Source of the DNA: an uncultured Pelagibacteraceae bacterium
GTDB lineage: Bacteria > Pseudomonadota > Alphaproteobacteria > Pelagibacterales > Pelagibacteraceae
Reading direction: 5' to 3'
Assembly (NCBI GenBank): GCA_902591415.1
Contig: CACJAU010000005.1
Location: forward strand, 1 to 36,395
DNA length: 36,395 bases
The position numbers and the translations under genes are program-made. The notes beneath the pieces were generated by a model. The model was not told where the DNA came from, ran no database searches, and worked only from the letters and a program-made list of their open reading frames with translations. Shown piece by piece: positions 1-36,395 of the stretch. Within the stretch, counting starts at the first letter, position 1. Every line of letters begins with the position of its first letter.

Positions 1-2278
1 CATCTACATTTTTTACTGGGATAATTTCAATAGAGTCTAAAACAGTTTTTGGAACTTCAACTAAATCTTTCTTATTTTCAAGGGGAATTAAAACTTTTTT
101 AATTCCAGCTCTGTGTGCAGCTAATAATTTTTCTTTTAAACCTCCGATAGGCAAAACCAAACCTCTCAAAGTTATTTCTCCAGTCATAGCAACGTTTTTA
201 TCTACAGGTGTTTCAGTGATTGCTGAGATTATTGATGTTACCATACCTATACCAGCAGAAGGTCCATCTTTTGGCGTGGCTCCCTCAGGTACATGTATGT
301 GAAAATCTTTTTTATCAAAAATTGGGGGTATTATTCCATAATCTAAACTTTTTGACCTGATGTAGGACTTTGCAGCTTTTACAGACTCTTGCATTACGTC
401 ACCTAATTTTCCAGTTATTTGCATTTTGCCTTTACCTGGCATAATAGCTGACTCGATTTTTAATATTTCTCCTCCAACTTCTGTCCAGGCTAAACCTGTT
501 ACAACGCCAACTCTATTTTCTTCCTCTATTTCTCCGTAATTAAATTTTTGAACCCCTAGAAGTTCTTTTAAATCTTTTTCATTTATAGGATTATTAACTG
601 ACTCGTTATTGTCAATCTTTTTTACTAATTTTCTTGCAATTTTTGAAATTTCTCTCTCAAGATTTCTTACACCTGACTCTCTGGTATAATGTCTAATAAT
701 TTTTCTATTAATTTCTTCATCAATTTTCCATTCCTCTTTTTTCAATCCATTATTCTTACTTTGATTAGGTATTAAAAATTTTTGAGATATATTCACTTTC
801 TCATCTTCAGTATATCCTGACAATCTTATAACTTCCATCCTATCTAATAACGGCGGTAAAATATTCAATGTGTTTGCAGTTGTCACAAACATCACATCTG
901 AGAGATCATAATCAACTTCTAAGTAATGATCGTTAAATTCCTTATTTTGTTCAGGGTCCAATGCCTCTAATAATGCTGAGGATGGATCACCTCTATAATC
1001 ATTTCCTACTTTATCTATTTCATCTAATAAAAAAAGAGGATTTTTTGTGCCGGCTTTCTTCATCATTTGTATAATCTTCCCAGGAAGAGAACCAATGTAA
1101 GTTCTTCTATGCCCTCTAATTTCAGCTTCATCTCTAATCCCGCCTAAAGAAATTCTTATGAATTTTCTGTTTGTTGCCTTAGCAATTGACTTTCCTAGCG
1201 AAGTTTTACCAACTCCTGGGGGCCCAACCAAACATAAAATCGGTCCTTTCATTTTTTGAATTCTTTTTTGGACTGCTAAAAACTCAATAATTCTCTCTTT
1301 CACTTTCTCTAATCCATAGTGATCTTCATCAAGAATTTTTTGAGCATTTTTCAAGTCTGTGTTAATTTTTGATTTATTTGTCCAAGGAAGTTCTGTCATC
1401 CAGTCTAAGTAATTTCTTACAACTGTAGCTTCTGCAGACATAGGACTCATGGATTTTAATTTTTTTAATTCCGATAAACATTTTTCCTTGGCTAATTTAG
1501 GCATTTTAGCATCGGTTATTGCTTTAGATAGAGATGACAGCTCGTCCTTGCCTTCATCAATTTCTCCAAGTTCTTTTTGAATAGCTTTTAATTGTTCATT
1601 TAGGTAATATTCTCGTTGAGTTTTTTCCATCTGGTTTTTTACTCTTCCACGTATTTTTTTCTCAACTGAAAGCACGCTTGTTTCTTTTTCAATAATTTGA
1701 TGAATTCTTTCTAAACGTTTTTTTAGATCAAGAGTTTCGAGTAATTCCTGTTTTTCAAATATCTGAATATTTAAATTAGAGGAAATGTTATTTGCAATTT
1801 GAGATGGATCTTTTAAATTTTTTAGATTACTTTGACTATCGTTTAAGTCTTTCTTGCTTAATACTTGCAATCTGTCAAATCTCTTAACTAATCCTAAAGC
1901 AAGTGGTTCAAGATCATCTGTAACATTTTGATCATCAGCAATTTCTACTTCACAAGTTAAATAGCTATCATTATTTTCGTTGTGTTTTAAAATTTTAATT
2001 CTTTTTTCACCCTCTACTAAAACTTTAACTGTACCGTCTGGGAGTTTTAGGAGCTGTAAAACTTTACTTAAACATCCATATTGATAAAGATCTTTATTAT
2101 TTGGATCATCAACCTCTGAATTTTTTTGAGTTACCAATACTATTGATTTATCTGATTTCATGACTTCTTGAAGAGCTTTGATAGATTTTTCTCTTCCAAC
2201 AAATAGAGGAACCACCATAGATGGAAATATTACGATATCTCTTAGTGGTAATAGTGGTTTTACATATGAAGCTTTCAT
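1..2278 (-). CDS. lon: ATP-dependent Lon protease, C-terminus cut by window edge
   Basis: Cytoplasmic AAA+ serine protease that degrades misfolded and regulatory proteins. The reading frame is open from an ATG at 2278 to the left edge, giving 759 visible codons; E. coli Lon has 784, so a few dozen C-terminal residues are probably outside. Visible in order: the N-terminal LON domain (starting MKASYVKPLLPLRDI), a coiled helical region, the Walker A motif GPPGVGKT at about residues 352-359, Walker B (LFLLDEIDK), and the protease domain with catalytic Ser674 in PKDGPSAG and catalytic Lys717 in GGLKEKLLAA. The 43-residue Ser-Lys spacing equals that of E. coli (679/722). It is last in the order tig-clpP-clpX-lon, 50 bp after clpX, and appears to have its own heat-shock-like promoter. 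Confidence 0.97.
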   Translation of the reverse strand, partial: MKASYVKPLLPLRDIVIFPSMVVPLFVGREKSIKALQEVMKSDKSIVLVTQKNSEVDDPNNKDLYQYGCLSKVLQLLKLPDGTVKVLVEGEKRIKILKHNENNDSYLTCEVEIADDQNVTDDLEPLALGLVKRFDRLQVLSKKDLNDSQSNLKNLKDPSQIANNISSNLNIQIFEKQELLETLDLKKRLERIHQIIEKETSVLSVEKKIRGRVKNQMEKTQREYYLNEQLKAIQKELGEIDEGKDELSSLSKAITDAKMPKLAKEKCLSELKKLKSMSPMSAEATVVRNYLDWMTELPWTNKSKINTDLKNAQKILDEDHYGLEKVKERIIEFLAVQKRIQKMKGPILCLVGPPGVGKTSLGKSIAKATNRKFIRISLGGIRDEAEIRGHRRTYIGSLPGKIIQMMKKAGTKNPLFLLDEIDKVGNDYRGDPSSALLEALDPEQNKEFNDHYLEVDYDLSDVMFVTTANTLNILPPLLDRMEVIRLSGYTEDEKVNISQKFLIPNQSKNNGLKKEEWKIDEEINRKIIRHYTRESGVRNLEREISKIARKLVKKIDNNESVNNPINEKDLKELLGVQKFNYGEIEEENRVGVVTGLAWTEVGGEILKIESAIMPGKGKMQITGKLGDVMQESVKAAKSYIRSKSLDYGIIPPIFDKKDFHIHVPEGATPKDGPSAGIGMVTSIISAITETPVDKNVAMTGEITLRGLVLPIGGLKEKLLAAHRAGIKKVLIPLENKKDLVEVPKTVLDSIEIIPVKNVD

Positions 2279-2284
2279 AAGAGT

Positions 2285-2315
2285 ATTATATGGCTATAAA
2301 TATACTAATTTCAAG
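2285..2315 (-). promoter_or_regulatory. Heat-shock (sigma-32-like) promoter of lon, overlapping a TATAAT box
   Basis: On the minus strand, CTTGAAA (2315-2309) is followed after 15 nt by CCATATA (2293-2287). This fits the classical E. coli sigma-32 consensus CTTGAAA / CCCCATnT. The same DNA also reads TTGAAA, 18 nt, TATAAT (2290-2285), a near-consensus sigma-70 promoter. The start codon of lon is at 2278, so transcription would begin at or a few bases before the ATG. The elements are seen directly; the sigma factor assignment is inference from the gene identity and consensus. Confidence 0.6.
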
Positions 2316-2328
2316 AAACAAATTTGTA

Positions 2329-3582
2329 TTAGGCTACTGATGTTGATGAATTATTGCCGTATGTGACAATGGGATCTGATGTTCCTTTAACCGCAGCATT
2401 ATCTACTGTTACTTTTATCACATTTTCCATATCTGGTAACTCAAACATTGTTTTAAGTAATATGTTCTCAAGGATTGATCTTAATCCTCTTGCTCCTGTT
2501 TTTTTTGAAATAGCTTTTTTTGCTATTTCTAATATTGCATCATCCTTAAATTCTAATTCTACTTCCTCGAATTCAAACAATCTTTGATATTGTTTAATAA
2601 GAGAGTTTTTAGGTTCCTTTAAAATTTTTACTAAAGATTTTTCATCTAAATCATCTAAAGTTGCAATAATAGGCATTCTTCCAATGAATTCTGGGATTAG
2701 TCCATATTTAATAAGATCTTCTGGCTCAAGCATTTTCATTGTTTCAGATAATGGTTGCTCTTTATAATCTTTTACCTTAGCTCCAAAACCAATTGAGCTT
2801 CCTTTTCCTCTGCTATCTATTAATTTGTCTAAACCTGCAAACGCACCACCACATATAAATAAAATATTTGTTGTGTCGACTTGTAAAAACTCTTGCTGAG
2901 GATGTTTTCTTCCTCCTTGAGGAGGAACACTTGCTACCGTACCCTCCATTATTTTTAATAATGCCTGCTGTACACCTTCACCAGAAACATCTCTTGTAAT
3001 AGAAGGGTTTTCAGATTTTCTGCTTATCTTGTCTACTTCATCAATATAAACTATTCCTCTCTGCGCTTTCTCAACATTGTAATCAGCTGCTTGTAATAAT
3101 TTGAGAATGATATTTTCAACATCTTCACCCACATAACCTGCTTCTGTTAAAGTAGTAGCGTCTGCCATTGTAAAAGGTACATCTAAAATTCTAGCTAAGG
3201 TTTGAGCTAGTAATGTTTTACCGCATCCTGTCGGTCCAACTAGAAGAATATTAGATTTTGATAATTCAATATCTTTGTTATTTTTAGTTTCATGATTCAA
3301 TCTTTTATAATGATTATGAACTGCAACAGATAAAATTTCTTTAGCAAATTTTTGACCTATCACGTACTCGTCTAATACATTGCAAATTTCTTTTGGAGAG
3401 GGAACTCCATCTTGATGTTTTACTAAAGAGCTTTTATTCTCCTCTTTGATAATATCCATACAAAGCTCAACACATTCATCGCAAATAAAAACTGTGGGAC
3501 CTGCAATAAGTTTTCTCACTTCGTGCTGGCTTTTTCCGCAAAACGAACAATATAGGATGTTTTTATTATTTTTTTCTGACAT
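2329..3582 (-). CDS. clpX: ClpX, ATP-dependent unfoldase subunit of ClpXP
   Basis: AAA+ unfoldase that recognises tagged or regulatory substrates, unfolds them and threads them into ClpP. At 417 aa it is close to the family length (E. coli 424). The N-terminal zinc-binding domain has Cys12, Cys15, Cys34 and Cys37. Walker A is GPTGCGKT (116-123), the pore loop is GYVGED (149-154), Walker B is VYIDEVD (178-184), and the IGF tripeptide that docks onto ClpP is present at 264-266. All elements needed for a working ClpXP pair are intact. The gene lies 79 bp downstream of clpP and 50 bp upstream of lon on the same strand. The spacer 3583-3661 shows no recognisable gene or strong terminator; it could hold a secondary promoter, but I cannot define one convincingly. 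Confidence 0.98.
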
Positions 3583-3661
3583 ATCGAATCAATAAGATTA
3601 ATATAAAACTCTAATAAATGCTTAGCAAGTTGAAGTTGTAAAATAAGCTATATCTTGTGTG

Positions 3662-4288
3662 TTATTTTCTTTTCTCCACAACAGAGTCTATTAAACCAAA
3701 TTTTTTTGCCTCATCAGCTGTCATAAAATTATCCCTTTCTAAAGCATCTGATATTTCATCAACTGATTTTCCTGTGTGTTTTGAATAAATTTTATTTAAT
3801 CTTTCTTTTAAAGATAAAATTTCTTTGGCATGAATTTGAATATCGGTTGCTTGACCTTGAAATCCTGCTGAAGGTTGATGAACCATAATTCTAGAATTTG
3901 GCAAAGAGTATCTTTTTCCTTTTTCCCCTGCAGCCAAAAGAAAAGATCCCATGGATGAGGCCTGACCAATACAGAGGGTTGAGACTGGAGAATTAATATA
4001 TTGCATTGTATCATAAATTCCTAAACCAGCTGTTACTAGCCCCCCTGGACTATTAATATAAAAATTTATTTCTTTTTTTGGATTTTCTGATTCTAAGAAA
4101 AGCAGTTGTGCAGTAACTAGAGATGCTACAGCATCATTAACTGGTCCTACTAAAAAAACTATTCTCTCTTTTAATAACCTGGAAAAAATATCATATGCTC
4201 TTTCCCCTTTGCTTGTTTGCTCAACAACCATGGGAATAAGACTATTCATTTTCTCTTCAAATTCACGACTCATAATTGGTTTATACAA
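3662..4288 (-). CDS. clpP: ClpP, proteolytic subunit of Clp protease
   Basis: Serine peptidase forming the tetradecameric chamber that works with ClpX, and with ClpA if present. It is 208 aa, against 207 in E. coli. The catalytic triad is visible as Ser112 (GQASSMGS), His137 ([10 protein letters not shown]) and Asp186 (LERDNF), each one residue beyond the E. coli position. The oxyanion-side GG of NSPGG and the IGQ strand are conserved. The start [13 protein letters not shown] gives a short leader like other ClpP propeptides; Met6 is an alternative start. Trigger factor ends 7 bp upstream, which suggests one transcript linking nascent-chain folding with degradation. Confidence 0.98.
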
Positions 4289-4295
4289 CTATTGG

Positions 4296-5666
4296 TTACT
4301 TTTTACTAATTTTTTTTAATTTGGACTTATTTTTTGCAGGAAGTGTGGTTTTAGATTTCTCAGTACCTATATTTGGTTTGTTAAATTCAGCTATAATTTT
4401 TTCTGCATCTTTTGAACTAATCTCTTTAGAAGTTAGATTTATTTTTGATTTAATTAATTCAATAATTTTTTCCTCATATAAAGATCCTTTTAAACTTTGA
4501 GAGGCACTAGGGTTTTTTTGATAATAATCTAGAACCATTTTTTCCTGGCCAGGCATACCTTTAATTTGTTTTTGTATTTCATTTCTAACTTCATCATCTG
4601 ATACTTTTAGATTATTTTTTTCTCCATATTCATTTAGCAATAATCCAAGTTTAATTCTAGATTTTGCTAATTTTTCATTGTTAAATTTATGTTTTTCTTT
4701 AACTTCTGGTTTAAGATTTTGAGTAATAATTGAAATTTCTTGATCGATTAAGTTTTGAGGTAAGTCTACATGATGGTTTTTTTCAATTTGATCTAATATT
4801 TCTTTTTTAGTAACAGCGTTCAATGCTTGAGAATATTGACCTGAGATTTGTTTTTCAATTAAAGATTTTAAATCTTTAATGTCTTTTGCCCCCATTAATT
4901 TTGCAAAATCATCATCAATTTTACTAGCTTTGGGTTTTTTAACATTTAAAATTTTACATTCAAATTTAGTTTTTTTGTTAGCAAGTTCTTTCTTGGGATG
5001 ATTTGCTGGAAGTGTAGCGTTTAATATTTTTTTATCATTTTTTTTCACACCAATTAATTGTTCATCAAAACCTTTTAAAAAAAGATCTTTTCCTAACTCA
5101 AGCTGCACACCTTTTCCTTCACTTCCTTCAAATTTATTACCATCAGCTGTAGCTGAGTAATCAAATATAACTTGATCTCCATTTATTGCTTTTTCATTTT
5201 CATTTTTATCTTCAAATTGCTTATTTTGATTTACTATTTCTTTTAATTTTTCATCAATTATTTTATCTTCAATTTTTACTTTAAAACTTGTAGCTTTAAA
5301 TTTTTCGAAACTTTTTAAAGTTACGCTCGGCAAACAATCTATCTGGAGTTCATAATTCAAATCTTTTCCTTCCCCAAACTGTTTTAAATCAATTTTTGGT
5401 TGACCTGCTACTTTTAATTTTTTTTCATCTATAGCTTTTGTAGTAGTTTCTCTTAAAATCTTGTCTACAACCTCTCCATAAATGGATTTTCCAAATTGAC
5501 TTTTAATTACTTCTGGAGGAACTTTTCCTGGCCTAAAACCTTTTAAAGCTACTTCTTTTTGAAGTTCTTTTAGTCTCTCGTCCATTTTTGTCTGAATGTT
5601 TTTTTTATCAACAATTACAGACAAAATTGTTCTTAGTCCTTTTTTTGATTTAACTTCTACTTTCAT
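4296..5666 (-). CDS. tig: Trigger factor, ribosome-associated chaperone
   Basis: Ribosome-bound chaperone and peptidyl-prolyl isomerase that shields nascent chains. At 456 aa it is slightly longer than the E. coli protein (432). The ribosome-docking signature GFRPGKVP is at residues 43-50. A central FKBP-like domain follows (for example the GDQVIFDYSA strand), then the long helical C-terminal arms. The last 25 or so residues are a Lys-rich tail unlikely to belong to the core fold. The start codon is only 7 nt after the 3' end of the tRNA-Leu gene and there is no Shine-Dalgarno sequence in that gap, so the initiation region borders the tRNA. It is the first protein gene of the tig-clpP-clpX-lon block. 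Confidence 0.97.
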   Translation of the reverse strand: MKVEVKSKKGLRTILSVIVDKKNIQTKMDERLKELQKEVALKGFRPGKVPPEVIKSQFGKSIYGEVVDKILRETTTKAIDEKKLKVAGQPKIDLKQFGEGKDLNYELQIDCLPSVTLKSFEKFKATSFKVKIEDKIIDEKLKEIVNQNKQFEDKNENEKAINGDQVIFDYSATADGNKFEGSEGKGVQLELGKDLFLKGFDEQLIGVKKNDKKILNATLPANHPKKELANKKTKFECKILNVKKPKASKIDDDFAKLMGAKDIKDLKSLIEKQISGQYSQALNAVTKKEILDQIEKNHHVDLPQNLIDQEISIITQNLKPEVKEKHKFNNEKLAKSRIKLGLLLNEYGEKNNLKVSDDEVRNEIQKQIKGMPGQEKMVLDYYQKNPSASQSLKGSLYEEKIIELIKSKINLTSKEISSKDAEKIIAEFNKPNIGTEKSKTTLPAKNKSKLKKISKK

Positions 5667-5673
5667 AATATTT

Positions 5674-5758
5674 TGGTGGGCAAGAAGAGACTCGAACTCT
5701 TAAGCCTTGCGGCACTGGTTTCTAAGACCAGCGCGTATACCAATTCCGCCACTTGCCC
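5674..5758 (-). tRNA. tRNA-Leu (anticodon UAG), CCA encoded
   Basis: Read on the minus strand, the acceptor arm GGGCAAG pairs with CTTGCCC, followed by discriminator A and an encoded CCA (5676-5674). The D-arm has the class II signature GCGGAATTGG...GCG. The anticodon stem CTGGT/ACCAG encloses loop CTTAGAA, with anticodon TAG at 5724-5722. A long variable arm (GCC..GGC) and the T-arm with TTCGA complete a class II tRNA of 85 nt. It decodes CUA and, by wobble, other CUN leucine codons. It lies 29 bp downstream of the glycosyltransferase gene and 7 bp upstream of tig. Confidence 0.97.
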
Positions 5759-5787
5759 CTAACTCAATCGTTGTTTTATATATCAAA

Positions 5788-6849
5788 TTAATTTTTTGTA
5801 AAACGATAAAGTCTAGAATAAATTATTAAGTAAATTAGTAACAAGATAAAGAACCAATACCTGCTTAATTGAGGGTCATACAATAAATACAACCCAGGCA
5901 TTATTAAAATTAAGTAAAAAAGATTAATTATAATTGAATTTAAATAATTGCCTTTACTCTTCCCAAAGCGGCTAGAAATTTTATAAAAACTTAACATATG
6001 TAAGTGTTTATCATCTGGATATATTGGAGATTTTTTTTGTAAAAGTTTTCTTAAAAATGAGAAAAAAACCTCAAAAAAAAGGTAAAATAAAAGTGTGCAA
6101 AAAAAGAATGAAGAAATCTTAGGATTTAAGTTATTAGTAATTATTGTGTTTAAACCGACTAGAGCTCCCATTGTGTACGCTCCACTGTCACCCAAAAAAA
6201 TTTTTGCACTTGGAAAATTAAATAATAAAAATGTCAACAAGATTATAATTTGAGAGATTATTAAAATTGAAAATTCTAAATATCCATTATTAATATTAAT
6301 GTAAACTAATATAATATTTATTAAAATTAAATTAATTGTAAGTAAACCATTAAAGCCATCTATTAAATTAGCACCATTAATAACAAATAGAAAACAAAGA
6401 AGTACAAATATTGAAGAAAATATGTGACTTGACATTAGAGATGTTAAAAATGGAATATCTATATTGAGGATCTTTATGGGTAGTATGTATATGGAGGCAA
6501 AAAGAAGGAGTATCATAATTACTAGTCTTCTCAATGGTTTAATGTTAATTCTCAAATCATCTAAAAAACCAATTGTAAACACTGAGCAACTTATAAAAAT
6601 ATAATTATATAAAACATCTTCATACAATAAGTAATAAATATAGAAAAAAATACCCAGAGAAACGATTGCAGCTATTCCCCCGCTTCGGGTAACAGGTGTG
6701 TCGTGGAAAGCTTGAGGTTTTGAAAAATCCTTATCAAGTAAAGCACCACTTTTTATTTTGTGTGAGTATTTGCTTATAAGCAAAAAAATAAAAAAACTTA
6801 TCAAAGCGAATATTGACAAAAAACTTGCTTCAATCGATTCTGTGCCCAT
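5788..6849 (-). CDS. WecA/MraY-family polyprenyl-phosphate sugar-1-phosphate transferase
   Basis: Integral membrane enzyme that would transfer a sugar-1-phosphate from a UDP-sugar to undecaprenyl phosphate, the first step in building a lipid-linked surface glycan. The 353-aa protein has about ten hydrophobic segments and the family motifs in order: the N-terminal FHDTPVTRSGG signature, a DD pair in FLDDLRIN, the NLIDGFNGL loop, FLGDSGAY, and a cytosolic DDKHLHML loop equivalent to the WecA HLHH region. The HIHH-type loop and the N-terminal signature favour the WecA/TagO group over MraY, and no mur genes are nearby. It starts 8 bp after the EamA-family gene, so the two are probably co-transcribed. 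The exact sugar cannot be read from the sequence. Confidence 0.85.
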   Translation of the reverse strand: MGTESIEASFLSIFALISFFIFLLISKYSHKIKSGALLDKDFSKPQAFHDTPVTRSGGIAAIVSLGIFFYIYYLLYEDVLYNYIFISCSVFTIGFLDDLRINIKPLRRLVIMILLLFASIYILPIKILNIDIPFLTSLMSSHIFSSIFVLLCFLFVINGANLIDGFNGLLTINLILINIILVYININNGYLEFSILIISQIIILLTFLLFNFPSAKIFLGDSGAYTMGALVGLNTIITNNLNPKISSFFFCTLLFYLFFEVFFSFLRKLLQKKSPIYPDDKHLHMLSFYKISSRFGKSKGNYLNSIIINLFYLILIMPGLYLLYDPQLSRYWFFILLLIYLIIYSRLYRFTKN

Positions 6850-6857
6850 TTATTTGT

Positions 6858-7736
6858 TTATCCTTTATTATTTTTTTTAAATATATAAATTCCAATAAGT
6901 ATTACAACTAATGATGCTATCACTTTCCAAGTAATTACTTCATCCATTAGAAAATAACCAAAAATAATTCCAAAAATAGGTATCAAATATGCTACCTGAG
7001 TTTGAAAAACTAAACCATTTACTGTTAATATTCTAAATCTGATTAACCAAGCTAAGCCCGTTGCAATTACACCTAAATATAACAGTGAAAGTGTTGAAGC
7101 AAAAGTTGGAGAAGATTCCCACGGTGTTTCAATTAGTAAGGAAAAAGGCAAAAGAAAAATTACTGACCATAAAGTAGTTGACGTTGTAACATTTTCATTT
7201 TTTTTATTTTTTAATTTTAATGTTAATAAACCTCCAATACAGTAAAACGTTGATCCTAAGATGGTTATAAGAGCGTAAATATAATTTTCACTATTTATGA
7301 TCACTTTATCAAAAAATAAAAATATAATTCCACTAAAACCAATTAAAACACCTAATGATTTAAGATAGGATAATTTTTCATCTTTAGTAAAAAAATGTGC
7401 AAGTATTGAGCCACTTAAAGGTGTTGTGCTCATTAATATAGCCGCAAGATAACTATTTATTTTGGCTGTGCCAATAGCAATTAGAACAAATGGTATCGCA
7501 ATATTGCAAAGACCAATCAAAGCATACCAATTCCAATTTTTACTAAAGGCTTCGATCTTAATACCGCTTATTTTACAAAGAATTAATAATGGTATGCTCG
7601 CAAAAATTACTCTTACTAAAGCAAGTGTAATTGGATCGTAAGAGTATGTAGCTATCTTTATATTGAAGAAAGAAGATCCCCAAATTACAGCTAGTAAAAT
7701 TAATAAAGAAAAATCTAAGGTATTTGCTTCTCTCAT
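6858..7736 (-). CDS. EamA-family (DMT superfamily) inner-membrane transporter
   Basis: A 292-aa protein made of two repeated EamA domains, each with about five transmembrane helices, giving the ten-helix drug/metabolite transporter fold. The first repeat begins at LLILLAVIWGSSFFNIKIA, a typical EamA opening, and the second at about residue 155 (ITILGSTFYCIGGLL). The protein ends in a short Lys/Asn-rich tail. Family members export or import amino acids, nucleotide precursors and other small metabolites; the substrate cannot be inferred here. It is the first gene of a two-gene unit with the WecA-like gene, and is divergent from glnA across a 117-bp shared promoter region. Confidence 0.88.
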   Translation of the reverse strand: MREANTLDFSLLILLAVIWGSSFFNIKIATYSYDPITLALVRVIFASIPLLILCKISGIKIEAFSKNWNWYALIGLCNIAIPFVLIAIGTAKINSYLAAILMSTTPLSGSILAHFFTKDEKLSYLKSLGVLIGFSGIIFLFFDKVIINSENYIYALITILGSTFYCIGGLLTLKLKNKKNENVTTSTTLWSVIFLLPFSLLIETPWESSPTFASTLSLLYLGVIATGLAWLIRFRILTVNGLVFQTQVAYLIPIFGIIFGYFLMDEVITWKVIASLVVILIGIYIFKKNNKG

Positions 7737-7853
7737 AACAAGTTTAAAGTGTGGATATGTGATAAATGCATAGCTGCTATATTTATTTAATTATACTATA
7801 AAAAACATCCTTATATATGTTCGCAACGAATATACATAATTAAAAGGAGCAAA
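7737..7853. promoter_or_regulatory. Divergent promoter region between the EamA gene and glnA, with a 5'-leader hairpin
   Basis: The region contains AT-rich candidate -10 boxes (for example TATACT near 7791). In the glnA leader an inverted repeat at 7816-7834 can form an 8-bp stem (TATGTTCG with CGAATATA, one G-U pair) and a 3-nt CAA loop. It lies just upstream of the strongest Shine-Dalgarno sequence in the window, AAGGAG at 7844-7849, 4 nt before the ATG. Whether the hairpin works as RNA, as a protein operator, or not at all cannot be decided from sequence. I do not see a match to the known glutamine riboswitch classes. Confidence 0.4.
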
Positions 7854-9260
7854 ATGAGTTCTAAAGATGTTTTAAAAACTATAAAAGATAAACAAGTTGA
7901 ATTTGTAGACCTTAGATTTACTGACCCTAAGGGTAAACTACAACATTTAACTATGGACTCAACAATAGTTGATGAAGATTTGCTCAATAATGGAGTTTTC
8001 TTTGATGGCTCTTCTATAGCTGGATGGAAAGCAATAAATGAGTCAGACATGATATTAAAACCTGACTTAGATAGACCAATAATAGATCCATTCAACTCTC
8101 ATACAACCTTAAATATTTTTTGCGATATTTTAGATGCAGTGAAAAAAGATCCTTATGAAAGAGATCCTAGAGGTACAGCAAAAAAAGCTGAGGCTTATCT
8201 AAAAAAATCTGGCATCGGAGATAAGTCTTATTTCGGACCTGAGCCAGAATTTTTTGTTTTTGACGATGTTAGATTTAAAAATGACATGAATGAAACAAGT
8301 TTTAATATCGATAGTTCCGAGGGACCTTACAACACTGGAAAAAAATATGAGAATGGTAATATGGGACACAGACCTGGTATTAAGGGTGGTTATTTCCCAG
8401 TACCACCAGTTGATAGCGCTCAAGATATGAGAGGAGAATATTTAAAAGCTCTTAAAGACATGGGTGTGAAAGTAGAAAAACATCACCATGAAGTTGCTCC
8501 GAGTCAACATGAATTAGGAATGTATTTTGGAACTTTAACTAATCAAGCTGACAACGTGCAGCTGTATAAATATGCAGTTCAAATGGTTACTCACTCATTT
8601 GGCAAAACAGCAACATTTATGCCTAAACCAGTAAAAGGTGATAATGGATCAGGAATGCACTGTCACCAATCTATCTGGAAAGGTAACACTCCAGTTTTTA
8701 TGGGTAAAGAGTACGCAGGGCTTTCCAAAGAAGCTTTGTATTATATTGGTGGAATATTAAAACACGCTAAAGCAATAAACGCATTTTCAAATGCTACAAC
8801 AAATAGCTACAAACGTTTAATCCCCGGCTTTGAAGCTCCTGTGATTTTAGCTTATTCAGCTCGAAATAGATCTGCATCTTGCAGAATACCAGTTATAATG
8901 AGCCCTAAAGCAGCAAGATGTGAAATTAGATTTCCAGATGCTGCAGGAAATCCTTATTTAACATTTGCTTCAATGCTTATGGCTGGAATAGATGGAATTA
9001 AAAATAAAATCGATCCAGGAAAATCTTTTGACGACGACTTATACTCTTTATCTGAAGAAGAAGTTAAAAAACTCCCAACTGTCTGTGGTTCTTTGAGAGA
9101 GGCAATGCAAAATCTCGATAAAGACAGAAAATTTTTGACTGAGGGTGGAGTATTTACTGATGATCAAATTGATGCTTATATTGAATTAAAATTTCAAGAA
9201 ATTTATAAATTTGAACATACACCTCATCCTATTGAATTTGAGATGTATTACAGTAGCTAA
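7854..9260 (+). CDS. glnA: Type I glutamine synthetase
   Basis: Makes glutamine from glutamate, ammonium and ATP, the main route for nitrogen assimilation; a cytoplasmic dodecamer. At 468 aa it aligns end to end with the type I-beta family. Visible motifs: the latch strand FDGSSIAGW, EPEFFVFD (metal-binding Glu), HHHEVAPSQHE, the ATP/ammonium region KPVKGDNGSGMHCHQS, and the C-terminal FTDDQIDAYIELK and HPIEFEMYYSS. Tyr397 in DLYSLSEEE corresponds to the adenylylation tyrosine of E. coli (NLYDLPPEE), so covalent control by a GlnE-type enzyme is possible. The gene has a strong ribosome binding site, fitting high expression. Its stop codon overlaps the stop of convergent sufA. Confidence 0.98.
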   Translation: MSSKDVLKTIKDKQVEFVDLRFTDPKGKLQHLTMDSTIVDEDLLNNGVFFDGSSIAGWKAINESDMILKPDLDRPIIDPFNSHTTLNIFCDILDAVKKDPYERDPRGTAKKAEAYLKKSGIGDKSYFGPEPEFFVFDDVRFKNDMNETSFNIDSSEGPYNTGKKYENGNMGHRPGIKGGYFPVPPVDSAQDMRGEYLKALKDMGVKVEKHHHEVAPSQHELGMYFGTLTNQADNVQLYKYAVQMVTHSFGKTATFMPKPVKGDNGSGMHCHQSIWKGNTPVFMGKEYAGLSKEALYYIGGILKHAKAINAFSNATTNSYKRLIPGFEAPVILAYSARNRSASCRIPVIMSPKAARCEIRFPDAAGNPYLTFASMLMAGIDGIKNKIDPGKSFDDDLYSLSEEEVKKLPTVCGSLREAMQNLDKDRKFLTEGGVFTDDQIDAYIELKFQEIYKFEHTPHPIEFEMYYSS

Positions 9261-9592
9261 ACTTTAAAAGACTCTCCGCATCCGCATCGTTCAGTTTCAT
9301 TAGGATTTTTGAATACGAATTGAGATGAAAACTTCTCTTTCTTGTAATCCATTTCAGTGCCTAAAAGATACATTATTGCTTTAGGATCAATTAGAACTTT
9401 TACTCCCTTATCCTCTACAATTTCTTCATTGGGTTTAATATCTTTTGCATATTCCATTACATAGGACATTCCCGCACAACCACCAGATTTAACACCTACT
9501 CTAACAGCAATAGTTTTATCTTCAGCTTTAGACATAATTTCTTTAATTCTTTCAGCTGCATTCTGGCTTAATTTAATTACTTGTTCTCTCAT
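9257..9592 (-). CDS. sufA: A-type iron-sulfur carrier protein (SufA/ErpA family)
   Basis: Carries newly built Fe-S clusters, or iron, from the SufBCD scaffold to client proteins. The 111-aa HesB-like domain has the three cluster ligands Cys39 (SGGCAGMSY), Cys103 and Cys105 (ERCGCGESF). Last gene of the iscR-suf operon; its ATG overlaps the stop of the DUF59 gene by 4 nt (ATGA). SufA, IscA and ErpA cannot be told apart by motif alone; the operon position supports SufA. The 3' end shares four bases with the glnA stop. Confidence 0.93.
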   Translation of the reverse strand: MREQVIKLSQNAAERIKEIMSKAEDKTIAVRVGVKSGGCAGMSYVMEYAKDIKPNEEIVEDKGVKVLIDPKAIMYLLGTEMDYKKEKFSSQFVFKNPNETERCGCGESFKV

Positions 9593-9891
9593 AAATTTAA
9601 CTCTAACTTTGCGGCTTCAGACATTTTATCCTTAGTCCAAGGCGGATCCCAGACTAATTTTAAATCAACATCATCAACACCATCTAACTTTAATATATTA
9701 TCTTTAACCATTTTAGGCAAACTTTCAGCTACTGGACAATTTGGTGAGGTTAAAGTCATTTCTATATTTACTTTTTTACCATTTTCAATGTTTATTTTAT
9801 AAATAAGACCTAATTCATATATATTTACTGGTATTTCAGGATCATAAATCTTTTTTATCTCTAAAATTACTTTGTTTTTTAATTCATTCAT
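9589..9891 (-). CDS. DUF59/MIP18-family Fe-S assembly factor (SufT-like)
   Basis: A 100-aa single-domain MIP18 (DUF59) protein. The family motif YDPEIPVNIYELGLIY is at residues 16-31, and the conserved TSPNCP with Cys52 follows. Family members help mature Fe-S proteins (SufT in Gram-positive bacteria, MIP18/CIAO2 in eukaryotes, PaaD in phenylacetate degradation). The position between sufU and sufA argues for a role in Fe-S cluster delivery. It overlaps both neighbours by 4 nt (ATGA at each junction), so its translation is probably coupled to theirs. The N-terminal extension typical of canonical SufT is absent, so I leave the symbol blank. Confidence 0.9.
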   Translation of the reverse strand: MNELKNKVILEIKKIYDPEIPVNIYELGLIYKINIENGKKVNIEMTLTSPNCPVAESLPKMVKDNILKLDGVDDVDLKLVWDPPWTKDKMSEAAKLELNL

Positions 9892-10328
9892 TTTTTTTCA
9901 ACTGCTGCCAAACAAGTATGCCAAGCCATTGTGGCACATTTAACTCTCATTGGAAATTCTTGAACCCCGGATAAAGAAGTAATAGTAGTAATCTGATCTT
10001 CGGTAAGACTATTTAATGTAATTTTTGTTTTATTTTTAATCATGTTTATAAAATCCTCATTTACTTTCTTCAAGAAAGATAGATCCTTTCCTTTAACAGT
10101 TTCTGTCAAAATAGACGCTGAAGCTAAAGAAATAGCACACCCTTCTCCTTCAAAACTTAAATCCTCAATTTCTTTTTCTTTGTTAAGTTTTAAATAAATA
10201 TGAACTTTATCACCACACAAAGGATTGTGAGCTTTTGCATCATTAGTATAGCCATCACACTTTCCTTTATTTCTAGGATTTTTTCCATGTTCTAAAATTA
10301 TTTCTTGATATAGCTCTTTAAGTTCCAT
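9888..10328 (-). CDS. sufU: SufU-type Fe-S assembly / sulfur transfer protein
   Basis: Small IscU-fold protein, 146 aa. Conserved ligand residues are Cys38 and Asp40 in NPLCGD, Cys64 in GCAISLASASIL, and Cys131 in VKCATMAW. The insertion of about 20 residues before the last Cys, compared with IscU, is characteristic of SufU. In Gram-positive bacteria SufU is a zinc protein that accepts persulfide from SufS; the adjacent sufS gene and the conserved Asp fit that role here. It abuts sufS without a gap and overlaps the DUF59 gene by 4 nt. Confidence 0.92.
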   Translation of the reverse strand: MELKELYQEIILEHGKNPRNKGKCDGYTNDAKAHNPLCGDKVHIYLKLNKEKEIEDLSFEGEGCAISLASASILTETVKGKDLSFLKKVNEDFINMIKNKTKITLNSLTEDQITTITSLSGVQEFPMRVKCATMAWHTCLAAVEKK

Positions 10329-11546
10329 TTAATTTTGAAATACTTTCTGACATTTTTGAATTGCTTCTGATAATTTGTCTATATCCTCTTTATCATTATA
10401 AACCCCAATTGAAGCTCTAGCTGTTGCAGGTATGCCAAGTTTATCATGTAAAATTTGACAACAATGATGCCCTGCTCTTATTGCTACTCCATCATCATCT
10501 AAAATAGTTGCAATGTCATGAGGATGAATATCTTTTAAAGTAAAACATAAAACTGAACCTCTTTCCTTGGGATCGCCAATAATATTAACGGAGTTATTTT
10601 TTTTTAGTTTTTCTAAACCGTATTGTAAAATCTCATTTTCATGTGAAGCAATATTCCTAATTCCTAGATCATCGATAAAATTAAGTGACTCTGCAAATGC
10701 GACGACTTCTGCTGTTTGCATTGTTCCAGCCTCAAATTTTGTATAAGCATCTGCAAAAGTTATGCCCTCTTTTTTTACCTCATTAATCATACCACCACCG
10801 CCTTGATATGGAGGTAAATCGTCAATCCATTTTTTTTTCATGTACAATATACCAAGACCATTCGGACCATACATTTTATGACAAGATATTGCATAAAAAT
10901 CGCATTCAATTTTTTGCATGTCTATTGCTAAATGTGGTGCACCTTGTGTCCCATCAATCAATACTGGGATATTTTTTTCTTTTGCGAGATCCACAATTTT
11001 TGTTATCGGTAAAACTGCTCCAGTAACATTTGATATATGGGTAATAGCAATAATTTTAGTTTTACTTGTAATAAGTTTTTTAATTTCCTCTATTTCAACA
11101 TCACCATTTTCATTAACCTGAGCAAATTTAATAATAGCTCCTTTTTCAGATCTTAAAAAGTTCCAAGGAACATAGTTAGAATGATGTTCTAATTCTGTAA
11201 TTAAAATTTCATCTCCTTTGTTGATATATTTTTTGCCATAAGACGAAGCCACTAAATTTATTGCTTCTGTTGCACCTTTGGTAAATATTATTTCTTCTCT
11301 ATGTTTAGCATTTAAATATTTTTGAACTTTATCTCTTGTAGCCTCAAATCTATTTGTTGCTTTAACTGCCAGAGTATGAACGCTTCTCCCAACATTGGAA
11401 AACTCTGTTTCATAAAAGTTTGAGATTTTATCTATAACCACTTTTGGTTTTTGAGAAGAGTTAGCGCTATCTAAATATACCAAAGGTTTACCATTAATTT
11501 TTTGTTTAAAAATTGGAAACTCTTTTTTTATATTTTTAATATCCAT
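10329..11546 (-). CDS. sufS: SufS, group II cysteine desulfurase
   Basis: PLP enzyme that removes sulfur from cysteine to supply Fe-S cluster assembly. At 405 aa it matches the E. coli SufS length. The PLP-binding lysine is Lys224 in SCHKMYGPNG, and the persulfide-carrying cysteine is Cys362 in RAGHHCCQ, placed as in group II desulfurases (E. coli Cys364). A neighbouring Cys363 is an extra, nonessential-looking cysteine. TELEHHSNYVPW and LIDGTQGAPH are the usual cofactor-pocket motifs. The start overlaps the end of sufD by 11 nt, and the stop directly abuts sufU. Confidence 0.96.
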   Translation of the reverse strand: MDIKNIKKEFPIFKQKINGKPLVYLDSANSSQKPKVVIDKISNFYETEFSNVGRSVHTLAVKATNRFEATRDKVQKYLNAKHREEIIFTKGATEAINLVASSYGKKYINKGDEILITELEHHSNYVPWNFLRSEKGAIIKFAQVNENGDVEIEEIKKLITSKTKIIAITHISNVTGAVLPITKIVDLAKEKNIPVLIDGTQGAPHLAIDMQKIECDFYAISCHKMYGPNGLGILYMKKKWIDDLPPYQGGGGMINEVKKEGITFADAYTKFEAGTMQTAEVVAFAESLNFIDDLGIRNIASHENEILQYGLEKLKKNNSVNIIGDPKERGSVLCFTLKDIHPHDIATILDDDGVAIRAGHHCCQILHDKLGIPATARASIGVYNDKEDIDKLSEAIQKCQKVFQN

Positions 11547-12780
11547 TAATTTGTCTTTCTAATTTTTCTTTTAAAAAATTCTTTATTTTTCCATCGGATA
11601 ATTTTTCTAAGACTTCACATAAAAAGCCATTAATTAACATTTGATATGCTTCCTTTTCAGGGATACCTCTTGATTTCAGATAATGTATTGAATTTAAGTC
11701 TATACTTCCAGAAGTAGAGCCGTGAGAGCATTTTACATCATCAGCATAAATTTCTAACTCGGGTTTTGCATCAAATTCTGCTGCATCATTTAAAATTAGA
11801 GCTTTACTCAATTGATAGGCATCCGTTTTCTGTGCAATATTTTTTACGAAAATTTTTCCTTGATAAATGCCTTTGCTTTCATGATTTAAAACATTTTTTA
11901 CCTTTTGGTAGCTATGACAATGAGGAGTATTATGATTTATTCGAGTCTTAATTTCTTGATGCTCACTATTCATTAAATTTAAAGCTGAAAAAACACTGCT
12001 CTTTGAATTTTCTTCATTAAGATTAATTTCAATATCAAGCTTATTAAATTTCAAACCAGAAGATAATAAATAATTTTCAAAATTTGAATTTTTTTCTAGG
12101 TCACTTTTTAAATATTTATAAAAATAACAATTACATTTAGAATTATTAATTAAAATATTATTTAATGAAGAGTCTTTTTTAATTTTTATATTTTCTAAGA
12201 TGTTTACCATAAAGTTTTCTTTTGAAGAATTATTTATATAATTAATTAAATTTAACTCTGAGTTTTCATTAAGAATTATTGAATTTTTATAATTGACTAT
12301 TGTTTCCTTTAGCGAATTTGAAAAGTTATTATAAATAACTAATGGTTTTTTTAATTTATAGTTTTTGGAAATTTCTAATAAGAAACCTCCAGTAGCTAGA
12401 GCATTATTGAGAAAATATAAAGAATTTTTATTTTCTAAAAATGGCTCATTTTTATAATCGAAATTATCTAAAGAGATTTTATTTTTTTCTTCGTAAGAAA
12501 AATTTGTTGATATAAGTTTTCCATTTAATAATGAAATAAAATTATGTTCGAATTCATTAATTTTTTTAAATCCTCTTTCTTTTGGGAAAAAATCATTATT
12601 AGAAATATTGTTAAAATTTTTTCCTAGAATTGAATTTAGGTCAGAAAATTTCCAATCTTCATCTTTTTTATTAGGAAAACCAGTTTGATAAAAAAGTGCT
12701 AAATTTTTTTTCCTTAAAATAATCTCCTCTGGGGAAAGATTTTTAATCTTTTCTATTTTAAAATCGTAATTCTGTTTCAT
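11536..12780 (-). CDS. sufD: SufD, scaffold subunit of the SufBCD complex
   Basis: Forms a heterodimer with SufB on which Fe-S clusters are assembled, with SufC as ATPase. It has 414 aa (E. coli 423). The N-terminal half is poorly conserved and very Asn/Lys/Ile rich; the C-terminal beta-helix end carries the recognisable SufBD signature: KCSHGSTSGSID and SRGIPEKEAYQMLINGFLCEVL. It follows sufC with no gap and overlaps sufS by 11 nt. The divergent N-terminus is normal for SufD, so I see no sign of damage. Confidence 0.94.
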   Translation of the reverse strand: MKQNYDFKIEKIKNLSPEEIILRKKNLALFYQTGFPNKKDEDWKFSDLNSILGKNFNNISNNDFFPKERGFKKINEFEHNFISLLNGKLISTNFSYEEKNKISLDNFDYKNEPFLENKNSLYFLNNALATGGFLLEISKNYKLKKPLVIYNNFSNSLKETIVNYKNSIILNENSELNLINYINNSSKENFMVNILENIKIKKDSSLNNILINNSKCNCYFYKYLKSDLEKNSNFENYLLSSGLKFNKLDIEINLNEENSKSSVFSALNLMNSEHQEIKTRINHNTPHCHSYQKVKNVLNHESKGIYQGKIFVKNIAQKTDAYQLSKALILNDAAEFDAKPELEIYADDVKCSHGSTSGSIDLNSIHYLKSRGIPEKEAYQMLINGFLCEVLEKLSDGKIKNFLKEKLERQINGY

Positions 12781-13515
12781 TTAAACTATATTTGAATAAC
12801 CTGTTTTTTCTAATTGAATCCCTAGTTCTGCATCACCAGTTTTCATAATTTTTCCGTTAGATAGAACATGAACAAAATCAGGTTTTATATAATCTAGCAA
12901 TCTTTGATAATGTGTAATTATTAAAAAAGCATTTTCTTTATTTTTGTAAGAATTTACTCCATCAGCTACAATTCTAAGTGCATCGATATCTAAACCTGAA
13001 TCCGTCTCATCTAAAATTGATAATTTTGGTTGAAGGATTTTCATTTGTAAAATTTCATTTTTTTTCTTTTCACCTCCGGAAAACCCAACATTAAGTTGAC
13101 GAGATAAAAATTTCTCATTAATTCCAAGTTCTGAGGCTTTTTCTTTGACTAATTTTAAAAAAGTTAAAGTATCTAACTCCTTCTGACCTCTAGCTTTTTT
13201 AATTGAATTCAAAGAAGTTCTCAAAAATGTGTTGGTATTTACCCCTGGTATTTCTAAAGGATATTGAAATGCTAAAAAAATCCCTTTTTGCGCTCTTTCT
13301 TCAGTCGAAAGTTCACTTAAGCTCTCTCCATTATATTTGATGTCTCCCTTAATTTCATAGCCATTTTTACCTGATAAGACATTTGCCAATGTACTTTTTC
13401 CCGAACCATTAGGACCCATAATTGCATGCACTTCACCAGGCTTTATGTCCAAATTTAAACCTTTTAAAATGTGTTTGTTGTCTATGGTAGCCTCTAAATT
13501 TTTAATATTTAACAT
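12781..13515 (-). CDS. sufC: SufC, ATPase of the SufBCD complex
   Basis: ABC-type ATPase that drives conformational change of SufB-SufD during cluster assembly; cytoplasmic, not a transporter. It has 244 aa (E. coli 248). Walker A is GPNGSGKS (34-41), the ABC signature is SGGE (146-149), and Walker B is LSILDE (165-170) followed by the SufC-typical DSGLDIDAL. The switch His is in LIITHYQRLLDYI. The ATG overlaps the sufB stop as TAATG, so translation is likely coupled. Confidence 0.97.
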   Translation of the reverse strand: MLNIKNLEATIDNKHILKGLNLDIKPGEVHAIMGPNGSGKSTLANVLSGKNGYEIKGDIKYNGESLSELSTEERAQKGIFLAFQYPLEIPGVNTNTFLRTSLNSIKKARGQKELDTLTFLKLVKEKASELGINEKFLSRQLNVGFSGGEKKKNEILQMKILQPKLSILDETDSGLDIDALRIVADGVNSYKNKENAFLIITHYQRLLDYIKPDFVHVLSNGKIMKTGDAELGIQLEKTGYSNIV

Positions 13516-14954
13516 TACCCGACACTACCTTCCAAACTAATCGCTACAAGTTTTTGCGCTTCGACTGCAAATTCCATAGGTAATTGTTGTAAAACTTCTT
13601 TGCAGAATCCATTTACAATTAAACTTACTGCTTCTTCTTGATCTAATCCCCTTTGGTTGCAATAGTAAAGTTGCTCTTCATTTATTTTAGTTGTAGTTGC
13701 TTCATGTTCAATTGTTGAAGATGCATTGTTATTCTTAATGTAAGGAATAGTATGAGCTCCACATTTGTTTCCCATTAATAACGAGTCACATTGCGTGTAA
13801 TTTCTTGAGTTAATTGCTTTATTTTTTATTTCAACGAGGCCTCTATACATATTGTCTGCATTTCCTGCTGATATTCCTTTAGATATAATTTTACTTTTTG
13901 TATTTTTTCCAAGGTGAATCATTTTTGTACCAGTATCTGCTTTTTGAAAATTGTTAGTAATTGCTATAGAATAAAATTCTCCAACAGAGTTATCTCCTTG
14001 TAAAATACAGCTTGGGTATTTCCACGTAATCGCTGAGCCAGTTTCAACTTGTGTCCAGGAAATCTTGGAATTTTTTCCTTTACAAGCACCTCTCTTTGTA
14101 ACAAAATTATATATTCCTCCAATACCTTTTTCATCACCTGGGTACCAATTCTGAACAGTAGAATATTTTATTTCTGCATCGTCTAAAGCTATTAATTCAA
14201 CATTAGCTGCGTGAAGTTGATTCTCATCTCTCATTGGAGCTGTACAACCTTCTAAATAACTCACATAACTCCCTTTATCAGCAATGATTAAAGTTCTCTC
14301 AAATTGACCAGTTTCTGAAGCGTTTATTCTAAAGTAAGTAGAAAGTTCCATTGGACATTTAGTATTTGGTGGAATGTAAACAAAAGAACCATCTGTAAAT
14401 ACTGCTGAATTTAAAGTTGCAAAATAATGGTCGCTTAGTGGTATTACTGAACCAAGATATTTTTTAACTAGTTCTGGATGATTTTGAATAGCTTCAGATA
14501 TTGAACAAAATATAATTCCTTTTTTTGTTAATTCGTCTTTAAAAGTTGTAGCTACGGAAACTGAGTCAAAAACAGCATCAACTGCTATTCCATTTAACCT
14601 TTTTTGTTCGACTAAAGGTATTCCAAGTTTTTTATAAGTTTCTAATATTTTTGGATCTATCTCATCTAAACTCTTTGGTTTTTCCGAAGCACTTTTAGGT
14701 GCTGAATAATAGTATAAATTTTGGTAATTTATTTTTGGATATTTTGGTTTTTGCCAATCAGGCTCTTTTAACACTTTTAATCTTTTAAAAGCTTTTAACC
14801 TCCATTCTAACATCCACTTTGGTTCTTTTTTAATATTAGATATAAATCTGATTGTTTCTTCACTAAGACCTTTAGGAGATCTTATATTTTCAACATCAGT
14901 CGTGAAACCGTATTTATAATCTTTATTGTTTTTATTTAAATTTTCAGTTTTCAT
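13515..14954 (-). CDS. sufB: SufB, core scaffold of the SufBCD complex
   Basis: Main scaffold protein for Fe-S cluster assembly. It has 479 aa (E. coli 495). Highly conserved SufB blocks are present: [49 protein letters not shown] with the preceding NKCG cysteine (equivalent of the E. coli functional Cys405), and the C-terminal [18 protein letters not shown]. The gene starts inside the end of iscR (ATGA overlap) and its stop overlaps the sufC start, placing it as the first structural gene of the operon. Confidence 0.97.
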
Positions 14955-15376
14955 TTATTAATAATTTGATTTTTTTTCACTAAATCCTGTAATTTTACTT
15001 TCTCAAAAAAATTATTTATGTGCTTATCAAGTTGATCCCAAAGATTATGAGTAATACATTTTGAGTTTTTATTATTACAACCTTTTTTTGAGTCTTTTTT
15101 ACAATTAAGCATTTTTACTTCCTCATCTACTGCTGAAATGATATTTGCAATTTTTATATCTTCAGGAGAGGACTCCAACATATAACCGCCTTTTGCTCCC
15201 CTTACACTTTTTACTAAATTTTTATTCTTAAGCTTGATAAATATTTGCTCTAAATACGCTAATGAAATATTTTGTCTTAGTGAAATATCCGTAAGACTTG
15301 TTGGTCCTTTATCTCTAAATAAAGCCAAGTCGGCCATAGCCATAACAGCGTATCTTCCTTTAGTGGTTAACTTCAT
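14951..15376 (-). CDS. iscR: Rrf2-family Fe-S sensing regulator (IscR-like)
   Basis: Winged-helix repressor/activator that senses Fe-S cluster status and most likely controls its own operon. The N-terminus [18 protein letters not shown] is the classic Rrf2 opening, with recognition helix region [23 protein letters not shown]. The cluster-binding region has Cys92, Cys100 and Cys107 plus His110 in CITHNLW, corresponding to E. coli IscR Cys92, Cys98, Cys104 and His107. The Cys spacing is longer here (7 and 6 residues between ligands instead of 5 and 5). The 141-aa length is usual. An inverted repeat with the IscR half-site geometry lies about 45 bp upstream of the start. Confidence 0.92.
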
Positions 15377-15407
15377 AAATTATTGTTGTAATACAATATT
15401 TTTAATC

Positions 15408-15434
15408 TAAATCCTACTGCTTTAGTATGATTTA
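15408..15434. promoter_or_regulatory. IscR-type operator upstream of iscR-suf
   Basis: An inverted repeat with 11-bp arms, TAAATCCTACT (15408-15418) and AGTATGATTTA (15424-15434), matches at 10 of 11 positions around a 5-nt spacer. The core ACT-N5-AGT has the geometry of the type 1 IscR site (GACTRWWWYAGTC). It is centred about 45 bp before the iscR start, a position suited to autorepression. A second, short inverted repeat (TATTGT/ACAATA, 15381-15398) lies between it and the start codon. Function is inferred from geometry and location. Confidence 0.6.
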
Positions 15435-15485
15435 AATAAAATTATTTGCCGCATAAAAACATGTTATAAAACATTACTTTTTTTT

Positions 15486-15504
15486 AAAAATAATAATCAT
15501 TATC
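15486..15504 (+). promoter_or_regulatory. Fur-box-like site before the alpha/beta hydrolase, in the suf divergent region
   Basis: AAAAATAATAATCATTATC matches the 19-bp classical Fur box GATAATGATAATCATTATC at 16 of 19 positions, and the right-hand 12 positions are identical. It ends 4 nt before the hydrolase ATG (15509) and about 110 bp upstream of iscR. In such AT-rich DNA, partial matches can arise by chance, but the location at an Fe-S operon makes iron control plausible. Confidence 0.4.
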
Positions 15505-15508
15505 AAAT

Positions 15509-16165
15509 ATGAAACCTAAAAGTTTAGAAATTTTTATTCCAGGGCCAGCAGGAAGGTTGGAAGCAAAATATTATAAAAATCCAAAATTTGGGTCTCCTGT
15601 GGCAATAGTTCTTCATCCACACCCACAATATGGAGGAACTATGAACAATAGAATAGTTCAACTCATGTATAATATTTTTTTAGAAAATGGTTTTTCAGTA
15701 ATTAAAGTAAATTTTAGAGGTGTTGGTAAAAGCGATGGTGTATTTGATAATGGACAAGGAGAACTGTCAGATGCAGCAGCAGCTCTTGATTGGATTGAGA
15801 GACAAAATTTAGATTATAGTCAATGTTGGGTTTCTGGTTTTTCTTTTGGCTCTCTTATATGCATGCAATTAATTATGCGAAGACCTGAAGTAAATAATTT
15901 TATTGCAGTTTCACCACAACCAAATGTTTATGACTTTTCTTTTCTAGCGCCATGCCCAACATCAGGACAAGTAATTTATAGTGAAAATGATGAATTGGTT
16001 ACCAAAGAAAGTATAAATGAATTAGATAATAGAATTAAAAGTCAAAAAGGTGTCGAAGTTATTTTTTCTAAAATAAAAAACTCTAATCATTTTTTTAAAA
16101 ACAAAGAGAAAGAACTTGAAGTAGAAATTGAAAAGTATCTTAAAGAAAAAACTGCTTTAATTTAA
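15509..16165 (+). CDS. Alpha/beta hydrolase of unknown substrate (COG2945-like)
   Basis: A 218-aa cytosolic alpha/beta hydrolase. The nucleophile elbow is GFSFGS at residues 111-116 (Ser113), preceded by the VILHPHPQYGGTMNN oxyanion-side motif (HPHP-x-GG) and the NFRGVGKSDG loop typical of the small COG2945 esterase-like family. A catalytic Asp (SENDELV) and His (NSNHFF) are at plausible positions. The substrate is unknown. The start codon has no Shine-Dalgarno sequence and follows a Fur-like box by 4 nt. It is divergent from iscR and overlaps convergent anmK by 4 nt. A link to iron or Fe-S metabolism is only suggested by position. Confidence 0.85.
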   Translation: MKPKSLEIFIPGPAGRLEAKYYKNPKFGSPVAIVLHPHPQYGGTMNNRIVQLMYNIFLENGFSVIKVNFRGVGKSDGVFDNGQGELSDAAAALDWIERQNLDYSQCWVSGFSFGSLICMQLIMRRPEVNNFIAVSPQPNVYDFSFLAPCPTSGQVIYSENDELVTKESINELDNRIKSQKGVEVIFSKIKNSNHFFKNKEKELEVEIEKYLKEKTALI

Positions 16166-17280
16166 ATTTTAATCAATTCTCCACCAACACAAGGTTTTTT
16201 ACACCCAGTTGTATTCGGAAAAGAAATAGGTAATTTTAAAAAAGACCTTATTGCAAGATATGCAAAGGCTTCTGACTCTATAAAATCTCCATCTATTTTA
16301 TAATCATCTATTAATTTAATATTTATATTTAAAGGTAAACTATCTTTAATCTTTTTAATTAAAATTTTATTTTTCCTTCCACCGCCACAAAGCAGTATAT
16401 CTTGTAATTTACTATTTGATTTTTTAACAATCGTAAATAATTCTTCGCCAATGATACTCGCAGTAAAATCTGTAAGAGTTGCTACACCGTCTTCAAGACT
16501 TAGTCCTCGAACAAAAGAGATATCAAAATCATTAGTGTCGAATGATAATTTTTTTTTATTTTTTCTATTTGAGTATAATTCTTGAGCTTGTTCAAAAATA
16601 ATTTCATTTTTTGTGCCAATAGAAGCAAGTTGTCCTCCTTTATCAAATTTTTTATCAGAATTTTTTCTTATCCAGGAGTCAATTAGACAGTTACCAGGTC
16701 CAATATCTCTACTTTCGAGTTCAAGAAAATCTTTATTATTATTTACAATTGTTATATTTGAAATTCCACCAATATTAAGAAAGCATACTGGTAGATGGAT
16801 TTTATTTTTTTTAGTAATAAGTTGATGGAAAATAGGAGTTAGAGGTGCTCCCTGACCCCCATTAAGAATATCGTTGTTTCTAAAGTTAAAGACTATATTT
16901 TTTTTTGTTAATTGATTTAATAACTTTCCATTTCCTAATTGTTTTGAGATTTTTTCAATAGGATTATGATATATAGTCTGTCCATGAAAACCAATTATTG
17001 TGTCATTGCTTGTATTAATTTGGTCAATAATTTTTGCATGAAAAATTGTTATACTTCTCTCTAATTTATTTATTTCCTTTTTAAATTTTTCTAGATCGCT
17101 AATTTTATGGATTTTTTCTTTTAAATTGTGAATATCTTTATAAATAACTGAGTCATATTCAAAATATTTATTTTTAATTGATTCGTAAGTGTTTATTCCA
17201 TCAGATTTAATAATTGATAAGTCCACTCCATCTCCAGAAGTGCCGCTCATTAAACCTATAGAGGTCCAATTTTTTTGCAT
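16162..17280 (-). CDS. anmK: Anhydro-N-acetylmuramic acid kinase
   Basis: Recycling enzyme that phosphorylates and opens 1,6-anhydro-MurNAc released from peptidoglycan, giving MurNAc-6-phosphate. The 372-aa protein matches E. coli AnmK (369). Motifs: N-terminal phosphate-binding GLMSGTSGDGVD (residues 9-20), GFHGQTIYHNP, LNIGGISNIT, GPGNCLIDSW, and LLCGGGRKN near the C-terminus, all in ASKHA-fold order. The usual SGTSLDG has Gly in place of Leu. It is convergent with the hydrolase (4-nt shared stop) and divergent from tyrS across 55 bp. No other recycling genes such as murQ or ampG are visible nearby. Confidence 0.95.
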   Translation of the reverse strand: MQKNWTSIGLMSGTSGDGVDLSIIKSDGINTYESIKNKYFEYDSVIYKDIHNLKEKIHKISDLEKFKKEINKLERSITIFHAKIIDQINTSNDTIIGFHGQTIYHNPIEKISKQLGNGKLLNQLTKKNIVFNFRNNDILNGGQGAPLTPIFHQLITKKNKIHLPVCFLNIGGISNITIVNNNKDFLELESRDIGPGNCLIDSWIRKNSDKKFDKGGQLASIGTKNEIIFEQAQELYSNRKNKKKLSFDTNDFDISFVRGLSLEDGVATLTDFTASIIGEELFTIVKKSNSKLQDILLCGGGRKNKILIKKIKDSLPLNINIKLIDDYKIDGDFIESEAFAYLAIRSFLKLPISFPNTTGCKKPCVGGELIKI

Positions 17281-17293
17281 ATTTTTATTTATT

Positions 17294-17313
17294 TATAATA
17301 ATTTTTGTATAAT
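17294..17313 (+). promoter_or_regulatory. Candidate -10 boxes for tyrS
   Basis: Two exact TATAAT hexamers occur in the 55-bp divergent gap between anmK and tyrS, at 17294-17299 and 17308-17313; the latter is 22 nt before the tyrS ATG. A convincing -35 is not visible, which limits the call. No Shine-Dalgarno sequence precedes tyrS. Confidence 0.4.
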
Positions 17314-17335
17314 AGTTGGTTAAGTTAATAGCACA

Positions 17336-18574
17336 ATGAAAAATAAATTTTTATTAGAAATGCAGGATCGAGGATATTTAAGTCAATGCACAGATATAAA
17401 TAAACTTGAGGATGTCTGTAACAGGGGATCTATATCTGGATATATTGGTTTTGATTGTACTGCAAGAAGTCTACACGTAGGAAGTTTACTTCAAATAATG
17501 ATTTTAAAATTAATGCAAAAACATGGCCATCGACCTATAATTCTTTTGGGTGGTGGAACCACATTAATTGGTGATCCATCTGGAAAAGACACTACTAGAA
17601 AAATACTTGAACAAAAAACAATTAAAAAAAATATTGAAAGTATTAAAAAAGTTTTTAAAAAGATCTTAGATACATCTAATAAAAAAACTTTACCAATTTT
17701 TGTGAATAATGCAGATTGGTTAACAAAATTGAATTATATTCAATTTTTAAGAGATGTAGGAAGCCATTTTACAATTAATAAAATGCTTACTTTTGATAGT
17801 GTAAAATTAAGATTAGAGAGAGAACAATCTTTAAGCTACATGGAATTCAATTATATGATTTTGCAGGCTTACGATTTTTTTCAATTATTTAAAAATAAGA
17901 AATGCATTCTTCAAATTGGTGGATCTGATCAGTGGGGCAATATTGTTAATGGCGTAGAATTAATAAGAAGAATGCTGCAAAAAGATTCTTACGGCTTAAC
18001 TTCGCCATTAATTACTTTAGCTTCAGGAGCTAAGATGGGTAAAACAGAAAAAGGAGCTATTTGGCTTAATGAGGACATGTTGTCCTCTTACGATTACTGG
18101 CAATTTTGGAGAAATATTGATGACAGAGATGTAGAAAAATTTTTATATTTTTTTACTGAGATTAATATTGCAGAATTAAAAAAGATTTTAGATAAAGAGA
18201 AAAATATTAATAATCTTAAAATTTTGTTAGCAAATGAAGCTACAAAATTACTTCATGGAAATGCTTCAGCAAAAAAGGCAGAGCAAACTGCTAAAGAAAC
18301 ATTTATTAAAGGTGGGCTAGGATCAGATTTACCTGAAATAAAAATTAAGTTAAATGAAATAAAAAAAGGAGTCGATTTATTAAATTTAATTGTAGAAAAT
18401 AATATCTTACCTTCTAAAAGTGAAGCTCGACGAGCAATAATTAATAGAGGAATTAAAATTGATGATTTAGTTATAAATGATGAAAAAAAAGTTTTAGGAT
18501 TAAAAAGTTTTAATAAAAAAAAATTTAAACTCTCTTTTGGAAAGAAAAAACATTATATAATCAAGATTATTTAG
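17336..18574 (+). CDS. tyrS: Tyrosyl-tRNA synthetase
   Basis: Class I aminoacyl-tRNA synthetase charging tRNA-Tyr. It has 412 aa, as expected for the bacterial TyrRS group with a C-terminal S4 RNA-binding domain. The HIGH-equivalent motif is HVGS (47-50), the tyrosine-binding region has YMILQAYDF and GGSDQWGN, and the KMSKS-equivalent is KMGKT (233-237), the variant common in this TyrRS branch. The S4 domain covers about residues 345-405 (LPSKSEARRAIINRGIKID). It is divergent from anmK and overlaps the convergent AsmA-like gene by 8 nt at the 3' end. Confidence 0.97.
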   Translation: MKNKFLLEMQDRGYLSQCTDINKLEDVCNRGSISGYIGFDCTARSLHVGSLLQIMILKLMQKHGHRPIILLGGGTTLIGDPSGKDTTRKILEQKTIKKNIESIKKVFKKILDTSNKKTLPIFVNNADWLTKLNYIQFLRDVGSHFTINKMLTFDSVKLRLEREQSLSYMEFNYMILQAYDFFQLFKNKKCILQIGGSDQWGNIVNGVELIRRMLQKDSYGLTSPLITLASGAKMGKTEKGAIWLNEDMLSSYDYWQFWRNIDDRDVEKFLYFFTEINIAELKKILDKEKNINNLKILLANEATKLLHGNASAKKAEQTAKETFIKGGLGSDLPEIKIKLNEIKKGVDLLNLIVENNILPSKSEARRAIINRGIKIDDLVINDEKKVLGLKSFNKKKFKLSFGKKKHYIIKII

Positions 18575-20735
18575 TTTCTTTATTTTTATCAATAATTTTT
18601 TGAATAAATCTTGGTGTTAAGGTTCTTATAGGATTGATAATTGTTTTTATTTTACCTTTAGGACCTTTCATTTTAAAGCTTACGCCAAATAAACCCTCTC
18701 CTGCTTCTTTAGGAATTACGATATTCCCAATCACTGGTATTTTAGAAATCATTTTATTTAATGTTTTTGCTGGAACTAAGGTTCCTTTTAAACTTGTGAT
18801 ACCATTTTCATCTTGGTAGCCCTCCATCAAAACAGATATACTCGGACCTAAAGCCAATATTTCATTTAATTTTAAAAAATTTTTATTCTTTTCCATATCA
18901 ATTTCTAACACATCAAAAGATAGCCCTTCACCTTCAGCAAGATCGGCTAATCCACCTAAATCAGCCAGAGATAATAATTTTATTACCCCTGGTGCATTAA
19001 TCACTTTAAAATTTTCAATTTTTAGTTTTGAATTTGATTTTGAACCATCTATTACGGAAGTGAAAAGTAACTTTCCTCCTGAAAGTCCATTAAAAAAATT
19101 GTACTCTGTCAATAGAGGTCGGGTAAGATCAGAATAAATCTCTAAATATTTCCTATTAGAATTTTGATCTTTTTTCATTGAAATATCTAGATAATTATTT
19201 CCTCCAAAATCTCCTTTAGATGTTATTTTTACAAATTTACCTTTTTTAATTTCACCTATTAATTTAAAATTTTTAAGTTTTTCCGACATAGGCACCTTTA
19301 TATCGGCAAAATCTATCTCGATTTTATTGTTTATATTTTCAAATTTATTTGTTGTATTCTGGGTATTAAAAAACTTAGGTAAATTAGTTGCATCAAATTT
19401 AGAACCTTTAATTAAGATTGTTTTTTTATTTTGAATATAAAAGTTATTATTTGAAGTTATTATTTCAATTTTTTTAAATGATGAAAATTTATCGTTATTA
19501 AAAATTAAATTATTAACAATAATTTTATCATCACCTTCTTTAAAATTAAATTTATTAATTTTAATCTTATTTTTGTACTTTTCATAATCAAGACTCAAAT
19601 TAGCAATAGCATTTTTTGGTTTTTTATAATTAATTAAATCTAAATTAAATTGTTCTTGATAATCAAATTCTAGTTTTAGATTTAAAATATTATTGATAAG
19701 GTCATTTTTAAAATTAATTTTAAGAAAATTGGAATTATTAAACGAATATTTTCCATCACCGTTAATTGATGTTTTTTTTGGGGAAAATGAAGATTGAAAC
19801 TGTAAATTTTTGAAATAAATTTCTTTTATTTCACCAATAATATTATTTTTCAGTGATTTTGTTAATTTGAATTTACTTTTGTTGAGCTTTCCTGAAATAC
19901 TATAATTATAATCCCTAACTTTATAAGTATCGTCAAAATCTATGTAAAGATTATTATTAAGATCGGCGTCGATTTCCTTGACTGAATCAAAAAACTTATT
20001 TTTTTTAAAAAAACTATAATATTTATTAACAATTTTTTCATTAAAATTAATTTTTGAATTAAAGTTAGAATTTAATTTTAATCCATCATTCAGATTTAAT
20101 TTTATATCACCATCAGAAATTTTGATATCCTCGATGCGTCCAAAAATATTTTTAATTAAAACATCTTTATTATCGGCAAAAAAACTAAAGTTCGTGTTTT
20201 GCAAATTTACACCATTAAATAATTGAGCTTTTAAATTTGATACTTTTCCTTTAGCTATAAACTCTTTTAATAACCCTTCCTTATTTAAAAATATATCGAT
20301 TTCAGAAACTAATTGGCCTTCTCTAATTCTATTATTTAATAAACTTCTAAAATTTGAGGGTTTAATTATAGTAGATAGTTTTTTTAACTGGATGATATCT
20401 AATTCTTTTAAAATAACATTAGTTTTTGTTATTTTTGTCTCTGATTTTAATAAGGATAAAAAATCAACATACACTTTTACACTTTCTGCTGGAACTGTAA
20501 TATTTTTATAAATTATCTTTGGATCACGTGTTTCTAAAAATAAACTTAATTCTTTAGGATTTATTTTGAATGAAATAGTTTTTAATTCTAAATTTATATT
20601 TTTCGATTGGGAAGCTTTATCAATAATCAAATTATTAAATCTTTTTGTTTCAATTCCTATTGTGGATAAAACTGCTATTGAGACTACAATTAAAATAAAT
20701 ATTAATAAAATAAAATTAACTAAAAATTTTTTCAT
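18567..20735 (-). CDS. AsmA/YhdP-like envelope protein, likely lipid transport
   Basis: A 722-aa protein with one N-terminal membrane anchor (about residues 4-25, FLVNFILLIFILIVVSIAVL) and a long periplasmic beta-rich, Asn/Lys-rich body. The C-terminal 180 residues carry the conserved AsmA/YhdP C-terminal pattern: LLSLADLGGLADL, an EGLSF strand, LVPAKTLNKMISKIPVIGNIV and EGLFGVSFKMKGP. AsmA-like proteins of this type (YhdP, TamB relatives) are thought to move phospholipids between inner and outer membrane; the family is assigned by motif, the function by analogy. It starts with a 4-nt overlap with prfB, so it probably shares the mrcA-prfB transcript. Confidence 0.82.
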   Translation of the reverse strand: MKKFLVNFILLIFILIVVSIAVLSTIGIETKRFNNLIIDKASQSKNINLELKTISFKINPKELSLFLETRDPKIIYKNITVPAESVKVYVDFLSLLKSETKITKTNVILKELDIIQLKKLSTIIKPSNFRSLLNNRIREGQLVSEIDIFLNKEGLLKEFIAKGKVSNLKAQLFNGVNLQNTNFSFFADNKDVLIKNIFGRIEDIKISDGDIKLNLNDGLKLNSNFNSKINFNEKIVNKYYSFFKKNKFFDSVKEIDADLNNNLYIDFDDTYKVRDYNYSISGKLNKSKFKLTKSLKNNIIGEIKEIYFKNLQFQSSFSPKKTSINGDGKYSFNNSNFLKINFKNDLINNILNLKLEFDYQEQFNLDLINYKKPKNAIANLSLDYEKYKNKIKINKFNFKEGDDKIIVNNLIFNNDKFSSFKKIEIITSNNNFYIQNKKTILIKGSKFDATNLPKFFNTQNTTNKFENINNKIEIDFADIKVPMSEKLKNFKLIGEIKKGKFVKITSKGDFGGNNYLDISMKKDQNSNRKYLEIYSDLTRPLLTEYNFFNGLSGGKLLFTSVIDGSKSNSKLKIENFKVINAPGVIKLLSLADLGGLADLAEGEGLSFDVLEIDMEKNKNFLKLNEILALGPSISVLMEGYQDENGITSLKGTLVPAKTLNKMISKIPVIGNIVIPKEAGEGLFGVSFKMKGPKGKIKTIINPIRTLTPRFIQKIIDKNKETK

Positions 20736-21824
20736 TTTTTATTTTTTATCCCTTCTTCAATAAATTCATCTATGTTTCCATCTAAAACACTCTTTGGGTT
20801 AGTGCTCTCCATCTTATTTCTCAAATCTTTTACTAATTGATAAGGTTGTAGTACATATGATCTTATTTGATGACCCCATCCTATATCTGTCTTATTTGAT
20901 AGTTCTTTTTGATTTTCTTCCTCTTTCTTTTGTAACTCATGCTCATATAACCTCGCTTTCAACAGTTTGAAGCAAGTTTCTTTATTTTTATGTTGAGATC
21001 TTTCATTTTGACATTGAACTACAATCTTTGTTGGTAAATGAGTAATACGAACTGCACTATCTGTTGTATTAACATGTTGGCCACCTGCTCCACTTGATCT
21101 ATAAGTATCTATTCTTAAATCTTTTTCATCTATCTTAATATTTATGTCATCTTCAACAGCTGGATAAACCCATATACTAGCAAAACTAGTATGTCTTCTT
21201 GCGCCACTATCAAAAGGTGAAATTCGAACAAGTCTATGTACTCCTGACTCTGATTTCATAAGGCCATATAGATAATCTCCTTCGACCTTAATTGTAGAAG
21301 ACTTTATACCCGCTTCTTCACCTTTGTGTTCGCTTATAATTTGATATTTAAATTTTTTTTTATCAAACCACTTTATATACATTCTACGAAGCATATCCGC
21401 CCAATCTTGACTTTCGGTACCACCAGCTCCTGCGTGGATCTCAAGATAAATATCATAACTATCGTTTTCATCAGACAAAAAACAATTAATTTCACTTTTT
21501 TTTATTTCAAGTAAAATTTGATTAATTTTTTTATTGCAGTCTTTAATTGTATCTTCATCATTCTCTTGTGATGCCAAGGTATGTAAATCTTTTAGATTGC
21601 TAACGTCGTCGAGTAATTTTCTGTATGAGTTTAAAATGTCTTCAAAAATTTTTTTTTGTTTTACTGTTTTTTTTACTAAATTTTTATCTTTCCAAAAATT
21701 TTTTTCTAAAGACGTTTTCTCTAATTCTTTTATCTTTATTTCAACTTTTTCTTTATCAAAGATACCCCCTAATATTATTTAAGGATTTTTCTGTAGCAAC
21801 TAATAAAGATTCAAAATTTTCCAT
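20732..21824 (-). CDS. prfB: Peptide chain release factor 2, expressed by programmed +1 frameshift
   Basis: Releases finished proteins at UGA and UAA codons. The gene begins with ATG at 21824, reads 22 codons to CTT (21761-21759), then meets an in-frame TGA (21758-21756); a +1 shift at CTT-T continues into the long frame, giving about 363 aa (E. coli 365). The shift site AGGGGGTATCTTTGA is the classical one, including the internal Shine-Dalgarno-like AGGGGG. Downstream features are intact: SPF motif in RISPFDSGARR, and the catalytic GGQ in GAGGQHVNT. The start overlaps the mrcA stop (TAATG) and the end overlaps the AsmA-like gene. Calling only the downstream frame would truncate the N-terminus. 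Confidence 0.97.
21756..21770 (-). promoter_or_regulatory. prfB programmed frameshift site
   Basis: Minus-strand AGGGGG (21770-21765), then TAT, CTT and TGA (21764-21756). The Shine-Dalgarno-like stretch, slippery CTT-T and stop codon have the same order and spacing as in E. coli prfB, where low RF2 levels let the ribosome pause at UGA and shift +1. This gives autoregulation of RF2. Confidence 0.95.
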
Positions 21825-24184
21825 TAATAAAATTGTCTAAATTTAATTAATTTATCACGACCATTTGTTGAGATTAAGCTATTATTGTTTATAGTGTTAA
21901 TATCTTTCAGTTTTAATGCCTCGATTATAGAATTTTTTTCTCCTAGGGCAGATTTTATTCCTGTATCATAATTTAGTGAAGTCAAATAAATATTTTCAGG
22001 TATTTGAAATTCTTTAAAATCTTCTTTATATAAAGCCTTTTCAACAAAATCTTTAAAAATAGGAAGTGCGGCTTTTGAGCCAGTTTCATATTTCCCTAAA
22101 GTTTTTGGGTTATCGTACCCAATGTAAACGCCTATTACTAAATTCGAGGAAAATCCTATAAACCAAGCATCATAGTTATCGTTAGTAGTTCCTGTTTTTC
22201 CTGCCAAAGGAACTTTTAGAGATTTTAACTTTTTGGCTGTTCCTCTTTGAACTGCTCCTTGTAAAATTGAAGTCATCTGATAAGCAGTTTCTTTGCTAAT
22301 CACTTGATTATTTGTACTTTCTATTATTGGTAATTCAATTTTTTCATTAATAAATTTATCGCACCCTTTACATTTTCTAGTGTCGTTTTGAAAAATTGTT
22401 TTTCCTCTTCTATCTTGTATTCGAGAAATAAGTTTAGGTTCAATTTTTTTTCCACCATTTACAAAAGGTGCGTATGCTGAAGTTAAATTAATTAATGTGG
22501 TCTCTGCAGCACCTAGAGAAACTGATAATAATTCTGGAATTTCATCATAGATATTTAGTTTTTTAGATAAATTTAAAATTTCCTCAAGACCTAAAGTTTT
22601 AGCAATTCGCACGGTCATTAAATTTCTTGAATATTCAATACCTTTTCTTAAAGTAGAAGGTCCGTAGAATTTTTTTCCATAGTTTTCAGGTTTCCAAATT
22701 TTCAAACCAACTCCTTGACTTTCCACAAATGGCGCATCAAGAATTATAGAATTAGGAGCAAATCCTTTTTCTAAAGCAGCTGCATATACAATTGGCTTGA
22801 AAGCAGATCCTGGTTGTCTTTTAGCTTGCGTAACTCTATTAAACTCACTTGTTTTAAAATTAAATCCACCTGCTAGTGCTAAAACATCTCCTGTAAAAGG
22901 ATCAATAATAACAATACCTCCATTAACCCTTGGGTATTGTTTTAATTTCCAAATATTTTTTTCATTTTTGACAAAAAGAATATCACCAATTTTATGAACA
23001 TCTTTGATCAATTTTCCCTTTGGTATTGTCCATTTTATATTTTTTAAATACAAGGTGCCTTTTTTATTGTTTTGGTCTTTATTCATTATTTTAAAATTTA
23101 TTTCATTATCATTTAATGAAATAATTTCTGCGAATTTCCAGTTCAAGGTTGGATCAAGTTTATAAAAATCTATTTTATTTTTCCAATTATTATTTTTAAT
23201 TTTATTTGTAATTGACCCTCGCCAACCATGTCTTCTATCGTAATCTTCAATCCCTTTTCTTAGGGACTTTAGTGCTTGAATTTGATATTCAATATTTAAT
23301 GGAGTTTTAATACTCAATCCTTGTGAATATAATTTTTCAAAACCATAAATATTTTTAACAGTTTTTCTTACTTCTTCTGTATAAGAATTTGCCTCATTTA
23401 CTATTTCAATTTTTCTTTTATTTAATTTTACTTTAGATTTTTTGTATTCAATTAATTCTTTTTTTGAAATAAATTTATTTTCTTTCAAATTATCGAGAAC
23501 CAAATCTCTTCTAAATTTTGCTACCTCTGGATATCTATAAGGATTATATTTACTTGGAGCCTTTGGCAAAGCTGCTAGTAAAGCTGCCTCTGGATAATTA
23601 AGCTCTTTTATCGATTTATTAAAATATTCTAAACTTGCAGCAGCTATTCCATATGTTCCTTGACCTAAATATATTTGATTTAAATATAGTTCTAATATTC
23701 TTTCTTTAGAGTAAGCTCTCTCAATCCGAAAAGCTAAAATTGCTTCTTTAATTTTTCTTTTCATTGACACCTCGTTGGTTAATAAAAAGTTTTTTGCTAC
23801 TTGTTGGGTAATAGTTGATGCACCCTCTAGTCTTTTATTTTGAGTGATATTTTTGATGTTTTTTATGACAGCTCTCAATATTCCTTTAGCATCAATTCCT
23901 GGATGGCTAAAAAAGTTTTTATCTTCAGCAGATAAAAAAGAATTTACAACTTTTTCTGGAATAGACTCGTATGGAATAAATAATCTTTTTTCTAAAGCAT
24001 ATTCCGCTATTAACTTACTATCTTTCGAATAGACTCTGCTTGAGATTGGAGGTTGGTAATTTGACAATTTTTTATAATCAGGCAGGCCTATAGAAAAATA
24101 CCATAAAGTAGAAAATACAAATAATACAATAGCTACGAGAGTTATAATTATGAATTTTAATGAAAAATTAAGAAAATCTAACAT
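21824..24184 (-). CDS. mrcA: Penicillin-binding protein 1A, bifunctional transglycosylase/transpeptidase
   Basis: Class A PBP that polymerises and cross-links peptidoglycan; anchored by an N-terminal membrane helix (about residues 9-29). The GT51 domain has Glu87 in SAEDKNFFSHPGID, GASTITQQVAKNFL and the RIERAYSKERILELYLNQIYLGQGTYG block. The transpeptidase domain has SxxK (Ser460, SAFK), SRN (519-521) and KTGT (663-666). A PBP1a-type OB-like insert lies between the domains. At 786 aa it is of typical length. A CxxC pair occurs at about residues 605-608 (CKGC), unusual in a periplasmic loop. It is divergent from the RNase E gene across 143 bp and leads the operon with prfB. Confidence 0.96.
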   Translation of the reverse strand: MLDFLNFSLKFIIITLVAIVLFVFSTLWYFSIGLPDYKKLSNYQPPISSRVYSKDSKLIAEYALEKRLFIPYESIPEKVVNSFLSAEDKNFFSHPGIDAKGILRAVIKNIKNITQNKRLEGASTITQQVAKNFLLTNEVSMKRKIKEAILAFRIERAYSKERILELYLNQIYLGQGTYGIAAASLEYFNKSIKELNYPEAALLAALPKAPSKYNPYRYPEVAKFRRDLVLDNLKENKFISKKELIEYKKSKVKLNKRKIEIVNEANSYTEEVRKTVKNIYGFEKLYSQGLSIKTPLNIEYQIQALKSLRKGIEDYDRRHGWRGSITNKIKNNNWKNKIDFYKLDPTLNWKFAEIISLNDNEINFKIMNKDQNNKKGTLYLKNIKWTIPKGKLIKDVHKIGDILFVKNEKNIWKLKQYPRVNGGIVIIDPFTGDVLALAGGFNFKTSEFNRVTQAKRQPGSAFKPIVYAAALEKGFAPNSIILDAPFVESQGVGLKIWKPENYGKKFYGPSTLRKGIEYSRNLMTVRIAKTLGLEEILNLSKKLNIYDEIPELLSVSLGAAETTLINLTSAYAPFVNGGKKIEPKLISRIQDRRGKTIFQNDTRKCKGCDKFINEKIELPIIESTNNQVISKETAYQMTSILQGAVQRGTAKKLKSLKVPLAGKTGTTNDNYDAWFIGFSSNLVIGVYIGYDNPKTLGKYETGSKAALPIFKDFVEKALYKEDFKEFQIPENIYLTSLNYDTGIKSALGEKNSIIEALKLKDINTINNNSLISTNGRDKLIKFRQFY

Positions 24185-24327
24185 ATTATTATTTATAATA
24201 ACAATTCTGACTATCTTTAGGCATGATTTGAATATATCGTATATTTATACGTAAAAATGTATAAAATATATTTTATGACAATTTTAAAAATCTCAAACTA
24301 CAAAAATTTAATAGGAATTCAAGCAAA
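24185..24327. promoter_or_regulatory. Divergent promoter region between mrcA and the RNase E gene
   Basis: This 143-bp gap holds no gene. It contains a short inverted repeat CGTAT-ATTT-ATACG (24238-24251) and a perfect 16-bp AT palindrome (24261-24276, ATAAAATATATTTTAT). Both may be chance in DNA this AT rich, but they sit where operators of either gene, or the RNase E leader structure, would be expected. AGGA at 24314-24317 is a weak Shine-Dalgarno for the RNase E gene. Confidence 0.3.
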
Positions 24328-26142
24328 ATGGAAAAAAACTTATATATCGATGCATCGCATCCTAATGAAACTCGTATTGTTCTTAAATCAGATAATTCAA
24401 TTGAAGAATATGAATTTGAAGATAAAAATAATTTAAATTTTAAAAATAATATTTATCTTGCTACGATAAGCAGAGTTGAGCCTTCTTTGCAGGCAGCTTT
24501 TGTTAATTTTGGAAGAGAAAGACACGGTTTTTTAGCTTTTAATGATATTCAGTCTGATTACTATCAGTTACCATCAGATGATAAAGAAAAAATTAGAATA
24601 GCAGAAGAAAAGATTAGGGAGGATTTAAAAGATAAAACAATCGAGTCTAATCAAGATAATCTACAATCTGAAAATGATTTAAATAATAAAGAAGAAAAAA
24701 ATGAAAATAATGAAATTCAAACTGATAAAGAAAATAACAAAAAAGAATATCGTGAAAAAGTAAAATCTTCATTTGGTATTAAAAGATACAAAATTCAAGA
24801 GGTTATAAAACCGGGTCAGGTTATCTTAATTCAGGTAATTAAAGAGGAAAGAGGACAGAAAGGAGCTGCCCTTACAACTTTTATATCTTTAGCTGGGAAA
24901 TATATGGTTTTAATGCCAAATACTCCTAAAGGTGGAGGAATTTCTAGAAAAATTTTTAATTCTTCAGATCGACAAAAAATTAGAAATATTCTTAACGAAA
25001 TCGAAATTCCCAATAGTATGGGTGTTATCGTAAGAACTGCAGGAGCAAATAAAACAAAAAATGAGATAGAAAAAGATTTTCAAAATACTTTGAAAACCTG
25101 GGAAGAGATTAAAGATAAAGCGTTAGACTCTAACGCTCCATCACTTGTTTATGAAGAAGGTGATATTATAAAAAGGACTTTAAGAGATACTTATGACAAT
25201 GATACTAAAAATGTTTATGTAGAAGGCAATGAAGCTTATCAAAAAGCAAAAAAATTTATGAAAGAGTTAATGCCGAAAAATGTTAAAAATATTAAAAAAT
25301 ATAGAGGTAAGATACCCCTTTTTCATGATGCTAAAATAGAAAAAGAACTAAATAATATTTACGAACCAACAGTAAAATTGAAATCAGGTGGTTATTTGGT
25401 AATTAATCCAACGGAAGCATTAGTTTCTATCGATATAAATTCTGGTCAATCCACAAAACAAATTAATATTGAAAAAACAGCTTTAAATACAAATTTAGAG
25501 GCTGCAGAAGAAATAGCGCATCAAATTAAATTAAGAGATCTATCTGGTCTGATAGTAATAGATTTTATTGATATGATGAATTTTTACAATAGAAGAATTG
25601 TCGAAAAGAAAATGAGAGAAAGTATCAGAAAAGATAGAGCTAGAATACAGATTGGAAGGATTAGTAATTTTGGGCTTTTAGAAATGACAAGACAAAGATT
25701 GCGTGAAGGTTCAATAAAATGGGAAACACAATTATCCCTTTCTTCTTATTCACAAAAAATTCTAAAAAAAATTCAACATTTAGTTTTTACTGATAAAGTT
25801 AAAATAATTAATGCGTATATTCCTGAAAAAGCTAAAATTTATATTGAAAAAAACTTATTGGATGAATTAAAATATTTTCAAAAAAAATATTCTTTCGAAG
25901 TTAAAATTTTTTCAAATAATAAATTTATCATACCAGAATATAAAATTGATCTATTGAATAAATCAAAGAAGATTATCAATTCATTCGAAAATATTGACTC
26001 AATAATAGAAATTAAGAAAATTAAAAAGAAAACGGTGAGAGAAAAAAATAAATTATTAACCAAAAATAGAGAAAAAATTAAAAAAACAAAACAAAAAAAA
26101 AAGATTAGAACTCTTTGGGTTAGACGAAAAAAGAAAAATTAA
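24328..26142 (+). CDS. rne: Ribonuclease E/G family endoribonuclease, cysteine-free
   Basis: Single-strand endoribonuclease for mRNA decay and rRNA/tRNA processing. The 604-aa protein has the N-terminal RNase H-like/S1 region, a strongly acidic low-complexity insert within S1 at about residues 82-145, the sensor and DNase I-like catalytic domain with Asp369 (VSIDINSG) and Asp412 (LIVIDFIDM), spaced 43 residues as in E. coli Asp303/Asp346, and a C-terminal Lys/Arg-rich tail. The zinc-link CPxC segment normally after EMSRQRL is missing: the sequence runs [20 protein letters not shown], and there is no cysteine in the whole protein. There is no long degradosome scaffold as in E. coli (1061 aa). 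RNase G is an alternative name; alphaproteobacterial context favours rne. Confidence 0.92.
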
Positions 26143-26912
26143 ATTAATCCTTTTAATGGAGAACTTGGAGATGCAAATAATTTTTTTGCCATTCTTCCAG
26201 CTAAAAAAGAATTTCTTCCTGAAATTACAGCGTCTTTAAAAGCTTTAGCCATTAAAATCGGTTTTTTTGCATTTGCAATAGCACTATTAATCAAAACACC
26301 ATCACAGCCCATTTCCATAGCGACTGTAGCATCAGATGCTGTTCCAATACCTGCATCTACAATCACTGGAACTTTAGATTGTTTAATAATTAAAGAAATG
26401 TTGACTTTATTTTGTATTCCTAATCCAGAACCAATTGGAGATGCTAAAGGCATGATCGCCGAAGCGCCGTTATCCTCTAATTTTTTTGCTAATAGAGGAT
26501 CATCTGTGCAATAAACCATAACTTTAAAACCTTCTTTAACCAATGTTCTTGTAGATTTAATAGTCTCTAACATGTTTGGATAAAGCGTTTTTTTATCACC
26601 CAAAACTTCTAGTTTTACCAACTTCCACCCTCCCATCTCTCTCGCTAATCTTAAAGTTCTTAATGCTTCGTTTGAATTAAAACAGCCAGCAGTGTTAGGT
26701 AAAAAAATTATTTTTTTTGGATCAAGATAATCTGTTAATATAGGTTTTTTTTTATCCAGTATATTTACCCTTCTAACGGCAACAGTAACCATATCAGCAC
26801 CAGATGCCTTTACGGATTTTGCAGTTTCGGAGAAGTTTTTATATTTTCCAGTGCCAACAATAAGTCTCGATTTGAGAGACCTACCTGCAACTTTAAAAAG
26901 ATCTTTTGTCAT
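26139..26912 (-). CDS. thiG: Thiazole synthase ThiG
   Basis: Builds the thiazole phosphate half of thiamine from deoxyxylulose phosphate, dehydroglycine and ThiS-thiocarboxylate. It has 257 aa with the full TIM-barrel pattern: [11 protein letters not shown] at the N-terminus, the Schiff-base lysine candidate Lys100 in [17 protein letters not shown] phosphate-binding loop, [11 protein letters not shown] and the C-terminal [19 protein letters not shown]. It follows thiS by 1 nt and shares 4 bases of stop with the convergent RNase E gene. No TPP riboswitch precedes the pair. Confidence 0.97.
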
Positions 26913-26913
26913 T

Positions 26914-27117
26914 TTATCCCCCGCCTATGAAGTGTACCACTTCAACTTTATCATTATTTTTTAAATATTTTTTCTTATATTTTATTTTTGGGATTATTAT
27001 TCCATTGAGTTCAATTGCAACTTTTTTATTGTTTAATTTATATTTTTTTAAAAGATCTAATATGGAATAATTGGATTTTATAACTATCTTTTTTCCATTT
27101 AATTGTATTTTTGCCAT
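26914..27117 (-). CDS. thiS: ThiS, sulfur carrier for thiazole synthesis
   Basis: A 67-aa ubiquitin-like sulfur carrier ending in the Gly-Gly needed for thiocarboxylation (FIGGG). I chose the ATG at 27117 ([10 protein letters not shown]): it matches the family start, whereas the longer frame beginning at 27183 would add 22 unrelated residues and overlap aroQ. The strand pattern ([32 protein letters not shown]) is typical. It is translated just before thiG. It is divergent from aroQ with only 28 bp between start codons. Confidence 0.92.
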
Positions 27118-27145
27118 AATTAAGTTATTCAATGTTGAGAAATTT

Positions 27146-27583
27146 ATGAATAAAATTATAATTCTTAATGGTCCAAACCTCAACCTTTTAGGTGAAAGAG
27201 AAAAAAATCAGTATGGAGATTTCACGTTAAAAGATGTAGAAAAAAATTGTACTGACTATGCAGCTAAAAACAATATAAAACTCACCTTATTTCAATCAAA
27301 TGTAGAGGGTGAACTAGTCAATGAAATTCAAAATTCTAGAAATAACCACGATGGGTTAATAATTAATGCTGGAGGGTATACACATACTTCAGTTGCTATA
27401 CATGATGCTCTAAAAATATTGAAAATACCAATTATTGAATTGCATATAAGTAATATTTATAATAGAGAAGATTTCAGACACAAATCTTTAATTAGTAAAG
27501 CCGCTAAAGGAGTAATCTGTGGTTTTGGAATTAATGGTTATATTATGTCTCTTAAAGCAATGAATAAATTTTTAGAAAAATGA
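27146..27583 (+). CDS. aroQ: Type II 3-dehydroquinate dehydratase
   Basis: Third step of the shikimate pathway. With the start at 27146 the protein has 145 aa, the normal family length; an upstream in-frame start at 27071 would add 25 residues that read through thiS and is rejected. Key residues: NGPNLNLLGERE (2-20 region), active-site Tyr23 in QYG, NAGGYTHTSVA, ELHISNIYNREDFRHKS and the C-terminal GFGINGYIMSLKA. It overlaps accB by 4 nt (ATGA), the usual aroQ-accB-accC order in alphaproteobacteria. Confidence 0.96.
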   Translation: MNKIIILNGPNLNLLGEREKNQYGDFTLKDVEKNCTDYAAKNNIKLTLFQSNVEGELVNEIQNSRNNHDGLIINAGGYTHTSVAIHDALKILKIPIIELHISNIYNREDFRHKSLISKAAKGVICGFGINGYIMSLKAMNKFLEK

Positions 27584-28005
27584 AAATTGATAAAAAATTA
27601 ATTAAAGAATTAGTTGATAATCTAAAAGAATTTGATCTGACAGAACTTGAGTATCAAGAAGGTGAGAGAAAAATTAAAGTTTCAAGAGCAACAAGAGGCT
27701 CTGATCAACTTAAAACTAGTGCAGTTGTATCTCAAAATAAGGCAGTTTTAAAATCTTCTAATGAAACTGAGGGTGTAAGAATTAAATCTCCAATAATAGG
27801 AACTGCATATTTAGCACCAGAACCTGGCGCAAAAAAATTTGTTGAGGTAGGAGATAAGATTAAAAAAGGACAGACAGTTATGATTGTTGAGGCAATGAAA
27901 ACCATGAACCATGTCCCATCTACTGCTGATGGTGAGGTAAAAAAAATTCTTATTGAGGACGGACAGCCTGTCGAATTTGGTCAAACTTTAGTGCTCTTAA
28001 AATAA
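27580..28005 (+). CDS. accB: Biotin carboxyl carrier protein of acetyl-CoA carboxylase
   Basis: Carries biotin between biotin carboxylase and carboxyltransferase for malonyl-CoA synthesis. The 141-aa protein has an N-terminal helical segment, a flexible linker (about 38-65) and a biotinyl domain with Lys107 in EAMKTMNHV, the biotinylation site. The usual EAMKMMN has Thr for the second Met. SPIIGTAYLAPEPGAKKFVEVGD is the typical thumb region. It sits 4 nt into the end of aroQ and 8 nt before accC, so the three genes form one operon. Confidence 0.97.
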   Translation: MKIDKKLIKELVDNLKEFDLTELEYQEGERKIKVSRATRGSDQLKTSAVVSQNKAVLKSSNETEGVRIKSPIIGTAYLAPEPGAKKFVEVGDKIKKGQTVMIVEAMKTMNHVPSTADGEVKKILIEDGQPVEFGQTLVLLK

Positions 28006-28013
28006 TTATCATA

Positions 28014-29351
28014 ATGTTCAAAAAAGTCTTAATAGCTAATAGAGGAGAAATAGCTGTAAGAGTTATAAGGGCCTGTAAAGAATGGGGAATTAAAACTGTT
28101 GCAGTTCATTCAGATGTAGATTCTGAGTCTATGCATGTTAGACTTGCAGATGAAAGTGTTTGTATTGGCTCTCACCAGCCTCAAAACAGCTACCTTAACA
28201 TTTCATCAATTATGTCTGCTGTTGATTTAACAGGAGCTGAAGCCATTCATCCAGGTTATGGTTTTTTATCTGAAAATGCAAAATTTTCAGAAATTGTAAA
28301 TAAACAAGGAATCAAATTTATTGGACCAAGTGCAGAAATAATTTCAAAGATGGGAGATAAAATTGAGGCTAAACAAATAGCTAAAAAATATGGTTTACCA
28401 GTAATTGAAGGCTCAGAAGGTGGTGTAAAATCTCTAGCTGAAGCTAAGTCAATATGTAAAGAAATTGGATATCCAGTTTTAATTAAGGCTGCGGGCGGTG
28501 GTGGCGGTAAAGGAATGAAAATAGTTGAGGAAGAAAGTAAATTAGAAAATTTATTTTTAACTGCAAAAACTGAGGCAAAAAAATTTTTTAATAATGATGA
28601 ACTATATATAGAAAAATACTTCAAAAATCCTAGACATATTGAGGTGCAAATAATGTCTGGAAAAAATAAAACAGTACATCTTGGTGAAAGAGATTGTTCG
28701 GTACAAAGAAGACATCAAAAATTGATTGAAGAAACCCCAAGTCCTGTAATTACAGAAGAACAAAGAGAGGATCTTTTAGATAAAACTGTGAAAATGGTAG
28801 AACAAATTAATTATGAAGGAGCCGGTACAGTTGAATTTATTTATGAAAACGGAAAATTTTATTTTTTAGAGATGAATACAAGAGTTCAGGTTGAACATCC
28901 TGTAACTGAAGTTCAAACTGGTATTGATATTGTTAAAGAACAGCTGTGGATTGCTTTCACTGGTGATACGGCATTAAAACAAAGTGATATTAATCCAAGA
29001 GGTCACACTATTGAGTGTAGAATTAATGCTGAAAATCCAGCCTTGGATTTTCAACCAAGTCCAGGAATAATTAGTGTTTGTCATCAGCCTTCAGGTTTTA
29101 GGACAAGAGTAGATGGATCTGTTTTTCAAGGCTGTAAAATTACCCCTTATTACGACAGCTTAATAGCTAAAGTCATTTGTAAAGGTAGAAATAGAACTGA
29201 AGCTATTCAAAGAACATTAAGGTCTCTAGATGAGTTTGTTTTAGAGGGAATTACAACTACAATTGATTTACATAAGAAAATTTTAAATCATAAAAAATTT
29301 ATTAATTCCGAATTTGATACTAATTGGCTTGGTAAAGAGAAGTTTTATTAA
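28014..29351 (+). CDS. accC: Biotin carboxylase subunit of acetyl-CoA carboxylase
   Basis: ATP-grasp enzyme that carboxylates biotin on AccB. At 445 aa it is full length (E. coli 449). Visible: N-terminal FKKVLIANRGEIAVRVIRACKE, the Gly-rich ATP loop KAAGGGGGKGMK, GERDCSVQRRHQKLIEE, EMNTRVQVEHPVTE with metal ligands and catalytic Arg, and the C-terminal TPYYDSLIAKV block. It overlaps the stop of the convergent DUF2155 gene by 4 nt (TTAA). Confidence 0.98.
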   Translation: MFKKVLIANRGEIAVRVIRACKEWGIKTVAVHSDVDSESMHVRLADESVCIGSHQPQNSYLNISSIMSAVDLTGAEAIHPGYGFLSENAKFSEIVNKQGIKFIGPSAEIISKMGDKIEAKQIAKKYGLPVIEGSEGGVKSLAEAKSICKEIGYPVLIKAAGGGGGKGMKIVEEESKLENLFLTAKTEAKKFFNNDELYIEKYFKNPRHIEVQIMSGKNKTVHLGERDCSVQRRHQKLIEETPSPVITEEQREDLLDKTVKMVEQINYEGAGTVEFIYENGKFYFLEMNTRVQVEHPVTEVQTGIDIVKEQLWIAFTGDTALKQSDINPRGHTIECRINAENPALDFQPSPGIISVCHQPSGFRTRVDGSVFQGCKITPYYDSLIAKVICKGRNRTEAIQRTLRSLDEFVLEGITTTIDLHKKILNHKKFINSEFDTNWLGKEKFY

Positions 29352-29851
29352 GCTTTTTTACAATCTAAAAGTTGTAAATCATATATTGCATGATCGAAAG
29401 GCGTTAAACTTGGATCTGAAGCAAATGTCCATCCATTAAAAATAAAAACTTTTTCATTATTATTTTTAGTCAAATCTTTTACTTGCATATAAGCTACACT
29501 ATCTGTTTTGTTATTAACTTTTACTTTACCACATTTAAGAATCTTTATCTCTAAAGGACCAAAATTCTTACTTTCATTTAAATTTACTACAAGTTCTGAT
29601 GACTTTGCGGTAATCTTATCTAATCCTATAAGTATTGCCTGAGAAGATTTCAGGTTTATAAATTCTTTTTTTTCTTTAAGTTTCTGATTTGAAGAAACGG
29701 TTTCATTCGCCTCCTCTAGTTGTTCAAAACTTGGTTTTATTTCATCTATATTGATTAAAGATGTAGTGGTAATTTTATCTTCTGCTTGAGAAAAACTAAA
29801 AAAAGATAAAAAAAATAATAAACTAAAAAAAATTTTATTTCCAAGTTTCAT
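29348..29851 (-). CDS. DUF2155 secreted protein
   Basis: A 167-aa protein with a clear signal peptide (about residues 1-23, MKLGNKIFFSLLFFLSFFSFSQA, cleavage likely near SQA-ED). The conserved C-terminal DUF2155 block includes ILKCGKVKV, VFIFNGWTFASDPSLTPFDHAIYDLQLLDC; two cysteines bracketing it may form a disulfide. It probably acts in the periplasm; no enzymatic role is known to me. It follows the NDUFA12-like gene with a 17-nt overlap, a pairing I recall as common in alphaproteobacteria, so a role in complex I assembly or the envelope is possible but not shown. Confidence 0.85.
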   Translation of the reverse strand: MKLGNKIFFSLLFFLSFFSFSQAEDKITTTSLINIDEIKPSFEQLEEANETVSSNQKLKEKKEFINLKSSQAILIGLDKITAKSSELVVNLNESKNFGPLEIKILKCGKVKVNNKTDSVAYMQVKDLTKNNNEKVFIFNGWTFASDPSLTPFDHAIYDLQLLDCKKA

Positions 29852-30185
29852 ATTTTTTTTTAATTTCGTTTTTTCTTATTTTAACTGGCTTAAAGCTATT
29901 TTTGGTACCTGTCTGATTTTCAAGATGTTTTTTTTGCCAAGAATACTTTTTAGTTTTAAGATCTGGTATCTTATCAATTGTATGATGTATCCATAAATAC
30001 CAATCTGAAGTTATTTTAGTAGCTTCAATATTTTTTGAATAAACAACCCATCTTTCATCTTTTTTACTTTTGTAATATCTATTTCCATATTCATCTGAGC
30101 CGACAAATTTTCCAAAAAAAAGTGTTTTTAAAAAAGTACCAAAAGTTTGTTTAGTCCACCAAGTAAAAATTATTTTTAAGCTCAT
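29835..30185 (-). CDS. NDUFA12-family (complex I B17.2-like) protein
   Basis: A 116-aa homologue of the mitochondrial complex I accessory subunit NDUFA12. The signature KFVGSDEYGNRYYKSK, then RWVVYSKNIEATKITSDWYLWIHHTIDKIPD, is the core of the family. In alphaproteobacteria such as Paracoccus this protein copurifies with NADH dehydrogenase I, which is established knowledge for that group. The N-terminus TWWTKQTFGT is amphipathic. It is first of a two-gene unit with DUF2155, and is divergent from the TSCPD gene across 100 bp. Confidence 0.93.
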   Translation of the reverse strand: MSLKIIFTWWTKQTFGTFLKTLFFGKFVGSDEYGNRYYKSKKDERWVVYSKNIEATKITSDWYLWIHHTIDKIPDLKTKKYSWQKKHLENQTGTKNSFKPVKIRKNEIKKKYETWK

Positions 30186-30285
30186 TTAATAAATTTAAAA
30201 TCCACACAATTCTTAATTGTATTATTAAGTAATAGACACCTTATACAATTAATATATATGTAAATAAAGAGATTCCATTAATTTT

Positions 30286-31104
30286 ATGAAAAAATATATC
30301 GTAGAAACTTACTATACTTGTACATTTAAAACAGTTCATACTTTAAACAATTTAGATGACACAGAGTTATCAAAAATTGATAAAAGAACTGACGGTAATG
30401 TTGAGGTTATAGATGTAAAACTTAATAATCGTAAAACCAGAAAAGTTGGGGGTAAAAAGGATGAAAAACCTGAGAGTACTAATTTGGAAAAAAATTTAAC
30501 AAAAAATATTTCAAATCAGATAATTAATACAAATAATGATACTTCAGCAAACTCATTAAATTTAAAAATTAAAAATAATGCACGCTTTAAAATGCCTGAT
30601 AGAAGAAAAGGATATATTCAAAAAGCACAAATTGGTGATCATAAAGTTTATTTACATACTGGAGAATATGATGATGGTAAGATTGGAGAAATATTTATTG
30701 ATACTAACAAAGAAGGTGAGTTAGTAAAAGCTATGATGAATAATTTTGCAATAGCGATTTCATTAGGTTTACAATACGGTGTGCCGCTTGAAGAATATGT
30801 GGACGCCTTTATAGATACAAAATTTGAACCTTCTGGAAATGTAATCGGAAACGATAGGATATTGAGTGCTTCATCTATTCTTGATTATGTATTTAGAGAG
30901 CTTGCAATCTCGTATTTGGGTAAAGAAGAGCTGGCTCATACACCGTCAATATCAAATTCTAAAAATTTGAGCACAGAACCAGGTGAAGACAAATTCCTTA
31001 AAATAGTAAAAAACATTACTTCTAAAGGTTTCGTCAGAAGCAATTATGAGGAAAAGCTAGTAGATCTTTCAGATGTGAGAATTAATTTGAAAACAAAAAA
31101 TTAA
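30286..31104 (+). CDS. Stand-alone TSCPD-domain protein related to the C-terminus of B12-dependent ribonucleotide reductase
   Basis: A 272-aa protein. Residues about 104-219 ([23 protein letters not shown]..., [59 protein letters not shown]) closely resemble the TSCPD region at the C-terminus of class II ribonucleotide reductase NrdJ. There is no reductase barrel and no C-terminal redox cysteine pair; the only cysteine is Cys12. Residues 1-55 form a separate N-terminal region, followed by an Asn/Lys/Ser linker (about 56-100). It could be a regulator, a nucleotide-binding partner of another reductase, or a remnant; the sequence is intact and not frameshifted, which argues against a remnant. 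It is convergent with aspS (4-nt overlap). Confidence 0.78.
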
Positions 31105-32888
31105 TTTTTCTTAATATTTTTTTTAATACTAAGTTCTTTTAATTGATCTTCATTTACTTCTGAAGGTGCTTGCATCATTAAATCTTGAGCATTTTGGTTC
31201 ATTGGAAAAAGAGTAATTTCTCTTATATTTTCCTTTCCAGCAAGCAACATTACAATTCTGTCGATACCTGGTGCTATACCACCATGAGGTGGTGCCCCAT
31301 AGTTAAATGCATTAATCATTCCGCTAAACTTTTCATTTACATCATTTTCACTATATCCGGCTATTGAAAATAATTTATACATCAATTCTGGAATATGATT
31401 TCTTATTGCGCCAGAGGATAATTCTACTCCATTGCAAACTATGTCATATTGATAAGCTTTAATGTTTAATGGCTCATCAAAGTTAAGGTCTTTAATATTT
31501 CCTTGTGGCATTGAAAAAGGATTATGACTGAATATAATTTTTTTAGAATTCTCATCAAACTCATACATCGGATAATCAACTATCCAACAAAAAGCAAACT
31601 GGTCTTTCTTTACTAAATCTAAATCTTTAGCAATTTTATCTCTTGCTAGAGAAAGTATCTTTTCTATATCTTTTTGTTTACCGCAAGCCATAAAAATACT
31701 ATCACCGATTTCAGCCTTACAAATTTTCATAATTTCTTTCAATGACTCTTCAGCAAAAAATTTACCTACGGGACCTTTACCTTTTATCTCTTTATCTTGT
31801 TCAAATGTGAAATATGCTAAACCTGAAGCACCTTCTTCTTTTGCCCATTTATCAATATTATCAAAAAAACTACGTGGTTTATCTTTAGTTTTTTTTGTTA
31901 CAATTGCTCTTACAATTGATCCAGATTTAACTAATTTCTTAAAAATATCAAATTTAACCTCATCTCTCTTAAAAATATTAGTTATATCATGAATGATTAG
32001 AGGATTTCTCAAGTCTGGTTTATCAGTTCCATAATTTCTCATAGCATCGTAGTAAGTAATTCTTGGAAAATTTTCTTTCATCAATTTTTTAGTAGAAAAA
32101 TTTTTAAAAAGATTGACCATTAATTTTTCTACTACATTGAATACATCCTCTTGTTCAACAAATGACATTTCTAAATCTAATTGATAAAATTCACCGGGAC
32201 TTCTATCAGCTCTCGCATCTTCATCTCTAAAACATGGAGCAATTTGAAAATACTTATCAAAACCAGAAACCATAATTAATTGTTTGAATTGTTGAGGTGC
32301 TTGAGGTAACGCATAAAATTTACCAGGATTTAACCTGCTAGGAACCAAAAAATCTCTTGCGCCTTCTGGACTCGATGAAGTTAAAATTGGTGTTTGATAT
32401 TCTAAAAATCCTAATTTTAACATTTCTGTTCTTATAAAAGAAATTACTTTTGATCTTAATATTATATTTTTATGCATTTCCTCTCTTCTTAAATCTAAAT
32501 ACCTATACTTTAGTCTTATTTCTTCTGGATAATCTTGTTCTCCAAAAACTGGCATAGGTAATTCTTTAGCATTCGATAAAATTTCAACAGATTGAATAGA
32601 AATTTCTATTTTACCAGTTTTTAAATCTAAATTTTCAGTCCCAACCGATCTTTTCACTACTTTGCCACTTATTTTTAAAACTGACTCTGGTTTTGTTTTT
32701 TCTAAAATTGGAAAAAAATTATTTTTATTCTCTATTACACATTGCGTCATTCCGTAATGATCTCTCAGATCAATAAATAATAGATTTCCGTGATCTCTTT
32801 TTCTATGAAGCCAACCAGAAAGGTGAACACTTTTATTAATGTCTTTTTCACTTAATTCTAAGCAATTATGAGTTCTATATTTATTCAT
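31101..32888 (-). CDS. aspS: Aspartyl-tRNA synthetase, bacterial type
   Basis: Class II synthetase charging tRNA-Asp, possibly also tRNA-Asn in organisms using GatCAB. It has 595 aa (E. coli 590). N-terminal OB-fold anticodon-binding domain ([23 protein letters not shown]), motif 2 region [24 protein letters not shown], the bacterial GAD insertion in the middle, and motif 3 [15 protein letters not shown]. It overlaps hda by 4 nt and ends in a 4-nt convergent overlap with the TSCPD gene. Discriminating versus non-discriminating specificity needs comparison with specific residues I cannot test. Confidence 0.97.
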
Positions 32889-33541
32889 TTATTTAATACT
32901 TTTTTTATTAGATTAATATTAATAGATTTTCCAGTAGATAAAGACAATTCATCTACATCTTTAAGAAATTTTAACATTTTCTCATAGGATCTATCTACAT
33001 TATTTATAATGTAATCTAATAGTTTTGGATTAATATTTATTTGTTTGTCCGATAGTGTTTTTGAAATAATCACTTTTAAAAGGTTATCAGTCGGCAATTC
33101 TATTCCTATAAAAACAAAACTATTAATTCTTGATTGAAGATCGCTCAAATCAAATTTAACGTTTTTTATTGAAGAAGTTGAATTGATTAATATAAAATTT
33201 TCTAATTGTTTAGACTCATTAAGAATTGAATAAAATAATTTTTCATCAATATTATTATCAAAATTATCAATTATTAAACAATCGAAGAAATTTAAGTTTT
33301 TAATTGTTGCATTATTTATTTTATTTGCATCAATTATCAATATTTTATTAATTTTTTTCTCTAAAATTTTAGCTAAATGTGTTTTTCCTGATCCAGTAGT
33401 ACCATAAATATTTAACCATTTTCCTGGCCAATTAGGCCAACTTTCAATTAGCTTAAAAGCAGAAAAATTATTTTCAGATATGAAGAAATCTTGCTTATAG
33501 TATTTTTTCTTAAAAGGAAATTTAAATATAAGTTGATCCAT
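32885..33541 (-). CDS. hda: Hda/HdaA-like DnaA-related AAA+ regulator of replication initiation
   Basis: A 218-aa DnaA-domain III-like ATPase without a DNA-binding domain IV. The N-terminal DQLIFKF (2-8) sits where Hda has its sliding-clamp-binding hexapeptide. Walker A is GTTGSGKT (47-54), Walker B CLIIDNFD (88-95), the arginine-finger-type DLQSRI is at about 142-147, and SYEKMLKFLKDVDELSL is the conserved sensor 2 region. Hda with the clamp promotes ATP hydrolysis by DnaA and prevents re-initiation; in Caulobacter the homologue is HdaA. It lies between DUF2066 (abutting) and aspS (4-nt overlap). Confidence 0.88.
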   Translation of the reverse strand: MDQLIFKFPFKKKYYKQDFFISENNFSAFKLIESWPNWPGKWLNIYGTTGSGKTHLAKILEKKINKILIIDANKINNATIKNLNFFDCLIIDNFDNNIDEKLFYSILNESKQLENFILINSTSSIKNVKFDLSDLQSRINSFVFIGIELPTDNLLKVIISKTLSDKQININPKLLDYIINNVDRSYEKMLKFLKDVDELSLSTGKSININLIKKVLNK

Positions 33542-34591
33542 TTATAAAGCTTTAATTACCCATTGGTCATTTATAATTTTTAAATTAATATTTTCTTTTT
33601 TTAATTGATTGATAATTTTTTCTAATTTACCTAAATATTTTATTCTCATTTTCATAGTATCTTTATTAAATTCTTGAACAAAAACATTTTCAATTGAGTC
33701 AATATTCTTAATTCTTTCATTTATTTCAACTAAATTATTTTTTTTTCCTAAGTCTAGTTTTACATTTAAAAAAGAAGGTGTTCTTATATCAATTAAATTT
33801 GCTGATTTTACTAAATTTTCCAAGTCTTTTTTTAATTTAATGATGATTTTCTCATATAACTTTTCAGACTTTAAGTTATCTTTTTTAAAATTTAAACTTT
33901 TTGAAATTTTTTTTCCTTGTACAAATGATTTAATGTATACCCTCTGAATACTATCTTGATTCTCTTCAATTAAAATAAGAGCTAAATTTTTACCTGGATA
34001 CTCTTGAAATAAACTTTTTATTTCCAAATTTATTAAATTATTTTCATTCTTATTTATTTTTTGAATTACCTCAATATTTTCTGATAAAAGAACAAACTCA
34101 ATTAGATTGTTTTTTTGGTCATCTATATTCCAATTTTTGTAAAAAAAATTATTGTTAAAAACATAAATTTCTTTTTCTTTTAATAATATTGGTAAAATGA
34201 ATAATTCTTTATCTAATATTTCCGAGTATAAGATGCCTTTTTCATAGAATAATTTATGTATTTTATCTTTGTCAAATGTTACACTAAAATTAACAAATTC
34301 TTTATTTTCTCTGTCATCGGAAATATTTGCAACTTGATAATAAGTTACTAGTTCTTTAATGGTGCTAAATTTCAAAGTAGAGATTTTAGGAACATCCTCA
34401 ATTAAAAGAATTTTTGCAATAAGTTGGGTAAACCCCTTCTTAATAGCCTGATCTGCTAATGCTTTATTTGATATTTTAGCGTTTCTTTCTATTTTAATAT
34501 TATTAACATTAAATAAGTTATTCTCAGATAAAAGAGTTTCAGTTTTTAAAAAAACAATTAAAATAAAAAATATTTGTTTATACAATTTCAT
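33542..34591 (-). CDS. DUF2066 exported protein
   Basis: A 349-aa protein with an N-terminal signal peptide or anchor (about residues 4-20, YKQIFFILIVFLKTETL). The body fits DUF2066: KALADQAIKKGFTQLIAKILL and then TIKELVTYYQVANISDDRE...NFSVTFDKDKIHKLFYEKGI, followed by a poorly conserved beta-rich C-terminal half. Function unknown. The conserved position next to hda and purM in alphaproteobacteria is the main clue. It is divergent from purM, with just 24 bp between start codons, so both promoters overlap the coding regions or each other. Confidence 0.8.
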   Translation of the reverse strand: MKLYKQIFFILIVFLKTETLLSENNLFNVNNIKIERNAKISNKALADQAIKKGFTQLIAKILLIEDVPKISTLKFSTIKELVTYYQVANISDDRENKEFVNFSVTFDKDKIHKLFYEKGILYSEILDKELFILPILLKEKEIYVFNNNFFYKNWNIDDQKNNLIEFVLLSENIEVIQKINKNENNLINLEIKSLFQEYPGKNLALILIEENQDSIQRVYIKSFVQGKKISKSLNFKKDNLKSEKLYEKIIIKLKKDLENLVKSANLIDIRTPSFLNVKLDLGKKNNLVEINERIKNIDSIENVFVQEFNKDTMKMRIKYLGKLEKIINQLKKENINLKIINDQWVIKAL

Positions 34592-34615
34592 AATTAATTA
34601 ATTATCAACTTATAA

Positions 34616-35644
34616 ATGAAAAAAACTCATAATAGTTATAAAAAAAGTGGTGTTAATATTTCGTTAGCTAATAAATTAGTTAAACATATTTCAAAAATAT
34701 CAAGAAAAAATGTCAAAAAAACGAGAGGATCTTTTAATAAAGACGTAATAGGTGGCTTTGGCTCTTTATTTGATATCAGTAATTTGAAAATAAAAGATCC
34801 AGTTATAGTCTCGTGTACAGACGGAGTCGGAACCAAAATAGACCTAGCAAGCAAGTTTAATAAATTTGATACAATAGGAATCGACTTAGTTGCGATGTGT
34901 GTTAATGATTTAATTGTACAAGGTGCTAAACCACTATTTTTTTTAGATTATATCGCTGTTGGTAAGTTAGATTTAAATAAAACAAAAAAAATTTTGAAAG
35001 GAATTTTTAAAGGATGTGAAATTTCTAACTGTAAATTGATTGGTGGTGAGACTGCAGAGATGCCAGGTATATATTCAAAAAATAAATTTGACTTAGCGGG
35101 CTTTAGTGTAGGTATAGTTTCAAAAAGAAAAATTTTAAGCAAATTTAAAGTTAAAAAAAACGACACAGTTTTGGCGATTCCCTCAGCTGGTTTACATTCA
35201 AATGGATTTTCTTTAGTCAGATCAATTTTGAAAAAAAATAAATTACCGGTTAATTTAAAAAAAGAAATTTTAAAACCCACTAAAATTTACACTAAAGAGA
35301 TATTGAAATTAACAAATAAAAATTTAATAAATGCGGCTGCTCATATCACGGGAGGTGGTTTAATAGAAAATATATTAAGATCTGTACCAAAAAATTTGAC
35401 TTTAAATCTTGACCTTTCTAAAATTAAAATTACTAAAATCTTTAAATGGTTAAAATCAAAAAATATTTCTGACAAGGAAATGATGCAAACCTTTAATTGT
35501 GGAGTTGGATTTTGTTTAATTGTACCGAAAAAAAATCTGATCAGGGTAAAAAAAATTTTTACAAAGGATTTTATGCCTTATGAAATTGGTTTTATTTCGA
35601 AAGATAGAAATAATGTCAACTTATCCGGATCTTTAAAATGGTAA
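34616..35644 (+). CDS. purM: Phosphoribosylaminoimidazole synthetase (AIR synthetase)
   Basis: Fifth step of purine synthesis: ATP-dependent ring closure of FGAM to AIR. The 342-aa protein (E. coli 345) has GGFGSLFD, SCTDGVGTKIDLA, IDLVAMCVNDLIVQGAKPLFFLDYIA, GGETAEMPGIY and HITGGGLIENILR, all in family order. It overlaps purN by 7 nt, making a two-gene purine operon. It has no Shine-Dalgarno sequence and is divergent from DUF2066 by 24 bp. Confidence 0.98.
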   Translation: MKKTHNSYKKSGVNISLANKLVKHISKISRKNVKKTRGSFNKDVIGGFGSLFDISNLKIKDPVIVSCTDGVGTKIDLASKFNKFDTIGIDLVAMCVNDLIVQGAKPLFFLDYIAVGKLDLNKTKKILKGIFKGCEISNCKLIGGETAEMPGIYSKNKFDLAGFSVGIVSKRKILSKFKVKKNDTVLAIPSAGLHSNGFSLVRSILKKNKLPVNLKKEILKPTKIYTKEILKLTNKNLINAAAHITGGGLIENILRSVPKNLTLNLDLSKIKITKIFKWLKSKNISDKEMMQTFNCGVGFCLIVPKKNLIRVKKIFTKDFMPYEIGFISKDRNNVNLSGSLKW

Positions 35645-36210
35645 AAAATAGAACCTGTGTATTCATATCTGGTCAAGGTTCAAATCTTAAAAACTTAATT
35701 TACCATTCCAGAGACAATAATTTTCCCATTAAAATTTGTTTGATAGCAAGTAATAACAAAAATGCATATGGTATCAAATATGCTCAAAAATATAAAATTC
35801 CCTACATAACCTTTAATACACAGTTAAAGAATTACAATAATAAAATTCTATTAAATCTTAGAAAACACAAAATTTCTTTTATATGTTTAGCGGGATATAT
35901 GAGAATTATTTCACCAAATTTAATTATGAAATATAAAAATAGAATTATAAACATACACCCTTCCCTACTTCCTAAATTTAAGGGTCTTAATACTTTTTCA
36001 CGAATGCTAAAGAATAAAGAAAAAAGAGCAGGTTGCACCGTTCATTATGTTAATAAAAAATTAGATAGTGGAAACTCAATAGTCCAAAAATCTTTCTTTA
36101 TAAAAGAGAATGATAAAGTATCTAATTTAAAAGAAAAAACTCAAAGATTAGAATATAAAGCTTTTCCAGAAGCTATTATAAAAATTTTTAGAAATAAAAC
36201 TAATTCTTAA
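35638..36210 (+). CDS. purN: Phosphoribosylglycinamide formyltransferase
   Basis: Third step of purine synthesis, using 10-formyl-tetrahydrofolate. The 190-aa protein has the active-site residues Asn105 and His107 in NIHPSLLP and Asp143 in [10 protein letters not shown], equivalent to E. coli Asn106, His108 and Asp144. [12 protein letters not shown] is the nucleotide-binding P-loop-like start. GTVH is replaced by GCTVHYV, a normal variation. It starts inside purM and its end overlaps the convergent ndk by 11 nt. Confidence 0.96.
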
Positions 36211-36395
36211 AAAAAAATTCTATCTCTTTTTTTGCATTATCTAAAGAGTCAGAACCATGAACTGAATTTTTATCAATTGAAAGTCCGTATAATTTTCTTA
36301 TCGTATTCTCTTCTGCGTCTTTTGGGTTTGTTGATCCCATTATTTTTCTATTAGCAATTACTGCATTTTCTCCTTCTAAAATCATTACAACTATA
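36200..36395 (-). CDS. ndk: Nucleoside diphosphate kinase, 3' part only
   Basis: The C-terminal 64 residues are inside the window, the rest lies beyond the right edge. The frame stays open to the edge (ending [12 protein letters not shown]). [24 protein letters not shown] and the catalytic His in NSVHGSDS identify NDK, which equilibrates nucleoside di- and triphosphates. The Met at 36385 is internal, not the true start. It is convergent with purN, overlapping by 11 nt. Confidence 0.93.

Follow-up and report, generated by a model that had tools for sequence, protein, structure and literature searches.

The window, by which we mean the whole stretch of 36,395 nucleotides analysed from an uncultured Pelagibacteraceae bacterium, carries on its minus strand a tRNA-Leu gene with the anticodon TAG (5674–5758, predicted by ARAGORN) and, immediately downstream, an ORF (4296–5666) that opens with ATG and encodes trigger factor (tig; 456 aa; TIGR00115, E 3e-104). 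Read along the minus strand, the junction is GCCCACCA-AAATATT-ATG, with the encoded CCA of the tRNA at 5676–5674, a spacer of 7 nt at 5673–5667 and the tig start codon at 5666–5664. The Pfam profile Trigger_N matches the ORF from residue 1, so the start codon is correct and a wrongly assigned start is ruled out. The spacer contains no Shine-Dalgarno (SD) 4-mer, and tig does not, therefore, belong among SD-led genes. A preliminary description of this DNA had placed the tig ATG 7 nt past the encoded CCA with no SD between them, and this geometry is confirmed by ARAGORN, by the sequence itself and by the extent of the Trigger_N match. In the predicted fold, the spacer and the ATG lie single-stranded beside the folded tRNA. 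Of the 27 tRNAs identified in the window's genome, which is 80% complete, this gene alone encodes tRNA-Leu(UAG). Its neighbours on both sides are co-directional: a glycosyl transferase family 4 gene (PF00953; 5788–6849, minus strand) lies upstream of the tRNA, while tig is directly followed by an ORF that we take, from its sequence, to be clpP-like (3662–4288, minus strand) and then by another that is presumably, on the same grounds, clpX-like (2329–3582, minus strand).

The arrangement is not peculiar to the window. A first set comprised 65 loci, assigned where named to Pelagibacteraceae or Pelagibacterales, which marks the window's organism as a SAR11 bacterium, and taken mostly from single-cell or metagenome assemblies; after four without a tig start (L023, L029, L030 and L065) had been dropped, all 61 remaining loci had tRNA-Leu(UAG) upstream of tig on the same strand, at a distance of 5–10 nt in 58, 34 nt in one and 164 nt in two, the last two being probably one prophage-bearing genome met twice, since both lie on contigs 325,155 bases long. 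A sample of the SAR11 order, covering 84 of 108 matching genomes (the 24 left out include genomes already in the first set), gave the same neighbours in 84/84, with a median gap of 10 nt, a gap of at most 16 nt in 74, and an encoded CCA in every tRNA-Leu(UAG) gene. When the 145 SAR11 loci are pooled, among which some other genomes may also occur twice, the gap is 4–16 nt in 132, 18–34 nt in ten, 115 nt in one and 164 nt in two; the short spacing, which the preliminary description had suggested comparing among relatives, is clearly kept. The single gap of 115 nt (G095) holds repeated CGTCTACCAATTCC-like pieces, and the DNA upstream of it has no evident integrase among ORFs of at least 120 aa, their translations being judged by eye.

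Outside the order, all 136 other Alphaproteobacteria genomes with a match were examined. The tRNA-Leu(UAG) gene lies within 450 nt upstream of tig in 121 of these, with a median gap of 69 nt that is subject, in a few distant genomes, to an uncertainty of some codons in the tig start; the gap is 16 nt or less in only 5, and in the other 15 genomes there is no tRNA-Leu(UAG) in the 6 to 1500 nt upstream that were covered. Adjacency on this scale, in both SAR11 samples and across the class, rules out a chance neighbour. Since class relatives keep the same neighbours at longer gaps, the neighbourhood is old and its tightness mainly a feature of SAR11. These conservation counts, like the promoter and spacer statistics below, are uncorrected for kinship among the loci.

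Predicted promoter, probable shared transcript and phage integration

Alignment of the regions upstream of the tRNA makes a promoter-like element visible. Its best pair in the window, matching at 10 of 12 positions, consists of a predicted −10 TATAAA (5775–5780, minus strand) and a predicted −35 TTTACA (5797–5802, minus strand) 16 nt from it; the latter lies within the final codons of the glycosyl transferase gene upstream. In 102/145 SAR11 loci the 70 nt before the tRNA contain a pair of at least 10 of 12, compared with 14 in shuffles and 16/141 in the next 70 nt upstream. A TATATAA-like −10 stands at the appropriate distance in 123/145, compared with 25 and 17/141 respectively; at a threshold of 9 of 12 for the pair the contrast is weaker (130 loci against 72 in shuffles). 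Related loci were left unthinned in these counts, the 145 comprising 114 distinct stretches. On the minus strand, a stricter consensus scan gave no promoter-like site from 5612 to 6256, and so none between tRNA and tig. It missed the proposed promoter because the −10 of the latter lacks a T at position 6, and over positions 4000–7500 it found 17 promoter-like sites where shuffles gave 19.4, which is no excess.

No terminator-like site was found between 4000 and 7500 of the window, and polymerase that transcribes the tRNA should therefore enter tig. At the level of sequence, this is the layout of a tRNA-mRNA co-transcript, with a promoter-like element ahead of the tRNA and no terminator found ahead of the ORF, and we consider it very likely that tRNA-Leu(UAG) and tig are co-transcribed. 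The shared transcript that the preliminary description had supposed is thus strongly supported, if by indirect means: by the promoter-like element, by the failure to find a terminator, by a spacer of 7 nt that is too short to hold a promoter, and by the position of tig behind the only tRNA-Leu(UAG) gene found.

In one SAR11 genome (G034, L343:439-19476) the host tRNA-Leu(UAG) gene beside tig is occupied by a phage-like element that encodes an integrase, a terminase large subunit and an internal virion protein. The element has its own tRNA-Leu(UAG), distinct from that of the host, which ends 164 nt upstream of tig; the 3' half of the host tRNA lies in between, and the 19.9 kb read did not reveal where the element ends on its other side. 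Pelagiphage integration at tRNA-Leu(TAG) beside trigger factor, by phages that bring their own tRNA-Leu, has been published (PMC6811365), and the locus is the same; as far as the available part of that paper extends, it treats the locus as an integration site and makes no mention of a shared transcript. In G034 the integration should part tig from its usual promoter. A search of a phage collection with the junction matched 187 records, and among the 40 matches listed most are annotated tRNA-Leu genes of unrelated phages.

Start codons behind other SAR11 tRNA genes

Three SAR11 genomes (the window's own and two complete ones) and one control were surveyed for an ATG that opens an ORF of at least 75 aa soon after an encoded CCA. 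In the window's genome 10/27 tRNA genes have such an ATG 2–9 nt after the CCA; in the complete genomes one lies within 10 nt at 6/30 (33 tRNAs found) and 8/30 (32 found). The single control, a non-streamlined alphaproteobacterium of 3.7 Mb, has none (0/30; 41 found). An encoded CCA is present in each of the 87 tRNAs examined in the SAR11 genomes and of the 30 in the control. The three SAR11 genomes thus share with mitochondrial genomes the abutment of tRNA 3' ends on ORFs at many places.

The ten ORFs of the window's genome are functionally diverse. Six score over curated cut-offs (tig, hisS behind tRNA-His, NAD kinase, NDUS4, pterin dehydratase and DUF4422); three are strong by E-value while falling under NCBIfam cut-offs (typA-like, acyl-CoA ligase and 2-hydroxyacid dehydrogenase, the first two both cut by the locus end); and the tenth (PMT_2) is a weak match. 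The typA-like gene follows its tRNA after a spacer of only 2 nt. The junction between tRNA-Leu(CAA) and the acyl-CoA ligase has a gap of 4–8 nt in 29/30 loci (the best 30 of 58 genomes). In G000 and G061 tRNA-His lies 4–5 nt upstream of an ORF, which in G000 encodes histidyl-tRNA synthetase, placing a tRNA in tandem with its own charging enzyme; in G062 a tRNA-Gln gene is followed after 3 nt by a CCA tRNA nucleotidyltransferase-like gene that scores under the curated cut-off.

That the absence of an SD might be special to tig was rejected, since few SAR11 starts of any kind have SD 4-mers: these precede 19%, 11% and 16% of the starts in three sets, while the corresponding control stretches give 4%, 8% and 19%. 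Within the tRNA-tig gap an SD 4-mer occurs in 5/84 SAR11 loci of the order sample and in 34/121 class loci. The preliminary description had further suggested that, on a shared transcript, the junction would tie tRNA maturation to the translation of a ribosome-bound chaperone. As a tie special to a chaperone this is unsupported in the form stated, because spacers of 1–10 nt precede many unrelated SAR11 genes and because SD motifs are so sparse in this group; the broader layout of start codons against tRNA 3' ends is a more interesting result than the case of tig.

Spacer sequence, candidate processing enzymes and initiation

The 74 order-sample spacers of at most 16 nt are 93% A+T. Immediately before the tig ATG, T occupies position −1 in 73/75 distinct spacers of this length, compared with 38% of 190 baseline starts (the first ATGs of ORFs, uncurated); W-T-T precedes the ATG in 54/75 against 35/190, and the full motif RNWTT in only 39/75 against 23/190. 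RNase E cleaves at RN|WUU in Salmonella and prefers AU-rich single strands (PMC5222698), and in Rhodobacter its sites are likewise reported to be AU-rich (PMC6238624). The spacer of the window, AT|ATT before the ATG, agrees with RN|WUU in sequence, and we put forward as a hypothesis that W-T-T could form part of an RNase E motif. At the tRNA-Leu(CAA) junction T is found at −1 in 26/29 loci and W-T-T in only 12/29, and no T or W-T-T rule was apparent by eye in the other tRNA-ORF junctions inspected. Since T at −1 is kept where W-T-T is mostly absent, and no such rule is apparent elsewhere, this T may serve initiation; it could, for example, pair with the nucleotide adjoining the initiator anticodon.

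The window itself encodes a candidate processing enzyme, an RNase E/G match over the TIGR00757 cut-off (24367–25713, plus strand), and RNase E scores over cut-off in 10/10 SAR11 genomes. RNase J does so in 9/10 and was not found in the incomplete G000, and RNase PH in only 2/10. RNase Z (TIGR02651) is over cut-off in 0/10, with weak matches to the family below cut-off in 9/10, so that a divergent tRNase is possible. Since RNase Z and, in 8/10 genomes, RNase PH do not reach curated cut-offs, SAR11 may mature the 3' ends of its tRNAs in an unusual way. A parallel is reported from P. acnes, which has no obvious RNase Z and in which tRNAs with encoded CCA are cut by an endonuclease a few nt beyond the CCA (PMC3848588).

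A proposed tRNA punctuation of SAR11 transcripts

These observations suggest the following scheme, in which co-transcription, the cutting enzyme and the length of the translated leader are all inferred. The tRNA-Leu(UAG) gene and tig would form one transcription unit, which probably extends to the clpP- and clpX-like genes and would be read from the promoter upstream of the tRNA. RNase P would cut the 5' end of the tRNA, and an endonuclease, most likely RNase E acting in the AU-rich spacer (5667–5673), would part the tRNA from the mRNA; spacers of 2 nt, as before the typA-like gene, speak against RNase E here in that they give it little room. The genomic gap allows a tig leader of 0–7 nt, which would be translated without SD pairing, and the nearly leaderless mRNA that the preliminary description had envisaged after tRNA 3' processing is plausible on this layout. 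On balance we favour the scheme as a whole, that is, co-transcription, excision by RNase P and an endonuclease, and a short SD-independent tig leader. It would make tig one case of a layout present in all three SAR11 genomes surveyed, and a bacterial analogue of mitochondrial tRNA punctuation.

Genome compaction may account for the junction without any regulatory meaning. The short gap would then be a by-product of streamlining on a transcript that is shared all the same, and any nearby cut would suffice; this reading, which is compatible with the proposed excision, we rate at even chances. The same spacing recurs at many unrelated SAR11 genes, class relatives keep the same neighbours with longer gaps, and 8/107 tRNA-tig gaps of at least 25 nt contain terminator-like sites (2.9 in shuffles), so some lineages may uncouple tRNA and tig. 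However, T at −1 and, less strictly, A-T-T beside the ATG persist in spacers that otherwise vary, and an adjacency retained across most of the class suggests more than drift.

A start site for tig within the tRNA gene, which would give a leader that includes the 3' part of the tRNA, is improbable. The preliminary description had named such a promoter as contrary to its own reading. Gene-internal promoters are common in bacteria, and a −10-like TANNNT lies within 30/145 SAR11 tRNA-Leu(UAG) genes, but the window's tRNA has none and the scan gives no promoter-like site there. Slightly less probable still is translation of tig from uncut tRNA-tig RNA, in which the tRNA would serve as a structured 5' cap or a regulator. 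Although the predicted fold would expose spacer and ATG, the acceptor stem would begin about 12 nt before the AUG of tig and about 7 nt before that of the typA-like gene, which would leave little room for a 30S subunit, and the cell needs mature tRNA from the sole UAG leucine gene found.

Excision of tRNAs and translation without SD each have precedents. In mitochondria, tRNAs directly border ORFs and their excision defines mRNA ends. The SAR11 layout is alike in that tRNAs border ORFs and that excision would set mRNA ends with very short leaders; it differs in involving only a minority of tRNA genes and in lacking RNase Z above cut-off. Bacteria also have mixed tRNA-mRNA operons of the E. coli thrU-tyrU-glyT-thrT-tufB type, in which, as here, a tRNA gene lies upstream of a translation-related gene, and SAR11 has a comparable pair of tRNA-Gly and an EF-Tu-like ORF. 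The latter keeps a long spacer in all three SAR11 genomes (38–40 nt), which contains GAGGA in one, whereas tig and the others have 1–16 nt, mostly without SD. Alphaproteobacteria are documented to have leaderless and non-SD mRNAs (PMC4117421, PMC3616915), which share with tig initiation without SD; their leaderless ends are, in the available parts of these reports, mapped as transcription starts, whereas the tig end would come from tRNA processing. Literature titles and the openings of abstracts, with few subscription journals covered, contained no description of tRNA-tig co-transcription or of SAR11 tRNA punctuation, which is weak evidence of absence, and neither is mentioned in the accessible part of a paper on Pelagibacter RNAs (PMC2704228).

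A wider generalisation is offered more tentatively, as one that we think rather less likely than the scheme for tig: that SAR11 routinely makes mRNAs by tRNA punctuation, a single endonuclease cut in an AU-rich spacer both maturing the tRNA and defining where an SD-independent mRNA with a short leader begins. The conserved (A/U)UU before the tig AUG would then be cut site and initiation context at once, the supply of chaperone mRNA would be tied to a tRNA promoter, and lysogenic pelagiphages would rewire the arrangement by placing a tRNA-Leu of their own between tig and its promoter.

Few groups of cells in the sea are as abundant as SAR11 bacteria. Should tRNA excision define where the mRNA begins behind between a fifth and a third of their tRNA genes, the synthesis of stable RNA and of protein would be physically coupled in them. 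The junctions would then furnish a natural test set for SD-independent initiation, and organelle-like punctuation would be open to study in a free-living alphaproteobacterium.
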